Below, in pieces: positions 1 to 64,000 of a DNA stretch of 64,000 nt. Every line of letters starts with the position of its first letter. Within the stretch, counting starts at the first letter, position 1. Under the pieces are notes generated by a model, which was not told the origin of the DNA, made no database searches, and saw nothing but the letters and a program-made list of their open reading frames with translations. Origin of the DNA: Actinomycetes bacterium (GTDB lineage: Bacteria > Actinomycetota > Acidimicrobiia > Acidimicrobiales > Ilumatobacteraceae); assembly GCA_025359865.1 (NCBI GenBank), contig JANYDH010000103.1:1-64000 (forward strand), read 5' to 3'. A program made the translations under genes and the position numbers.

Positions 1-42
1 GCTAGGGCCCGGCAGGGCCAGTTCCGTGCATCAGGGCTGACC

Positions 43-450
43 TTTGGCGTTGGGTTGTTGCCAACAGGATGTCGCAAAATGCTGTTTGGTGGTGTGGCCG
101 GTGAGGTTGGCCGTCTGGTCGTGTTGTCGGCAACGGTGTCATGGTTGTTGCTGAACTCGTGGTTGTGCCGCACAAGTCGGCTCAACATCGGCAACTGACA
201 GCCCACCCGCCGGGCCTACCCGTTGTTGCGGTGCCGAGTCGCGTCGAGCTATCGGCGCTGGTGACATGAAACTCGACGCGATGCTGCCCGCACAGCCGTC
301 GTGGTCGCTGATCCAGACTTCCACCACGCCCGCCTGTCAAGCAAAACGTTCACGCTGCAGAGCGACCGCACGGCCGGCATCGGGATCGGGATCGGGTACG
401 CCAACCCCACCTACATTTTGCGACAACCTGCCAATGACAGCCAAACGCCA
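43..450. repeat. MITE-like dispersed repeat, copy 1 (complete ends)
   Basis: Non-coding unit of about 408 bp with terminal inverted repeats. The left end (43 onward) and the reverse complement of the right end (414-450) align without gaps over 37 positions with about nine mismatches, and share the inner core TGTCGCAAAATG. Inside are a hairpin made of TCGCGTCGA and TCGACGCGA arms (near 238-280) and a short GGGATC hexamer run (near 380-397). Two further copies occur in this window at 27437-27835 and, inverted, at 33789-34165. It encodes no recognisable transposase, so a MITE-like, non-autonomous element is the best description. A small minus-strand frame is open here, but no protein family is recognised. 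Confidence 0.75.
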
Positions 451-512
451 CGAGACTCGTCGTGTAACCCATTCGATCGACGCGAGGACGACCGACGTGG
501 AAGACTACGTCG

Positions 513-3500
513 ATGGCTAGTCACGTGCCGACGGACTCGCACCGATCGATGCCCGACTATCGCCTGTCAGACCGCTACCTCAGCGACACTGGGAGGGTGT
601 TCCTCAGCGGGTCTCAGGCCTTGGCTCGGCTCCCGTTCGAGCAACTCCGCGTTGACCGTCTGGCCGGTTGGAACACCGCCGCCTACGTCACCGGCTACCC
701 CGGAAGTCCGCTGGCGAACTACGACCGCGACATTCGGGCGGTTGCCGAACTCGCTGAGGCAACTGGCCATCGACTCGTGTTCCAACCTGGACTCAACGAA
801 GAGCTCGCTGCCACCGCGGTGATGGGATCGCAACTGAGCGTTACGCTCGACTCACGCCGCTACGAGGGCGTGATCGGGTTGTGGTACGGCAAAGGTCCTG
901 GGCTCGACCGGGCGAGCGATGCGATCCGGCATGCAGTGTTCGCCGGCACCAGCGCGCGAGGTGGCGCCGTCGCGCTCGTCGGCGACGACCCGAGCGCAAA
1001 GAGTTCGACGATTCCGTCGTCCAGCGATGCCACGCTCATCGATCTGCGAATCCCCATGCTCTACCCCGGCGATGTGCAGGAGGCGCTCGATCTCGGGCGC
1101 CATGCCATTGCCCTTTCGCGTGCCTGCGGGTTGTGGACATCGATCAAGGTAGTGGAAGCAGTAGCCGATGGAACCGGCACGGTCGAGTTGAGCCTCGACC
1201 GCGTCCGACCGGTGATCCCCACCATGCAAGTCGACGGTGCCACGTTCGTTCCGGTGCCCTCGGCACGGCTGCTCGCGCCGCACACAGTGACCATCGAGCA
1301 CGAGTTCCACCATGTGCGACTCGAGCTCGCCAGACGGTACGGCACCGACAACCACCTCAACACCATCGCGATACGGGGGCCGAGTGACTGGATCGGCATT
1401 GTCGCCGCGGGACACACGTATCGCGAGGTGCTCGAGGCGCTTCGGCTCCTGGGATTAGACACCGATGACGACCTCCGCGCCGCCGGTATCCGACTGCTGA
1501 AGCTGAACCTCCCCTTCCCTTTCGACCCCGGGCTGGTTCGAGAGTTCGCAGCAGGTCTCAGCGAGATCGTGGTGGTAGAAGAAAAGAACCCGAGGTTGGA
1601 GTTGCTCGTCAAAGATGCGCTCTACTCGCAGAACGAGCGGCCGATCGTGTGCGGCAAGTTCGCCCCTGACGCAAGTGAGTTGGTGCCGCACACCGGCACG
1701 CTGACGGCAGACCTGATCGCACCGCGACTGCGGTCACGAGTGGTGCAGCGGGTGGCGACCGAACGGCTGACTCCGGTTGCTGCCGACAGCGCAGCTTCCA
1801 TTCGTCAACTCATTCCGCTTTCGGTCAACCGTACGCCCTACTTCTGTTCGGGCTGCCCGCACAACACCTCAACGAAGGTACCCGACGGCGTACTCGTCGG
1901 TGGCGGCATCGGTTGCCATTCAATGGTGATGTTCATGGAGCCCGAGCAGGTCGGCGACATTGTGGGACTCACCGCAATGGGCAACGAGGGTGCCCAGTGG
2001 TTGGGTATTGCGCCGTTCGTCGACGACCACCATCTCATCCAGAACATCGGTGACGGCACGTTGTTCCACTCAGGCGTGTTGGCGGTTCGTGCCGCTATCG
2101 CGAACGGTGTGAACATCACCTACAAGGTGCTGTACAACGGAGCCGTCGCGATGACCGGCGGCCAGGATCCGTTCGGGCAACTCGACGTGTTGTCGCTCGT
2201 GAAGGTGTTCCTGGCCGAAGGTGTCAGCCGGATCATCATCACCACCGACGACGTCAACCGCTACCGTTCGGTCGCTCTGCCCGTTGGCGTACCGGTCTGG
2301 GACCGCGCTCGCCTCGTCGAAGCTCAACAGCAACTCGCCCTCACCATCGGCACCACGGTCTTGATCCACGATCAGCGCTGCGCCGCCGAACTGCGCCGCG
2401 ACCGCAAACGTGGCAAGGCAGTGGTTCCCAGCTTTCGCGTTGTGATCGACGAGCGGGTCTGCGAAGGCTGCGGCGACTGCGCCACGGTGAGCAACTGTCT
2501 CAGCGTGCAACCACACGACACGCCATTCGGTCGCAAGACCAGGATCGACCAGGCGTCATGCAATCTCGATGCAAGCTGTCTACAAGGCGATTGCCCGTCA
2601 TTTCTGACCGTCACGCCCCGACGCTCGACACGCCGATCGGCGGCGTCATCCGGACCCGTCGCATTGGTCGCACGCGACATCGAGCCCCCTGGCGTCGATC
2701 CGTACGTCGATCCGTTCATCGGACCGGTGCCGGACGACTTCACCATCCGACTCAGTGGCATCGGCGGCACCGGCGTGGTGACCATCAGCCAGATCATCGG
2801 CACTGCGGCGATGCTCGACGGCTACCGGGTTCGCGGACTCGACCAGACCGGCTTGTCACAAAAGGCCGGGCCGGTCGTGAGCGATGTACGGCTCTCGCGC
2901 AACGAGACTCGACCATCAAATCGGGCAACCGCCGGATCGGTCGACACGCTCATCGCGTTCGACATGCTGACGGCGGCCAGCGACGCCCACCTTGCGGGTA
3001 TCTCCTCAGACCGCACCGCGGTGGTTGCCAGCAGCGCGGAGACGCCGACCGGGTCGATGGTGATTCACCCCGACACGGTCTTCCCCGGCCATCAGGCCCA
3101 CCATCGGCTGGCGGCGAGCAGCAGATCGATGCGCACGGTCAACGCAGCGCAGGCCACAATCGCCGCGTTTGGTGATCCGGCCACTGCCAACATGTACTTG
3201 TTGGGTGTCGCTGTACAGCGCGGCTCGGTGCCCATCCACACCGACAGCATCGAACGCGCCATCGGGCTGAACGGTGTTGCCGTCGATATCAACGTCGCCG
3301 CGTTCCGTCTTGGGCGACACGCCGCGCTCGACCCTGCCAGCAGCGAAGACACCCGACCCGGTCCCCAGGTCGAGTTGCTCGATGAGCTCATCACCCGACT
3401 CGGTACGGACTTGACCGAGTACCAGAACGCCGCCTACGCGACGCGCTTCGTCGATGTGGTGCAGCGAACTCGAACCGCCAACTCCGCCCCCTTCACCCGT

Positions 3501-3977
3501 GCCGTGGCTGCGCACCTGCACAAGTTGATGGCGTACAAGGACGAGTACGAAGTGGCGCGATTGCTGCTATTGCCGTCTTCGCGAGCCGCAGCGGAATCGG
3601 TCGGCGGCCGAGACGCGCGAGTGCTGTGGAACCTGCACCCACCACTATTGCGGTCGCTCGGCCTCAACCACAAGATCCGGCTCGGACGATGGTCGACGCC
3701 GTTGTTGCACGGACTGCGCGCCGCACGAAAGGTGCGCGGCACACCGCTCGACGTGTTCGGCTACGCGTCGTTACGGCGGCTCGAACGCACGCTGATCGGC
3801 GACTACATCGCAGCAGTCGACACACTGCTCGATGGATGGGAACCGCAGCGCGAGAACGAGGCTGTGGCGATTGCATCGCTGCCCGATTCGGTGCGCGGTT
3901 ACGAAGGCGTCAAGGCCGCCCGCGCCGAGGCGTATCGCACCGAGTTGGCTGCTCGACTCGCGACCTACCAGGGATGA
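513..3977 (+). CDS. Fused indolepyruvate:ferredoxin oxidoreductase (IorA/IorB-type)
   Basis: Predicted cytosolic 2-oxoacid:ferredoxin oxidoreductase of 1154 residues, which oxidatively decarboxylates arylpyruvates to acyl-CoA with ferredoxin as acceptor. The pyrimidine-binding domain is at residues 30-230 (GYPGSPL). The TPP domain starts near CSGCPHNTS (about 445) and includes GDGTLFHSG and MTGGQDPFGQ. A ferredoxin-like cysteine cluster (CEGCGDC, then CLQGDC) lies at 649-695, the gamma domain starts at GIGGTGVV (about 750), and a C-terminal extension resembles DUF6537. Length and domain order match single-chain actinobacterial and proteobacterial family members. The start at 513 has no strong Shine-Dalgarno; a second ATG at 549 is possible. 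The stop overlaps the helicase start (ATGA). The exact substrate is inferred from the family. Confidence 0.9.
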   Translation: MASHVPTDSHRSMPDYRLSDRYLSDTGRVFLSGSQALARLPFEQLRVDRLAGWNTAAYVTGYPGSPLANYDRDIRAVAELAEATGHRLVFQPGLNEELAATAVMGSQLSVTLDSRRYEGVIGLWYGKGPGLDRASDAIRHAVFAGTSARGGAVALVGDDPSAKSSTIPSSSDATLIDLRIPMLYPGDVQEALDLGRHAIALSRACGLWTSIKVVEAVADGTGTVELSLDRVRPVIPTMQVDGATFVPVPSARLLAPHTVTIEHEFHHVRLELARRYGTDNHLNTIAIRGPSDWIGIVAAGHTYREVLEALRLLGLDTDDDLRAAGIRLLKLNLPFPFDPGLVREFAAGLSEIVVVEEKNPRLELLVKDALYSQNERPIVCGKFAPDASELVPHTGTLTADLIAPRLRSRVVQRVATERLTPVAADSAASIRQLIPLSVNRTPYFCSGCPHNTSTKVPDGVLVGGGIGCHSMVMFMEPEQVGDIVGLTAMGNEGAQWLGIAPFVDDHHLIQNIGDGTLFHSGVLAVRAAIANGVNITYKVLYNGAVAMTGGQDPFGQLDVLSLVKVFLAEGVSRIIITTDDVNRYRSVALPVGVPVWDRARLVEAQQQLALTIGTTVLIHDQRCAAELRRDRKRGKAVVPSFRVVIDERVCEGCGDCATVSNCLSVQPHDTPFGRKTRIDQASCNLDASCLQGDCPSFLTVTPRRSTRRSAASSGPVALVARDIEPPGVDPYVDPFIGPVPDDFTIRLSGIGGTGVVTISQIIGTAAMLDGYRVRGLDQTGLSQKAGPVVSDVRLSRNETRPSNRATAGSVDTLIAFDMLTAASDAHLAGISSDRTAVVASSAETPTGSMVIHPDTVFPGHQAHHRLAASSRSMRTVNAAQATIAAFGDPATANMYLLGVAVQRGSVPIHTDSIERAIGLNGVAVDINVAAFRLGRHAALDPASSEDTRPGPQVELLDELITRLGTDLTEYQNAAYATRFVDVVQRTRTANSAPFTRAVAAHLHKLMAYKDEYEVARLLLLPSSRAAAESVGGRDARVLWNLHPPLLRSLGLNHKIRLGRWSTPLLHGLRAARKVRGTPLDVFGYASLRRLERTLIGDYIAAVDTLLDGWEPQRENEAVAIASLPDSVRGYEGVKAARAEAYRTELAARLATYQG

Positions 3978-5221
3978 GCAGCATGTTCGAATCACGGCTG
4001 GAGGTGCCATGCTCGTTCGCCGAATTGGGCGTCAGCGCTGCGCTCGTCGAAGCACTCGGCCAGGCCGGTATCACCGAACCATTTCCCGTGCAGCAGATGA
4101 CCATTCCCGACGCGCTAGCGGGGCACGATGTGGCCGGCAAGGCCCCGACCGGTTCAGGCAAGACGCTCGCATTCGGGATACCGATCATCGAGCGGCTGCA
4201 GCGGTCGCTGCCACGTCGTCCACGGTCGTTGGTGCTCGCCCCCACGCGTGAACTCGCGAAGCAGATCTGCGACGCGTTGGTTCCTCTGGCGCGATCCCGG
4301 ACGCTACGTGTCCACGCCTTCTATGGGGGGGCACCGTTCGAGCCCCAGATCAGGGCGCTAGATCGTGGTGTCGACATTGCGGTGGCCTGCCCCGGACGCC
4401 TCCTCGATCTGATCGGCCAAGAGCTGATTTCGTTGGCCGATGTGGAGATCGTCGTGGTCGACGAGGCCGACCGGATGGCCGACATGGGCTTCTTGCCCGA
4501 CGTGCGCGCCCTACTCGACATGACCCGGCCCGACAAACAGACCTTGTTGTTCTCGGCAACGCTCGATGGCGACGTCGACGTACTGATGGCCGAGCACCAA
4601 CGCAATCCCGTCCGTCACGACGTGGCGACTCCGGACGACGGCCCGATTCGCCACCTCTTTTGGACAGTAGACGAGGCGCACCGGATGGTGCTGCTCGTCG
4701 ATCTGATCCGCCATGTTGGGCGGGCCCTGGTCTTCGCCCGCACCCGTTACGGGGCAGAACGCATCGGCGCCCGGTTGGAAGCAGCCGGGCTACTCACCGC
4801 AGCCCTCCACGGAGGCAACTCGCAACTGAAACGCGAGGCCGCCCTCGACGAGTTTCGGGCGGGACGTATCCAAACATTGGTGGCCACCGACGTCGCAGCC
4901 CGAGGCATTCACGTCGACGACGTGCCGTGCGTCGTGAATTACGAACTACCGACCGATGCAAAGGATTTTGTGCACCGTTCCGGCCGTACCGGACGCGCCG
5001 GAGCCGTTGGTACCGTCGTGTCGTTCGTTACTCGCGCGCAGCGAACGTTGGCCGAACGAATCATCAGCGAGGCTGGCATCGACGCCGAGATCGAGCAAGC
5101 CGACGTGTACCAGTTGGAGTCACCGGCCGAACGCCTGGCTGTCGACCGCGAGCTCATGGCCCTCACCGGTATCCGGCGCCCCGGCTCGGTGGGCGCAGTG
5201 TGTTACCAGGTCAAACGGTGA
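3974..5221 (+). CDS. DEAD-box ATP-dependent RNA helicase
   Basis: RNA helicase of 415 residues in the cytosol, unwinding structured RNA with ATP. Motifs appear in order: Q motif region FPVQQMTIP (about 35), motif I TGSGKT (about 58-63), PTRELA (about 90), DEAD (about 163), SAT (about 194), ARGIHV in place of the usual ARGIDV, and HRSGRTGR (about 335). There is no long C-terminal RNA-binding tail, so this is a minimal two-RecA-domain core. The ATG at 3974 overlaps the previous stop as ATGA, suggesting translational coupling; ATG 3983 is an alternative. The 3' end overlaps the convergent fucosidase gene by 11 bp. Which member (RhlE/CsdA-like) cannot be decided from motifs. Confidence 0.92.
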   Translation: MSSMFESRLEVPCSFAELGVSAALVEALGQAGITEPFPVQQMTIPDALAGHDVAGKAPTGSGKTLAFGIPIIERLQRSLPRRPRSLVLAPTRELAKQICDALVPLARSRTLRVHAFYGGAPFEPQIRALDRGVDIAVACPGRLLDLIGQELISLADVEIVVVDEADRMADMGFLPDVRALLDMTRPDKQTLLFSATLDGDVDVLMAEHQRNPVRHDVATPDDGPIRHLFWTVDEAHRMVLLVDLIRHVGRALVFARTRYGAERIGARLEAAGLLTAALHGGNSQLKREAALDEFRAGRIQTLVATDVAARGIHVDDVPCVVNYELPTDAKDFVHRSGRTGRAGAVGTVVSFVTRAQRTLAERIISEAGIDAEIEQADVYQLESPAERLAVDRELMALTGIRRPGSVGAVCYQVKR

Positions 5222-6482
5222 TCGCGAACACCGTGGCAGGGGACCCCGGTAGATGATCAGGGAGTTGGACGACCACATCCTCGCCACGAACGGCATGCGG
5301 CACGACACGATCATTGCCGAGCATCCGCACCTCAGCGCCGTCGGATGCCGCACCCGATGAAATGCCGACTCCGATGAGCCGCACTTCACGTTCGACGCTG
5401 CCCTGGATGATCGCGAATGTTGTCGCCCCGGCGGTGGTGTAACGCACCTCCTGCGCGGTGGCGGTGGTGCCGCTGTGCTGCACGGCCGGACGGGTTCCGT
5501 AGATCGCCGCACCATTGACCCGTAACCACCACCCGAGCGCAGTGAGCCTTGCCGCCTGGGCAAACGGAATCTGTCCATCAGCCGTCGGGCCGACGTTGAG
5601 TAACAGGTTTCCGCCGCGGGCGACGATGTCGACGAGCATCCAGATCAGTTCGTCCGTCCCCGGCATGGTCGCTTCGGTCTCCATCCGGTTGTAGCCGAAC
5701 GATCGTCCGATACCCCGGCAGACCTCCCACTTGCCCTTGCTCGCCTTGGTGGAATACTCCGGTGTCACGAAGTCGCTATGCAACGTGCCAGCCAACACCG
5801 CGCGCATGTCGAAACGGTCGTTCACGACACCGTCGGAGACCTTGGCGTAGTAACGCGCGAACGTGTCGTTGGGATTGAGCGGAGTCGGCCAGGCGATGTC
5901 GTTCCACAACACGCTGGGCTGATATCGGTCGATGAGTTCGTTAACGTGCGCCGTGACGTAGTCGCAGTACTCGACACTGACCGGAACGTTGCGCACCATG
6001 CTTGCGAAACCGTCGATCGGCGGTGGCGTGAACGTCCAGTCGAGGCCTCCCGAGTAGTACACGCCGAACCTCATCGCGTTGGCTCGTGTGGCTTGGGCCA
6101 ACTCGCCGATGTGATCTCGCTCGGACATCCATGGGCCGCGCACGAGTGGCGACGTAGCCGGGTTCGGCGTGGCGCTGGGCCACATCAAGAACCCGTCGTG
6201 ATGTTTGGTGACCGGCACGACGTACTTGGCGCCCGCTGCAGCAAACAGTCCGGCCCAGTGAGCCACCGACACGCCGGACGACCGACTGCGGAACTCGTCG
6301 ACGAAGTCGGCATACGTACCGTCGCCATATGTGGCCTGGTGGTGTGCTGCGGTGGCGCTGCCCGGAAGCGACCACGAGTTGAGGTACCACTCGGTATAGG
6401 GGCTCCACTTGAACACCTCGGCCCAATCGCCCGCAGCGAACAGTTCCCCCATGTCCTTGTCGACCGGTGCGAAGCATGGCAC
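5211..6482 (-). CDS. Alpha-L-fucosidase, GH29 family (5' end problematic)
   Basis: Glycoside hydrolase predicted to release alpha-L-fucose from glycans. Supporting motifs are VTKHHDGFLMWPS, the nucleophile-region motif SVLWNDIAWP, and NLLLNVGPTADG. The only standard start codon in frame is GTG at 6482, but the conserved family N-terminus (WYDDAKFGIFIHWGPYA) lies immediately upstream in the same frame (6533-6483). That open frame runs up to a TGA at 6602-6600 without any ATG, GTG, TTG or CTG. So either a rare start is used, a base has changed, or the gene is decaying. No signal peptide is visible. The gene is convergent with the helicase and its 5' region overlaps the divergent P-type ATPase gene. 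GH29 assignment is firm; activity is not. Confidence 0.82.
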   Translation of the reverse strand: MPCFAPVDKDMGELFAAGDWAEVFKWSPYTEWYLNSWSLPGSATAAHHQATYGDGTYADFVDEFRSRSSGVSVAHWAGLFAAAGAKYVVPVTKHHDGFLMWPSATPNPATSPLVRGPWMSERDHIGELAQATRANAMRFGVYYSGGLDWTFTPPPIDGFASMVRNVPVSVEYCDYVTAHVNELIDRYQPSVLWNDIAWPTPLNPNDTFARYYAKVSDGVVNDRFDMRAVLAGTLHSDFVTPEYSTKASKGKWEVCRGIGRSFGYNRMETEATMPGTDELIWMLVDIVARGGNLLLNVGPTADGQIPFAQAARLTALGWWLRVNGAAIYGTRPAVQHSGTTATAQEVRYTTAGATTFAIIQGSVEREVRLIGVGISSGAASDGAEVRMLGNDRVVPHAVRGEDVVVQLPDHLPGSPATVFAITV

Positions 6483-6583
6483 CGCGTACGGCCCCCAATG
6501 GATGAAGATGCCGAACTTGGCGTCGTCGTACCATTTGCAGCGGGAAACTTGACCACTGGCGCCTCGCCGGGCAAGCTCGCAAG

Positions 6584-9004
6584 ATGGCGGAACCGACCTT
6601 CATCGTCGAGAGCGAACAAATCGTCGATCCTCAACGGGGTCTCAGCATCGCCGAGGTTGCCGAACGAGTCGCTCGGGGCGAAACCAACGACGTGCCCGAT
6701 GCCCCGTCGCGCACCGTATCGGAGATCATTCGCGCCAACCTGTTCACCAGGTTCAACGCGCTCATCGGTTCGCTGTTTGCGGTCGTGATGGCGTGCGGCG
6801 CGTACAAAGATGGCCTGTTCGGCGGCGTCATCGTGGCCAACACCCTGATCGGTATCGTGCAGGAACTGAGGGCGAAACACACGCTCGATCAGCTCACGGT
6901 GGTGAACGCGCCCAAGGTGAGCGCTGTCCGTGATGGTGAGATCGTGCACCTTGCGGTCAACGGGCTGGTGCTCGACGACGTGATGGATCTGTTGCCCGGC
7001 CAACAGATCGTGGCGGATTCGGTGGTGTTGTCCGCATCGAACCTGGAGGTCGACGAGTCGCTCCTCACCGGCGAGTCCGATCCGCTGGTGAAGCACCCTG
7101 GCGACGAACTACTGGCGGGCAGCTTCGTCGTTGCTGGCAACGCGCGCGCCCGTGTCGACAAGGTGGGAGCCGACGCGTACGCCGCGAAGCTCGCCGAGGA
7201 AGCCCGCAAGTTCACCCTGGTACACAGCGAGCTTCGTGCCTCGATCGACCGGATCGTCACGCTCGTCACCTGGGTGCTCGTTCCCACCGGCATTGCGCTG
7301 TTCATCAGCCAGTTGCGATCCGAGACGAGCATCCGCGACGGCCTCGTGTCGGCGGTCGGCGGTGTGGTCGCGATGGTGCCAGAAGGATTGATCCTGCTCA
7401 CCAGCGTGGCCTTCACCGTCGGAGTGGTGCGTCTCGCCCGCCAGCGCACCCTGGTGCAAGAACTCCCAGCGATCGAGGTGCTCGCCAGAGTCGACGTGAT
7501 CTGTCTCGACAAGACAGGCACCATCACCTCCGGAGCGATGGACGTCAGCGAAGTGCAGCCCATCGGGGCCGGATCGGACGCCGCTCTGATCGAACTGGCG
7601 CTGGCAGCGATTGCGTGGAGCGATCCGAATCCGAATGCCACTCAAGTTGCGCTCCAACGCCGATTTGCCACTTCGCCGGGTTGGATCACGTCGGGCGCGG
7701 TGCCGTTCTCCTCAGCTCGCAAGTGGAGTGCCACCTCGTTCGACGGCCAGAGCACCTGGTACTTCGGCGCACCCGAAATGATGCTCGACCACGAGGCCTT
7801 CGAGCCGGTTGCCGAAGCGGTCGGCCTTGCCGCCGACAATGGCATGCGCGTTCTGCTGCTCGCTGTCAGCGAGCAGCACGTACAAGGCGATAGAGCCGTC
7901 GACGAACAACTCCCGGGTGACATCGCCGCAGTTGCCTTGGTACTTCTGGAGGATCAGGTGCGTCCCGATGCTGCCGAGACGCTGACCTACTTTGCCGCGC
8001 AGGGCGTGACGCTGAAGGTGATCTCCGGCGACAACCCCCGTACGGTCGGTGCTGTGGGTCGGCGCGTCGGGCTGTTGGGGGCCGACAGCATCGTCGATGC
8101 GAGATCGCTCCCGGAGGGGCAGGAAGAACTCGCCGATGCACTCGAGCGCACCACGGTGTTCGGTCGCGTGACCCCCCACCAGAAGCGCGCAATGGTGCGC
8201 GCGCTCCAGTCCCGGGGCCATGTGGTGGCGATGACCGGCGACGGAGTCAACGACGTGCTTGCGCTCAAGGACAGCGACTGCGGTATCGCCATGGCCAGCG
8301 GTAGCGAAGCCACGAGAGCGGTAGCCCAAATCGTGCTGTTGGACAGTTCGTTCGCCTCGCTCCCATCGGTGTTATCGGAGGGACGTCGCGTGATCAACAA
8401 CATCGAGCGCGTCGCCAGCTTGTTCTTGGTGAAGACCGTGTACGCGATGTTCTTCGCGCTCGCCACGGTGTTCAGCGGTTTCGTCTTTCCGTTCCTGCCG
8501 CGCCACCTCACGCTCGTCGGAACGTTCACCATCGGGGTCCCTGCGTTCTTCTTGGCGCTCGCCCCGAACGATGCACCTGTACGCGCTGGCTTTCTCGGTC
8601 GGGTGTTACGGATCGCCCTTCCGGGAGGGCTGCTGGCGTCTATCTCTACGTATGTGGCGTACACGATTGCCCGCCACACCGAGGGGCTGTCGCTCGAGCA
8701 GGAGCGCACCGTCGCCACCCTGGTTCTTGCCTCCTCGGCCGTACTGGTGCTGGCCAAGGTCGCTCGGCCATGGCGGGCTTGGAAGATCGCGCTCATCTCA
8801 TCCATGGCCGCGTTCGTCGGATTGTGTGTCATCTTCCCGCCGCTTCGTAACTACTTTGCTCTCGTCGATCCTCCTGCAAGAACGATGGTGATGGTGGGTG
8901 TTGTCGTTCTGATCACCGGGCTGCTTCTCCCGCTCGTGTGGCGCCTCGGCGACGCGGTAGTGGCGCGTGGCGAACAGTGGCAAGAATCGCGTCAGAACCG
9001 CTGA
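6584..9004 (+). CDS. P-type cation-transporting ATPase, CtpE-like
   Basis: Integral membrane ATPase of 806 residues. The phosphatase-like motif LLTGES (about 160-165), phosphorylation site DKTGT (about 309-313) and hinge GDGVND (about 552-557) are all present. The transmembrane-4 ion-site motif is VPEGL, as in calcium/magnesium-type pumps rather than CPx heavy-metal pumps. Hydrophobic segments occur near residues 60-100, 215-290 and in the C-terminal 200 residues. Overall sequence resembles mycobacterial CtpE, reported to move calcium, so Ca2+ uptake is the favoured role; the ion is inference. The gene starts inside the 5' region of the divergent fucosidase gene. No convincing Shine-Dalgarno is seen, so weak or leaderless initiation is possible. 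Confidence 0.9.
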   Translation: MAEPTFIVESEQIVDPQRGLSIAEVAERVARGETNDVPDAPSRTVSEIIRANLFTRFNALIGSLFAVVMACGAYKDGLFGGVIVANTLIGIVQELRAKHTLDQLTVVNAPKVSAVRDGEIVHLAVNGLVLDDVMDLLPGQQIVADSVVLSASNLEVDESLLTGESDPLVKHPGDELLAGSFVVAGNARARVDKVGADAYAAKLAEEARKFTLVHSELRASIDRIVTLVTWVLVPTGIALFISQLRSETSIRDGLVSAVGGVVAMVPEGLILLTSVAFTVGVVRLARQRTLVQELPAIEVLARVDVICLDKTGTITSGAMDVSEVQPIGAGSDAALIELALAAIAWSDPNPNATQVALQRRFATSPGWITSGAVPFSSARKWSATSFDGQSTWYFGAPEMMLDHEAFEPVAEAVGLAADNGMRVLLLAVSEQHVQGDRAVDEQLPGDIAAVALVLLEDQVRPDAAETLTYFAAQGVTLKVISGDNPRTVGAVGRRVGLLGADSIVDARSLPEGQEELADALERTTVFGRVTPHQKRAMVRALQSRGHVVAMTGDGVNDVLALKDSDCGIAMASGSEATRAVAQIVLLDSSFASLPSVLSEGRRVINNIERVASLFLVKTVYAMFFALATVFSGFVFPFLPRHLTLVGTFTIGVPAFFLALAPNDAPVRAGFLGRVLRIALPGGLLASISTYVAYTIARHTEGLSLEQERTVATLVLASSAVLVLAKVARPWRAWKIALISSMAAFVGLCVIFPPLRNYFALVDPPARTMVMVGVVVLITGLLLPLVWRLGDAVVARGEQWQESRQNR

Positions 9005-9085
9005 CACCTCTGCGGTGGCTGAGCATGGCAGGCTTGCCGTCGATAACAGAACGCGACGAAGCAACGTGACGGAGGAAACACAACG

Positions 9086-11743
9086 ATGGCCGGCAACTGG
9101 CCGCTGATCGGGCGCGACGAGGAACTGGCCCAGATCTGCGAGGTACTCGATCGCCCTCTTGCGAGTGGCATCATGCTCGTCGGTACAGCCGGCGTCGGCA
9201 AGACCCGTCTGGCAACCGAGACCCTGCACCTCGCCGCAGAGCGTGGACTAGCGACGACCCGCGTTGTCGCAAGTCGTGCCGCGTCCGGCATTCCTTTCGG
9301 CGCGCTCGCGCCCCTGCTGCCGCCGGGAGCGATTGCGATCGAACAGGGTCTCACTGCGCTGCGCCAGGTGACGCTCGCGCTCTCGCAGCTTTCTGCAGGG
9401 CGCCGGTTGGTGCTGGTGGTCGATGATGCACACTCGCTCGACGATGCCTCCGCCGTACTGCTGGAGCAGCTGGCTTCCACCAAGACCGCGTTGCTGGTGG
9501 TCACGTTGCGCAGCGGCGAAACACCCCCCGAATCGATCACGTCACTGTGGAAGGACCACGGCCTCGAGCGCCTGACCATCCACCCGCTCAGTCGCACCCG
9601 TTCGGATCACTTCATCACCACCATGCTCGGCGACGATGTCGATCAGGGCACCCTTGCCGGCCTCTGGGAAAAGACCGAGGGCAACCCGATGTTCCTCCAT
9701 GAGTTGGTGCTCGGCGCTGTGCACGATGGGACCCTCGTATGCACCGCCGGCCGGTGGCAGACCGCTGGCGAACTCACGCCATCTGATCGGCTATCCGAAC
9801 TGGTGGGTATCCGCCTGACCGGTCTCGAGCCCGACGAGTTGTCTGCGCTGGAATACGTGGCATTTGGCGAACCGTTGGGTTTCGACATGCTCGCCGGGCT
9901 GTGCGACGGCGACGGCGACGGCGACGGCGACGTGATTGAGCGCCTCGAACGACACGGTTTGGTAGTCCTCCACAACGACGGTCGGCGCAGCGAGTTGCGC
10001 CTCGCCCACCCGATGTACGGAGAAGTGCTGCGTGCCAAGACACCAGCTGTACGAACGCGCTCGATCAGCCGCCGGCTCGCGGAGGCCGCCGAACGCACGG
10101 GCGCATGGCGGCGCTCCGACCCCCTGCGCGTGTCGCTCTGGCGGCTGGATGGCGGCGGCGTGCCACCGATGCCGCTGCTGCTGGCTGGAGCGGCCCAAGC
10201 ACTGTTCGCCAACGACTTTGCAATCGCGCACCGACTTGCTCGAAAGGCATTCGAGTTGCAGCCGACGTTCCCTGCAGGGCTGATGCTTCTGCAAGTGCAG
10301 TATTCCGCCGACCTCACCGCCGAGAGCCCACCGTTGTTCGGGCTCATGCGAGAATTGGCCACCACCGATCGCGAGCGGGCAGGCCTCGCGGTGATGGAAT
10401 CGACGTCGTTATTCTGGAAGTCGGGCGATATGGCCGGCGCCGATCGGGTGATGGCCACGGCGATCGACCACCTCGAGGAGTCGGCCGAGCGTGACTGGAT
10501 CATCACGTTTCGTGCACTCGTCGATGTGCAGGCCGGACATCCTCAGCTTGCGCTCGAACGCGTGCGGCACCTGATGCTCAGCGAGCACGCCGGGACCTTC
10601 ATCCGCGCTTCTCTGTCGGCCTCACTCGCCGTGTCGATCGTCGGCCGCTGTCTCGACGCCGTCGACATCGCTGACCGAGCCGTTGCTTCGCGCCGACCGC
10701 TCGGCGAGGACATCAGCCTGTTCGAGACCGGACTGTTGTTGGTAGCCAAGTCGGTTGCGTTGAACGAGGCGGGTCGAATCGCCGAAGCGTACGAAACTGC
10801 GATCTTCACGCGCCTGCTCGCCGCCGACGCCAACGACATTTCGAGCCTGGGGTTTTGCGGCATCGCCCTGGCGCGGATCTGTCTGACCGCCGGGCGGGTC
10901 GTCGAGGCAGCGGAGTGTGCTACCGACGCCATCGACGCGTTTCGGCGGTACGGCCATCCCGGCCCGATGCGATGGGCGATCGGCTATCTCGGCCTGGCCA
11001 GCGCATTGAGCGGACAATTACGTGACGCTGCGGACGCGCTGGATGAACTGGAATTGCAACCACCGCACCCCGCAGCGATGCTCGACATCGACATCGAGCG
11101 CGCCCTCGCCTGGAGAGCAATCGCAGAAGGTCATCTCGAAGACGGTCGTGCGATCCTCGCCGCGTCAGCATCTCGAATGAAGGACACGGGACAACTCGGC
11201 TTCGAGGCGGCTGCGCTGTTCGATCTCGCCCGGCTCGGCGCCGCCCGTGAGGTTGCCCATCGCTTGACCGAAATCGCAGCACAAGGACAGGGCGACCTCT
11301 ACCCGGCCATGTCCCAGGGGGCTGCCGCATTGGCGTCGGGCGACGCGGCCGAGTTGGAGGCTGCGGCCGGGAAATTCGCCGAACTGGGTGCTGTGCTGTT
11401 CGCAGCAGAGTTGGCGGTGGCAACAAGCGAAGGATGGCGACGCGAGGGCGACCAGCGCCGGGCCGCCGAATGGTCTCGGAGAGCCGCTGATCTCGTCGCC
11501 GCAACCGGGGGCGCACGAACTCCGGGTCTGCTCCACGCCGACGCTCCGATTCCACTCACCCAGCGAGAACGAGACGTCGCGCTGCTGGCAGTTCAGGGTC
11601 TGTCCAGCAAGGTCATCGGCGAACGGCTCTTCGTCGCCAGCCGCACAGTCGACAACCACCTGGCCCGGATCTACGCCAAGGTGGGCGTTACCAGCCGCAC
11701 CGAGCTCGCCGAGTTACTTGCGGCCGACGCCGTCACCAGTTGA
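9086..11743 (+). CDS. AAA-type ATPase / LuxR-family transcriptional regulator
   Basis: Large LuxR regulator (LAL-like) of 885 residues. An N-terminal STAND-type ATPase has Walker A GTAGVGKT (about 33-40) and Walker B LVLVVDDAH (about 108-116). A long helical, TPR-like middle follows, and the LuxR-type helix-turn-helix is at about 823-885 (LTQRERDVALLAVQGLS, then RTVDNHLARIYAKVGV). A GGAGG Shine-Dalgarno lies 9-13 nt before the ATG. A GAC/GGC microsatellite near 9903-9930 encodes an acidic Asp-Gly run in the linker after the ATPase. The 3' end overlaps the convergent small gene by 30 bp. The inducer and targets are unknown; the divergent ABC exporter downstream could be one, but nothing in the sequence proves it. 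Confidence 0.88.
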   Translation: MAGNWPLIGRDEELAQICEVLDRPLASGIMLVGTAGVGKTRLATETLHLAAERGLATTRVVASRAASGIPFGALAPLLPPGAIAIEQGLTALRQVTLALSQLSAGRRLVLVVDDAHSLDDASAVLLEQLASTKTALLVVTLRSGETPPESITSLWKDHGLERLTIHPLSRTRSDHFITTMLGDDVDQGTLAGLWEKTEGNPMFLHELVLGAVHDGTLVCTAGRWQTAGELTPSDRLSELVGIRLTGLEPDELSALEYVAFGEPLGFDMLAGLCDGDGDGDGDVIERLERHGLVVLHNDGRRSELRLAHPMYGEVLRAKTPAVRTRSISRRLAEAAERTGAWRRSDPLRVSLWRLDGGGVPPMPLLLAGAAQALFANDFAIAHRLARKAFELQPTFPAGLMLLQVQYSADLTAESPPLFGLMRELATTDRERAGLAVMESTSLFWKSGDMAGADRVMATAIDHLEESAERDWIITFRALVDVQAGHPQLALERVRHLMLSEHAGTFIRASLSASLAVSIVGRCLDAVDIADRAVASRRPLGEDISLFETGLLLVAKSVALNEAGRIAEAYETAIFTRLLAADANDISSLGFCGIALARICLTAGRVVEAAECATDAIDAFRRYGHPGPMRWAIGYLGLASALSGQLRDAADALDELELQPPHPAAMLDIDIERALAWRAIAEGHLEDGRAILAASASRMKDTGQLGFEAAALFDLARLGAAREVAHRLTEIAAQGQGDLYPAMSQGAAALASGDAAELEAAAGKFAELGAVLFAAELAVATSEGWRREGDQRRAAEWSRRAADLVAATGGARTPGLLHADAPIPLTQRERDVALLAVQGLSSKVIGERLFVASRTVDNHLARIYAKVGVTSRTELAELLAADAVTS

Positions 11744-12070
11744 CCGGGAGTTGCCTTCGCTACGACGGCGAGCCATTTCGGCCATGTCGGCGAGTTGGGC
11801 GCGGTGGGCGTCGAGGTCAAGGTTCGGGTCGCCGCGCCACACGATTTCCACGTCGCCCGTCGCTGAGACAGCAACCGCTACCGACGAACCGATCACCGGG
11901 AGCATCGGCCCGAGTGCGATTCCAACGAGATGTATCCGGCGCGTCGGCTCGCCCGGATCCGCAAGGTCGAGGACCACGTCGTACCGTTGCGCAGCGGCAG
12001 AACGCGAGCCGTGGTTGACGTTCGACGAGAGAACCGTGGCACGGGTTTCCCCTGCTGTTGACGTCGGCAT
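11714..12070 (-). CDS. Hypothetical protein, 118 residues
   Basis: Not a family I recognise. The ATG at 12070 is chosen because GAGG sits about 9 nt upstream; an upstream ATG at 12133 would add a His/Asp-rich stretch encoded by a 17-bp tandem repeat and is less likely. The centre (YDVVLDLADPGEP, RRIHLVGIALGPMLPVIGSSVAVAV) looks like a small beta-rich domain, and the tail is charged and helical. No clear signal peptide or transmembrane anchor. It overlaps the LuxR-type gene end and is divergent from the ABC exporter operon, with which it could share a control region. Confidence 0.55.
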   Translation of the reverse strand: MPTSTAGETRATVLSSNVNHGSRSAAAQRYDVVLDLADPGEPTRRIHLVGIALGPMLPVIGSSVAVAVSATGDVEIVWRGDPNLDLDAHRAQLADMAEMARRRSEGNSRSTGDGVGRK

Positions 12071-12084
12071 CGATCGCTGGTCCT

Positions 12085-12118
12085 CATGGTCGTGGTGCTG
12101 GCATGGTCGTGGTGCTGG
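12085..12118. repeat. 17-bp perfect tandem duplication
   Basis: CATGGTCGTGGTGCTGG occurs twice head to tail just upstream of the 118-residue gene start and within the divergent intergenic region before the ABC exporter. It could be replication slippage or paired regulator sites; the sequence alone does not distinguish these. Confidence 0.7.
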
Positions 12119-12155
12119 CTCGTTGCAACCCAACCACGCCGCGCCGCATCGGTCG

Positions 12156-12172
12156 TGAGTAAGAGTTACTCA
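12156..12172. promoter_or_regulatory. Candidate operator before the ABC exporter
   Basis: Perfect inverted repeat TGAGTAA-GAG-TTACTCA in the divergent intergenic region, about 60 bp before the ABC exporter start. The shape fits a dimeric MarR/TetR-type binding site; the regulator is not identified and the role is inference. Confidence 0.4.
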
Positions 12173-12230
12173 TCGTCGGGACGGCGAAAATGACCCTCAC
12201 GTTTGACGATGGATAGGCGAGGATGCACCG

Positions 12231-13970
12231 ATGGACACCCGGTCACCGGCACGTTGGCGCGCCCTCATGGCGCTCGTGCGGCCCGACGCAGCGCGTTGGG
12301 CCGCACTCAGCGCGCTCTTAGCCGCCAGCTCTGCGTTGTCGTTGGCTGGACCGCTGGTGATCCGCCAGGTGGTCGACCGAGCGAGAACAGGTGCCACCAC
12401 GGCGGCGCTCGCCAATCTCGCCGTGGTCTATCTCCTGATCGCGGCGGCCACAGGGGTGATCGCCGTGATCGTAGCGTGGGCGGCCACTATCACCGCATGG
12501 CGTACCACGAACCAGATCCGGCTCAGGATGACACGCCATGTGCTCGGCCTCGACCATGAGTTCCATCGCCGCCATACCCCTGGTGAACTCATCCAACGCG
12601 TCGACGGCGATGTCACCTCGGTGTCGGACTTCCTCGGTCGGGTCGTCCCCCGCGCTGTCGGCGCGGGCTTCCTCGTGGTCGGGATGCTCATCGTGTTGGC
12701 AGTGCTGGACCTCGGGCTGGCGCTCGGTGCGTTTGCCTACGTACTGCTCGCTGTCGCCGTAGTCGTTCGTGGCAGACACCGTGCGGTCACCGAGGCATCC
12801 GACGAGATGGGTTCCTACGCCAGACTGTATGGCGGCATCGAGGAACGACTCACCGCCGCCGAAGACCTACGTGCCAACGGAGCCGGCGCCCATGCGCTCA
12901 ACCGCTTCGTGGAAGAGAGCGGACAAGCACTGCACAGCTCCGTACGCCGCGAACGGGCCTTTCTGCGAATGTGGTGGGCCGTGCAAGGGTCGGTAGCCGC
13001 CGGGGTGTCGGTGAGCCTGGCTGTCGGCGCCGCACTCGTCGCAGCCGACGCGATCTCGGTCGGAACTGCGTTCTTGCTCTTACAGTACGTCTTGCTGTTG
13101 GGTCGACCGCTGGAAGACATCGTGCAGCAACTCGAAACGGTGCAGAAGGCGAACGGCGCGATGGTGCGCGTGATCGACCTCCTCGGAGTGCAGCCCGCAA
13201 TCGCCGACCACGGCACCATCGCGCCACCATCTGGTCCGCTGTCTGTCAACTTCGACCACATTTGGTTCTCCTACGGCGACGACCACCCGGTGCTGCAGAA
13301 CATCGACCTGCACATCGCTGCTGGTCGCTCCGTCGGCATCGTCGGGCGCACCGGGAGCGGCAAGACCACGGCCTCACGGCTGATCCTTCGACTGGTCGAG
13401 GCGACCGAGGGGACCCTCTCGCTCGGAGGCGTCCCCATTGCCGATATTCCTCTCGACGAACTTCGCCGACGTGTGGCGTTGATCCCGCAAGAGGTCGAAC
13501 TGTTCGCGGGAACGGTCCGCGACAACGTCACCTTGTTCGACGACGAACCGTCCGACGACGAGGTCGCCGCGGCGCTACGGCTTGCCGGTCTGAGCACACT
13601 CGTCGATGGCGGCATCCACCGTCCACTTGGGCCCGGCGGGGCCGGCGTCTCGGCAGGCGAGGCCCAACTATTGGCGCTCGCCAGAGTATGGCTACGGCGT
13701 CCCGACCTGGTCGTGCTGGACGAAGCGACGGCACGGATCGACCCAGGCACAGAAGCGCTACTCGATCATGCGGTTGCTCAACTGATGCGCGGACGAACCA
13801 CGCTGATCATCGCCCACAGGCTGTCCACGCTGCGTCGAGTCGACGAGATCATCGTGTTCGACCACGGTCGCGTCGTCGAACAGGGCGACCGAGACGAACT
13901 CGCCGGTAGTGATGGCAGCCGGTTCCATCGCCTGCTGGAACTCGCGCTCGACGAGGACGTCGCATCATGA
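12231..13970 (+). CDS. ABC exporter half-transporter, subunit 1 (degenerate signature)
   Basis: Type IV (ABCB-like) exporter half of 579 residues: six-helix membrane domain (about 20-310), then a nucleotide-binding domain. Walker A is GRTGSGKTT (about 373), Walker B VVLDEATARID keeps the catalytic Glu, and the H-loop is IIAHRLS. The signature is VSAGEAQ instead of LSGGQ. The partner gene overlaps by ATGA and has the complementary defect, which is the known design of heterodimeric exporters such as TM287/288 and BmrCD: Walker motifs here pair with the partner's good signature to make the one catalytic site. The substrate is unknown; drug or lipid export is typical of the family. Confidence 0.9.
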   Translation: MDTRSPARWRALMALVRPDAARWAALSALLAASSALSLAGPLVIRQVVDRARTGATTAALANLAVVYLLIAAATGVIAVIVAWAATITAWRTTNQIRLRMTRHVLGLDHEFHRRHTPGELIQRVDGDVTSVSDFLGRVVPRAVGAGFLVVGMLIVLAVLDLGLALGAFAYVLLAVAVVVRGRHRAVTEASDEMGSYARLYGGIEERLTAAEDLRANGAGAHALNRFVEESGQALHSSVRRERAFLRMWWAVQGSVAAGVSVSLAVGAALVAADAISVGTAFLLLQYVLLLGRPLEDIVQQLETVQKANGAMVRVIDLLGVQPAIADHGTIAPPSGPLSVNFDHIWFSYGDDHPVLQNIDLHIAAGRSVGIVGRTGSGKTTASRLILRLVEATEGTLSLGGVPIADIPLDELRRRVALIPQEVELFAGTVRDNVTLFDDEPSDDEVAAALRLAGLSTLVDGGIHRPLGPGGAGVSAGEAQLLALARVWLRRPDLVVLDEATARIDPGTEALLDHAVAQLMRGRTTLIIAHRLSTLRRVDEIIVFDHGRVVEQGDRDELAGSDGSRFHRLLELALDEDVAS

Positions 13971-15667
13971 ACGTGTGGCGGCTTGCATGGCGCGTCTCGC
14001 AGCACGAACCGCGCTCGTTCTGGGCCGGTTGGTCGGGATTCGTGCTGTTCTTCACATTTCCCGTGGTGAACGGGTGGCTGGTCGGTCGCGGCTTCGATGC
14101 CTTGTCGCACGGACAGCCCGGCGAGGCCTACCGGTATGCGTTGGTCATGGTCGTCTGTGAGGTGCTGCGGATGGCCACCATCCACTTCGGCGCGATTCAG
14201 TGGACTCAGGCCTGGGTGCACATGCAGACCCTGCTTCGCGCCAACTTGTTGGCCGCACAACTGGCCAGCGGCGGGCCTGAGGCCGGGCAACCGGTCGGTT
14301 CGGCCGGCGCCGCGCTCACCCACTTCCGAGACGATGCCGAGGACGTCGCAATGTTCGTCGATGGGCTGGTCGATGTGTCGGCAGGTCTCGTGTTCACCGT
14401 GCTTGCGGCATTCGTGTTGGGCAGCATCGACACCGGTGCTACGGCCGTCTTGGCGTTGCCGCTCGGCGGCGTCGCCCTAGCGACGCGCGCACTGGATTCA
14501 CGGATCAAGCGCTACCGCAGCGCTGATCGCGCCGCCACTGCTGCGGTCAGCGGCCTACTTGGAGACGTGATGGCAGCAGCGACAACCATCAAGGTGAACG
14601 CTGCCATCGAGCCAATCATGCTGCGGATGAACGGATTGGTCGATCACCGGCGTCATACCGCCGTGCGCGACCGGGTACTCGACGACGGAGTGCAGGCGTT
14701 CAGTCAGGGGGCTGCCGATGTGGGGTTGGGCCTCGTCCTGCTGGTCAGTGCGAGCGCGATCGCCGCTGGCTCGTTCGGCGTGGGCGATCTCGCCGTGTTC
14801 ACCGCATACATGGGGTGGCTGTCATTCCTGCCACGCATGGTCGGGCGCGCGCTCGCCCGCCGCAAGCAGGCCGGTGTGGCGTTCGAGCGGATGTCGGGGC
14901 TCGTCGCCGATGAGCAGGTGGCCAACACCGTCACCGCACGGTCGTTACCGATCAGTCCGCGCCAACAACTCGCCATGCAGGGTGCCACACCTCCGGAACG
15001 GATCCTGGTGCCACGAGTGCCGCTTCGACGACTGACGGTGCGGTCGCTATCGGCCCGGTTCCCCAGCGGGGCCGGCATCGAAAGCATCTCGTTCGTTGTG
15101 GAACGCGGCAGTTTCACCGTCGTCACCGGACCCATAGCCGCCGGCAAGACCACGCTGCTGCGGGCCTTGCTGGGGCTGGCGCATCAGGCCGAGAACTCCG
15201 GTGAGGTGTTATGGAACGACACCGTGGTGCTCGACCGTGCCGCATTCCTGGTACCGCCCAACGCAGCGTTCCTGCCACAGGTTCCACAGTTGATCTCCGA
15301 CTCGGTGCACGACAACATTGCGCTCGGCTCTGCTCGTCTCGAGCAGGTGTTGCGATCACTCGACCTGGCCGTCGTCGGTGCCGACATCGACGACATGCCC
15401 GATGGCATCGACACCATGATCGGACCGCGTGGCCTACGCCTCTCGGGTGGTCAACGACAACGGGTTGCCACGGCGCGGGCGTTGGTCCATGAGCCGGAAC
15501 TCCTGATTCTGGACGACGTATCGAGCGCGCTTGACGTGGAGACCGAACTCGCGTTGTGGACAGGGCTCGCCGACGCGGGAATGACCGTGATCGCAGTCTC
15601 GCACCGAGCGATTGCGTTCGACCGAGCCGACCAGGTACTCGAACTCGTTGCCGGCCGCTTGCGTTAG
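13967..15667 (+). CDS. ABC exporter half-transporter, subunit 2 (degenerate catalytic Glu)
   Basis: Second half of the heterodimeric exporter, 566 residues, translationally coupled (ATGA) to subunit 1. Membrane helices occupy about 15-300. Walker A is GPIAAGKTT (about 388) and the signature is canonical LSGGQRQR (about 492). Walker B is LLILDDVSSALD, with Asp replacing the catalytic Glu, and the switch is AVSHRA. The nucleotide site formed by this chain's Walker motifs with subunit 1's VSAGEAQ should therefore be the non-hydrolysing site. Reciprocal defects in both chains indicate an obligate heterodimer rather than decay. Confidence 0.9.
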   Translation: MNVWRLAWRVSQHEPRSFWAGWSGFVLFFTFPVVNGWLVGRGFDALSHGQPGEAYRYALVMVVCEVLRMATIHFGAIQWTQAWVHMQTLLRANLLAAQLASGGPEAGQPVGSAGAALTHFRDDAEDVAMFVDGLVDVSAGLVFTVLAAFVLGSIDTGATAVLALPLGGVALATRALDSRIKRYRSADRAATAAVSGLLGDVMAAATTIKVNAAIEPIMLRMNGLVDHRRHTAVRDRVLDDGVQAFSQGAADVGLGLVLLVSASAIAAGSFGVGDLAVFTAYMGWLSFLPRMVGRALARRKQAGVAFERMSGLVADEQVANTVTARSLPISPRQQLAMQGATPPERILVPRVPLRRLTVRSLSARFPSGAGIESISFVVERGSFTVVTGPIAAGKTTLLRALLGLAHQAENSGEVLWNDTVVLDRAAFLVPPNAAFLPQVPQLISDSVHDNIALGSARLEQVLRSLDLAVVGADIDDMPDGIDTMIGPRGLRLSGGQRQRVATARALVHEPELLILDDVSSALDVETELALWTGLADAGMTVIAVSHRAIAFDRADQVLELVAGRLR

Positions 15668-15758
15668 ACCGTCACCGTAGACCGGCCATCTGCTCGGACA
15701 GGTCCAACACTGCATCGACTCCGTGCAGGATCTTGTGCATCAGGACGGACACCGTCGT

Positions 15759-16160
15759 TCAGGCCTGGAGGAACTCGACCCAGTTGCCATCGGGATCTTC
15801 GACGATTGCGATGGTGATGCCCGGCCGCAGCGTGGTAACCGGTACGGCGACAGTGTGTCCGGCGGCAGCACAATCGGCGACGAGTGCTTCGATGTTCGAC
15901 ACCGAGATCGTCCAGTAGCGGTAACCGAACGCCCCACCGATGCCACCGGCCGGAGCGGTCGCCGGCGGGGTCTTGCGTGGGCACACCAGCTTGATCATGC
16001 TGGTGCCGCACAACAGCCGGTACATCGTGCCACCACCGGGCATAGGCATCTCGCCCGCCGCTTGGAACCCGAGCGTGTCACGGTAGAACGCAAGGGATTT
16101 CTCCGCATCACTCACCACGATCCCCAGATCGATCGAATCCTTCGTCAACACGACGCCCAT
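15759..16160 (-). CDS. Glyoxalase/bleomycin-resistance (VOC) family protein
   Basis: Cytosolic vicinal-oxygen-chelate fold protein of 133 residues, one VOC domain with two beta-alpha-beta-beta-beta modules. Visible marks are DLGIVVSDAEKSLAFYRDTLGF at the N-terminus, in the usual layout, and IAIVEDPDGNWVEF at the C-terminus, whose Glu is the usual metal ligand. Start 16160 is chosen over upstream Mets because AAGGGGG lies just before it. Family members act as lyases, dioxygenases or sequestering resistance proteins; the substrate cannot be told. It is divergent from the flavoprotein gene at 16269. Confidence 0.85.
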   Translation of the reverse strand: MGVVLTKDSIDLGIVVSDAEKSLAFYRDTLGFQAAGEMPMPGGGTMYRLLCGTSMIKLVCPRKTPPATAPAGGIGGAFGYRYWTISVSNIEALVADCAAAGHTVAVPVTTLRPGITIAIVEDPDGNWVEFLQA

Positions 16161-16268
16161 ATGTCCCCCTTGATCAGTTGTCGATGAGCACCATAGCAAC
16201 GCAACGATCCCCACGGCCGAGGTGGCGTGATTCGGTGGAATGAGCAGATGCGATGCCAGACTCACGGT

Positions 16269-17885
16269 ATGGCAGTGCGCGAATCACACATCGACCGCAT
16301 CCGCGACGGGTTGTTCGACGTGCTCGTCGTTGGCGGCGGCATCAACGGTGCCGTGGCGTCGGCTGCGCTGGCTGGCCGTGGCGCGTCCGTGGCCCTGGTC
16401 GAGCGCGGTGACTTTGGAGGTTTCACCAGCCAAGAGTCGTCGAACCTGGTGTGGGGCGGGTTCAAGTACCTCGAGCGTTACGAACTGTTGTTGGTGTGGA
16501 AGCTGTGCCGGTCACGGAACCGCCTGATGAAGGCGTACCCCGACAACATCAAAGAGATCAGCTTCCTCGCCAGCCTCGATGCCACGTCGCCATACGCGCC
16601 ATGGTTCTCCGCGCTGGGGGCGGTCGGTTACTGGGGCATCGGGCAGTTCGGCACCCGACACCCGCGGTTGCTCAGTACCGAAAAGATCAAGGCCGAAGAG
16701 CCTGCGATCGACACCGCTACGATTCGCGGCGGCATCGAATACCGTGATGCGTACTTGATCGACAACGACGCACGGTTCGTGTTCTCGTTCGTCCGCTCGG
16801 CCATCGAAGCCGGTGCCTCAGCGGCCAACTACGTCGAATTGATCTCTGCAACGCGCGAGGGCAACCGCTGGCGGGCTCAACTCCGCGATGCCGATACCGG
16901 TGAGGAGTTCTCGACATCGGCCAAGGTGATCGTCAACGCGGCTGGACCATTCGTCGATGGCCTCAACACTCAGTGGGGAACACACACCGACCACCGCATC
17001 GTCTACTCGAAGGGAATCCACCTCGTGGTGCCGCGCCTCACCACGCACGACCACCAACGTGTGCTCGCATTCTTCGATGACACGCAGCGATTATTCTACG
17101 TCATTCCCATGGGAAGACGGTCGGTCATCGGCACAACCGATACTCGCGTCGACGAGCCATTCAGCCAGGTGACCGACGACGATCGCACGTTCCTACTCGA
17201 GCAGATCAACCACCGTCTCGACCTGGCCACGCCACTCACCACCGCCGACATCATCGCCGAGCGATGCGGCGTTCGACCGCTCGTGGTCAACAGCAACGGC
17301 GGCGATCAACGCGACGTCGACTGGACCTCGCTCAGTAGGAAACACGCGATCGAACTCGACAAGAAGGATCGAGTGGTCACGATCTTCGGCGGCAAACTCA
17401 CCGACTGCCTCAACGTAGGCGAAGAAGTGGCCGAGGCGGTCCAGTCGCTGGGCGTCCCACTCGAGAAAGACCTACACAACTGGTATGGCGAACCCGCCAC
17501 TGCGACCCGCGACGAGTTCTACCGCCAGGCCAAGTTGATGAAACTCGACGCGCTCCGCACGAAGTCCGACACCGAACCGCTGACCGACCGCTTGTGGCGC
17601 CGGTACGGCCGACGCGCGTTCACCATGCTCGAAGCGATCCGCGATGACCCACGAATGAGCGAGGACATCATGGACAGTGCCGACTACCTGCGCGTCGAAC
17701 TGCATCTCGCGGCGACCACCGAGATGATCACCAAGCTCGAAGACTTCATGCGCCGGCGGTCGAAGATCGAACAGGTGGTTCGAGACGAGGACATCCGCGC
17801 GTCTAGCGGGCTGCATGAGGTAGCCCAGATCCTGTTCGGTGCCGACGCCGAACATCGCCTCGCCGAGTACCTCGACGCCCGCTGA
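16269..17885 (+). CDS. FAD-dependent glycerol-3-phosphate dehydrogenase-like oxidoreductase
   Basis: Flavoprotein of 538 residues resembling aerobic glycerol-3-phosphate dehydrogenase (GlpD/GlpA family), which oxidises glycerol-3-phosphate to dihydroxyacetone phosphate and feeds electrons to quinone at the membrane. The N-terminal dinucleotide-binding motif is DVLVVGGGINGA (about 15-26), followed by VALVERGDF and SSNLVWGGFKYLE. The substrate domain has GTTDTRVDEPF, and a C-terminal DAO_C-like helical domain is present. Start 16269 places the FAD motif at the usual distance; in-frame Mets at 16227 and 16248 would add a short unconserved leader. It ends 5 bp from the convergent deiminase gene. 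Substrate identity is inference. Confidence 0.85.
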   Translation: MAVRESHIDRIRDGLFDVLVVGGGINGAVASAALAGRGASVALVERGDFGGFTSQESSNLVWGGFKYLERYELLLVWKLCRSRNRLMKAYPDNIKEISFLASLDATSPYAPWFSALGAVGYWGIGQFGTRHPRLLSTEKIKAEEPAIDTATIRGGIEYRDAYLIDNDARFVFSFVRSAIEAGASAANYVELISATREGNRWRAQLRDADTGEEFSTSAKVIVNAAGPFVDGLNTQWGTHTDHRIVYSKGIHLVVPRLTTHDHQRVLAFFDDTQRLFYVIPMGRRSVIGTTDTRVDEPFSQVTDDDRTFLLEQINHRLDLATPLTTADIIAERCGVRPLVVNSNGGDQRDVDWTSLSRKHAIELDKKDRVVTIFGGKLTDCLNVGEEVAEAVQSLGVPLEKDLHNWYGEPATATRDEFYRQAKLMKLDALRTKSDTEPLTDRLWRRYGRRAFTMLEAIRDDPRMSEDIMDSADYLRVELHLAATTEMITKLEDFMRRRSKIEQVVRDEDIRASSGLHEVAQILFGADAEHRLAEYLDAR

Positions 17886-17890
17886 CGATG

Positions 17891-18940
17891 TCAGGTGGCG
17901 GGTTGCTGCTGAGTGATGCAGTGGATACCGCCGCCACACTCGAAGATCGGTCTGGCGTCGACGAGCACGATCTTGCGGCCCGGATACAGCCGACCGAGCG
18001 TCTCGGCTGCATCAACGTCGCGGGGGTCGTCGAACGAGCACAAGATGACTGCGCCGTTGCACACGTAGTGGTTGATGTACGACCAGTCGACGATGTCGCC
18101 GGCCACGTGCGTCACGGTCGGTGCCTCGATCTCGACGACCTCCAGCCGTCGACCGCGCGCATCGGTGGCGGCCCGCAGCACGGCCAGGTTCTCGCGGCAC
18201 ACCTCGAAGTCGGGATGTGTGGGATCGGGCTGGACATGGGCCACCACCAGACCCGGTCGCACGAACGACGCCACGATGTCGATGTGGCCCCGCGTGCCCA
18301 GCCGGTCATAATCGCTCGTCAATCCACGGGGAACCCAGATGATCTGCTCGACACCCAAGTACGCCTTCAGTTCGGTCTCGGCCCGTTCGGCTTGCCAACC
18401 AGGGTTTCGGTCGGGGTCGAGTTGCACCGTGGTGGTGATCATCACCGTGCCGTCGCCATCGACGTGGATGCCCCCTCCCTCATTGACCATTACCGATGAG
18501 AAGATCTCGGCACCGGCAAGGCCCGCTACGAGGGCCCCAACATGCTGCTCATCGTCGAATCGTGAGAATCCGGCATTGCCCCAGGCGTTGAACGTCCAGT
18601 GGGTTGCACCGAGCCGTCCACCCGGATGAATGAGAAACGTCGGTCCGCTATCGCGGAGCCACGCGTCGTCGACCGGTGTCTCGTGGATGGTCACGGATGG
18701 GTCCAAGAGCGCGCGCGCCGCATCGCTGTCGCCGATGTTGCAGAGCAATGAGACGGGCTCGAACCGGGCGATGGTGTTGATGACGGCAGCCCAGGCGCGC
18801 CGGTACCGTCCCAGCGAGCCGGCCGGGTCAGTCGGATCGGTGCCGAACGTTTCGTTGGCCGGCGGGAACTCCATCCAGGTGCGCTCGTGCCGAGCCCACT
18901 CCGGGGGCATCGTGAAGCCGGCGAGTCGGGGGGTGGTCAT
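17891..18940 (-). CDS. Agmatine deiminase family protein
   Basis: Guanidine-modifying enzyme of 349 residues (peptidyl-arginine deiminase/agmatine deiminase superfamily), converting agmatine to N-carbamoylputrescine and ammonia. Catalytic features visible: WLRDSGPTF (Asp, about 95), VNEGGGIHVDGDGT, TRGHIDIVASF (His and Asp) and the C-terminal nucleophile GGGIHCITQQ (Cys about 341). Length fits the family's usual 340-380. The ATG at 18940 begins at the conserved P-PEWARHERTWMEFP region; longer frames upstream are not homologous-looking. It is divergent from the HDOD gene. A PLP decarboxylase at 60 kb could belong to the same polyamine route, but it is not adjacent. Confidence 0.9.
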   Translation of the reverse strand: MTTPRLAGFTMPPEWARHERTWMEFPPANETFGTDPTDPAGSLGRYRRAWAAVINTIARFEPVSLLCNIGDSDAARALLDPSVTIHETPVDDAWLRDSGPTFLIHPGGRLGATHWTFNAWGNAGFSRFDDEQHVGALVAGLAGAEIFSSVMVNEGGGIHVDGDGTVMITTTVQLDPDRNPGWQAERAETELKAYLGVEQIIWVPRGLTSDYDRLGTRGHIDIVASFVRPGLVVAHVQPDPTHPDFEVCRENLAVLRAATDARGRRLEVVEIEAPTVTHVAGDIVDWSYINHYVCNGAVILCSFDDPRDVDAAETLGRLYPGRKIVLVDARPIFECGGGIHCITQQQPAT

Positions 18941-19109
18941 CTGGTCATTCTCGCAGCAAGCCTTGGCTACCGGCGGTAGCCGCGGCGACAACCGCACCAC
19001 CACCGCCCGGCCGTCCCGGCTCCGTGACAACTTGACGAAATCCGGACGTTCTACCCATGTTCTCGGTACGCATAGCCATGTACTCTGAGACCACTCTCGA
19101 AAGGCGGGC

Positions 19110-20003
19110 ATGATGACCGACCGTTCCACCGCAGACACCAAGGATCCGGTGCTTGCCCACGGTGCAGCAATTGTCGAAGCTGCAGGGCGACTTCGTCCGC
19201 TTTCGCACAGCACGTCGCAACTCATCGTGCTGACCGGCCAGCCCAACGTGTCCACGTCCGATCTGGTCAACGTGATTTCCCAGGACCAGGTGCTCGCCGC
19301 AGCGTTGCTGCGCGAAGCAAATTCGGCTGCGTCGGCAGCACGCAACCCGATCAGTACCGTCGAGACAGCGCTTGTTCGACTCGGCACCAGTCGGATACTT
19401 TCGCTGGCCGTGAGGTTGTCGGTCTCCGAACAGATGTCGGTCGCCGTACCCGAATACGACTTGTCCGACGGTGACCTCGCGCTCTTGTCGGTCACCGGCT
19501 CTGTGGCTGCCGAACTGGTCCGCGAGCGGGCCAAGGTTGCGTTACCCCCCGAGCTTCCCACCGCTGCACTGTTACGCGACATCGGCATGCTCGTGCTCGC
19601 CACATTCCTCGACTCACCGCACCTTGCGTTGCTCCATCTCACCCGTGACGCCGGAGCGCCATTGAGCGACGGCGAGCGGATGGTACTCGATGCCGATCAC
19701 GGCGAGGTCGGTGGGTTGCTCTGCCAGGCATGGAAACTACCCGACGCCGTGCGACTCGGGGTGCAGTACCACCACAATCCCTTTGACTGCGAGGCACCTA
19801 TCGCTCACGCCGTGTTCCTGGCCGACACCATCGCACATCTCGTCGCCGAACGCACGGGGCACCACTGGTCGCATTCGGCACCGAAGGAAGCTGACTGGGT
19901 CGCCTCGATGGGCGAACTGCGTATCGACCCCGGCACGCTTGATGCGCTTGTCGATGCCACGATCGAACGCTTCCAGTCACGCGACACCGGCCTCGTCTTG
20001 TAG
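19110..20003 (+). CDS. HDOD-domain protein
   Basis: Signalling-type protein of 297 residues with one HDOD domain (about 25-225), an HD-phosphohydrolase relative lacking most metal ligands. Visible features are the helical bundle around LVNVISQDQVLAAALLREANS and AALLRDIGMLVLATFL, with late His residues in GVQYHHNPF. HDOD proteins usually act as scaffolds in motility, stress or second-messenger control. An AAAGG Shine-Dalgarno precedes the ATG pair at 19110/19113. Nothing nearby tells what it senses. It is convergent with the MazF-like gene. Confidence 0.85.
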   Translation: MMTDRSTADTKDPVLAHGAAIVEAAGRLRPLSHSTSQLIVLTGQPNVSTSDLVNVISQDQVLAAALLREANSAASAARNPISTVETALVRLGTSRILSLAVRLSVSEQMSVAVPEYDLSDGDLALLSVTGSVAAELVRERAKVALPPELPTAALLRDIGMLVLATFLDSPHLALLHLTRDAGAPLSDGERMVLDADHGEVGGLLCQAWKLPDAVRLGVQYHHNPFDCEAPIAHAVFLADTIAHLVAERTGHHWSHSAPKEADWVASMGELRIDPGTLDALVDATIERFQSRDTGLVL

Positions 20004-20054
20004 CCACGCTCTTGGCCGAGGTCGTCAACCGCGGCCGCTCACTTCAACCAGGCG

Positions 20055-20372
20055 TCAACAATCGATCGCCGACCTCATCGCTGCGCAAACCTCGTGCCAA
20101 CGACCGGGCGAGAGGACACCGACTCTGCGGGTGAGGTATATCTTGTCGATGGTGCGGATGTTGTCCATGCTGGCGACGCACTCCCGGCGCAGCCCATCGT
20201 CGTGATGAAGTGCCACCTCGCTACTTAAGCCTCTCATTCGAGTCGTGACAGGTGCAACCATGACCGCAGTGAGTCGCTCAATCGCTCGCTGCCGGGTCAG
20301 TACGAGCACCGGACGGCCTTTAGCTTCTGGCAGTTCCGCCCACCACAGTTCTCCTTGTCCGATCACAGCCAT
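20055..20372 (-). CDS. MazF/PemK-type mRNA interferase toxin
   Basis: Toxin of 105 residues. It begins with the typical GQGELWWAELPEAKGRPVLV strand pair and carries TRQRAIERLTAVMVAPVTT, as in MazF/PemK endoribonucleases that cleave mRNA at short motifs. Its Arg and Thr positions in the RPVLVLTR and VAPVTT strands match the usual active-site locations. The start ATG at 20372 lies inside the end of the upstream antitoxin gene (10-bp overlap), so the two are co-translated. Cleavage specificity cannot be read from sequence. Confidence 0.88.
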   Translation of the reverse strand: MAVIGQGELWWAELPEAKGRPVLVLTRQRAIERLTAVMVAPVTTRMRGLSSEVALHHDDGLRRECVASMDNIRTIDKIYLTRRVGVLSPGRWHEVCAAMRSAIDC

Positions 20373-20629
20373 GACCAGTCCTCGTCTTCGTCGTCGAGAT
20401 TGGCGAAACTCTGCTTCGGAAGGTCTTCCAATTCTTCGTCGGTCTGCGGGGTGTCGTTGTACGCAGTGACGTATTGCTCGTCGATCATTCGCGAACGCTC
20501 GAATTTGATGGCGGCCTCGAGGGTGCTGCGCATTGCCTCGGTGCGGTTGGAGTAGCTGCATCGTCCGACCAGCCAATCGAGATCGGCGAGCAGATCGGCG
20601 GGTAGGCGAAGAGCGAGTTGCGTCGACAT
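20363..20629 (-). CDS. Ribbon-helix-helix antitoxin paired with MazF-like toxin
   Basis: Small protein of 88 residues. The N-terminus (STQLALRLPADLLADLDWLV) is a ribbon-helix-helix DNA-binding fold. The acidic C-terminus (LPKQSFANLDDEDEDWSWL) is typical of the toxin-wrapping part of an antitoxin. Start 20629 removes an unlikely upstream leader. On the minus strand TATATT sits about 6-9 nt before the ATG, so the transcript may be nearly leaderless. A perfect palindrome at 20673-20691 is a candidate autoregulatory operator. Confidence 0.82.
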   Translation of the reverse strand: MSTQLALRLPADLLADLDWLVGRCSYSNRTEAMRSTLEAAIKFERSRMIDEQYVTAYNDTPQTDEELEDLPKQSFANLDDEDEDWSWL

Positions 20630-20672
20630 ATGAAAAATATACCGTACTGCCTGACGCTTCGAACTCCTCATT

Positions 20673-20691
20673 GCATACCACGTTGGTATGC
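20673..20691. promoter_or_regulatory. Candidate operator of the MazF-like toxin-antitoxin operon
   Basis: Perfect inverted repeat GCATACCA-CGT-TGGTATGC located about 44 bp upstream of the antitoxin start, just beyond a plausible -35 (TTCGAA) and -10 (TATATT) pair on the minus strand. Ribbon-helix-helix antitoxins usually bind such palindromes to repress their own operon; binding here is inference. Confidence 0.5.
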
Positions 20692-20729
20692 GTCATTGCC
20701 CACTCATCAAGCTGTAGGCGACGCCACCC

Positions 20730-20753
20730 GCGATTCGCGATTCGCGATTCGCG
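20730..20753. repeat. 7-bp tandem repeat (GCGATTC)
   Basis: GCGATTC repeated three times plus GCG, about 40 bp upstream of the SRPBCC gene start and between it and the divergent toxin-antitoxin operon. Probably a slippage-prone tract; a role in promoter spacing is possible but not shown. Confidence 0.7.
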
Positions 20754-20790
20754 TACGCTGCGTAGCACCACACGATGCGCAGGGGATGTC

Positions 20791-21261
20791 ATGGCTACAA
20801 CTACGTCAGGCTCAGGAACAGCTACCACGGTGATCAACCGTCCTTGTGAGGTGGTCTGGGCATCGATCACCGATGTCACTCGGATGGGCGAGTGGAGCCC
20901 AGAGTGCCTCGGCGGGCGATGGGTCGGCGGTGCCGATGGGCCTGCTGCGGGTGCGAAGTTCGAGGGCCACAACGCGGCAACCATCGGCGGCCGCACCGTG
21001 AAGAAGTGGACCACCACCTCGGAGGTCACGGTCTGCGAGCCGGGCACGCGGTTCGAGTTCGTCGCCGAGGGCCTCACCACCTGGCGCTACGACCTCGAGG
21101 CATCCGGGTCGGGAACCCGTATCACCGAGTCGTTCCGGTACGAGCCAAATGGTTTCACCGGCTTTATCTACGAAACGCTCATGCGCCGATCGAAGGCGAT
21201 GACCAAGGGGATAGAAGGCACCCTCGCCCGCTTGAAGACGGTACTCGAGGCTGCTGGATGA
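20791..21261 (+). CDS. SRPBCC (START-like) family protein
   Basis: Protein of 156 residues with the helix-grip SRPBCC fold. It opens with a beta-strand then CEVVWASITDVTRMGEWSPEC, the classic opening of polyketide cyclase/Coq10-type lipid-binding proteins, and closes with a long C-terminal helix that would cover the hydrophobic cavity. Start 20791 is preceded by AGGGGA. It likely binds or transports a small hydrophobic ligand; no catalytic residues can be named. Its stop overlaps the next small gene as ATGA. Confidence 0.82.
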   Translation: MATTTSGSGTATTVINRPCEVVWASITDVTRMGEWSPECLGGRWVGGADGPAAGAKFEGHNAATIGGRTVKKWTTTSEVTVCEPGTRFEFVAEGLTTWRYDLEASGSGTRITESFRYEPNGFTGFIYETLMRRSKAMTKGIEGTLARLKTVLEAAG

Positions 21262-21485
21262 ACGACCCTGTGCCCCGCATCTGCGTCGGTGCGTCGGGCG
21301 AGCAGATCAATCTACCACTCGTCGGTCGACTGGCCGACATGTGGAACGGGTCGATGCGTGGCACCGACGACGACTGGAGGCACAGGCTCGGCATCGTCCA
21401 TGCCGCCGCCGACTTCGGTCATCCGCAATCGACCGAGCCAGTGCTGCGGTTCGTCGAGCAGGTGATGAAGCCCCTCAGGGCCTGA
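21258..21485 (+). CDS. Small hypothetical protein, 75 residues
   Basis: I do not recognise the family. The ATG overlaps the SRPBCC stop (ATGA), which supports expression by coupling. It lacks membrane segments. The sequence contains PLVGRLADMWNGSMRG and a C-terminal helix (VLRFVEQVMKPLR). It could be a partial luciferase-like monooxygenase fragment or an independent small partner of the SRPBCC protein; neither can be shown. Confidence 0.55.
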   Translation: MNDPVPRICVGASGEQINLPLVGRLADMWNGSMRGTDDDWRHRLGIVHAAADFGHPQSTEPVLRFVEQVMKPLRA

Positions 21486-21548
21486 CCCCTCGACGTTGTG
21501 CCCTGACGAGAACCCCGTCTCGGAGATCAAGCGCTACGTTGGTACACG

Positions 21549-22463
21549 ATGAACAAGATCGTCAGGAAGCTCGACCTTGTCGACAAGGCATCGCTCCCGC
21601 TGTTTGCGGTGACCATGCTCGCCGAACACGTAGCGCTTCGAAACAGGCCGAAGCGATCGCTCGGTGACCTCTACGACGCTGACGATGAAGCCCTGTCCGG
21701 TCTGCAACTACCGCCCGATGTGCTTGTTCCGCTCGGATACGAACGCAAGGACACCGTTGCCAATCTGTCGATGCTGGCCGGCAACATTGCGTTCGGGCTC
21801 GCCACCGCTGCAGCGTTCAGCAGGTTCGACCGGCTGCTGTTTCGTCACCGCGTCTCCAACATCGGGTCGCGCCGTGGTTCGATCGTGTCAGCGATGGTGC
21901 TCTGGGACTTTCTCTACTACTGGGACCACCGTTGGATGCACGAGGTTCGGCTGCTGTGGGCAAACCACGTCACCCACCACTCCGGCGAGCGGTACAACTT
22001 GTCGACGGCATTGCGCCAGCCGTGGTCGGGCTTCCTCACGTTCTGGGTGTTCGCACCGATGTCGCTGCTCGGCTTCCCCACTGCGAAGACGCTCAAGGCG
22101 GGGCAACTGAACCTGCTGTACCAATACTGGATCCACACCGAGGCGATCGACCGCATGCCTAGACCGATCGAGCAGGTGTTCAACACACCATCGCATCACC
22201 GCGCTCATCACGGTGCCAATCGGCAGTACCTCGACAAGAACTACGGCGGGATCCTGATCGTGTGGGACAAGCTGTTCGGTACGTTCGAGCCCGAAGTGCG
22301 GCGAGTGAAGTACGGCCTGACCAAGAACATCCGCACCTACAATCCGCTGCGCATCGCCTATCACGAGATGGCCGACATCGCCCGTGATGCGAAGGCGGCA
22401 CGGGGGCTGCGCAACAAGCTCGGCTACGTGTTCGGCCACCCCGGCTGGAAGCCCGCAGCCTGA
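21549..22463 (+). CDS. Sterol desaturase / fatty-acid hydroxylase superfamily protein
   Basis: Integral membrane di-iron oxygenase of 304 residues. Three histidine clusters typical of the family are present: HRWMH (about 122), HVTHHSGERYN (about 139) and HRAHHGANRQYLDKNYGG (about 217), the last followed by WDKLFGTF. Hydrophobic segments lie at about 70-95 and 150-180. Family members hydroxylate or desaturate lipids or carotenoids; here the target is unknown. The gene stands alone, with a vapBC pair downstream. Confidence 0.9.
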   Translation: MNKIVRKLDLVDKASLPLFAVTMLAEHVALRNRPKRSLGDLYDADDEALSGLQLPPDVLVPLGYERKDTVANLSMLAGNIAFGLATAAAFSRFDRLLFRHRVSNIGSRRGSIVSAMVLWDFLYYWDHRWMHEVRLLWANHVTHHSGERYNLSTALRQPWSGFLTFWVFAPMSLLGFPTAKTLKAGQLNLLYQYWIHTEAIDRMPRPIEQVFNTPSHHRAHHGANRQYLDKNYGGILIVWDKLFGTFEPEVRRVKYGLTKNIRTYNPLRIAYHEMADIARDAKAARGLRNKLGYVFGHPGWKPAA

Positions 22464-22523
22464 TCCCCACCGATCTCAAGACTGCCAAGCGATTCGTTGT
22501 CATTGCCTTGGTACTCTCGTGAC

Positions 22524-22751
22524 ATGTCGATGACCACGATCTCGAGCAAGGGGCAGATCACCCTTCCAGCAGCCCTCCTACGCGAACGTCACCTCACGCC
22601 CGGCACGCGACTGGAGATCATCGCCACAAGTCGGGCCATCGTGCTGATTGCGATCCCTGAATCACTCGTTCATCGTCTCGCCGGTGCCACCCAAGGCATC
22701 TACGGCAACTCTGATGATTACGTAGAAGGACTACGCGACGAATGGACCTGA
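22524..22751 (+). CDS. AbrB/MazE-type antitoxin (VapB-like)
   Basis: Antitoxin of 75 residues with the swapped-hairpin AbrB domain: TTISSKGQITLPAALLRER, then LTPGTRLEIIA. Start 22524 places the domain at the N-terminus as usual. The C-terminal half is the toxin-binding part. It overlaps the PIN toxin start by 10 bp, so the pair is one operon. A TACTCT hexamer 6 nt before the ATG suggests a short or absent leader. Confidence 0.88.
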   Translation: MSMTTISSKGQITLPAALLRERHLTPGTRLEIIATSRAIVLIAIPESLVHRLAGATQGIYGNSDDYVEGLRDEWT

Positions 22752-23179
22752 CGGTGTTCAGGCGAGTGCTGCTCGACACGTCGGCCTGCATCTATTTCCT
22801 CGACGGCACGCCTGAAAGTATCCGCCATCGCTTGATGGTAGAAGTGATCGAGTTGGTCGAGCGCGACAGGATCACCGTGGTCTTGTCGCCGATCACCGTC
22901 GCCGAGCTTCTCGTGCTTCCCATTCGTGAACACAGCGACGAGGCCGAAGCCCTGGTCCACCTCTTCGTGGCGTCCTGCTGCCAGGTCATGCCGGCAACGA
23001 CGGAAACGGCCGCCTTCGCCGCTGCGCTCCGATGCGAGCATGGGCTGCGGCTACCCGACGCGTTCATCCTGGCCACAGGGCTCGAACACTCGGTCGACAC
23101 AGTCATTGGCAATGACGACCGCTGGAAGCGTGTTCATCAGATCACCTACATCCACCTCGACGACGAACCGGACCCTTGA
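22742..23179 (+). CDS. PIN-domain toxin (VapC-like)
   Basis: Toxin ribonuclease of 145 residues. The acidic active-site set is present in order: LLDTSACIY (Asp, about 11), TVAELLVL (Glu, about 54), LPDAFILAT (Asp, about 106) and GNDDRWK (Asp, about 124). VapC toxins cleave specific tRNAs or rRNA in a metal-dependent way; this target is unknown. Paired with the AbrB-type antitoxin overlapping its start. It ends 28 bp from the convergent monooxygenase gene. Confidence 0.9.
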   Translation: MDLTVFRRVLLDTSACIYFLDGTPESIRHRLMVEVIELVERDRITVVLSPITVAELLVLPIREHSDEAEALVHLFVASCCQVMPATTETAAFAAALRCEHGLRLPDAFILATGLEHSVDTVIGNDDRWKRVHQITYIHLDDEPDP

Positions 23180-23207
23180 CGCACGCTCGGATCATTCGCT
23201 ACTCGAC

Positions 23208-24710
23208 TCACTCGTAGACGAGGCAGCCGTCGTCGAGATCGGCGGCGGGCAACAAATCTTTCTCGGTCCAGTAGTCCTGCGTATGTTGCCACTCCGGCTT
23301 GTCGCCGCGTTTCGGTAACAGGTGCATACCGCGCATGAGATAGCCGGGGTTGAAGTTTTCCGGATCGATCCATGACAAGATCGGCATGTCGGCATCGGCG
23401 GGTCGAAGCATCGGCGTGACCCTGCTGGAACCCAGCTCGGACATGTGGATCAGCAACTTGCAGACGAAGTCGGCGATCAGGTCGGCGCGTAACGTCCAAC
23501 TCGCACGGAAGTACCCGAACACCCAGAGCAGGTTCGGCACCCCGGTGAACATCATCCCGCGGTAGGTGACAGTGTCGGACAACACCAGTGGTTCACCGTT
23601 GATCACAAACGCGATGTCACCGAGCACACTCAGGTTGAAGCCCGTTGCGGTGATGATGACATCGGCCTCGAGATCGTCACCCGACTTGAGATGGATGCCG
23701 GTCTCGGTAAACGTTTCGATCTCGTCGGTGGCCATCGACGCCTTGCCCGATGCAATGCCTTTGAACAGGTCGCCGTCAGGGATGAACGCGAGCCGCTGCT
23801 GCCATGGCCGATACCGGGGAGTGAAGTGCTTGTCGACGTCGTAGTCGGCGCCGAGATACGTGCGAACTCCGGCGATCAACTCTTGCTTGACAAACTCTGG
23901 TTCTTCCAACGCGAGGCTGGTCATCACGTGCTGATCGTGGAGAATCTTGCGACGTACGATCTCGTGGATCCACGCCTCGTCGATCTCCAACTCACGCAAG
24001 GTATCGGCAAGCTCGTTGACGTTCGATCCGGGAAAGAAGTAGGTGGGCGACCGCTGCAGCACAGTGACGTGATTGCAGTCGCCGGCGATGGCCGGCACAA
24101 GCGTGGCGGCAGTGGCACCGGAGCCGATGACGACGACGTTCTTACCGGTGAGGTCGAGATCATCCGGCCATGTCTGCGGGTGGACGATCCGCCCGTTGAA
24201 ACGTTCCATCCCCGGCCAGTCCGGCGTATACCCCTGCGCGTGGCGGTAATAGCCCTGGCACATCCACAAGAAGTTCGTCGTGAACTGAAGTTGCTCGCCG
24301 GTGTCGCCACGCGTCACCTCGAGGGTCCACAGGTTGTCGACGCTCGACCAACTGGCCTTGGAGATCGTGTGCTGGTAGCGGATGTGCCGAGCCAGGTCGT
24401 TTTCGTCGATGACCTCGCCCATGTACTTGCGGATCTCGTGCGCCGCCGCAATCGGGGCGCTCGTCCACGGCTTGAAGCGGTACCCGAACGTGTACAGATC
24501 GCTGTCGGAGCGAATGCCGGGATACGTGTGCGTCAACCACGTTCCTCCGAAATCCCCCAATGCCTCGAGCACGACGAAGCGCTGGTCGGGGCATTGGTTC
24601 GTCAGGTGGTACGCGCCACCGACCCCGGAGATACCGGCCCCGACGATGATCACGTCGAAGTGCTCGGTCTGTTGTGGCGCGGTTTCAGCGAGCAGTTCGG
24701 TCTGGCTCAT
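23208..24710 (-). CDS. Flavin-containing monooxygenase, Baeyer-Villiger type
   Basis: NADPH- and FAD-dependent monooxygenase of 500 residues. FAD site DVIIVGAGISGVGGAYHL (about 20-37); BVMO fingerprint FNGRIVHPQTWP (about 160, matching FxGxxxHxxxWP); NADPH site VVIGSGATAATL. AAGGAG precedes the ATG at 24710. It converts ketones to esters/lactones or oxygenates heteroatoms. It is the last gene of an MFS / alcohol dehydrogenase / monooxygenase operon, a plausible route from an alcohol to a ketone to an ester with import of the substrate. That pathway is inference. Confidence 0.9.
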   Translation of the reverse strand: MSQTELLAETAPQQTEHFDVIIVGAGISGVGGAYHLTNQCPDQRFVVLEALGDFGGTWLTHTYPGIRSDSDLYTFGYRFKPWTSAPIAAAHEIRKYMGEVIDENDLARHIRYQHTISKASWSSVDNLWTLEVTRGDTGEQLQFTTNFLWMCQGYYRHAQGYTPDWPGMERFNGRIVHPQTWPDDLDLTGKNVVVIGSGATAATLVPAIAGDCNHVTVLQRSPTYFFPGSNVNELADTLRELEIDEAWIHEIVRRKILHDQHVMTSLALEEPEFVKQELIAGVRTYLGADYDVDKHFTPRYRPWQQRLAFIPDGDLFKGIASGKASMATDEIETFTETGIHLKSGDDLEADVIITATGFNLSVLGDIAFVINGEPLVLSDTVTYRGMMFTGVPNLLWVFGYFRASWTLRADLIADFVCKLLIHMSELGSSRVTPMLRPADADMPILSWIDPENFNPGYLMRGMHLLPKRGDKPEWQHTQDYWTEKDLLPAADLDDGCLVYE

Positions 24711-24786
24711 GGGCGACTCCTTCGTGCGATGATCGGAGCCTCGCGCCACCACAAGAAGGGATCCCAATCGTGGGCATCGACCAGCA

Positions 24787-25818
24787 TCACACGCTGGTGA
24801 TGACCGCCACCCCCGGGTTCGAGAACGCTGCCATCGCCGGCAGCGCATCGCACACCTCGTCGAGGGTGAGCAGTCGGGTCACCACAGCACCGGGGTCGAA
24901 GCGACCGGCTTCGATGAGGGCGAATACTTGGTCGAATCGCGATGCCGATAGACCATGCACCCCCAGCAACTCGAGTTCGTCCCTGATGATCCGAGCGATC
25001 GGCAAGTCGGCGGTTGCAGCCGGAAACAGGCCGATCTGGACATGTCGTCCAAGTGGTCGAAGGCAGTTGATGGAGTTTGCGGCGGTAGCTGCATGTCCGA
25101 GGCAATCGACCGACACGTGTGCCCCGCGGGTGAGATCGCGCACCGCCGTGGCGACGTCGCCGACGGACCGTGCATTGAGTGTCACATCGGCACCGACGCT
25201 TTCGGCCAACGACAGCGCGTCGGGGTCGACGTCTACCGCGATCACCATGGCGCCCACTGCTCGGCCGAATGCAACTGCCGCCAAGCCCACCCCACCACAT
25301 CCGTGGACGACGAGTACTTCGTCGGCGATGAGGCGGCCCCGTTCGATCACCCCGCGGTAAGCAGTCGACACCCGGCAGCCCACGAGCGCTGCGACGACAT
25401 CGTCGACGGCATCCGACACGACAACCGCATTGGTGTCGGCATATGGGATGGTGGTGTACTCGGCGAAGGCACCCCAACGCGTGAAACCCGGCTGTTCCTG
25501 GCTGCGACAAACCTGATGCTGACCGAGCCGGCACGGTTCACACACGCCGCATCCGCACACGAACGGCGCTACGACCCGGTCGGCGAGGTGAACGCGCACA
25601 ACACCGCTACCCACCGCGACGACCCGACCGACGAACTCGTGCCCGCCGACATGCGGGCAGACGATGTCGGGATCGGTCCCCCGCCACCCGTGATAGTCGC
25701 TGCGGCACAACCCGACCGCCAGAACCTCGACCACGACCTCGTCGCGCCCCGGCGTCGGATCATCCACGCGCACGACTTCGATCGGCCCTGCGAATCGTTC
25801 GTACACGGCCGCTCTCAT
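24787..25818 (-). CDS. Zinc-dependent alcohol dehydrogenase (MDR family)
   Basis: Medium-chain dehydrogenase of 343 residues. The catalytic zinc region has GLCRSDYHGW and GHEFVG, the structural zinc lobe is CGCGVCEPCRLGQHQVC, and the coenzyme site is HGCGGVGLAAVAF followed by an Asp favouring NAD. It oxidises an alcohol or reduces an aldehyde/ketone; substrate unknown. The ATG at 25818 overlaps the stop of the MFS gene by 4 bp. Position upstream of a Baeyer-Villiger monooxygenase suggests it supplies the ketone. Confidence 0.92.
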   Translation of the reverse strand: MRAAVYERFAGPIEVVRVDDPTPGRDEVVVEVLAVGLCRSDYHGWRGTDPDIVCPHVGGHEFVGRVVAVGSGVVRVHLADRVVAPFVCGCGVCEPCRLGQHQVCRSQEQPGFTRWGAFAEYTTIPYADTNAVVVSDAVDDVVAALVGCRVSTAYRGVIERGRLIADEVLVVHGCGGVGLAAVAFGRAVGAMVIAVDVDPDALSLAESVGADVTLNARSVGDVATAVRDLTRGAHVSVDCLGHAATAANSINCLRPLGRHVQIGLFPAATADLPIARIIRDELELLGVHGLSASRFDQVFALIEAGRFDPGAVVTRLLTLDEVCDALPAMAAFSNPGVAVITSV

Positions 25819-27068
25819 TCGCCTACCCCTCGACCTGGGCACATCGAGACGCGTGGTGGCCGGAGCTTGACGATCGCAGCGAGCGCGGCGAGCGCACCGG
25901 CCACCAGGTAGATCCGGTAGGGGTCCACGACCCAATTCGATGCGTCGCTACTGGACGCAACCAGCAATCCGCCGACGAACAACCCGAGCTGCAACGACGT
26001 CGACCCGACCACATCAAGCAACGTGAAGACCCGAACCGAGGACGACTCGTCGATGGATCGGTGGGCCAACTCGAGCAACGCAATTCGAATTGTCGTCGTG
26101 GCCGCGGCGGCCACCACCACCAACGACAGCACTGCGGCCATTTCGGCACGTGTCTCGATCGGCAGGCGCAACCCAGCAAGACCGGCTCCTGCGGCGACGA
26201 GCGCTACACCACCTGCGCGGGCGCGTGCGGTGACGTCCAAGTCGGTGGGCCGCCAGGCAAGCGACGCTGCCAGCGTCCCCGAGACTTGCAGCGCCCCGAC
26301 CACGCCTAGGTTTGCGGTAGGCCAGAGCACGAGATGAACATAGAGCAACAAGAGCGGCCACGACGCCAAACCGACGAGTGCGAAGACCAGATAGATCCAC
26401 CGCATGGGTGTCGGCACCCGGTGTTTGTCCGGCAACGACGCTGCGGAGGCGGCGGCCAGGTCGGGACGATCCGGGGCGGCGATGCGCCGTAGGCCCACGG
26501 CCAACCACACCGCGACGAGGCCCACCATAGTGAGGAAACCGACCCTCGCCGTTTGGCCCAGCGCGGCGAAGACCAGCACCGAGACGGCTACAAGGCCACC
26601 TCCGATGGCCCGGACGCGAGTATTCAGCTGTTGACGCTCGACCGCTGACAGCGTGTACGACATCAACGGCTGCCATGCAGTTGCGTACAGCACCGACAGC
26701 GAGATCTCCGCTACCACCGTGACCGCAAGTGCCAGCCCGGCGACACCACTTCCGTCCCCGCTTGCGACGAGCACGGCAAGCACCCACACCTGAGCGGCTG
26801 CAGCCATGAGGAAGGTCCGCAGATTGCGTCGCGCCCTCCACAACGGCATCCGTGCGGCCCAGATCTGGACCGGCACCGACAACACCCCGAGACCGAAGGC
26901 CACCCCGATCGCAGTCGGGCCGAGGCCAAGGTCGTCCGATGCAAAGATCTGGAAGATCGCCCCACCGTCGATACCCAGTGCCGACCCCAGCACCGGCATC
27001 GCCAGCGTCACCGGAACGAAACGACGAATCGACCGGCCGGAGTTCACGACTGGAGTCTCACTCGTCAT
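25815..27068 (-). CDS. MFS-type transporter
   Basis: Membrane protein of 417 residues with about twelve hydrophobic segments and no signal peptide. The loop after the second helix carries ARMPLWRARRNLRTF, a basic loop in the place of the MFS motif A. The start at 27068 is supported by GAGGGT about 5 nt upstream. As first gene of the three-gene operon it probably moves the substrate or product of the dehydrogenase/monooxygenase pair; specificity is unknown. Assignment to MFS rests on topology rather than a sharp motif. Confidence 0.78.
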   Translation of the reverse strand: MTSETPVVNSGRSIRRFVPVTLAMPVLGSALGIDGGAIFQIFASDDLGLGPTAIGVAFGLGVLSVPVQIWAARMPLWRARRNLRTFLMAAAAQVWVLAVLVASGDGSGVAGLALAVTVVAEISLSVLYATAWQPLMSYTLSAVERQQLNTRVRAIGGGLVAVSVLVFAALGQTARVGFLTMVGLVAVWLAVGLRRIAAPDRPDLAAASAASLPDKHRVPTPMRWIYLVFALVGLASWPLLLLYVHLVLWPTANLGVVGALQVSGTLAASLAWRPTDLDVTARARAGGVALVAAGAGLAGLRLPIETRAEMAAVLSLVVVAAAATTTIRIALLELAHRSIDESSSVRVFTLLDVVGSTSLQLGLFVGGLLVASSSDASNWVVDPYRIYLVAGALAALAAIVKLRPPRVSMCPGRGVGE

Positions 27069-27100
27069 GACCCTCGCCACACGACTCTGTTCCGTCGACC

Positions 27101-27140
27101 TTTGGCGTTGGGCTGTCATATGCAGCAGCCCAACGCCAAA
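27101..27140. repeat. Solo terminal-repeat hairpin of the dispersed element
   Basis: Perfect 15-bp arms, TTTGGCGTTGGGCTG and its reverse complement, around a 10-nt loop. The first 19 bases are identical to the left end of copy 2 at 27439-27457 and match copy 1 at 43. It therefore looks like two terminal repeats joined with the interior lost. It also lies directly upstream of the fossil vapB, where that gene's start should be. Confidence 0.75.
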
Positions 27141-27142
27141 AG

Positions 27143-27351
27143 TCGGCGGATTCCTTGTCGTCCCCAAAGCGTTCCGAGATCGTCTTGGGTTGACTGCGGG
27201 ATCGATCGTCGACGTTTCGTTGTACGGCGACGGACTCCACATCGCTCTTGGCGGACGCACCGCGCGCCTCTAACGTCACGACGCAGTGTTAGTCGCTGTG
27301 TCCGACACGATGATTTCGGACGAAGATGCGGCTGATAGCCAACTCCGCCGC
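27143..27351 (+). pseudogene. Fossil AbrB-type antitoxin (vapB), start lost
   Basis: Frame LVVPKAFRDRLGLTAG / SIVDVSLYGDGLHIA / GGRTARL closely matches the intact antitoxin at 32237-32473 (VVPKALRDRLGLIAG and so on). The N-terminal residues are replaced by the solo hairpin at 27101-27140. A TAA stop interrupts the frame at 27271-27273, where the intact gene has a Glu codon, and the homologous VLVAVSDT / SDEDAAD tail continues after it. A weak resemblance to the start of the adjacent vapC is seen near 27392-27415, then copy 2 of the dispersed element begins. Clearly a broken paralog. Confidence 0.8.
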
Positions 27352-27436
27352 CGAGGCCGATTTCTGCCAACGTTCGTACGAGGAGTTAGCCGTTGTGCGA
27401 TTCGCTGGTGACCGGGTTAGAGGCAACGTGACCTGA

Positions 27437-27835
27437 CATTTGGCGTTGGGCTGTCATTGACAGGCTGTCGCACAATGCTGTTTGGTGGTGCGGCGGTGAG
27501 GCTGGCCGTCTGGTCGTGCTATCGGCAACGGTGTCATGGTTGTCGCTGAACTCGCGCGTGTGCCGCACAAGTCGGCTCCACGTCGGCGACTGACAGCTCG
27601 CCCACCGGACCTACCCGTTGTTGCGGTGCCGAGTCGCGTCGAGTTATCGGCGCTGGCGACATGAAAGTCGACGCGATCCTGCCCGTTACGCCTTTCCGGG
27701 AGGAGTCGCGTCGAGTTATCGGGGCTGGCGACATGAACGTCGACGCGATCCGGATCCTGCCCGCACAACCGTCGTGGTCGCTGATGCAGACTTCCACCAC
27801 GCCCGACTGTTGCAACGAACGTTCACGCTGCAGCG
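27437..27835. repeat. MITE-like dispersed repeat, copy 2 (right end lost)
   Basis: Aligned with copy 1 (43-450) in the same orientation over about 400 bp. The left terminal repeat is intact and very close to the reverse complement of copy 1's right end. Homology stops after the CACGCTGCAG motif near 27825-27835, so the right terminal repeat is missing. It contains an internal duplication of the central hairpin unit (27631-27763). The following 27836-28054 stretch holds no gene I can support. Confidence 0.75.
27631..27763. repeat. Tandem duplication of the hairpin unit inside copy 2
   Basis: Units at 27631-27685 and 27703-27763, period about 72 bp, each holding the arms TCGCGTCGA and TCGACGCGA around a GTTATCGG-containing loop. 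Copies 1 and 3 have one unit only, so this duplication arose in copy 2. Confidence 0.7.
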
Positions 27836-28054
27836 CGGCAATGTCGCTCGCAGATCCGCGTGACGCCGCGGGAGGTCGACCGACGTGCTGGCGAGGACGT
27901 TGAACCAGGCGGCCGCATCGCGTGCGCTAGCCGACCGCGAGCTTCGCTGCCTTCGTGCCGTCGGCGTTTGCGATGTTGAACGAGTGGTGTCAAGCATCGG
28001 TGACGACGAACCAGTTCCGTCGGCGTGACAGGCAGTGGTGTGGGCGTCTAGCGG

Positions 28055-30517
28055 TCAACAAGTCGCGAGGGCGACGGCGTCGGGGGTGGCCATCTTGCGG
28101 CCGGCCTCAAGCGCGTCGTCGAGCGCGGTAACGTCCAGTGCGATATGTAGCAGCGCGAGGGTGTCGTCGTCGCGCATCCGCTCATAGACGCGGTCGACGC
28201 CTAACTCGGCCGCGATCGCCTGCGACCGCCCGAGCAGTCGTGCCGATGCCTCGTGGCGTCCGGCCGCGGCGAGGGCACGGGCGAACCGGCTGAGATCACC
28301 CACAATTTCGGAGCGCTGGCCAAGGTCAAGGTTGATCCGGTGAGCCGCCGCGATCATCGCTATGGCCTCGTCCGTCCTGCCAGCCTCGGTGGCCCAGTAA
28401 GCAAGTGCGTGCAACGAGCTGACCTCCATACGTCGGTTCCCCAACTCACGAGCCCTCCTCAAGTTTTCCTCGCCCAGCGCGATCGCCCGTGGCCGATCGC
28501 CGAGTTCGTCGTAGACCCAGCCGAGCGCATCCGTCGCAAGCAGGACGTAGTGGTCGTCGCCAGTTTCCCGGAAGGTCACCAACGCCTCCTCGTAGAGCCT
28601 GCCAGCCGCATGCCAGTCCTTTTCCAAGCTGACGGTGGAGCCCATCAGAAAGAGAGTCGTTGCGATGCCCGACTTGTCGCCAAGCGCGCGATACAGCGTG
28701 AGCGCTTCGTCGTCGTAGCGACGGGCAGCACCGATGTCGCCGTATTCTGCGACCATTCCGCCTGCCCCGTTGAGGGCGCGAGCCCGGAATGACGTCGGAC
28801 TTCTATCCGCATCCAACGCAAACTCGAGATGACGCTGACCCTCTGAAACGTGACCACGCTGATACCAGAACTTCCAAAGTGCTCCGGCAAGCTGCAGGCG
28901 GAGCTGTGTCTCGCCCGTGTCGGCGAGGTAATCGAGCGCACCACGCAGATTGTCGTGGTCGGCGTCGAGCGCATCGAGCCAATACTTCGGGTCGCCTTTC
29001 AGATTTGGAAACGCGTCCTCCGCGAGATCGACGAAATACCGCGAATGTCGGCGCCTCACGTCGGCTTCACCGCCCGATGCCTCGAGTTGCTCGAGCGCGT
29101 ACTCACGGATTGTCTCGAGCATCCGGAACCGAGTCTCCACGAAGCGGACAAGGCTTTTATCGACGAGCGACTGGAGGGCGTCGAGGTTCGCCTCAGCCAC
29201 GAACTCAGCGGCCTCGAGCGTCGACCCACCGCGGAACACCGAGAGACGGGCGAAGAGTCGCTGCTCGTCGTCTGAAAGCAGTTCGTGGCTCCACTCGATC
29301 GTCGCGCGCAACGTACGGTGGCGCTCAGGGAGGTTTCTCGCGCCGCCGGTCAACAAGACGAGACGGTGATCGAGGCGCTCAAGAATCTGAACGGGCGACA
29401 GAACCTTGACCCGCGCAGCAGCAAGCTCGATCGCGAGAGGCAGATCATCCAGTCTTCGACAGATGTCGATGACTGCGCCGTCAGGCTCGAACGTGGGTTG
29501 GATCGCCGTAGCGCGGGCGACGAACAGCTCGATCCCCTCGTCGGGTGCTAGGGGCGGGACGGGGTACTCGTGTTCCCCCTCGAGATGGAGCGGCTCGCGG
29601 CTCGTCGAAAGGACGTCGAGCCGCGGACACGCGGCCAAGACCTCCGCCAAATCGGCGACGCCCTCAATGACGTGCTCGAAATTGTCGAAGACGAGCAACA
29701 TCGATCGATCACCGATGTGCCCGGAAAGGCCGTTCGCAGATCCGAGGATGCGGCCAGCGGTCTCACGCACCAAACGGGGATCGCGCAGCGGGGCCAGCGG
29801 CACCCACCAGACACCATCGAGGTAGCGGTCGCTCATGGCGGCAGCTGCCTGCATCGACAATCGCGTCTTGCCCGTACCGCCGGGACCAGTGAGAGTCAGG
29901 ACCCGCACATCGTTGCGCGTCAGGAGTTCAACAACCTCCGCCAACTCTCGCTCTCGCCCCAAGAACGGCGTCACAGCGACGGGCAGGTTCGACTGACGGA
30001 GACTTCTGAGCGCCGGGAAGACCTCGTCGCCGATCTGGTGAATCCGCTGGGGCGCGTAGAGATCCTTCAGGCGGTGCTCGCCGAGGTCGCGCAGCCCGAC
30101 ACTGGTAACGAGCGCGACGGTGGACGACGAGACGAGGACCTGACCGCCGTGTCCGGCAGCAGCGATACGGGCCGCCCGGTTCACATCGAGACCAACGTAA
30201 CCACCGTCGGACGTGACGAACGGCGTCCCGGTATGCACACCCATACGCACCCGCAAGCGACCGGCAGCAAGGCCGGACTGCGCGCCTATGGCCGCGGCGA
30301 GCGCACCCGTTGCCGTTGGAAAGGCGATGAAGAACGAGTCACCCTGAGTATCGACCTCCACCCCACCCTCGGCCGCAGACGCCTCACGAATCACCCGGCG
30401 ATGCTCAGCGAGAGCAGTGGCGTACGCCTCTGATCCCAACTCGCCCAACACGCGTGTCGATCCCTCGATGTCGGTAAACAAAAAAGTGACGGTTCCGCTG
30501 GGCAGATCCTGCGCCAT
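28055..30517 (-). CDS. Adenylate/guanylate cyclase - STAND ATPase - TPR regulator
   Basis: Multidomain protein of 820 residues. The class III cyclase domain (about 5-160) has metal-binding TDIEGST, DTQGDSFF and the NRAARI motif carrying the catalytic Asn/Arg, so it looks active. An NB-ARC-like ATPase follows: Walker A GPGGTGKTR (about 213) and Walker B LLVFDNFEH (about 275). The C-terminus is a run of TPR-like helices. Architecture is that of mycobacterial and actinobacterial cyclase regulators that often also carry LuxR domains; here the C-terminus has no obvious HTH. It probably makes cAMP in response to a signal sensed by the STAND/TPR part; the signal is unknown. It lies between repeat copies 2 and 3. 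Confidence 0.88.
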   Translation of the reverse strand: MAQDLPSGTVTFLFTDIEGSTRVLGELGSEAYATALAEHRRVIREASAAEGGVEVDTQGDSFFIAFPTATGALAAAIGAQSGLAAGRLRVRMGVHTGTPFVTSDGGYVGLDVNRAARIAAAGHGGQVLVSSSTVALVTSVGLRDLGEHRLKDLYAPQRIHQIGDEVFPALRSLRQSNLPVAVTPFLGRERELAEVVELLTRNDVRVLTLTGPGGTGKTRLSMQAAAAMSDRYLDGVWWVPLAPLRDPRLVRETAGRILGSANGLSGHIGDRSMLLVFDNFEHVIEGVADLAEVLAACPRLDVLSTSREPLHLEGEHEYPVPPLAPDEGIELFVARATAIQPTFEPDGAVIDICRRLDDLPLAIELAAARVKVLSPVQILERLDHRLVLLTGGARNLPERHRTLRATIEWSHELLSDDEQRLFARLSVFRGGSTLEAAEFVAEANLDALQSLVDKSLVRFVETRFRMLETIREYALEQLEASGGEADVRRRHSRYFVDLAEDAFPNLKGDPKYWLDALDADHDNLRGALDYLADTGETQLRLQLAGALWKFWYQRGHVSEGQRHLEFALDADRSPTSFRARALNGAGGMVAEYGDIGAARRYDDEALTLYRALGDKSGIATTLFLMGSTVSLEKDWHAAGRLYEEALVTFRETGDDHYVLLATDALGWVYDELGDRPRAIALGEENLRRARELGNRRMEVSSLHALAYWATEAGRTDEAIAMIAAAHRINLDLGQRSEIVGDLSRFARALAAAGRHEASARLLGRSQAIAAELGVDRVYERMRDDDTLALLHIALDVTALDDALEAGRKMATPDAVALATC

Positions 30518-30681
30518 CGCCGGGATTCTACGCCTGAATCCACCGACTGGGTGCTTGTCGGTCTGGTCGGTCGGGTTTACGGACGGATCGGTGGGGTGGG
30601 GTCGGTGTCGCTCCGGGTTGGGGCGCGTTGGAGCAGACGGTCGTGGCGGGGCGGGGTGGCGCGGGTCGGGGATACTTGTGC

Positions 30682-31344
30682 ATGACTAGTCCCGAGTACG
30701 TCGCCTCGACCCGCAAGGTCTACGACTTCTCCGCTGCTCACTATGCATCAGCAGTCGGCACGACCGTCACCTCTGCGTACGAGCGACCGATCGACCGGGC
30801 GATCCTGAACGCGCTTGCTGAGGATCTTGTCGACGGCGACCAGGCGAATGTGCTCGACATCGGTTGTGGAGTCGGGCGCGTCGCTGCGTTTCTGCACGAG
30901 CGTGGGCTCGATGTGCGCGGCGTCGACCTCTCGCCCGAGATGATCGCGACAGCGCGCTCGGCTCACCCCCACTTGGCCTTTGACGTGGCGCCGATGACGG
31001 AGTTACCCGTCGAGAACGACTCTCTCGGTGCGGCTGTCCTCTGGTACTCGATCATTCACACCCCTCCAGCCGCGCTCTCCGATGTCTGGGACGAACTTGC
31101 TCGCGTTCTCGCTCGAAACGGCCGGGTGCTGCTTGGATTTCAAGCAGGCGACAACGACGAAGTCCAACGCGAGAACGCATACGGTTCGTCGACGACGATG
31201 ACCTGGTACCGGCACAACGTCGATGATGTCGTGCAGGGCGTCGAGCGGGCCGGCTTCACGATGCAGGCACGGATCTGGCGCAAGGCTGAACTGGCACACG
31301 AGACGACACCGCAGGCGTTCCTCACCTTCCAGCGACAGGCGTAG
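30682..31344 (+). CDS. Class I SAM-dependent methyltransferase
   Basis: Methyltransferase of 220 residues. Motif I VLDIGCGVGRVAAFL (about 72-86), post-I acidic VRGVDLSPEMI, motif II-like LGAAVLWYSIIHTPP and late GRVLLGFQAG. The start 30682 is chosen at MTSPEYVASTR; the upstream 165 bp are strongly G-rich on this strand and unlike coding sequence. A GATACT hexamer 7 nt before the ATG suggests a -10 element with a very short leader. Substrate unknown. Confidence 0.88.
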   Translation: MTSPEYVASTRKVYDFSAAHYASAVGTTVTSAYERPIDRAILNALAEDLVDGDQANVLDIGCGVGRVAAFLHERGLDVRGVDLSPEMIATARSAHPHLAFDVAPMTELPVENDSLGAAVLWYSIIHTPPAALSDVWDELARVLARNGRVLLGFQAGDNDEVQRENAYGSSTTMTWYRHNVDDVVQGVERAGFTMQARIWRKAELAHETTPQAFLTFQRQA

Positions 31345-31810
31345 TCGACGCCACTCCAATCGCGCCTTCTATTGCCGTCCGGTTGGTCGATTCGACGCTC
31401 GCTATTTGTCAGAAGGCTGTCCCTTGACGATCGTCGTTGCGAGGGCAACGTCGTTAGCCGAACTGCCATCAGCTCCAGCCTCCAACGCTCGCCTCATGTC
31501 TTCGACCGATACCGCGTCGTTGCCATGCTCGCAGGCGCCCCACGCTCCGAAGCAGTCGCCGGGCTGCGGGGTCGACTCAACCGCCGATCTGCGGAAACGC
31601 CATGGCAGCGACGACGGGCGTCAAGGGCCAATAGTTTCTGCCCACGCACGGCAATTTGCACGCCGAGCGTGACTCGCTGGCCGAAAGTGAACGTCCCAGA
31701 CCGGCACATATCTGACACGCACAAGGGCTCGATCGGCTGGCGTTATGGGTCAGTCTCTGGACAGCCGCGGGCACCACTTCGCCGGATACGGCTTGCTTGC
31801 TTCATGATCG
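31345..31810. other. Intergenic stretch without a supportable gene
   Basis: 466 bp between the methyltransferase and the DUF5615 gene. Overlapping short frames occur on both strands but none has a clear start with a Shine-Dalgarno, a known domain or consistent codon bias. The composition suggests decayed coding DNA, fitting the fossil genes around it. No antitoxin gene is visible here for the following DUF5615 protein. Confidence 0.5.
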
Positions 31811-32101
31811 TTGAAGATCACGCTCGGCGAGAACATCCCTGGCGCAGTAGCCGGCATCCTCCGGTCGCGCGGCCACGATGTCGACACCGTACCCGAGGAG
31901 TCGCTGGGCGGGCGGGACGATCCGACGGTGCTGAGCGCGGCCATCGACGAGGGGCGCTTGCTGCTCACGTTGGATCGCGGCTTCGGCGACGTGCGCGCCT
32001 ACCCGCCGGGCACGCATCCGGGAATCATCGTGATGAGACCAGATGATCAGCTCGTGCTGACCGTGCTCACCATGGTGGAGATGCTCGTGGACCATCACTA
32101 A
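31811..32101 (+). CDS. DUF5615 PIN-like protein, catalytic Asp replaced
   Basis: Protein of 96 residues starting at TTG 31811 (no ATG is available at the conserved start). Homology to DUF5615 PIN-like toxins is clear: ENIPGAVAGILRSRGHDV, LLLTLDRGFGDVRAYPPG and GIIVMRPDD. The usual first motif LLDEN reads TLGEN here, so the first active-site Asp is Gly, while the second acidic motif TLDRGFGD is kept. It is shorter than the usual 110-120 residues. With no antitoxin upstream it is likely inactive or decaying, though a non-nuclease role is possible. Confidence 0.75.
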   Translation: MKITLGENIPGAVAGILRSRGHDVDTVPEESLGGRDDPTVLSAAIDEGRLLLTLDRGFGDVRAYPPGTHPGIIVMRPDDQLVLTVLTMVEMLVDHH

Positions 32102-32236
32102 ATCGAGGGTCTCGCTGGTTGCATCACCGTCGTGCAGCGCAACGTGGTGCGAGTCCGCCGCCCCGACGCTAGATGAGCTCCGCCGCCCCGGTTGAACTCC
32201 CATGAGTGACTGGGATAGCACTGGTAGCCTTGTCCC

Positions 32237-32473
32237 ATGCAAGCAACCGTGGATCAAGTAGGAAGAATCGTCGTTCCCAAGGCGCTCCGCGATCGCCTCG
32301 GCCTGATTGCCGGATCGATCGTCGATATCTCGTTGTACGGCGACGGGCTTCATGTCGCTCCCGGGGGGCGCACGGCTCGACTCGAGCGTCGCGATGGAGT
32401 GTTGGTCGCAGTGTCAGACACGCTGATCACAGACGAAGACGTGGCCGACCTTGTCGACTCGACTCGGCGTTAG
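32237..32473 (+). CDS. AbrB-type antitoxin (VapB)
   Basis: Antitoxin of 78 residues with an N-terminal AbrB fold (ATVDQVGRIVVPKALRDRLG) and an acidic tail (DTLITDEDVADLVDSTRR) that should bind the toxin. Its TAG stop overlaps the GTG start of the PIN toxin by one base. A broken close paralog lies at 27143-27351. Intact frame and paired toxin indicate a working locus. Confidence 0.9.
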   Translation: MQATVDQVGRIVVPKALRDRLGLIAGSIVDISLYGDGLHVAPGGRTARLERRDGVLVAVSDTLITDEDVADLVDSTRR

Positions 32474-32880
32474 TGCTCTGGCTTGCCGACACCAGCGTGG
32501 CGGTGCCAGCGTTACAGGCCTCCCATCTGTCGCACATTCAGGTGCAGCGTCAACTCGCCGGACGCGCACTCGGCTTGACTGCGCACGCTGCCCTCGAAAC
32601 ATATTCTGTTCTGACACGCCTGCCAGGCGATGCGCGCCTGAGCCTGGACGACGCCTCGACGCTCATCGCTGAGCGATTCGGTCCCGTCATTGCTCTTGCG
32701 GCCGACCATGCCGAGCTCTTGGTACGAACCTTGTCGCAAAATGGCATCGGCGGTGGCGCCGTCTACGATGCGCTCATTGGGTTCACCGCAAAGCATGCCG
32801 GAGGAACACTGCTCACCAGGGATTCACGAGCCCGGGCGACCTACCTCGCAGTCGGGGTAGACCACGAGGTCCTGAGTTGA
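32473..32880 (+). CDS. PIN-domain toxin (VapC)
   Basis: Toxin of 135 residues, GTG start at 32473 overlapping the antitoxin stop (TAGTG). PIN residues in order: LWLADTSVAV (Asp, 6), ALETYSVL (Glu, about 42), AVYDALIGF (Asp, about 99) and LLTRDSRA (Asp, about 117). Metal-dependent RNase of the VapC family; target unknown. It ends 31 bp before the duplicated tRNA-Glu fragment, so the pair sits immediately outside the remnant island. Confidence 0.9.
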   Translation: MLWLADTSVAVPALQASHLSHIQVQRQLAGRALGLTAHAALETYSVLTRLPGDARLSLDDASTLIAERFGPVIALAADHAELLVRTLSQNGIGGGAVYDALIGFTAKHAGGTLLTRDSRARATYLAVGVDHEVLS

Positions 32881-32910
32881 GTTTGTCCCCGACGACCGAC
32901 GACAACTGAG

Positions 32911-32948
32911 CAGCCCCAACGGGATTCGAACCCGTGCCGCCACCTTGA
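32911..32948 (-). repeat. Distal attachment site: 38-bp copy of tRNA-Glu 3' end
   Basis: Exact copy of 34975-35012 covering the 3' acceptor strand, T arm, variable region and the 3' side of the anticodon arm of tRNA-Glu. After 32948 the match breaks down. No 5' half of a tRNA is present, so this is an att fragment and not a tRNA gene. Confidence 0.8.
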
Positions 32949-33377
32949 AAGAGCGACGTCGAGCACTCGCTTGGCATTGATACGCACGTCAAGACCGGCC
33001 GAGCCGCGCAATCCACTGTGACCAGGGAACACATAGGTGACCCGGTGCCACCTGTGCAGCGCTTGGCCACCGTGCGCTTGGATCAGCCGGCGAAGCGCCT
33101 ATCGAAGGACCTGACAACGACCGTCGGCCTGGACGTGGCCGGTGGGATCCCATCCGGGTAAACGGAGTAGACGAGGACCCAGCCGTGAGCGATCACGGCT
33201 ACCATACGAATGGTCATGCGTTCCCTGCATCGGCGCCGCCAGCACCGATCCGACCGGATCATCAAGGATCAGGTGAGGTCGTCGAGAAGGTCATCGCGAT
33301 GTTCGGGGTCGCAGCGGTCAAGACCAAAGGTCAGTCGGGACTCGTTGCCCCACCGCCACTCGTCGAGCATGCGGGCG
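32949..33377. other. Island segment without a supportable gene
   Basis: No frame here carries a recognisable domain. A minus-strand frame at about 33269-33400 (SARMLDEWRWGNESRLTFGLD) reads like coding sequence and could be the frameshifted continuation of the hypothetical gene at 33378-33710. Confidence 0.4.
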
Positions 33378-33710
33378 CTACCGGCTGTAGTGAGAGCGGA
33401 GATCCCTACGCGACAGACCCTCGCCGATCTTCCCGGCTGCCAACAGCTTCGATGCCTCATCGTCCGCTGCGCTGAACGTGGGGTCGGCTGCGAGTTGCAA
33501 CGAAACCATCCACGAGCCAAGCCAACGGGTAATCTCGAACACTGTTTCCTGCGACGGTGCCGCAGCGTTCGCGTTGATCCGATGCATCAACCCGCGCAGG
33601 AACGCCTGACGGTCAGCGTCGGTCGGGGCAGCGTTGACGATCGTGTTTGCTATGCCGTCGAGATCGACGTCGGCCGCCGCTGCGATCTGTTCCAATGTTG
33701 CCCCTGACAT
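33378..33710 (-). CDS. Hypothetical protein, 110 residues
   Basis: Family not recognised. Start 33710 (MSGATLEQIAAAADVDLDG) follows a weak GTGAG. The protein is soluble and helical, with an N-terminal stretch that could be a short helix-turn-helix and a central RWLGSWMVSLQLAADP helix. The last residues (SRRDLRSHYSR) look out of character, and coding-like sequence continues in another frame downstream, so a frameshift is possible. It lies inside the tRNA-Glu remnant island. Confidence 0.45.
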   Translation of the reverse strand: MSGATLEQIAAAADVDLDGIANTIVNAAPTDADRQAFLRGLMHRINANAAAPSQETVFEITRWLGSWMVSLQLAADPTFSAADDEASKLLAAGKIGEGLSRRDLRSHYSR

Positions 33711-33788
33711 GTGCTCACAGTACACAGTCCGGCGATGCCTACAAACCGCAGCCTTCTCAGCGTGACCATCGGCACTATTTGCGCTAAA

Positions 33789-34165
33789 CAAGCTGTCGCG
33801 CAATGCGGGAGGGGTTGGCGGTACTCGATCCCGATCCCGATCCCGATCCCGGCCGTGCGGTCGCGCTGCAGCGTGAACGTTCGGTGCATGACAGGGGGCG
33901 TGTGGTGGAAGTCTGGATCAGCGACCGCGGTGGCTGTGCGGGCAGGATCGCGTCGACTTTCATGTCGCTAGCCCCGATAACTCGACGCGACTCGGCATCG
34001 CAACAGCGGGTAGGTCCGGCGGGCGGGCTGTGAGTCGATGACGTCGCGCCGGCCTGTGCGGCACAACCACGAGTTCAGCAACAACCATGACGCCTTTGCC
34101 GACAACATGCCCAGACGGCCAACGCCATCCCAAACCCCACCGGACGGCATTTTGCGATGGCCTGT
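33789..34165. repeat. MITE-like dispersed repeat, copy 3 (inverted)
   Basis: Reverse-complement copy of the element at 43-450, matching over about 375 bp with the same blocks in order: TGTCGC(A/G)(A/C)AATGC end cores, GGGATC hexamer run (four units here, longer than in copy 1), the CACGCTGCAG block, the TCGCGTCGA hairpin and the second end core near 34150. The outermost 20 or so bases of each terminal repeat have diverged. It lies within the tRNA-Glu island. Confidence 0.75.
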
Positions 34166-34187
34166 AAAGCGACCCGAAGACGCTGGA

Positions 34188-34239
34188 GTAGACCCTCACC
34201 CGACACCGGCTGGGGGAACCGGTGAGGGAGAGGGTCTAC
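34188..34239. repeat. Imperfect REP-like palindrome
   Basis: GTAGACCCTCACC and its near reverse complement (GGTGAGGGAGAGGGTCTAC) enclose a CCGG-bounded loop. GTAGACCCTC/GAGGGTCTAC pair perfectly. The CCTCACCC/GGTGAGGG make-up resembles repetitive extragenic palindromes. It sits between repeat copy 3 and the lysozyme-like fragment. Confidence 0.5.
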
Positions 34240-34259
34240 GAATTGGCGGGTGGACAGGG

Positions 34260-34511
34260 TTAGCAGGTGTGCCGTCTGGTCCTCCAGGGGCCACTACCCG
34301 CCTGCTCCCATAACGCGCGGGCGAGCGCCCGCATGTTCAACTGGGTGAGCCCGTACGACCGGTCGCGGCCGCGGCCGTTGTACGCGGCCGGATCACCATG
34401 CGATTCGCGCCGCACCATGCACGACAACCACCGCCAGTCCGATTCGGGCCAGCCGGCGTCGAGCGCCATCTGATGCGATTGCTCGACCTCCGGGCGGGAC
34501 CACACCCACAC
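34260..34511 (-). pseudogene. Lytic transglycosylase (SLT-like) fragment
   Basis: The frame WLSCMVRRESHGDPAAYN, then RSYGLTQLNMRALARALWEQ, matches the catalytic region of lysozyme-like SLT transglycosylases; the Glu of RRESHGDP would be the acid. Such domains cut peptidoglycan and occur in phage tail and conjugation proteins. GTG 34511 is the first usable start, but homologous-looking sequence including a hydrophobic segment (AAAAVVAIL) continues upstream to a stop near 34630 with no clear start. A 5'-truncated or leader-less remnant is most likely. Confidence 0.55.
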
Positions 34512-34744
34512 CGCCGGTCGGCCGGTGGTGAACGCGTCGTACGCGGCCTGCTGGTCCGGGGTGAATCGGGTGATCGTGAGGATCGCGACGACCGCAGCCG
34601 CCGCCCCTGCATTGCCGGGCGAACGGGATCGTCACCGCACCGGTCTAGCTCTCGCAACATTCGGCAAGGCGATCGTCACCTCAAAGGAGTTACAGGCGAC
34701 ACTCGCAGTCGGCCGTCAGCAGATTCCACCGCCGCCGCTAGCGG

Positions 34745-34890
34745 TCTGACCGTCCGGCGAAACCCCCGACCGGGTGGCCAGCAGCACGTTGAGTAGATCC
34801 TGCGCGTCGCGTTTGCCGCCGCGCACGGTGCGGACCGTCTGACGGCGTTGCCCGGTCACACGGTCACGGCTGGTGCTGATCAGGGTGTGC
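34745..34890 (-). pseudogene. Tyrosine integrase N-terminal fragment
   Basis: The minus-strand frame contains RDRVTGQRRQTVRTVRGGKR followed by DAQDLLNVLLA, the recognisable end of the arm-type DNA-binding domain that begins phage and island integrases (pattern: D-VTG-RRQ-S-TVRG-KR-A---L--L). The frame then leaves the family and stops near 34705. No core-binding or catalytic domain follows. Its place right beside tRNA-Glu fits an integrase next to its attachment site. Confidence 0.55.
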
Positions 34891-34922
34891 GTTGTGACCG
34901 ATCGGTGATTTTGTAACAGGAA

Positions 34923-34956
34923 AGAGGCTGTACACGCTAGTGCGGGTACAGCCTCT
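34923..34956 (-). terminator. Probable terminator of tRNA-Glu
   Basis: Perfect 11-bp arms (AGAGGCTGTAC / GTACAGCCTCT) around a 12-nt loop, 18 bp past the tRNA-Glu 3' end; on the minus strand the stem is followed by TTCCTGTT. The U-run is short, so termination efficiency is uncertain. Confidence 0.6.
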
Positions 34957-34974
34957 GACCTGGGCTTTCTTTGG

Positions 34975-35047
34975 CAGCCCCAACGGGATTCGAACCCGTG
35001 CCGCCACCTTGAGAGGGTGGTGTCCTAGGCCACTAGACGATGGGGCC
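34975..35047 (-). tRNA. tRNA-Glu (anticodon CTC)
   Basis: 73-nt cloverleaf on the minus strand. The acceptor GGCCCCA pairs with TGGGGCT (one G-U), the anticodon stem CCACC/GGTGG closes the loop CTCTCAA giving CTC, and the T arm is CGGGTTCGAATCCCG. CCA is not encoded. Its 3' 38 bases are duplicated at 32911-32948, so it served as an integration site. Confidence 0.93.
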
Positions 35048-35092
35048 GTGCAAGTAGCCCCGGCAATCTACCAATCGAGACGCCCTGGACCA

Positions 35093-35153
35093 ACCGGTAA
35101 ACGACCCGACCGGTAAACGACCCGACCGGTAAACGACCCGACCGGTAAACGAC
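35093..35153. repeat. 16-bp tandem repeat between two tRNA genes
   Basis: ACCGGTAAACGACCCG repeated 3.8 times with no mismatches, between the tRNA-Gln terminator hairpin and tRNA-Glu. Each unit contains ACCGGT. Slippage or phased protein-binding sites are both possible. Confidence 0.8.
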
Positions 35154-35156
35154 GAT

Positions 35157-35179
35157 GGCCGGTCCTTGAAGGACCGGCC
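35157..35179 (-). terminator. Probable terminator of tRNA-Gln
   Basis: Perfect 10-bp arms GGCCGGTCCT / AGGACCGGCC with a 3-nt loop, 11 bp past the tRNA-Gln 3' end on the minus strand; followed by ATCGTCGTTT, which is only weakly U-rich. Confidence 0.6.
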
Positions 35180-35190
35180 AATCGTATGAG

Positions 35191-35262
35191 CTGGGGAGCA
35201 AGGAATCGAACCCTGAATAACAGTACCAGAAACTGCTGTGTTGCCAGTTACACCACTCCCCA
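35191..35262 (-). tRNA. tRNA-Gln (anticodon CTG)
   Basis: 72-nt cloverleaf on the minus strand. Acceptor TGGGGAG pairs with CTCCCCA; anticodon stem GCAGT/ACTGT closes loop TTCTGGT giving CTG; T arm contains GGTTCGATTCC. CCA is not encoded. It lies next to tRNA-Glu and gltX. Confidence 0.93.
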
Positions 35263-35324
35263 TCGGTCGCCCGGTGGAACGCCAAAGTCTAGCGGATCGG
35301 GTGCCACCGGCACACCGGTGATTC

Positions 35325-36140
35325 TCAACCGGTGAGCAAAAGCAAGCGACGAAACCCGATCAACCGGCCGACGGCAATTCCCGCAGCCTCCTCGAACTCG
35401 CGCAGGTACGCGGCACCCCCCTGGACCGGGCTGGTACGCGTCGGCGACACATACGCAATGAGACCGAGCTCTTGTGCGATCAATCGAATGCGCAGCGAGT
35501 GGAACGGGTCGCTGACCAGGAGCACGTTCTTCACGCCCCGATCGGCCAGCAGTTGGTTCACGCCGACGAGTGAGTCGTACGAGTTGTGACCCACCGACTC
35601 GCGCAAGATTGCCGAGTCGGCAACACCCTGCTCGATCAGGTAATCGGCCGAGGCATCGGCTTCGGTGAAGCGGTCGCCGGGAAGTTTGCCTCCGGTGACC
35701 ACCACGATCGGGGCGAATCCGGCGTTCCACAAGTCGACGGCGTGATCCAGTCGGGCTTGGAGCTGCGGCGAGGGCCGTCCGTCGTACTGGGCGGCTCCCA
35801 TCACCACGATCGCGCCGACCGGTCGGGCCTGGTCGCTGCGTCCGGTCGTCCACACCTGGAACACCGTGACGCCGTAGTAGGCCACAGCGGCGACCACGAG
35901 CACGATCATCGCACGGATGATCCGACGGCGCCACGGATGGAGCTGTTGGCTGCGAGGCCCCGCCACGATCGGTACACCACCGATGGGGGTGTCACCGGTC
36001 GCAGCCGTGTCCACGGTCGCAGCCGTGTCCACGGTCTCGTCCGTCGCGCGACCCTCGCCCGGATGATCACCGGTACTGCGGGCGACGAGCGCGGCGAGTC
36101 CGGTGCGGTCGACCTCGTCGTCGCGAAAAGCTCCGCTCAT
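35325..36140 (-). CDS. YdcF/ElyC/SanA family (DUF218) membrane protein
   Basis: Protein of 271 residues: a cytoplasmic acidic leader, one transmembrane segment (about 76-95, [17 protein letters not shown]), then a DUF218 domain with [33 protein letters not shown] and [15 protein letters not shown]218 proteins (ElyC, SanA, YdcF) are linked to cell-envelope integrity and peptidoglycan lipid carriers; the exact reaction is not known. An 18-bp direct repeat in the leader codes VDTAAT twice. The start at 36140 has GGGGGAG upstream and overlaps the gltX stop (ATGA), so it is co-transcribed with gltX. Confidence 0.88.
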
Positions 36141-37549
36141 GCTCCCCCGGTGAGCGTCCGGCCCACGTGCAGCCGACGCAACACCTCGTCGCGCCCGAGC
36201 AACTCGAGCGACTCGAACAACGGCGGACCAACCGTACGCCCCGTGACCGCCACCCTCACCGGGGCCTGCGCCTTGCCAAGCTTCAGGCCATGCGCTTCGG
36301 CCACCCGCTCGAATGCGGTCTTGATCGACTCCGCCACCCACTCCCCCGCCGCGAACGACTCGATCGTCGAGACCAAGACCAAATCCGCGTCGGCCGACCG
36401 GAGCACCTTGGTGACGCTCGCTTCGTCCATCACCGGATCGGCCAGGAACAGAAAATCGATCATCCCCGGGGCTTCGGCCAGCGTAACGATACGGGTCTGC
36501 ACGAGGGGGGCCATTGCCACCAGCACATCCTGGTTCCACACCGCTTCGGGATGGGCCTCACGCCAGATCGCCAACCACGGCTCGATCGCGTTCACGAAGT
36601 CGTCGACGGGCAGCGCTCGGATGTACTCGCCGTTAAACGCCGCCAACTTCTTGAGGTCGAAGAACGCAGGCGAATGGGTGACGTCTTCGAGGCGGAAGTT
36701 CTGCTCGATCGTTGCCCACGGAACGATCTCGGTGTCACCCTTCGGCGCCCAGCCCAGCGTCATCAGATAGTTCACCATCGCGTCGGACAGGTAACCCTCG
36801 TCGCGGAAGCTTTCGAGCGCCACCTTGTCGCGCCGCTTCGAGATCTTCTTGCGCTGCTCGTTGACCAGTACCGGTACGTGCGCCCACACCGGTGGAGTCT
36901 CGCCGAGTGCATTCCACAGCATCTGTTGTTTTGGTGTGTTCGGCAGATGCTCCTCGGCGCGGATGACATGGCTGATCCGCATCGTGATGTCATCGACCAC
37001 GTTGGCGAGCATGAACATCGGGCTACCGTTGCCGCGCAGAAGGACGAAGTCTTCGATGGTGTCGTTGTCGAACGTGACCCCGCCACGCACGGCGTCGTGA
37101 ACAACCGTAGAACCCGATGGCACTCGAAAGCGCATCGCCCGCCCCGGACCCGGAGCGACCCCTCGGTCGCGGGAGTAGCCGTCGTAGCCCGGCTTACCAT
37201 TTGCTTTGGAGCGCTCTTGGATCTGCTCGGGGGTGAGATCGCAGTAGTAGGCATGACCGGCCGCGTACAAGCGGTTCGCCGCAGCGAGGTGTTCCGTGGC
37301 GAAGTTGCTCTGCAGGTATGGCCCTTCGAAGGCCGGGTCATCGCTGTGGATGCCGATCCACGCAAGAGCATCGACGATGCCCTGGTTCCACTCCGGCCGG
37401 TTACGGGCTTCGTCGGTGTCTTCGATCCGCAGCACGAATGTGCCACCGAGGCGCTTGGCGAGCGCCCAGTTGTACAGGGCGGTGCGGGCGCCGCCGACGT
37501 GGAAGAACCCAGTCGGTGACGGCGCAATGCGAAAGCGGGGGGTACTCAT
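36137..37549 (-). CDS. gltX: Glutamyl-tRNA synthetase
   Basis: Class I synthetase of 470 residues that charges tRNA-Glu and, in bacteria lacking GlnRS, also tRNA-Gln as a substrate for GatCAB. HIGH-type motif [15 protein letters not shown] (about 9-23), IEDTDEAR, and KMSKS-type KKISKRRD (about 240). Length is typical. It lies a few hundred bases from genes for both tRNA-Gln(CTG) and tRNA-Glu(CTC), all on the same strand, which fits a non-discriminating enzyme clustered with both substrates. Whether it is non-discriminating is inference; no glnS is visible in the window. Confidence 0.96.
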
Positions 37550-37575
37550 GATCGTGTCAAGGCTAGCGACGGGGT

Positions 37576-40500
37576 CTAACGAGTGGCGTTGCGATCACTG
37601 TCTCGGTGGGAGCTGAGCGAGAGGTTGCGAACCTGTCGAAGCGCCACGGTGAGTGTGGTCATGTCGAAGTGGTCCGACCGGCGGATCTCGGTGAGCATCC
37701 GGCTCATCCGCGAAACAGCCCGCTCGTTGACAGCAGCCCATATGTCGACCGAGCCCAAGTGCAGCGCCCCCTCAGTCAGGTCGGCGATCACCGAGAGCAG
37801 ATCATCGCGGAGTGCGGCGCGAGCCTGTGTTTGCCAGCGATCGCTACGCGGCAGTGCTCCAATTGCATCCCACAGCCACGGCATGTCGACCGCGTCGAAC
37901 AGGTGCCAATACACACCGGCAACGTCGGGGACCTCCAGTCTGTGAGCGGCCGCCAGTTCCACCATGTCGAATGCCGTATGCAACAGCGGCCGAAGGGCAG
38001 ACCGTTGCGCCAACGTCTCGGGTACGCCCGATGCCAGACGGCCAGCCTCGGTAGCGAACACCACCTCGCGCATCCGACCGCGCAGCACCTGATCGAGATC
38101 ATGCGACAACGCTGTCACACCAGGACGAAACTCCGCGACCACACCGCCGATATCGACCGGTGGCCGACGATGGCGGAGGATCCACGACACGCCCCGTTCG
38201 AGCATTCGTCGCGCCTCGAGGAACAAATCGATCTGCGTATCGAGCTTCACATCGCTTCCAAGCGCCTCGAGTTCGTCCCACAGACCGACCATGTCGAAGA
38301 TGTCCCGACCGGCCACCCACGCACGGGTGATGTCGACGAGGCCGACACCGGTGTCCTCGGTGAGGCGATGATCCGACGTGATCCCGGAGATGTTGACCAT
38401 CTGGTTCCCGATCTGCGTTGCGATGATCTCGCGGCGCAACCGATGCCGGTAGATCTGGACCGCATAGCGATCCCGTAACGGTGTCGGGAAGTACCGCAGC
38501 AACTCGGGTCGCAGATAGGGGTCGTCCGCCAGGCTGCTGTCGACGATGAGCCCGACGTTGGTGATCTTGGTATACGCCAACAGCACCGCGAACTCGGGAG
38601 TGGTGAGACCCATCCCACCGGCCTGGCGCTCGGCGATCTGTTTGTCGGACGGCAGGAACTCGAGCGCACGGTTGAGGTACCCCTCGGACTCGAGTTGGTT
38701 CAGGTACCGCGCGTGCACATTGACGAGTGACAGCGCCTGACGGCGAGCAATGGCCAGTGCCAGCGTTTGGGCGCGGTTGTCATCGAGTACCAGTTCGCCC
38801 ACCTCGTCGGTCATCGAGGCAAGCAGCTCATCGCGCTCGGCCATGTCCATTGCGGTCGAACCCATCACGTCAGACAGCAGAACCTTGATGTTGACCTCGT
38901 GATCGCTGCAGTCGACGCCGGCCGAATTGTCGATCGCATCGGTGTTGATCAGCCCACCGGCGAGCGCGTATTCGATGCGCCCGCGCTGGGTGAAGCCGAG
39001 GTTGCCGCCTTCGCCAACCACCTCGCAACGAAGCTCATGGCCATTGACGCGCAGCCCGTCGTTGGCGCGGTCACCGACATCTGCATGGGTCTCGCCCGCG
39101 GCTTTGACGTAGGTGCCGATGCCACCGTTCCAGAGCACGTCGACCGGTGCGCGAAGGACGGCAGAAAGCAACTCGAGCGGCGTGAACTGCTTGCGCTCGA
39201 CCCCGAGCACACGTTGTGCCTCGGCGGATATCTGGATGCTCTTGGCCGACCGGAGGTAGATGCCCCCACCAACGGAGAGCAGGCTCGAGTCGTAGTCGGC
39301 CCAGCTGCTGCGGGGAAGCCGAAAGAGTCGTTGACGCTCTGCAAACGATGCCACCGGATCAGGGTCGGGGTCGATGAACACATGGCGGTGATCGAATGCT
39401 GCCACCAGCTTGAGATGCGGCGAACGGAGCAACCCGTTGCCGAACACATCGCCCGACATGTCACCGATGCCGACCACGGTGATCGGGTCGCGGTCGGCAT
39501 CCTTGCCGGTCGCGCGGATGTGACGGCGAACGCTTTCCCACGCTCCGCGGGCTGTGATTGCCATCGCTTTGTGGTCGTATCCGACGCTGCCACCCGACGC
39601 AAACGCATCGCCGAGCCAGAAGTTGTAGTCAGCCGAGATGCTATTGGCAACGTCGCTGAACGTGGCCGTGCCCTTGTCGGCTGCGACCACGAGATACGGG
39701 TCGTCGCCATCCAAACGCACCGTGTCGGGTGGTGGGATCACCGATCCATCAGCGAGTGACAAATTGTCGGTGAGGTCGAGTAGGCCAGAAATGAACTCGC
39801 GATAGCAAGCGACTCCCTCAGCGCGAAACGTCTCGGCATCGGTGGTTGGTCGTTTCGGAAAGAAGCCACCCTTGGCCCCGCTGGGCACGATCACGGCATT
39901 CTTCACCATCTGCGCCTTCACGAGACCCAGCACCTCGGTACGGAAGTCCTCGCGCCGGTCACTCCAGCGAATGCCCCCACGAGCGATGCGGCCACCACGA
40001 AGATGGACGCCTTCGACCCTGGGCGAGCAGACCCAGATCTCGTACATCGGACGCGGCAGCGGCAGATCGGGCACCTTCGCCGGATCGAACTTGAACGCCA
40101 TCACTGCTCGGTGCGGCGTACCGTCGCCCGCGCGAAAGACGTTGGTGCGCACGGTCGCATCGACGAGGGCCACCAACGCACGCAGCGTACGGTCGTCATC
40201 CAAACTGGGCACCCCGTCGAGTGCAGCGGCGATCTGCTCACGCAATGCTGCCTCGACGGCTCCTCCAGCGCCACCGCTTCCAGTCCGCAACGCCACGATT
40301 GTGGGGTCGAACCGTTCGCGAAAGATCTGCACCAGTAGCCCGGCGATGGCCCCATGGCGGACCATGGTCGCCTCGATGTACTGCTGGCTGAACGGGAAGC
40401 CCACCTGGCGCAGGTAGCGCGCATAGGCCCGGATGATCTCGACCTCGCGGGCGCTCAACCCACCGACGAGCACAAGTCGGTTGAACCCGTCCACTTCGAT

Positions 40501-41004
40501 CTCGCCGCGGAATGCGGCTTCGAATGCCTGTCGCACGGCAAGCATCTGATCGGCACCCGGCGCGATGCCGTCATTCATCGAGGCAGCGGGGAGGGTGACA
40601 CCGACATCGTGCAGGTGCACTTCAGCGTCGGGACCGCCATCCAGCGGGCTGACCTGAAACCGGAACGATCGCTCGTCGAGCGCGCGGAGCCCCAACTGAT
40701 CGAGCAGCGGCAGGAGGTCAGCCAGCGGTGCCGGCGCGCCGCGACGATAGAACCGGAACCGGAACTCGTCCACGGGTGAGCCGTCGAGGTGCAGCAGTTC
40801 GGTCACCTCTCCCACCCCGCCGTCAGCCAGCGCAGCGACTATGGGGAGATCGAGCGCCGCCGCCGATGGCGCGTTCAACTCGTCGTACCCGGCCGGAATC
40901 ATCGGTCGTAACCGTTCCACCACTGCTGCACGGTCTCCGAGCAGTGCGGCTGTTTGCGATACCCACTGGTCGGAAACTTGACCGACCGCGTTTGACATGC
41001 CCAT
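37576..41004 (-). CDS. NAD-specific glutamate dehydrogenase, large type
   Basis: Enzyme of about 1142 residues converting glutamate to 2-oxoglutarate and ammonia with NAD. The catalytic region has [11 protein letters not shown] (Lys about 380) and the coenzyme region has [16 protein letters not shown], both hallmarks of the large GDH class. The C-terminal helical half ([29 protein letters not shown]) is complete. It lacks roughly 450 residues of N-terminal ACT-like sequence found in the 180-kDa form, and is closer to the 115-kDa class. ATG 41004 is preferred because AGGGG lies 8 nt upstream; 40998 is the alternative. Confidence 0.9.
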
Positions 41005-41149
41005 GCGAGTGCCCCTGACAGTGCTACAGACGTCCACCGCACAGTAGCCGTTGACCAGCAAGACATCGTTTGCGATCCTGATGAGCGACTCCAGAGCGCG
41101 ACAGTGCGGCGAAGGCCGCTTAGAGCGCCGAACGTGGTCTGATAGGGGG

Positions 41150-41515
41150 ATGAGTCAACTCAACGTCATAGGCGAAGCTCTCCAGCCATGTTCATACGAC
41201 CCGATGACCGGATACTTCCGCACGGGGTGCTGCGAGAACCACGGTGACGACCCGGGGATGCACGTGGTGTGCGTGGTACTCACCGATGAGTTCCTCGTGT
41301 TCAGTAAGCAGGCCGGCAACGATCTCAGCACCCCGATGCCGCAGTACGGATTCGCCGGCTTGAACCATGGTGACCAATGGTGCCTGTGCGCCTCACGCTG
41401 GCAGGAGGCGTTCGAGGCCGGTTCGGCACCTCGCGTCGTGCTCGCCGCCACCCATCTTTCGGCTCTGGAGTACAGCTCGCTCGCAGATCTTCGGTCTCAT
41501 GCCATCGACGGCTGA
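41150..41515 (+). CDS. DUF2237 family protein
   Basis: Conserved protein of 121 residues. Family marks: NVIGEALQPCSYDPMTGYFR, GCCENHGDDPGMHVVC, GNDLSTPMPQYGFAGL and GDQWCLCASRWQEAF. Several conserved Cys residues suggest metal or redox binding, but the function of DUF2237 is unknown. TAGGGGG lies just before the ATG. It overlaps the next gene by 17 bp. Confidence 0.92.
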   Translation: MSQLNVIGEALQPCSYDPMTGYFRTGCCENHGDDPGMHVVCVVLTDEFLVFSKQAGNDLSTPMPQYGFAGLNHGDQWCLCASRWQEAFEAGSAPRVVLAATHLSALEYSSLADLRSHAIDG

Positions 41516-42191
41516 TCCAGTCGATCACTCGGGCAGCGACAGCGCCACGGCACTGCTCAAGCCGCTCTTGCGCGGTTGGTCGCACGTCGTGTCGTTCTGC
41601 ATCGTTGCCGTGCTGGGGACGACGATGATCGTGACCACTGATGCATCGCCGGTTCAGCGCCTGTGGCTGGTCGTCTACTTGGCGGGCACGCTGAGCATGC
41701 TCGGCGTGTCGGCGCTGTATCACCGGCTGAACTGGACCGACACTGCGAGGGCTCGCATGCGACGCCTCGATCACTCGACGATCTTTCTTGCGATTACCGG
41801 CGCCTACATGCCGGTGGTCACGACTGTGGTGACTGGTTGGCAGCGCCCGACGATCCTGATCGTCGCATGGGTCGGCTCCATCATCGGAATCGCCTTGCAA
41901 TGGCTACCCGTCCACGTACCACGGGCGGCGTTCACCTCCGTCTACGTGCTGGTCGGATGGTGCTCCTCGCTTGCGTTCTCGCAACTCATCGACGGCCTCG
42001 GTCCGGGCGGATTCGCCCTGCTCCTAAGCGGAGGCATCGCCTACACGATCGGTGCCGTGGTCTACGCCGCAAAATGGCCTGATCCTTGGCCGCAGGTGTT
42101 CGGGTATCACGAGGTGTTCCACGCCCTCACCGTGATCGGGGCCGGATGCCATCTCGCGATGATTGCCTTCGCAGTGATCCCGAAGTTCTGA
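41499..42191 (+). CDS. Hemolysin III / PAQR family membrane protein
   Basis: Seven-transmembrane protein of 230 residues. Motifs: LGVSALYHRLNW, ARMRRLDHSTIFLAITGAYMP and GYHEVFHALTVIGAGCHL, the Ser/His/Asp/His set that binds zinc in the YqfA/HlyIII/PAQR family. Members are thought to act as ceramidase-like hydrolases or in membrane lipid homeostasis. The start at 41499 lies within the end of the DUF2237 gene, so they are co-translated. Confidence 0.9.
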   Translation: MPSTADPVDHSGSDSATALLKPLLRGWSHVVSFCIVAVLGTTMIVTTDASPVQRLWLVVYLAGTLSMLGVSALYHRLNWTDTARARMRRLDHSTIFLAITGAYMPVVTTVVTGWQRPTILIVAWVGSIIGIALQWLPVHVPRAAFTSVYVLVGWCSSLAFSQLIDGLGPGGFALLLSGGIAYTIGAVVYAAKWPDPWPQVFGYHEVFHALTVIGAGCHLAMIAFAVIPKF

Positions 42192-42257
42192 CTGGTGTTG
42201 CGTGCTGCCCGACCGTCGCTCAGCCCAGCACGAATGTCGGTCGCTTCGCAGGACGAC

Positions 42258-45200
42258 TCAGCGCCTCAGGTTCGAAGGCACCTCGCGGATCGCGCGTTCG
42301 AACACCTCGAGCACACAGGCTGCATCACCGGCCGTGAGCGGCATCGGGCCACGCAACTTGATCACGTTGTGCAGTGGGCCATCAGTGCCGACGAGCACTC
42401 CGGCCAAGCGCATCCGTTGCGCGATCCACGCAGCCTCGGCGGCGGCGGGTTCCAACGTGTCACGATCACGCACCAGCTCGACACCAAGAAACAATCCGGA
42501 ACCGCGCACGTCGCCGATCAGTTCATAGCGGGATTGCAGGTCACGTAGGCCTGGGATCAGCACCCCATTGCCGACCGCCAGCGCATGGGCCTGCAACTTC
42601 TCGTCGAGCACCACCTGCAGTGTCGCCAACGCCGCCGCGCATGCCGCGGTACTCCCACCGAACGTGCTGAAGAACTCCATGCCCGTCTCGAAACTGTCGG
42701 CGAGCTCCGCGGTGGTGACCACCGCCCCCATCGGGTACCCGTTGGCGATCGGCTTGCCCAGCACGACGATGTCGGGGCAGACGTCGTGCTGCTGGAAGCC
42801 CCAGAAGTGAGTGCCAAGCCGCCCGAAACCTGTCTGCACCTCGTCGGCGATACACACCCCACCGGCCTCACGGACGAGTGAGTACACCCCTGAGAGATAG
42901 CCGTCGGGGAGCAGGATCTGCCCGCCAACGCTGGGACATGTCTCCGCGATGTATGCACCGATCCGCCGGCCCCGTTCAGCCGCTTCGTCGATCACGACGC
43001 CGACCTGCGCAGCGAACCATTGACCGGCCGTTGCCGGGTTGGCACGTGTGCGATACATGTCGGGAATCGGCGAGGTGTGCACCCATTCGGGAGCGCCCAT
43101 ACCACCAGGACCATCGTGTTTGTAGGGGCTGATGTCGATGAGAGTGGTGGAATGGCCGTGATAGGCGGCATCCATCACGACCACGTCTCTTCGACCGGTG
43201 TGCGCCCTCGCAAGCCGCAACGCGAGTTCGTTGGCCTCGCTGCCCGATGCTGTGAAGAAGCACACCTCAAGTGGTGCCGGTAACTGAGCGGTGAGCAGAT
43301 CAGCGTAGGTCAGCAACTGGTCCTGTAGGTAGCGGGTGTTGGTGTTCAACACCGAAAGTTGGTCGCCGACGGCGCGCACGACGCGTGGGTGCGAGTGCCC
43401 CACGTGGGCAACGTTGTTGTACGCGTCGATGTATGCGCGGCCGGTCTCATCGAACAGGTACTGCATCCGCCCGCGGCGGATCTGCAACGGATGCGTTCCA
43501 TACGAGACACTCACGTTGCTGCCGATTCGGCGGTGCCGTCGTTCAGCAAGCGATTCGGTCGACGGCCTTGCGGGAAAAACGTGTTGTGGCACACCGACCA
43601 GCAGGTTGGGGTCGGGGCTGATGCTCCGCCAGACGGCGCGTTGACTCGCCAGCGCAACGCCGTTGAAGTTGAGCGGCACGTCGAGCATGTCGGTGATCAA
43701 CTGCATGTGCACGTGCGGCCACCAGTCGCCGTTCACCGGCGGCGCACCGATGCTGCCGATCTGTTGACCGGCGAACACCGCCGTACCCGGTTGCAGACCG
43801 ACGAGCGGCTCACGCGAGAGGTGGCCGTACAGCGTGTAGAGCAGCAGCGACGGCTCACCATCCACCGGCAACTCGTGACGAAGCACGATCATCGGGCCGT
43901 AATCGTGACGCATTTCGATCTCGCCGATGCCATGCACGACTCCGTCGAGCGGGGCAAAGATCGGCGTTCCGGCTTGCATCGAGATGTCGAGCGCAACATG
44001 GATGGTGCGTTCCTCGTGAAGGATGCTCGACGACTCGGCGTCGTAGATCACTCGCGGCTCGTCGTAGCCGCCGACACCGATCTGCACGCCGGCCTCATCG
44101 AGCACGTCTTGCACCCGTTGTGCGAACGCCGCCGTGGAGTTGCGGGCGAGGTCGTTCGACACGAGCGGGCTCCCCACACTCATGTCGACGGCGACTACCG
44201 GGGTGGTGGACAGATCATGACCAACGACATTGGCGATGCGATCACGGTGTTGCTCGAGCCAGCGCCGCACCGCGGCGCTGTGAGGTACCGGCTCGAGCCC
44301 GCACGCATCGCGGTATACGTACTGAGCGAGACGTGGATGGATTGCGGCGAGCTTCGGTAACGTGTCTGCAATCAGGCCCTGGCTGATGCCCAGGTACTCG
44401 TGACCAGGTCGTTCCGACTGCTGCTTGGCGGACAGGCACACGCTCATCGCCAACCGCATGCACACCAGACTGTGCAGCACGGCGAGTTCATCGTCGGTGA
44501 TGGCCAGCACCCGGTGGTAGCCGCGCACGGCGTGCGCCATCGCCTGCACCGGATCAGGCTGTCCGAGCCCGGCATACGCCATCGCGACGGCGAGGTCGTT
44601 CACAGTATGACTGAACACCATGTCGCCGAAGTCGACGATGCCGGTCACCACCTCGGCCGCTGCATCGACGAGCACGTTGTGATCGTTCGTATCGCCATGG
44701 ATCACGCTGCGCCGCAGACCGGCCAGCATGGGGACTGCTGTGGTGCGGTGATACTCGGCCAACCCGTGGATCAGTGCACGCAACTCGACGTCGTCGACAC
44801 GTGCCCCATGTTGGTCGATGACCGAGAGGGCGTTGCCGAGGTCCCAATGGAAGTCGCGATGCAACGCTTCGTGATCGAAGGTCATGAGCGCAGTGTCGAT
44901 GCCGGCCACTGCTGCCCCGAGCGACTGCAGCATCAACCCGGTGCGCAGCGGGGTAGTGCCGAGCGTCATCCCAGGGAGCAGCGTGATGAGCCGGACAAGA
45001 TGTCCCTGCGTCGACCCGATCTCGCCGCCCGCGACTAGCGGCATCGGCATTGGACAGATCTGCATCGAGGCGAGGTGATGCATCACCGCCTGTTCTGCCT
45101 CCAACACCGAACGATCCTCACCCGGATTGGCGATCTTGAGGACGTACTCGGCACCGCCCGATTTCGTGATCCGCACGTTCTGATCACGCTCACTCGGAAG

Positions 45201-45293
45201 TGCCGACGGAACGCCGTCGATCCCGAAGAGCTCACGACACATCGTCGCTGTCTCGTCGAGCGTGAACCGAGGCGCGCTTTCGACCGGCGTCAC
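42258..45293 (-). CDS. Kinase - M23 peptidase-like - class III aminotransferase fusion
   Basis: Trifunctional chain of 1011 residues from GTG 45293. An APH/choline-kinase-type domain (about 1-330) has VIHGDTNDHNVLV (about 196) and IVDFGDM (about 218). An M23-like fold (about 410-545) has HVALD and HVHMQ zinc ligands. A class III PLP domain (about 575-1011) has the cofactor Lys in LGKPIANGYPMG (about 843). Kinase plus PLP phospho-lyase is the logic of hydroxylysine or ethanolamine breakdown: phosphorylate the alcohol, then eliminate phosphate and ammonia to an aldehyde (human HYKK plus PHYKPL/ETNPPL). Similar fusions are known in bacteria; the M23 part is unexplained. Last gene of a three-gene operon. 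Confidence 0.88.
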   Translation of the reverse strand: MTPVESAPRFTLDETATMCRELFGIDGVPSALPSERDQNVRITKSGGAEYVLKIANPGEDRSVLEAEQAVMHHLASMQICPMPMPLVAGGEIGSTQGHLVRLITLLPGMTLGTTPLRTGLMLQSLGAAVAGIDTALMTFDHEALHRDFHWDLGNALSVIDQHGARVDDVELRALIHGLAEYHRTTAVPMLAGLRRSVIHGDTNDHNVLVDAAAEVVTGIVDFGDMVFSHTVNDLAVAMAYAGLGQPDPVQAMAHAVRGYHRVLAITDDELAVLHSLVCMRLAMSVCLSAKQQSERPGHEYLGISQGLIADTLPKLAAIHPRLAQYVYRDACGLEPVPHSAAVRRWLEQHRDRIANVVGHDLSTTPVVAVDMSVGSPLVSNDLARNSTAAFAQRVQDVLDEAGVQIGVGGYDEPRVIYDAESSSILHEERTIHVALDISMQAGTPIFAPLDGVVHGIGEIEMRHDYGPMIVLRHELPVDGEPSLLLYTLYGHLSREPLVGLQPGTAVFAGQQIGSIGAPPVNGDWWPHVHMQLITDMLDVPLNFNGVALASQRAVWRSISPDPNLLVGVPQHVFPARPSTESLAERRHRRIGSNVSVSYGTHPLQIRRGRMQYLFDETGRAYIDAYNNVAHVGHSHPRVVRAVGDQLSVLNTNTRYLQDQLLTYADLLTAQLPAPLEVCFFTASGSEANELALRLARAHTGRRDVVVMDAAYHGHSTTLIDISPYKHDGPGGMGAPEWVHTSPIPDMYRTRANPATAGQWFAAQVGVVIDEAAERGRRIGAYIAETCPSVGGQILLPDGYLSGVYSLVREAGGVCIADEVQTGFGRLGTHFWGFQQHDVCPDIVVLGKPIANGYPMGAVVTTAELADSFETGMEFFSTFGGSTAACAAALATLQVVLDEKLQAHALAVGNGVLIPGLRDLQSRYELIGDVRGSGLFLGVELVRDRDTLEPAAAEAAWIAQRMRLAGVLVGTDGPLHNVIKLRGPMPLTAGDAACVLEVFERAIREVPSNLRR

Positions 45294-45318
45294 TGCACAA
45301 CGTCCCGCTGCATGGCTG

Positions 45319-46440
45319 TCAGTTCGCGGCTGTGCAGCAACGTTGGCGGAGCCTGCTCTCGACGTCTTCACGGTTGACGTATCCGCCACACAACCGGCGC
45401 ACACCGGTGTAGGCGAACCGACCGTGCAGCACCCGCCAGTTGTCGAACAGCATTGCTTCGCCCGGTGCGAGCACATGGCGCCACTGCATGACAGCATCGT
45501 TGGCGATGGTGTCGAACGTGCGCAGCGCGTTGTAGAACGCGAGCATCTCGTGCTCGTCCAGCAGGAAAGGAGCGCGGTCGTAGTCGTTGAACGAGACCTG
45601 CACCAGTTGGCCGGTGTGGTCGTGACGGAACACCGGCCGCGCCGCCATGAGGTGCGAACCGTCACCGATGTACTGACCTGGCACGCTCACAGCCGACAGG
45701 GTGGCAAAGTGCTCTGGCGCCTCGACCCGCATCCGGCTAGCAATATGAAAAGCATCAACCATCGTGCTCGCGCCACCGGTGCCGTCGAACTGCAGGCAGT
45801 GGAGTAACTGCACCCCAGGCGCGTCGTGCGAGTACGTACCATCGGTGTGCGGGCGAAGCTCGAGATTCGTGTACGCCGTATCGGCCTTGGTGAGGTCGGC
45901 TGTGAACTCCCACATCCCGCCGAAGATCGTTTCGCGCACGTACCCGATTCTGCGCAGCAGCGCCTCGGTCGCCGCAGCGGTAGGCGGCGTGTCGACGGCG
46001 AGGCAGAAGCCGAACTCGGCCGTCTTGGTGAGCCACTCCGCAACCCCATCGTCACTGTTCATCACGTGATCGAACGCCACCGTTGGCAGGTTGCCGTCGA
46101 TGGACGCCGCATCCCACAGCGTGATCTCTGTCTCGACCGCTGCCCGCGGTGCCTGCGGCATCCGGTAGGCCTCCAGGAACCGCACCGGCAGCACAGAAGC
46201 AGCACTGGCATCGTTCCATGTGACGGTCACCGCGTCGTCGGCGACCCCGGCGGTCGTACCGGCAAGACCCTCCGGTAGCGAGGCGGTGAACAACTGCCGT
46301 TGCCCGGTGATGGGATGCAACGTGAGGTCATCGTGGGCATGGTCACGTATCCAAATCCACGGGTAGCGCGTCACGACTCCATCGTCCCATGTCACTTCCA
46401 ACGAAACCTTCTGAAGCGAAACCGACGCGATGGTCCTCAT
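45319..46440 (-). CDS. TauD/GBBH-like Fe(II)/2-oxoglutarate dioxygenase
   Basis: Dioxygenase of 373 residues. The N-terminal DUF971-like domain (about 1-95; WIRDHAHDDLTLHP) marks the gamma-butyrobetaine / trimethyllysine hydroxylase branch. The catalytic domain has HTD in LRPHTDGTYSHD (about 195) and the distal His and Arg in DNWRVLHGRFAY and GVRRLCGGYVNRED. It hydroxylates an unactivated carbon, usually of a quaternary or primary amine (gamma-butyrobetaine, trimethyllysine, trimethylaminoethylphosphonate). Between a PLP decarboxylase (12 bp upstream) and the kinase-lyase fusion, it likely supplies the hydroxyl that the kinase phosphorylates. Substrate is inference. Confidence 0.9.
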   Translation of the reverse strand: MRTIASVSLQKVSLEVTWDDGVVTRYPWIWIRDHAHDDLTLHPITGQRQLFTASLPEGLAGTTAGVADDAVTVTWNDASAASVLPVRFLEAYRMPQAPRAAVETEITLWDAASIDGNLPTVAFDHVMNSDDGVAEWLTKTAEFGFCLAVDTPPTAAATEALLRRIGYVRETIFGGMWEFTADLTKADTAYTNLELRPHTDGTYSHDAPGVQLLHCLQFDGTGGASTMVDAFHIASRMRVEAPEHFATLSAVSVPGQYIGDGSHLMAARPVFRHDHTGQLVQVSFNDYDRAPFLLDEHEMLAFYNALRTFDTIANDAVMQWRHVLAPGEAMLFDNWRVLHGRFAYTGVRRLCGGYVNREDVESRLRQRCCTAAN

Positions 46441-46451
46441 ACGACAAGATC

Positions 46452-47891
46452 CTACGGCTGCGGCGGCGCACACCGAACCAGCCGAAAGGCAGCGAGGATC
46501 GCCGCCACCGAGAGCGTGACGTCGGCGGTTGTGGTGGCATGGTTGCTGACGGAGATGCGCATGACCGCCTGGTTCCGCCAGATCGATCCGCCGAGCCAGC
46601 ACGTGCCGTCGTTCTGTACCGCGGCGATGACTGCGCGCGTCAACGCGTCATCGTCATCGTCATCGTCGCCGTCGTTGTTGCCGGCAGTCTGCAGAAAGCG
46701 CACGAGCACCTGGTTGAGCACCACGTCGTTGAGCACCACCACGCCTGGCTCGGCAGCAAGGAGCTCGGCGAAGTGGCGGGCGTGGGCACAACACCGCTCG
46801 ACGATCTCGGCGATGCCCTCACGACCGAGCGATGCGATCGCGGCGTAGACCGGCACACCGCGAGCGCGACGCGAGAACTCGGGATTCCAGTCGACCGGAT
46901 CCCGATTGGTACCCGGCGCCGCTTGCGTCAGGTATGCAGCGGTGACCGTCATCGCAGCCCGGTGGGATTCGTGATGACGACAGATGATGACCCCACAGTC
47001 GTACGGGACGTTGAGCCACTTGTGGGCATCGGTCGACCACGAATCGGCTTGCTCGAGGCCGATCATGTCGCCTCGCGTCTCGGCCACCGCAGCCCACAAC
47101 CCAATCGCACCATCGACGTGCAGCCATGCACCGTGATCGTGGGCAACAGCCGCGAGTTCGCCGACCGGATCGAGGGCGCCGGTGTTGACATTGCCTGTCT
47201 GGCAGCACACGATCGTGGGACCACCGGGGCCATCAGACAGGACGCGTTCCAGGTCGGCAGACAGCATCGCACCATTGGCATCGACGGCGACACGCTCGAT
47301 GCAACGTGAACCGAGGCCGAGCAGCCGCGCCGCACGAGGGATCGTGACGTGAACCTCATCACCTACGACGAGCCGTATCGGCGGCGAGCCTCCGAGACCA
47401 TTGGTCTCGACATCCCAGCCAACTGCAGCGAGCACATGATGGCGTGCGGCCGCGAGCGCTGTGGTGTTGGCCATCTGGCCGCCGGTGACGAACGCGAACG
47501 ACGACTGCGACGGTAAGCCGAGCAGATCGATGATCCAACGGCCCGCGACTTCCTCGACGATCGCCGTGGCAGGGCTTGGCGAGAACAATGCCGTGTTCTG
47601 ATCCCAAGCGGTCACGAGCCAGTCGGCACCGAGCGCAGCGGGTACCGAGCCTCCGATGACAAAGCCGAAGAACCGGCCCGAACCCATCCCCATCAAACCA
47701 CCGCCCTCGACCGCGTCGCCGAGCCTGGTCAGCACGGTGCCCGCGTCGGTCGGGTGCTGCGGGGTCGGACCACCGAGAGACTCCCGAAGCTGCGTCGCTG
47801 TAGCCGTCGGACCAACCGGGCGATCACCCAAGCCTGAGCGATATGCAATTGCCCGTTCGGTAACTGCGCGCAGCACATCTGCCTCTTCCAT
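46452..47891 (-). CDS. PLP-dependent (group II) amino acid decarboxylase
   Basis: Decarboxylase of 479 residues related to aromatic-amino-acid/glutamate decarboxylases. PLP Lys in STDAHKWLNVPYDCG (about 285), GNVNTGALDP and HDHGAWLHVDGAIG with the cofactor Asp, and the substrate-flap region near the C-terminus. A GAC/GAT microsatellite (46647-46680) codes a seven-Asp run in the small domain. As first gene of the operon it would turn an amino acid into the amine handled by the downstream dioxygenase and kinase-lyase. The amino acid is not known. Confidence 0.9.
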   Translation of the reverse strand: MEEADVLRAVTERAIAYRSGLGDRPVGPTATATQLRESLGGPTPQHPTDAGTVLTRLGDAVEGGGLMGMGSGRFFGFVIGGSVPAALGADWLVTAWDQNTALFSPSPATAIVEEVAGRWIIDLLGLPSQSSFAFVTGGQMANTTALAAARHHVLAAVGWDVETNGLGGSPPIRLVVGDEVHVTIPRAARLLGLGSRCIERVAVDANGAMLSADLERVLSDGPGGPTIVCCQTGNVNTGALDPVGELAAVAHDHGAWLHVDGAIGLWAAVAETRGDMIGLEQADSWSTDAHKWLNVPYDCGVIICRHHESHRAAMTVTAAYLTQAAPGTNRDPVDWNPEFSRRARGVPVYAAIASLGREGIAEIVERCCAHARHFAELLAAEPGVVVLNDVVLNQVLVRFLQTAGNNDGDDDDDDDALTRAVIAAVQNDGTCWLGGSIWRNQAVMRISVSNHATTTADVTLSVAAILAAFRLVRCAPPQP

Positions 47892-47914
47892 CGCGACAAC
47901 GTAGCGGACCACCG

Positions 47915-47961
47915 AGCTTTGGTCGTGAGATGTCGCTGAGCCGCATCTCATGACCAAAGCT
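47915..47961. repeat. Dispersed palindrome, copy A
   Basis: 18-bp arms (AGCTTTGGTCGTGAGATG and its reverse complement with one mismatch) around an 11-nt loop. The 26 bases at 47915-47940 are identical to 62506-62531. Here it separates divergent genes, 24 bp before the decarboxylase start, and contains an ATG that is probably not used. Confidence 0.8.
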
Positions 47962-47979
47962 CCACGGGGAAGTGCCGGA

Positions 47980-48237
47980 ATGGTGCAGACTGTGCGGATG
48001 GGATTCGAAGTGCACGTGGTAGTCACTCTGTCGAAGTCGCCCAACGAGACGCTGATGACCGCGCTCGACCACCAGTTCGGGTCGGCCCACCACGATGCTG
48101 GGGCGAAACTGGTGACGATCTCCGAGCATGTTTCGGTGTCGAGCGAGGCCGACGCGATTGAGTTCGTCCGCAGCCTCGTACTCGCAGCGATACCACCCGG
48201 CTCGAAGATCACAGAAATGACCGCCACCCCCGGCTGA
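47980..48237 (+). CDS. Small hypothetical protein, 85 residues
   Basis: Not recognised. ATG 47980 is preferred since GGGGAAG lies about 7 nt upstream and the earlier ATG at 47950 falls inside the dispersed palindrome. Sequence EVHVVVTLSKSPNETLMTAL then HVSVSSEADAIEFVRSLV suggests a compact alternating beta-alpha fold (ferredoxin-like). No membrane segment. It faces the M20 peptidase gene convergently across a large hairpin. Confidence 0.6.
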   Translation: MVQTVRMGFEVHVVVTLSKSPNETLMTALDHQFGSAHHDAGAKLVTISEHVSVSSEADAIEFVRSLVLAAIPPGSKITEMTATPG

Positions 48238-48274
48238 TGAAGCCACCCGGACGCGCCCACGGCTGTTCGGCCCG

Positions 48275-48342
48275 CAACGACGCAGCGTTTGGTAGGTCGA
48301 GCCCCCTGAGGGGGGCCGCACCTACCAAACGCTGCGTCGTTG
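48275..48342. terminator. Long perfect hairpin between convergent genes
   Basis: 23-bp perfect inverted repeat (CAACGACGCAGCGTTTGGTAGGT and complement are the arm sequences, longer than usual terminators), with an inner GCCCCC/GGGGGC stem. No U-run follows on either side, so it may be a repetitive palindrome that also ends transcription of the convergent genes at 48237 and 48400. Confidence 0.5.
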
Positions 48343-48343
48343 A

Positions 48344-48384
48344 CTGGGCTGCGGGCTGGACTGGGCTGCGGGCTGGACTGGGCT
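48344..48384. repeat. 17-bp tandem repeat
   Basis: CTGGGCTGCGGGCTGGA occurs twice exactly plus a partial third unit, immediately after the 23-bp-arm hairpin and before the M20 peptidase stop. Confidence 0.75.
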
Positions 48385-48399
48385 CGAGTGGGCCGGAAC

Positions 48400-49497
48400 T
48401 CAGGAGCGGGCGACGCGGATCTCTTCGAGCAGGGCGGCTGCAAGCCTGGCACGGTCGACCATCGTGTCGACGAGCACGTACTCGTGATCGGCGTGGGCAC
48501 CGCCGCCCACCGCACCGAGGCCATCGAGGGTGGCAACGCCAACCGCTGCGGTGAAGTTGCCGTCGCTGCCGCCTCCAACGGCCATACCGCTCACAGCGGG
48601 CAGTCCGGCCCGGGCCGCAGCGCTCTGGGCCAGCGGGAACAGCGTGGCTGACGACGACTCGTGCATGGGTGGCCGATTGATGCCACCACGCACGTCGACC
48701 CGAGCCTCGGCGAGTGACGGTTGCAGCGAGGCCATCAACGCCTCGATCCGCTCCTTCTCTCCCGGTTCGACCACGCGGACATCGATCTTGACCCGCGTCT
48801 CGGCTGGCACCACGTTGTCGGCGGTACCGGCCGAGGCCATTGTCGGCGTCACGGTCGTTCCGGTGGCTGGATCGCCGAACGTTGCGACGCGGCCGATCAG
48901 TTCAGCTGCCGCAACGAGGGAGTTGACACCCTTTTCCGGCTCGAGCCCCGCGTGCGAGGCTCGGCCGTGTACGACCACTTCGAACGTGCCGGTGCCTTTG
49001 CGGGCTGTCTTCAGCGCACCGCCGTCGGCGCTCGGCTCGAACACCAAGACGGCACCGCACGCAAGCGCACGCTGTTCGATGTAGTCACGCGATGCACCCG
49101 AGCCAACCTCTTCGTCGGCGGTGATCAGGATCTCGATACCCGAGCGATCAGCGAGCGACGCGACCGCATGAATGGCCTGCACGATGCCGGCCTTCATGTC
49201 GAACACGCCGGGCCCGGTAGCGCGACCCTCGCTGATCGTGAATGGCCGAGCAGCAAGGGCTCCCACCGGAAAGACGGTGTCGTGATGGCCGACCATCAGC
49301 ACCGAGGGCGTACCACCGCCCTGCCAGTGCACATGGGGACCCGCCGGGCTCTCGACGAGCACGGGGCGTGAGCCCAACCGTCGCTCCATCACGTCGGCGA
49401 TCGCATCCGCCGAACGGGTCAAGGCCACCACGTCATACGAGGGCGACTCGATGTTCACGAGTACAGCAAGATCGTCCAACAGATCGGCGAGTTCCAT
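48400..49497 (-). CDS. M20 family metallopeptidase (glutamate carboxypeptidase-like)
   Basis: Zinc peptidase of 365 residues. Metal and catalytic motifs: VGHHDTVFPVG (His and Asp), GPGVFDMKAG (bridging Asp), ITADEEVGS (catalytic and ligand Glu), FEPSADG and a C-terminal DADHEYVL-type His in HADHEYVLVD. The lid domain is at about 175-285. Closest in pattern to carboxypeptidase G2-type enzymes that remove C-terminal glutamate or cleave N-acyl amino acids. No signal peptide, so cytosolic. It is convergent with the small gene and divergent from the lipoprotein hydrolase. Confidence 0.9.
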   Translation of the reverse strand: MELADLLDDLAVLVNIESPSYDVVALTRSADAIADVMERRLGSRPVLVESPAGPHVHWQGGGTPSVLMVGHHDTVFPVGALAARPFTISEGRATGPGVFDMKAGIVQAIHAVASLADRSGIEILITADEEVGSGASRDYIEQRALACGAVLVFEPSADGGALKTARKGTGTFEVVVHGRASHAGLEPEKGVNSLVAAAELIGRVATFGDPATGTTVTPTMASAGTADNVVPAETRVKIDVRVVEPGEKERIEALMASLQPSLAEARVDVRGGINRPPMHESSSATLFPLAQSAAARAGLPAVSGMAVGGGSDGNFTAAVGVATLDGLGAVGGGAHADHEYVLVDTMVDRARLAAALLEEIRVARS

Positions 49498-49562
49498 GCC
49501 AGCAGTATCGCAGGTGCCACCACGACATGGCCCGGTTGCCTACGGCCTGCCATGATGCCGCA

Positions 49563-51929
49563 ATGCGTACTCATAGTCTTCGTTGGTCACTCGGCCTCGC
49601 CATCGTCGGCCTGCTGGCTGCCTCCTGCAGCGACGGCTCGTCTACTGCGCCCATCACCTCACCTGCTGTGGCGTCGACAACCACCAGCACTACACCCAAG
49701 CCCGCCGAAACCGGCGCGACCGACGCGGTCAGCACCTCGCCGGCTGAAACCACGACGTCCACGACGTCTGCCACTACCACGACGACCATTGGGCTGGCAA
49801 AGGCTACGTTCGTCGTGCAGCCCGGCACGGAACAGGTTGCGATCCTCGATGCTGTCCCGGGTACGGCCGTCAGTCTGATCGATGCCACCGGTGAAGAAGC
49901 GGCTTCCGGTTCAGTCGACGAGCAAGGATCGCTGTTGTTCCGCGACATCACACCCGGCGACGACTACCTGCTGCGTACCAGAGACGAAGAGTCCGCACCA
50001 TTCACGGTCGCCGACCCATCGGTGCATCCCGATGCTGCCCTGTACTCGCGACAGGACCAACTTCGCGCAGGAGGCTTCGGATACATCGTCACTCGCGACG
50101 GAACCACGCTCAGCGCCAACGTGGTGTTACCAGGTCCGGCAGAGAATGGGCCGTACCCAACCGTCGTGGAGTACAGCGGCTATCAGCCGAGTGATCCCGG
50201 AAGTGCGCAGTTTGCGCAGATCTACACGGCGATGGGCTTTGCCTACGTAGGTGTGAACATGCGCGGCACCGGCTGTTCCGGCGGCTCGTACCGGTTCTTT
50301 GAGACGGTGCAGAGCCTCGACGGCTACGACGCGATCGAGGCCGTTGCGGCCCAGCCCTGGGTGATGGATCATCAGGTCGGCATGGTCGGGATCTCGTATC
50401 CGGGCATCAGCCAGTTGTTCGTCGCAGCCACCCAGCCCCCCAGTTTGGAGGCGATCACGCCACTCAGCGTGCTCGACGACAGCTACCGGTCCACGCTGTA
50501 CCCGGGCGGCATCTTGAACACCGGGTTTGCGGTGAAATGGACTCAAGACCGCGTGGACAGCGCTAAGCCGTACGGGCAGGCCTGGAGCAAGAAGCGTGCA
50601 GACGGCGGCGACACCGTTTGTGCCGACAATCAGCTGGTCCGGCTGCAGAACCCCGACCTCCTGCAAGAGATCAGGGACAACCCGTACTATTCGAGTCCGC
50701 TCGGCGACAGTCTCGCTCCGGCCACGTTCGTCGACAAGATCACGGTGCCGGTGTTCATCGCCGGAGCATGGCAAGACGAGCAGACCGGTGGCCACTTCCC
50801 GGTGATGCTGGCGAACTTCACGGGCTCGCCACATGTGTTCGCGACCCTGACGAACGGCCTACATACGGAGTCGATCATGCCTGGCGTGTTCCAGCGATAT
50901 GCCGAGTTCTTGCAGTTGTACGTCGCCAAGCAGGTGCCTGACATGACGGCCGTCAACGGCATCGTGCCCGTGCTCGGGAACACGATCAGTGGCGTCGGCG
51001 ACTTCCCCTCATTCGACAATCGCTTTGCCGGGAACACGTACGAACAGGCGCTCGCCGCGTTCGAGGCCGAGCCGGAAGTGCGGATCAACTTCGAAGAAGG
51101 TGCGGCCGACGGGCTAGCACCCGGCACGCCATTCCCGAGGTTCACGGCGGACTTTGCGTCTTGGCCGGTGCCAACGGCGGTGGCTACTAGTTTCTACCTG
51201 AACGACAACGGCGTGATGACTGACGCACCGCCAACGGCCGAGCGACCATGTGCGTGCTCGTACGTCGCCGACCCGACCGTCCTACCACAGACCTTCTACA
51301 CGGGCGACAGCAACGCGATCTGGCAGGCCACCACGACCTATGACTGGCAACCGATCCCGGATGGGACAGGGCTCGGCTACGCGACCCCACCACTAGCGTC
51401 CGACACCGTGATCGTGGGCTCCGGCTCGGTCGATCTATGGATTCGAGCCGACAAAGACGGTGCACCCGTAGGCGACACCGACCTCGAGGTAACCATCAGC
51501 GAGATTCGCCCCGACGGCCAGGAGGTCTACGTCCAAAGCGGTTGGCTGCGCGCCTCACAGCGCGCACTCGACGAGCAGGCGAGTACCGATCTCCACCCGG
51601 TGCACACGCACCTGGAGGCCGACGCCTCACCGCTTCCGGCCGGCGAACTGACCCCGGTGCGCGTCGAGTTGTTCCCGTTCGCGTATGCATTCCGCGCCGG
51701 TTCGCAGATCCGACTCACCATCGACGCGCCCGGCAACAATCGGCCCGTCTGGGTCTTCAACACCATCTCGGCCGGTGAGACCGTGACCATCGACCACTCG
51801 GCGAACCACCCATCGCGCGTTGTCCTGCCTGTCGTCAGCGGAGTGGCAGTGCCACCTGGCTTGGCCGCCTGCGGATCGCTGCGTGGGCAGCCATGTCGTG
51901 CGTACGTCCCTGCATCCAGCGGCGGCTGA
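49563..51929 (+). CDS. CocE/NonD family lipoprotein hydrolase
   Basis: Secreted, lipid-anchored serine hydrolase of 788 residues. Signal peptide with lipobox LLAASC (Cys about 22), a Thr/Ser-rich linker (about 25-80), then an alpha/beta-hydrolase core with nucleophile motif GISYPGIS (Ser about 277) and oxyanion-type NMRGTGCSGGSY, and a C-terminal jelly-roll domain (X-Pro dipeptidyl-peptidase C-like, from about 600, ending RLTIDAPGNN). Family members cleave esters such as cocaine, acylated antibiotics or X-Pro peptides; the natural substrate is unknown. The Met at 49563 is the only one giving a signal peptide. Confidence 0.9.
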   Translation: MRTHSLRWSLGLAIVGLLAASCSDGSSTAPITSPAVASTTTSTTPKPAETGATDAVSTSPAETTTSTTSATTTTTIGLAKATFVVQPGTEQVAILDAVPGTAVSLIDATGEEAASGSVDEQGSLLFRDITPGDDYLLRTRDEESAPFTVADPSVHPDAALYSRQDQLRAGGFGYIVTRDGTTLSANVVLPGPAENGPYPTVVEYSGYQPSDPGSAQFAQIYTAMGFAYVGVNMRGTGCSGGSYRFFETVQSLDGYDAIEAVAAQPWVMDHQVGMVGISYPGISQLFVAATQPPSLEAITPLSVLDDSYRSTLYPGGILNTGFAVKWTQDRVDSAKPYGQAWSKKRADGGDTVCADNQLVRLQNPDLLQEIRDNPYYSSPLGDSLAPATFVDKITVPVFIAGAWQDEQTGGHFPVMLANFTGSPHVFATLTNGLHTESIMPGVFQRYAEFLQLYVAKQVPDMTAVNGIVPVLGNTISGVGDFPSFDNRFAGNTYEQALAAFEAEPEVRINFEEGAADGLAPGTPFPRFTADFASWPVPTAVATSFYLNDNGVMTDAPPTAERPCACSYVADPTVLPQTFYTGDSNAIWQATTTYDWQPIPDGTGLGYATPPLASDTVIVGSGSVDLWIRADKDGAPVGDTDLEVTISEIRPDGQEVYVQSGWLRASQRALDEQASTDLHPVHTHLEADASPLPAGELTPVRVELFPFAYAFRAGSQIRLTIDAPGNNRPVWVFNTISAGETVTIDHSANHPSRVVLPVVSGVAVPPGLAACGSLRGQPCRAYVPASSGG

Positions 51930-52030
51930 TCGCGAGCTGGTTCTTCGTAGGATGCTGCCGTGACAGCAGATCGGCCGTCTTTCTCGGTGTCAATCGGCTG
52001 TACGTGCCGTTGATCGACGTTTCCCGCCTG

Positions 52031-52888
52031 ATGTGTCGGAACCTCGCCGTATGCACGATCCTTATGGCCGGCGGCCCAGCCCTCGACACTGCCAACTCCA
52101 GTGACATCCCGCTCGTGTCGCGGATCAGCCCCGTCATCTCAGCTGCTAGGGCCACCACTCCGGCCATCCGTGTGCAGACCGACCCGGTTACGACGTGTCA
52201 ACGGATCGCCACCAACGTCGCTGCCCGCCGCCCGGACTCGACGCAGTTGGTGATCGTCCGTACTGCCGCATGGACCGACACCACGGCCACGGTGGAGATT
52301 GCCGACCGCTCGGGAACGGGCTGGATCTGCAGTACTCCCATGGCGGCCCGCCTGGGCAGACAGGGGTGGCGCCCGCTACCCGACCGGCGCAGCGGCGATG
52401 ACACCACCCCGGCCGGGGTGTTTCCGCTCGGCACGATGACCGCCCCGGACGGCCGGCCGTTCTCGTTCTTCGGCAACGACGCCGACCCCGGCGTCATTGC
52501 CGGCAACTACCGACCCGTACAATCCGGTGACTGCTTCGGAGCAACGCCGAACACCACCGGCTACGGCCATCTTCGCGACGACATCTCATGTCCTGGTCCC
52601 GACGACGAGTACCTCCCGAACATCGGCCCGTACACCACCGTCGCCTTGATCGGGGCGAACATGGAGCCCGACGTGTCAGGAGACGCCCCTGGCGAACCGC
52701 CGTATGCGGCGGCGATCTTTCTACACCGGTTCACCTACGTCAACACCGCAGCGTTGACCGGTCCGACGAAGCCGACGTCCGGCTGTGTGTCGTTGGCGCA
52801 GCACGATTTGACCTCGGTGTTGCTTCGGCTCCGGCCTGGCGCACAGTTCGCAATGGGACCAACCGACTGGTTGCTGACGCAGGCCTGA
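52031..52888 (+). CDS. L,D-transpeptidase (YkuD)-like protein
   Basis: Probably exported protein of 285 residues. A YkuD-like catalytic block near the C-terminus has AAIFLHRFTYVN then PTSGCVSLAQHDL (nucleophile Cys about 252); typical enzymes read S/T-H/G-G-C, so the core SGC is kept. An upstream region has TTPAGVFPLG, the usual substrate-side motif. Start 52031 gives a short hydrophobic N-terminus (NLAVCTILMAGGPA) as a weak signal peptide; an earlier Met at 51893 overlaps the previous gene. L,D-transpeptidases make 3-3 peptidoglycan cross-links, but this subgroup is poorly studied. Confidence 0.78.
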   Translation: MCRNLAVCTILMAGGPALDTANSSDIPLVSRISPVISAARATTPAIRVQTDPVTTCQRIATNVAARRPDSTQLVIVRTAAWTDTTATVEIADRSGTGWICSTPMAARLGRQGWRPLPDRRSGDDTTPAGVFPLGTMTAPDGRPFSFFGNDADPGVIAGNYRPVQSGDCFGATPNTTGYGHLRDDISCPGPDDEYLPNIGPYTTVALIGANMEPDVSGDAPGEPPYAAAIFLHRFTYVNTAALTGPTKPTSGCVSLAQHDLTSVLLRLRPGAQFAMGPTDWLLTQA

Positions 52889-52986
52889 CGTTTGCCTTCT
52901 CTTACCGTAGCGATCACGGGTTCAGGCCACATATCGCCCACAACGGGACCTACACGACAGCGCGGGCCTTCTCATGAGTCGCGTCC

Positions 52987-53265
52987 TCATCGCACCGAGG
53001 ATTCAACGGCGGCGCCGTCAGACCCTGCTTGACATAGGAGGACCAACACCTGGTCGTGATCCTCGCTGGCGGCGCGGTGGCCGAGTCTGGCTCCGCACCC
53101 AGCGTCGGCCGCGTTGATCGCGGCGTGGATCGCCAAGCTTGTCGCCGCCGTGCAGCGGCCTTCGGCGAACTCGTTCACTGCTGCAGCTGCATACTCCTCG
53201 GACTTGCCAGCGTAGGCGCGAACCTGCGCTAGGGAGACGGGTCGCGACTTCATCGGTCTAGCCAT
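52987..53265 (-). CDS. HEPN-like small protein
   Basis: Protein of 92 residues. AGKSEEYAAAAVNEFAEGRC followed by AATSLAIHAAINAADAGCG is the helix pair typical of HEPN proteins (often nucleotidyltransferase-partner toxins). It is shorter than the 120-130 residues usual, ending soon after the DHDQVLVLL helix, so it may be truncated. The start overlaps the stop of the upstream gene by 8 bp. A toxin-antitoxin role is suggested by family and layout only. Confidence 0.6.
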   Translation of the reverse strand: MARPMKSRPVSLAQVRAYAGKSEEYAAAAVNEFAEGRCTAATSLAIHAAINAADAGCGARLGHRAASEDHDQVLVLLCQAGSDGAAVESSVR

Positions 53266-53611
53266 GCTCAGTGCCCGCTAGGTCGTCGAGCGTCAGGCCG
53301 TGAACGATCCGGCCGTCAGGTCGAATGCCGTGCCACACAGCCCGCCGCCCCTGTAAGCGTGCTGCGATCTCGCCGATGGGTACTTCAAGCACCTCAGCGG
53401 AGTTGATGACACTGTCGGGGGGCACCGCCAACATGGCGGTCGCATTGCCAATGTCGGCGAGGACCCTCTCGCTGGCTGCTGCCAGATCCAGCACGGCCCG
53501 GGCTGCCACGTGGCCGGCGAGCACGGCAAGCACCCGTCCTTGGGTACCGGGGATGACGGCCGAGATCGGGTGGAGGAAGTCCGTGTCGGCAAGAAACCTC
53601 CTACACATCAT
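53258..53611 (-). CDS. Hypothetical partner of the HEPN-like protein
   Basis: Protein of 117 residues in operon with the HEPN-like gene. It begins with ISAVIPGTQGRVLAVLAGH, which resembles the winged-helix start of MNT nucleotidyltransferases that accompany HEPN proteins. The nucleotidyltransferase motif GSxxxG with its two Asp residues is absent. The tail (RRAVWHGIRPDGRIVHGLTL) is unlike that family. An AT-rich promoter-like stretch lies at about 53610-53640. It could be a degenerate or divergent antitoxin. Confidence 0.5.
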   Translation of the reverse strand: MMCRRFLADTDFLHPISAVIPGTQGRVLAVLAGHVAARAVLDLAAASERVLADIGNATAMLAVPPDSVINSAEVLEVPIGEIAARLQGRRAVWHGIRPDGRIVHGLTLDDLAGTEHG

Positions 53612-53659
53612 AAATGAATCGATCGTTCCGTATATGTGGTGTGTTTCAGGTGACCGGAG

Positions 53660-55042
53660 TCATGCGTTGACGAGACCCAGGACTTCGTCGAAGCCTTCTT
53701 GGAGGCAGCGCAGAAACTCGTCCGGATCGGGGATTGCTGCTGCATCGGTGTTGACGCCGATACAGCACACACCCCGGTACGACATCAACGTCACGTTGAC
53801 CGACGAGCCGGCGGTGGGGCCGAACGGGTAGAGGCGCAACACCTCGGCGCCGGTGAGGTACATCGGCGTCGGCACCCCAGGGACGTTGCTGGCGAGGAAG
53901 TCGACGTGTTTCAGCATCGAGCCGATCACGCCGCGCGGCATGGCGTTCAACACTCCGGCGATGGCCTCGGTATGCGCGAGCGACCGCTCCCTGCGGATAC
54001 CGCCGGCCACCTTGTGCAGTTCCGCGATTCGCTCCGCCGGATCCACCAATCCGGCGGGCACGACGAACCGCATCACCGTCACATGATTTCCGCCGGCTGG
54101 ATCGTCGTCTGACCGCAAGCTGACCGGCATGGCCACCCGGAGCTCGGCCGCCTCGGCCCCGTGGTGCTCGTGGTACTTGCGTAGCCCCCCGGTGATCCCG
54201 GCGAGGAACCCGTCGTTCAAGGAACCCCCCGCTGTCTTCGATGCCCGGCGGAGGGCGTCGACGGGCACTTCGAGGGTACGGAGGTGGGAGGCAAGCATCC
54301 GGTCGCGCATGACGGGCGAGAGCGTCGTGAACGTCGGAGCAACCACCCTGCCGATCGACCGTGCGGTCTCGATCATGTCGACCGCAGCCTGCTGCGGATG
54401 ACGGATCGCCTGCAACAACGACGGGAACACCGACTTCACCTGCGCGCGCACGAGGTGCACGACGCCGTTGATGTCGTGCTCCACCACGTCGCGCAGCATC
54501 GACACCGAAGAATTCGTCCGGGGCGTCGGGAGCCGATCGGGATGCGGTGGCTGAGGTGCATCCGCCTCGAAGTCGTACAGATGGGCAGCGAGTTGCACCG
54601 ACCCGATGCCGTCGGTGAGCACGTGATGGGCCTTCATCACGAAACCGGCGCGGCCACCATCGAGGCCCTCGACCAGAGTGAACTCCCACAGTGGGCGAGC
54701 GCGGTCGAATCCCGACATCGCTGCCGTCCTGGCGTAGTCCAACAGGTCCTGCTCGCCCGCCGGGCTCGGTAACTGCACGCGGCGCAGGTGATAGCCAAGG
54801 TCGAAGTCGGCATCGTCGACCCATCGCAGCGTGGTCGGATGCAGCGGGACGGACACCACCTTCTCGCGCAGCGCCGGTACCTGGGTGATCGCGTGCTCGA
54901 CGCGAGCGACCATATCGGGCCACGACGGAGCATGGTCGAGCACGGCAACTGCCAAGATGGTCGAACGCAACAACGGGTCGGCCTCGACCATCCACATGAT
55001 CGCGTCGATCTGGCTGAGATAGCCCTGCTCGTGGCCCCCCAT
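53660..55042 (-). CDS. Wax ester synthase / diacylglycerol acyltransferase (WS/DGAT)
   Basis: Acyltransferase of 460 residues that makes wax esters or triacylglycerol storage lipid from acyl-CoA. Catalytic HHxxxDG is present as KAHHVLTDGIG (about 135). A second conserved block is NVPGVPTPMYLTGA with PFGPTAGSSVNVTLMSY before the C-terminus, and SLNDGFLAGITGGLRKY sits mid-chain. Start 55042 is fixed by GAGGAGG about 8 nt upstream. Storage-lipid synthesis fits an actinobacterial host. Confidence 0.93.
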   Translation of the reverse strand: MGGHEQGYLSQIDAIMWMVEADPLLRSTILAVAVLDHAPSWPDMVARVEHAITQVPALREKVVSVPLHPTTLRWVDDADFDLGYHLRRVQLPSPAGEQDLLDYARTAAMSGFDRARPLWEFTLVEGLDGGRAGFVMKAHHVLTDGIGSVQLAAHLYDFEADAPQPPHPDRLPTPRTNSSVSMLRDVVEHDINGVVHLVRAQVKSVFPSLLQAIRHPQQAAVDMIETARSIGRVVAPTFTTLSPVMRDRMLASHLRTLEVPVDALRRASKTAGGSLNDGFLAGITGGLRKYHEHHGAEAAELRVAMPVSLRSDDDPAGGNHVTVMRFVVPAGLVDPAERIAELHKVAGGIRRERSLAHTEAIAGVLNAMPRGVIGSMLKHVDFLASNVPGVPTPMYLTGAEVLRLYPFGPTAGSSVNVTLMSYRGVCCIGVNTDAAAIPDPDEFLRCLQEGFDEVLGLVNA

Positions 55043-55220
55043 CTCTGCTCCTCCTCTCTGACCAACGTCGGTACGGCCACTACTCACGGTAGGGGGCACA
55101 CCGACACCTCCGGTAGGGCCGAAAGCCCCTGGTTGGCGCGCGCAGTCCGCCGTACCGTGCTGAGGGAAACCACGTTCGCGGCTACTTGTTGTCGCTGACG
55201 CCCGATGGATACGAGGTGCC

Positions 55221-58897
<3,677 letters not shown>

Positions 58898-58901
<4 letters not shown>

Positions 58902-59896
58902 TCGACCTGACCACCCGTTACCTGGGCTTCACACTGCGCAGCCCGATCGTCGCATCATCGAGTCCTGCCACCGGCGACCCGGCGCTGTGGGAGCGACTGG
59001 AAAACGCTGGCGCCGGTGCCATCGTCTTGCCGTCGCTGTTCGAGGAGCAGATCGAGCACGAGGCGTTCACTATCGATGCCACGCTCGACGCGGGCACCAA
59101 CAGCTTCGGCGAGGCACTGAGCTACTTGCCGGAGTACGACGACTACGACACCGGCCCGTTCCGCCATCTGACGCTGGTGGAGCAGGCCCGCAACCGCTTG
59201 ACGATCCCGGTGATCGCCAGCCTCAACGGCACCACCACGGGAGGTTGGGTGCGCTACGCACACCACCTGGTCGACGCCGGCGCTCAGGCGATCGAGTTGA
59301 ACCTCTACGACGTCGTGGTGGACCCCATGCACAGCGCAGCCGATGTGGAGCGGAGGTACCTCGAACTCGTGCAGGCGGTCCGAGCCGAGATCAAGGTACC
59401 GCTCGCCGTGAAGCTCAGCCCGTGGTTTACGGCTCTTGGCAATTTCGTGCGCGGGCTCGAACAGGCCGGCGCCGACGGCGTGGTGCTGTTCAATCGGCTG
59501 TACCAACCCGACATCGACCTCGCCACGCTCGACGTGACGCCGCGTCTGCACCTGTCGACATCGTCCGAGTCGCGCCTGCCGTTGCACTGGATCGGCATTC
59601 TGCGCGGCAACACGACGTGCTCGCTCGCCGGCACGACCGGCGTACACGATGGTTCCGATGCGCTAAAGCTGTTACTGGCGGGGGCAGACGTGGCAATGAC
59701 CGCGAGCGCGTTGTTGCGCCATGCCCCGGAACGGATCGGTGTGATCTTGGAGTGGATCCGCGACTGGATGATCGAGCGCGACTACGACAGCATCGAGCAA
59801 CTGAAGGGAAGCGTCAGTCGCGGCAATGTTGCCGACCCGGCCGTCTATGAACGGGCGAACTATTACCAGATGCTGCAGAGTTGGCCCCACCACTGA
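58898..59896 (+). CDS. Dihydroorotate dehydrogenase-like FMN protein
   Basis: TIM-barrel flavoprotein of 332 residues. TRYLGFTLRSPIVASSSPAT opens as in DHOD; VIASLNGTTTGGW, IELNLYD, VPLAVKLSPWF (FMN Lys) and GADGVVLFNRLYQPDID follow. A catalytic Ser/Cys base at the usual DHOD position is not obvious, and pyrimidine genes are absent nearby. Fused in expression to nifJ by an ATGA overlap, it more likely serves the ferredoxin/PFOR system than pyrimidine synthesis; similar nifJ-DHOD neighbours are seen in other bacteria. Its reaction is unknown. Confidence 0.85.
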
Positions 59897-59914
59897 GCAC
59901 TGAGCACTGAGCAC
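59894..59914. repeat. 7-bp tandem repeat (TGAGCAC)
   Basis: Three exact units of TGAGCAC that begin at the stop codon of the DHOD-like gene; because each unit starts with TGA, the stop is effectively reiterated. Confidence 0.7.
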
Positions 59915-60019
59915 TCAGCACCGATCGGTGCATCAGTTTCGCTGACTGACGCGCCAGGCATCCTGACTGTCGACACTGGCAGTCGTGGTTCGACAGATCG
60001 TTCGCTACCGTCGCGACTT

Positions 60020-61168
60020 GTGAACACCCGTCACCTCCTCCCGTCCGCGAAGATCGCCGAATTCCTCGCGACGACGGATGCCCCCACGCCGTTCGTGGTG
60101 ATCGATGTCGACCTTGTCGAGCAGCGTTATCGCGAACTCGTCACCGCCATACCCAGTGCGAATGTGTACTACGCGGTCAAGGCCAACCCGGGGCTTCCGC
60201 TACTCGAGCGCCTTGCTGCATTGGGTTCCGCATTCGACGTGGCCAGCCCCGCTGAGATCGACCGGTGTCTCACCGTCGGAGCCGACCCGGCGCTCATTTC
60301 CTACGGCAACACCATCAAGAAGCGCCGCGACATCGAATACGCAGTGTCTTGCGGCGTCAGCCGGTTCACCATCGATGCGCAGCCTGAACTCGACAAGCTG
60401 ATAGATGTAGCACCGGCTGCCTCGGTGTGCGTACGGCTGCGTCATGAATGTGGCGGAGCCGACTGGCCCCTGTCACGCAAGTTCGGTTGCGACGCTCCCG
60501 ATGTCGAGCGACTTCTGGTCGCTGCGAGCGAGGCGGGCATGCAGTCCGGGGTGTCGTTCCACGTCGGCTCACAACAGCGCGACCTCGGCGCATGGGACGA
60601 GACGCTCGAAGTCGTGGCCCACATCGTCGGGCGCGCCCGCGACCGTGGGGCGATGCCCAGCTTCTTGAACCTTGGCGGTGGCTTTCCCGGTACGTATCTT
60701 GAAGATGCGCCGCCGATCCACGCCTACGGCGGCGCCGTCAGGGATGCGCTCGCGCTGTGGTTCCCCGAAGGCCTCGACGAGATCATGATCGAACCCGGCC
60801 GCTACCTTGCCGCCGATGCGGGCGTGCTGCGCAGCGAAGTGGTGCTGGTCTCGCGCCGCTCACCAGAAGATGACGTGCGCTGGGTCTACCTCGACTGCGG
60901 CAAGTTTCATGGTCTCGCTGAAACCATGGACGAGGCGATCCGTTACCGGCTCCGCACGCCGCATGATGGCACCCCCACCGGCCAGGTCGCACTCGCCGGG
61001 CCAACATGCGACTCTGCCGACGTGTTGTACGAAAAGACCGCGTATGAGTTGCCACTTGCTCTTGCCGAGGGTGACATGGTCGACATCTTGTCGGCGGGCG
61101 CCTACACCACCACCTACAGCTCCGTCGGGTTCAACGGCTTCCCGCCCTTGGACGAGCACTTCGTCTGA
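60020..61168 (+). CDS. Type III PLP decarboxylase (ornithine/diamine decarboxylase family)
   Basis: Alanine-racemase-fold decarboxylase of 382 residues from GTG 60020. PLP Lys in VYYAVKANPG (about 53), His in VSFHVGSQQRD, LNLGGGFPG phosphate loop, EPGRYLAADAG, and GPTCDSADVLYE with the conserved Cys and Asp of ornithine decarboxylase (about 331). The diamine-specific Cys-Asp pair argues for ornithine or lysine rather than diaminopimelate. Products would be putrescine or cadaverine in the cytosol. A TACCGT hexamer 8 nt before the GTG hints at a near-leaderless transcript. Confidence 0.92.
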   Translation: MNTRHLLPSAKIAEFLATTDAPTPFVVIDVDLVEQRYRELVTAIPSANVYYAVKANPGLPLLERLAALGSAFDVASPAEIDRCLTVGADPALISYGNTIKKRRDIEYAVSCGVSRFTIDAQPELDKLIDVAPAASVCVRLRHECGGADWPLSRKFGCDAPDVERLLVAASEAGMQSGVSFHVGSQQRDLGAWDETLEVVAHIVGRARDRGAMPSFLNLGGGFPGTYLEDAPPIHAYGGAVRDALALWFPEGLDEIMIEPGRYLAADAGVLRSEVVLVSRRSPEDDVRWVYLDCGKFHGLAETMDEAIRYRLRTPHDGTPTGQVALAGPTCDSADVLYEKTAYELPLALAEGDMVDILSAGAYTTTYSSVGFNGFPPLDEHFV

Positions 61169-61245
61169 GGCGGCTCGTGGCGGCAGACGCGAGGACGCGA
61201 GGCTGGATTGAGCCGCACGTGGTGAGACCGGCGAGACTGACGGAT

Positions 61246-62475
61246 ATGAACGACACCGTCACCGTTTCCTCCATCTCGCACGACGGTCAAACAGATGCCA
61301 TCGAGGTGGCTGTCACCGCGTTCCTCGCGGCACACGATCCGACGCAGATGGACAACATCACGTTCCGCGGATACCGGTACGACGCGGGACTGGCGTGGGT
61401 TCATTTTCCCAAGGGGTTCGGCGGACACGGCGTGCGACCCGAATTGAATCGTCTCGTCGAAGAGCGGCTGCGTAAAGCCGGTGCAGCAGCGCAGGACCCG
61501 GCAACGTTCTTCATCGCACTCGCCGGCCCGACCATCGTCACCCACGGCTCCGACGATGTGAAGAACCGGTTTCTACGCCCGATGTTCACGGGTGAAGAGA
61601 AGTGGTGCCAACTGTTCAGCGAGCCCGGCGCCGGGTCCGACTTTGCCGGTCTCGGCACAAGGGCCCAGCACGACGGCGACGAATGGATCATGAACGGGCA
61701 AAAGGTGTGGAACACGCTCGCCCACCTCGCTGATTGGGGCATGCTCGTCACTCGCACCGATCCCGATCAGCCCAAGCACAAGGGCATGACGTACTTCGCG
61801 CTCGACATGCATGCGCCCGGCGTCGAGGTGCGCCCGCTGCGCCAGATCACGGGCGAAGCGGAGTTCAACGAGGTCTACATGACCGATGCCCGGGTGCCCG
61901 ACGCACATCGCATCGGTGAGGTCGGCGAAGGCTGGCGTGTTGCGCTCACCACGCTCATGAACGAGCGTTCTGCCATCGGCGGCGGCGGAGGCGGAACCGG
62001 GCGCCGCAAAGGGCCGATCGACGACACCATCGCGATTTGGAAAGAACTCCCTGCGGATCAGCGCACCGGGGCCCGACGCGACCAGCTGATGAAGCTGTAC
62101 ATCTCATCCGAGACGCAGCGCCTCACCAATGCCCGAGCATCGGCCAAGGCAAAGGCCGGAAACCCTGGGCCCGAGATGTCCATTTCCAAGTTGGCGATGG
62201 CCGAGTTCAACAAGTTGGTCACCGAGTTCTCGATCGATCTCCTCGGCGCTAACGGTCTGATCGGCTACGACTTCACATTCCGCCGACCCGACACGCTGTC
62301 GGTGGATGGATCCGAGGGCGGTATCCGCCACTCGTTCCTACGATCACGAGCAAACTCGATCGAGGGCGGAACGTCGGAGATCATGCGCAACATCCTCGGC
62401 GAGCAGGTGCTCGGGTTGCCCGGAGAGCCACGAGTCGACAAAGACATCGCGTGGATCAAGGTCCCGCGCAGCTGA
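61246..62475 (+). CDS. Acyl-CoA dehydrogenase
   Basis: FAD flavoenzyme of 409 residues for alpha-beta desaturation of acyl-CoA. FAD-site motif QLFSEPGAGSDFAGL (about 120-135), MNGQKVWNT, VYMTDARVPDAHRIGEVGEGW, and the C-terminal EGGTSEIMRNILGEQVLG. A Gly-rich insert (about 245-252) follows NERSAIG. Start 61246 is chosen; an upstream frame adds an unlikely Arg-rich leader. It sits downstream of the PLP decarboxylase with 77 bp between, probably separate. Chain-length preference cannot be told. Confidence 0.92.
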   Translation: MNDTVTVSSISHDGQTDAIEVAVTAFLAAHDPTQMDNITFRGYRYDAGLAWVHFPKGFGGHGVRPELNRLVEERLRKAGAAAQDPATFFIALAGPTIVTHGSDDVKNRFLRPMFTGEEKWCQLFSEPGAGSDFAGLGTRAQHDGDEWIMNGQKVWNTLAHLADWGMLVTRTDPDQPKHKGMTYFALDMHAPGVEVRPLRQITGEAEFNEVYMTDARVPDAHRIGEVGEGWRVALTTLMNERSAIGGGGGGTGRRKGPIDDTIAIWKELPADQRTGARRDQLMKLYISSETQRLTNARASAKAKAGNPGPEMSISKLAMAEFNKLVTEFSIDLLGANGLIGYDFTFRRPDTLSVDGSEGGIRHSFLRSRANSIEGGTSEIMRNILGEQVLGLPGEPRVDKDIAWIKVPRS

Positions 62476-62503
62476 TGGGCACCCAACCACCCACCCAACA
62501 CCA

Positions 62504-62554
62504 CCAGCTTTGGTCGTGAGATGTCGCTGAGCGACATCTCAGAACCAAAGCTGG
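62504..62554. terminator. Dispersed palindrome, copy B, between convergent genes
   Basis: 25-bp arms with two mismatches around a single central base; contains the same 26-bp core as 47915-47940. It lies 28 bp past the acyl-CoA dehydrogenase stop and 11 bp before the P450 stop, so it would end transcription in both directions, although it has no U-run. Confidence 0.65.
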
Positions 62555-62565
62555 CAGGCGACCGG

Positions 62566-63813
62566 TCAAGGAGTCGCCAGCCTTAAGGCAGTGAGCCCGC
62601 GAATGACGAACGTCGGGTGGTAGCTCGGCTCCTCCACCAGGCGCAGCCCGGGGAAGCGCTTCGCGAGACCGGCGAGTGAGACCTCGATCTCCTGACGGGC
62701 CAAGGGCGCCCCGACGCAGAAATGGATGCCGCCGCCGAACGCGATGTGCGCAGGGTCGCCGCGGCCGGCGTCGAAGGTGTCGGCACCGGCGAAGCGGCGA
62801 GGGTCACGCTCGGCTGCGCCGAACAGCATCGCCACTTCCTGGCCGACCTCGAAGGTTTGCCCGGCGATCTCGACGCCCGGTTCGAGCACCCACCGTTCGA
62901 ACAGCTGCAGCGGCGAGTCCCAACGGAGCATCTCCTCGACCGCCGTCTTGGTGTCGACATCACCGTCGACCACCCGTCGCCACTCCTGCGGGTGGTGCAT
63001 GAATGCGCGCATTCCGTTGCCGAGGGTGTTGACGGTGGCCTCATGCCCGGCTTCGAGCAACACCATCGTGGTCGAGACGATCTCGTCCTCGCTGAGCGTG
63101 TCACCCTCGTCCTCGACGCGCACCAGTTCACTGATCAACAGACCGTCGGGCGACCGACGCTTTTCGGCGATGAGCGCCTTGGTGTAGTCGGTGTAATCGG
63201 CGGCGGCCTGGTTCGCTGCTACCCGCACCGCCTCCGACGTCGACAGTTCGTACATCTTCACGATTGCGTGCGACCAGTCGAGCAGCAGCTGAGTGTCGCT
63301 GCGTGGCACGCCGAGCATCGAACAGATCACCGCCACCGAGTACGGCTGCGCGTAGTCGGCGAGCAGGTCGAACTCGCCGAGATCAGCGCAGCGGTCGAGC
63401 AACTCCTCCGAGAATCCAGCGAGCGCGGGGCGCAGCGCGGTCACGGCCCTCGGGGTGAATACCTTGCTCACCAAGCGACGCAGGCGAGTGTGGTCCGGCG
63501 GCTCGAGGCACAGCAGCGACCAGCGCTCGTGCTGGTGGAACGCTGCCCACCGCGGATCCGGCTCTGGCTTGCCGACCTCGGCGTGCGTGAACAAGTGGCT
63601 GTAGCTGCGGCCGAGCCGACGATCGCGCAACGTTTCGAAGACGTCCTGGAAGCGGGTCAGCGTCCATTGGCCGGTGTTCGGGTTGAGGAAGATCGGCGTC
63701 GCCTCGCGCAACTCGTTCAACACGGGATACGGGTCGGCGATGAACGCTGGATCATCGACGTCGAAGCGGGCGACGATGCTGTCCAAGTTGGTCACCGGGC
63801 CACCGTATTCCAC
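62566..63813 (-). CDS. Cytochrome P450
   Basis: Soluble bacterial P450 of 415 residues. Heme-binding FGGGIHFCVGAPLAR (Cys about 363), I-helix oxygen groove LLEAGHEATVN (about 255) and a K-helix ExxR region in TAVEEMLRWDSPLQ, where the E-M-L-R order fits. The start is GTG 63813, with GTG 63795 (VTNLDSIVARF) as an alternative; the PIN gene ends at 63814, immediately upstream. It needs separate ferredoxin and reductase, not seen here. Substrate unknown; hydroxylation of lipids, sterols or xenobiotics is typical. Confidence 0.93.
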   Translation of the reverse strand: MEYGGPVTNLDSIVARFDVDDPAFIADPYPVLNELREATPIFLNPNTGQWTLTRFQDVFETLRDRRLGRSYSHLFTHAEVGKPEPDPRWAAFHQHERWSLLCLEPPDHTRLRRLVSKVFTPRAVTALRPALAGFSEELLDRCADLGEFDLLADYAQPYSVAVICSMLGVPRSDTQLLLDWSHAIVKMYELSTSEAVRVAANQAAADYTDYTKALIAEKRRSPDGLLISELVRVEDEGDTLSEDEIVSTTMVLLEAGHEATVNTLGNGMRAFMHHPQEWRRVVDGDVDTKTAVEEMLRWDSPLQLFERWVLEPGVEIAGQTFEVGQEVAMLFGAAERDPRRFAGADTFDAGRGDPAHIAFGGGIHFCVGAPLARQEIEVSLAGLAKRFPGLRLVEEPSYHPTFVIRGLTALRLATP

Positions 63814-64000
63814 TCACACAGCAACGATGTCGATCAGGTGCTCGATGCCGACAAGATCGGCCGCGTTCCGCGTGTAGAGCCGAGCTCCGTGGGCGTGCGC
63901 GGTCGCAGCGATCAAGAGGTCCATCACCCGGGACCTCGGTTGGCGGCCTGTCCCGGCAACCGCAGCGGCGAGTTGGCCGTAGCTGATCGCCACATCATCA
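63814..64000 (-). CDS. PIN-domain (VapC-like) protein, 3' part only
   Basis: The last 61 residues of a gene running off the window end. MDLLIAATAHAHGARLYTRN followed by DLVGIEHLIDIVAV is the C-terminal half of VapC PIN toxins, with the third and fourth acidic sites region (MDLLIAATA, TRNAADL). Its TGA directly abuts the P450 GTG start, so the two may be co-transcribed. The antitoxin would lie beyond 64000. Confidence 0.82.
   Translation of the reverse strand, partial: DDVAISYGQLAAAVAGTGRQPRSRVMDLLIAATAHAHGARLYTRNAADLVGIEHLIDIVAV

What the first reader, a model, noticed from the sequence alone, without database searches (positions are those of the whole stretch)
42258..47891. Three-gene operon: decarboxylase, dioxygenase, kinase-M23-aminotransferase fusion
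Seen: three minus-strand genes 11-25 bp apart encode a PLP decarboxylase, a DUF971-TauD/GBBH-type dioxygenase and a 1011-residue chain joining an APH-type kinase, an M23 peptidase-like domain with both zinc-ligand motifs, and a class III PLP domain. Known: hydroxylysine and phosphoethanolamine breakdown use the same kinase and phospho-lyase families (HYKK, PHYKPL, ETNPPL). Inference: the operon makes an amine by decarboxylation, hydroxylates it, phosphorylates the new hydroxyl and eliminates phosphate and ammonia to give an aldehyde. The M23 domain inside a metabolic fusion is unexplained and may shape or tether the kinase and lyase.
Basis: partly seen in the sequence, partly recalled or inferred. 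Interest (0 to 1): 0.75.

Follow-up and report, generated by a model that had tools for sequence, protein, structure and literature searches.

The report
Trimethyllysine-like hydroxylase with kinase–phospho-lyase operon
Three tightly packed bacterial genes look like a breakdown route for a methylated amino acid, built from a hydroxylase resembling the first enzyme of carnitine synthesis, a decarboxylase and a known but unstudied three-domain kinase–peptidase-like–lyase protein; among the genomes searched, the trio was seen only here.

Summary
In detail: three minus-strand genes, 11 and 25 bp apart, encode a group II decarboxylase, a GBBH-like dioxygenase and a 1011-residue APH kinase–M23–class III PLP protein. 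The tri-domain architecture is already catalogued (NCBIfam PRK06148, 'hypothetical protein'; this protein is 3.7 bits under its cut-off) and occurs in many bacterial phyla and Thorarchaeota. Its PLP domain is of phospho-lyase type (46% identical to human ETNPPL). The M23 site is intact in 80 of 81 aligned fusions, while four of four sampled same-genus genomes also carry a kinase–lyase fusion without M23, so M23 probably adds a third activity. The dioxygenase carries the trimethyllysine-hydroxylase signature (9 of 10 published residues, including the discriminating Asp) and passes NCBIfam's trimethyllysine dioxygenase cut-off. This suggests a pathway: trimethyllysine, 3-hydroxylation, decarboxylation to a vicinal amino alcohol, phosphorylation, elimination to 5-trimethylammoniopentanal. 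Against it, the trio was found in this genome alone: no dioxygenase or decarboxylase homologue lies in the sequence held around 80 fusion homologues, and the fusion was probably acquired separately. The pathway rests on adjacency, residues and chemistry; no activity is shown. New variant of a known kind.

The parts
42258..45293 (-). Tri-domain fusion: APH-type kinase - M23 - class III PLP domain of phospho-lyase type (1011 aa, GTG start)
44289..45272 (-). Kinase domain (about residues 8-335), with H199-x-D201-x4-N206 and D221-F-G-D224
   Evidence: Pfam APH 99.4 bits; D201, N206, D221, D224 in 81 of 81 aligned fusions
43659..44009 (-). M23 metallopeptidase-fold domain (about residues 429-545): H432, D436, H491, H527, H529
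   Evidence: Pfam; conserved in 81, 81, 80, 81, 81 of 81 aligned fusions; model of residues 340-580 with pLDDT 93.1; Z 15.0 to lysostaphin catalytic domain
42279..43553 (-). PLP domain of phospho-lyase type (about residues 581-1005), PLP lysine K847 in a GKP motif
   Evidence: VIA-align Z 41.2, 46% identity to 6tor human ETNPPL
45319..46440 (-). Fe(II)/2-oxoglutarate dioxygenase of trimethyllysine-hydroxylase type (373 aa)
   Evidence: TIGR02410 285.9 bits vs cut-off 268.3; signature residues
45880..45882 (-). Codon of Asp187, aligned with BBOX Asn191, which the review equates with TMLH Asp231, thought to set substrate choice
46452..47891 (-). Group II PLP decarboxylase (479 aa); H181, D260 and K291 lie in the motifs recalled as the PLP site
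   Evidence: Pfam Pyridoxal_deC 139.3 bits; motif positions; no equivalog cut-off met
47914..47962 (.). Palindrome 22 bp upstream of the first gene; one of a genome-wide dispersed family
48275..48342 (.). 32-nt inverted repeat between the M20 peptidase gene and the operon; its arm was found nowhere else in the genome at up to 2 mismatches

Best explanation
A catabolic operon for N6,N6,N6-trimethyllysine (TML) or a very close analogue. Proposed steps. (1) The dioxygenase hydroxylates TML at C3, next to the amino-bearing carbon. (2) The group II decarboxylase removes the carboxylate, leaving 1-amino-2-hydroxy-5-(trimethylammonio)pentane, a terminal vicinal amino alcohol. Steps 1 and 2 may run in the other order, through trimethylcadaverine. 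(3) The fusion's kinase domain phosphorylates the hydroxyl. (4) The fusion's PLP domain eliminates phosphate and ammonia to give 5-trimethylammoniopentanal, which a dehydrogenase elsewhere would oxidise to delta-valerobetaine. The M23 domain is an intact zinc-hydrolase-type site; most likely it frees a blocked or peptidyl amine before step 3 or 4. Supported by computation: the architecture, the families, the phospho-lyase affiliation, the TML-hydroxylase signature and the M23 site. Inferred: substrate, order, coupling and the M23 role.
For: Same-strand genes 11 and 25 bp apart. PLP domain closest to phospho-lyases by sequence (418 and 291 bits against 175 for the next), ETNPPL also first by fold (Z 41.2, 46% identity). 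Dioxygenase passes TIGR02410 at 285.9 against 268.3, as do 8 of 8 other rows of its main clade that were scanned; 7 of 7 other homologues scanned fail. Of the ten residues listed for TMLH in PMC7764450 (passages), nine are identical and one is Tyr to Phe, with the spacing from 217 to 244 exactly kept; the mapping goes through BBOX, as no TMLH sequence was at hand. The Asp is in 12 of 12 rows of the clade and 0 of 10 rows outside it, a split supported at 100/99. C3 hydroxylation plus decarboxylation yields the terminal amino alcohol that such a kinase/phospho-lyase pair needs (recalled: ETNPPL and PHYKPL act on terminal 1-amino-2-phospho compounds). In the family sample, own genome excluded, 3 of 4 fusion-bearing genomes hold the TML-type dioxygenase against 7 of 36 overall (p 0.018, not corrected for kinship).
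Against: The trio is not co-conserved. There was no dioxygenase or decarboxylase homologue at E 1e-5 beside 80 fusion homologues plus 5 loci from relatives; only 47 of the 80 have at least 3 kb on both sides. Of 50 fusion-bearing genomes searched (of 80), 1 has a TML-type dioxygenase. In 18 loci of decarboxylase orthologues there is no fusion homologue and, apart from a distant GBBH-like gene in one, no dioxygenase. The fusion here groups with Gemmatimonadaceae, apart from those of its own family (FastTree), so the operon looks like a recent, perhaps loose, assembly. Decarboxylase substrate unknown. Among solved structures the PLP domain is nearest ETNPPL, so ethanolamine is the default substrate; the second solved phospholyase (5g4i) ranks only 11th by fold, behind GABA transaminases. 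Y217 of the cage is Phe here. The deep Asp-bearing rows G059 and G052 fail TIGR02410. The own genome also holds a gene of the threonine-aldolase/beta-eliminating-lyase type, so ordinary cleavage of 3-hydroxy-TML is possible.
Confidence: 0.33

Rival explanations
1. Ethanolamine module: the decarboxylase makes ethanolamine (or a similar amine) from serine, and the fusion turns it through O-phosphoethanolamine into acetaldehyde, phosphate and ammonia. The dioxygenase does something separate or N-demethylates an ethanolamine derivative.
For: PLP domain nearest to human ethanolamine-phosphate phospho-lyase. The fusion occurs in many phyla without the dioxygenase or the decarboxylase beside it and mostly without the TML-type dioxygenase in the genome (1 of 50), which suits a common substrate. 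A weak decarboxylase match to serine decarboxylase exists in PDB (E 4e-6).
Against: Serine decarboxylase is far from the best match (a DOPA decarboxylase, E 9e-33). It leaves the TML-type dioxygenase, 11 and 25 bp from its neighbours, unexplained. Lrp/AsnC regulators and amino acid transporter parts near some fusions hint at amino acid substrates.
Confidence: 0.25
2. Canonical carnitine-type route: the dioxygenase makes 3-hydroxy-TML, which a threonine-aldolase-like enzyme encoded elsewhere cleaves; the two neighbouring genes serve other substrates and merely share a promoter.
For: The orthologue in G014 lies about 1.2 kb from a beta-eliminating-lyase-family (threonine-aldolase-like) gene and that in G024 is convergent with an aldehyde dehydrogenase whose best model, BADH, is below cut-off. 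The own genome has a 42% homologue of that aldolase-like gene, also Beta_elim_lyase. PMC11016064 (passages) reports that E. coli low-specificity threonine aldolase is active on 3-hydroxy-TML.
Against: Tight three-gene packing; decarboxylase plus kinase/phospho-lyase complement the hydroxylase chemically. Neighbours of the other orthologues vary. No aldolase equivalog is reached by the G014 gene (99.3 bits vs 230) or by the own-genome homologue (no NCBIfam match at 1e-20).
Confidence: 0.22
3. Hydroxylation of lysine or another amine, not TML, with the fusion acting as a hydroxylysine-type kinase/phospho-lyase.
For: Same kinase and lyase superfamilies as human HYKK and PHYKPL (recalled); Lrp/AsnC-type genes beside some fusions (6 of 126 neighbour ORFs).
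Against: The dioxygenase keeps an aromatic cage like that for trimethylammonium (F173, W177, Y190) and the Asp.
Confidence: 0.1
4. Chance neighbours: three unrelated metabolic genes placed together by recent transfer.
For: The trio was found together nowhere else in what was searched; separate origin of the fusion; a dispersed palindrome lies 22 bp upstream of the first gene.
Against: Gaps of 11 and 25 bp on one strand; a coherent chemical sequence.
Confidence: 0.1

Closest known systems
NCBIfam PRK06148 (NF004799) and PRK06149 (NF004800) proteins
   Same: Full-length match, residues 5-1005, 1124.3 bits to PRK06148 and 652.3 to PRK06149; relatives found with the same three domains in the same order
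   Different: 3.7 bits under PRK06148's curated cut-off of 1128; that family is named 'hypothetical protein', with no function. Veiga-da-Cunha et al. 2012 (not held; recalled) already reported bacterial bi- and trifunctional kinase/AGXT2L-like proteins
Human ETNPPL / PHYKPL and Arthrobacter A1RDF1 phospho-lyases
   Same: PLP domain 46% (6tor, 364 residues aligned) and 38% (5g4i, 365) identical
   Different: Those are stand-alone enzymes (recalled); here the domain is fused to a kinase and an M23 domain and set beside a TML-type hydroxylase. PHYKPL itself was not compared
Trimethyllysine hydroxylase (TMLH/TMLHE, TIGR02410)
   Same: Passes the equivalog cut-off; 9 of 10 key residues identical including the Asp231 equivalent
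   Different: Bacterial; Tyr217 is Phe; placed with a decarboxylase and a phospho-lyase. Two papers (passages) state that carnitine biosynthesis is not observed in prokaryotes (PMC8085414) or that bacteria lack it (PMC11016064)
DavB/DavA route from trimethyllysine to delta-valerobetaine
   Same: Same start compound and same proposed end product (PMC11773067 passages)
   Different: Monooxygenase plus amidase; no hydroxylation step, phosphorylation or phospho-lyase
M23 peptidases (lysostaphin, LytM, ShyA)
   Same: Fold (Z 15.0, rmsd 2.4, 132 residues aligned, 26% identity to 4qpb) and all five metal/catalytic residues (roles recalled)
   Different: Sits in the middle of a metabolic enzyme with no evident export signal at its N terminus (by eye) and no cell-wall domain

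Membership tests
PRK06148 tri-domain family | Full-length profile match at the curated score | tested here: not met
   1124.3 bits against 1128, coverage 5-1005; missed by 3.7 bits
PRK06148 tri-domain family | Kinase, M23, class III PLP order with catalytic residues | tested here: met
ETNPPL/PHYKPL-type phospho-lyases | PLP domain nearer to phospho-lyases than to transaminases | tested here: met
   By sequence 418 and 291 bits vs 175 for dialkylglycine decarboxylase. By fold 6tor is first (Z 41.2) but GABA transaminases (39.3) precede the second phospholyase 5g4i (36.7). No tree was built
ETNPPL/PHYKPL-type phospho-lyases | 1,2-elimination of phosphate and ammonia | not testable with these tools
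   needs assay
Trimethyllysine hydroxylase (TIGR02410) | Curated equivalog score | tested here: met
   285.9 vs 268.3; 8 of 8 other main-clade rows scanned pass, 7 of 7 other homologues scanned fail, two of which (G059, G052) carry the Asp
Trimethyllysine hydroxylase (TIGR02410) | Residues for Fe, 2OG, trimethylammonium cage and substrate (H242, D244, H389, R391, R398, Y217, W221, Y234, D231, N334) | tested here: met
   9 of 10 identical, Y217 is F; mapped through BBOX
Trimethyllysine hydroxylase (TIGR02410) | 3-hydroxylation of trimethyllysine | not testable with these tools
   needs assay
Group II PLP decarboxylases | Pyridoxal_deC profile and PLP lysine motif | tested here: met
   139.3 bits vs 27; HKW motif at 290
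Group II PLP decarboxylases | A named substrate class (equivalog) | tested here: not met
   best model, L-2,4-diaminobutyrate decarboxylase, 130.8 vs cut-off 900
M23 metallopeptidases | HxxxD, second His, HxH and M23 fold | tested here: met
M23 metallopeptidases | Peptidase activity | not testable with these tools
   needs assay
Hydroxylysine kinase (HYKK) | Orthology to HYKK rather than to other APH kinases | not tested
   No HYKK sequence was compared; PDB matches of the kinase part are weak (hygromycin-B 7''-O-kinase, E 8e-4)

The most novel reading that the evidence does not exclude
Some bacteria hold a true trimethyllysine hydroxylase, and in this genome it feeds a phospho-lyase route to the C5 trimethylammonio-aldehyde (delta-valerobetaine precursor) unlike both carnitine synthesis and DavB/DavA. 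The widespread kinase-M23-lyase protein is trifunctional: its M23 site is an intracellular zinc hydrolase that unblocks a peptidyl or N-acyl amino alcohol before phosphorylation and elimination.
Probability: 0.15. Interest if true: 0.75.

Novelty: new variant of a known kind. Interest (0 to 1): 0.48.

Why it matters
If right, a hydroxylase known from eukaryotic carnitine synthesis also works in bacteria, with a second, unrelated way to turn trimethyllysine into a C5 onium compound of the class now linked to gut-microbe metabolites. It also turns an annotation puzzle into a question that purified proteins could settle: why a peptidase-type zinc site is kept inside a metabolic kinase–lyase found from Bacteroidota to Thorarchaeota.

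Tried and rejected
Co-conserved operon: looked for P0002 and P0003 (tblastn E 1e-5) beside 80 named fusion loci and 5 loci from relatives; none (one search repeated P0002 at E 10: two chance-level hits). Class sample of 247 genomes: TML-type dioxygenase (E 1e-85) in 5, decarboxylase (E 1e-105) in 15, fusion (E 1e-130) in 2; only the own genome has all three. Phylum sample of 396 genomes: dioxygenase (E 1e-75) in 3, all in one family. In 72,556 plasmid records no dioxygenase match exceeded 33% identity (4 records).

A common neighbour of the fusion that would name its substrate: in clusters of neighbours the largest, generic ABC ATPases, reached 7 of 80 loci. A Pfam scan of 126 of 132 nearest-neighbour ORFs (six of the longest were left out) gave Lrp/AsnC-type HTH (6), type I phosphodiesterase (5) and aldo/keto reductase (4) at most. 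Annotated plasmid loci show Lrp/AsnC in 2 of 4, and amino acid or branched-chain amino acid transporter parts in 4 of 4. Suggestive, not decisive. Near 18 decarboxylase orthologues the commonest shared neighbours are an SDR (4 loci) and AMP-binding enzymes (3).

M23 as a relic or tether: rejected as the main reading because the five residues are kept in 80 of 81 aligned fusions (L050 lacks His at 491), although one distant relative (L012) has lost three of five.

Literature: search listings showed me no paper on the tri-domain protein's function or on a bacterial trimethyllysine hydroxylase; only the top 5 to 20 titles of each were listed, and the library is open-access only. Passages were read of PMC8154272, PMC7764450, PMC11016064, PMC8085414 and PMC11773067. 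Veiga-da-Cunha et al. 2012 is not held and is cited from recall. A gene caller based on G+C by codon position was written for high-GC loci; it misjudges some starts and fails at lower G+C, for instance in L175. The dioxygenase tree kept the Asp column itself and has long branches (G051, G321_a, G320_a, BBOX), about which the tool warned.
Full report
WHAT IS THERE. An M20 peptidase gene lies 508 bp upstream (48400-49497) and a HlyIII-type gene converges downstream (41367-42191). G+C is 60-66% across the window in 2-kb steps, and the contig belongs to a 4.99-Mb, 219-contig genome.

THE FUSION. Pfam finds APH, Peptidase_M23 and Aminotran_3. NCBIfam PRK06148 matches end to end at 1124.3 bits against a cut-off of 1128, so the architecture is already catalogued, without a function. 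In 81 aligned fusions the kinase residues D201, N206, D221 and D224 and the PLP-domain residues D817, Q820 and K847 are invariant.

THE PLP DOMAIN is of phospho-lyase type. By sequence the best solved structures are human ETNPPL (418 bits) and the Arthrobacter phospholyase (291), then a drop to 175. By fold ETNPPL leads with Z 41.2 at 46% identity, but GABA transaminases follow at 39.3 and the Arthrobacter enzyme is eleventh at 36.7, so fold alone separates them little. The substrate (ethanolamine, hydroxylysine or other) cannot be read from this.

THE M23 DOMAIN. A model of residues 340-580 has mean pLDDT 93.1 and superposes on lysostaphin's catalytic domain at Z 15.0, rmsd 2.4, 132 residues. 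H432, D436, H527 and H529 are kept in 81 of 81 fusions and H491 in 80 of 81. One distant relative in the same order has lost three of the five. In four of four same-genus genomes sampled there is also a shorter kinase-lyase fusion (766-771 residues in three; the fourth frame is called longer, 958) in which Pfam finds APH and Aminotran_3 but no M23. M23 is thus not needed to join kinase and lyase, and its conserved site argues for a third activity. The full-length model (pLDDT 85.3, pTM 0.70) came without coordinates, so how the sites face each other was not judged.

THE DIOXYGENASE. It passes NCBIfam's trimethyllysine dioxygenase equivalog (285.9 vs 268.3), not the gamma-butyrobetaine (249.7 vs 414.75) or TmpA (263.1 vs 400) models. 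A 2020 review (PMC7764450, passages) lists ten residues important in human TMLH and says substrate choice is thought to depend on Asp231, which is Asn191 in BBOX. Mapped through BBOX, since no TMLH sequence was at hand, nine are identical here (H198, D200, H339, R341, R348, W177, Y190, D187, N285) and Y217 is F173, with the same spacing from 217 to 244. In a 22-row tree the 12 Asp rows form one side of a 100/99 branch and the 10 others, including BBOX and TmpA, lack the Asp; the Asp column was part of the data and several outside branches are long. Scores for TIGR02410 agree in the main clade: P0002 and 8 of 8 others scanned pass (G024, G014, G004, G002, G018, G022, G201, G317), while the deep Asp rows G059 and G052 and five others fail. 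The clade is rare: 3 of 396 genomes of the phylum sample at E 1e-75, all in one family, and one alphaproteobacterium, Aestuariispira, among 50 fusion genomes. Two papers state that carnitine biosynthesis is not observed in prokaryotes or is lacking in bacteria (PMC8085414 and PMC11016064, passages), so a bacterial TML hydroxylase would be unexpected. Sequence can only suggest it.

THE DECARBOXYLASE is a group II enzyme with its PLP motifs, below every equivalog cut-off. Its substrate is unknown. Orthologues of 44-56% occur in part of the class (15 of 247 genomes at E 1e-105); around 18 of them no neighbour is shared by more than 4 loci. In one genome (G051) the orthologue lies beside a cluster with BKACE, a hydroxyacyl-CoA dehydrogenase and a distant GBBH-like gene, which resembles carnitine breakdown (family knowledge, recalled).

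PUTTING IT TOGETHER. TML hydroxylated at C3 and decarboxylated is a terminal 1-amino-2-alcohol. That is the kind of compound on which the HYKK/ETNPPL/PHYKPL class of kinase and phospho-lyase acts (recalled). The product would be 5-trimethylammoniopentanal, one oxidation from delta-valerobetaine. Known gut bacteria reach delta-valerobetaine from TML by DavB and DavA (PMC11773067, passages). Each protein's family supports a step, and the gene packing supports their union. The order of the first two steps is open.

AGAINST IT. No dioxygenase or decarboxylase homologue lies in the sequence held beside 80 fusion homologues (47 with at least 3 kb on both sides), and 1 of 50 fusion genomes holds a TML-type dioxygenase anywhere (50 of the 80 loci were sent). 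The fusion here groups with Gemmatimonadaceae (support 100), while those of G001/G002 and G024 fall in a set with six Pseudomonadota (support 97) in a FastTree tree. The fusion therefore probably came into this family more than once, and its usual job cannot require the two neighbours. Within the family of 37 genomes sampled, fusion and TML-type dioxygenase overlap more than expected: 3 of 4 fusion genomes (one of them a partial fusion at a contig end) against 7 of 36, own genome excluded, hypergeometric p 0.018. This ignores shared ancestry: three of the four fusion genomes belong to the window's genus.

VERDICT. A real three-gene operon made of known families in a new combination, with one unexpectedly specific part (the TML-type dioxygenase) and one real puzzle (a conserved M23 site inside a kinase-lyase). 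Confidence in the full pathway is about one third; in the phospho-lyase type of the PLP domain about 0.85; in TML-like substrate use by the dioxygenase about 0.6.

Noticed in passing
47914-47962 and 62505-62553: A near-perfect palindrome (arms AGCTTTGGTCNTGAGATGNNGCT) occurs twice in the window; its arm matches 80 times in the genome (40 on each strand, up to 2 mismatches) against 0 for the reversed control, often at contig ends: a dispersed REP-like element.
   Followed up: partly
48275-48342: A 32-nt inverted repeat with a 4-nt loop between the M20 gene and the operon; its 21-nt arm was found nowhere else in the genome at up to 2 mismatches; function unknown.
   Followed up: partly
L215:1430-3736, L216:4784-7660, L217:5203-7503, L218:245-2560: Four same-genus genomes carry a kinase-phospho-lyase-type fusion without the M23 domain, close to genes that look like cytochromes P450 by eye.
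   Followed up: partly
L180:186-1334: The own genome has a second GBBH-like dioxygenase, 390.2 bits to the TmpA model (cut-off 400).
   Followed up: no
L062, L065, L068 (about 12000-14300): In three Thorarchaeota the fusion is followed by a phosphodiesterase-like gene and a gene that looks like threonine dehydratase, with an Lrp/AsnC-like gene near by (the names are by eye).
   Followed up: no
L175:4027-12252: A 3-hydroxyacyl-CoA dehydrogenase, BKACE, TauD/GBBH-like, homocysteine S-methyltransferase-like and SDR cluster lies divergent to a decarboxylase orthologue and an AMP-binding gene.
   Followed up: partly
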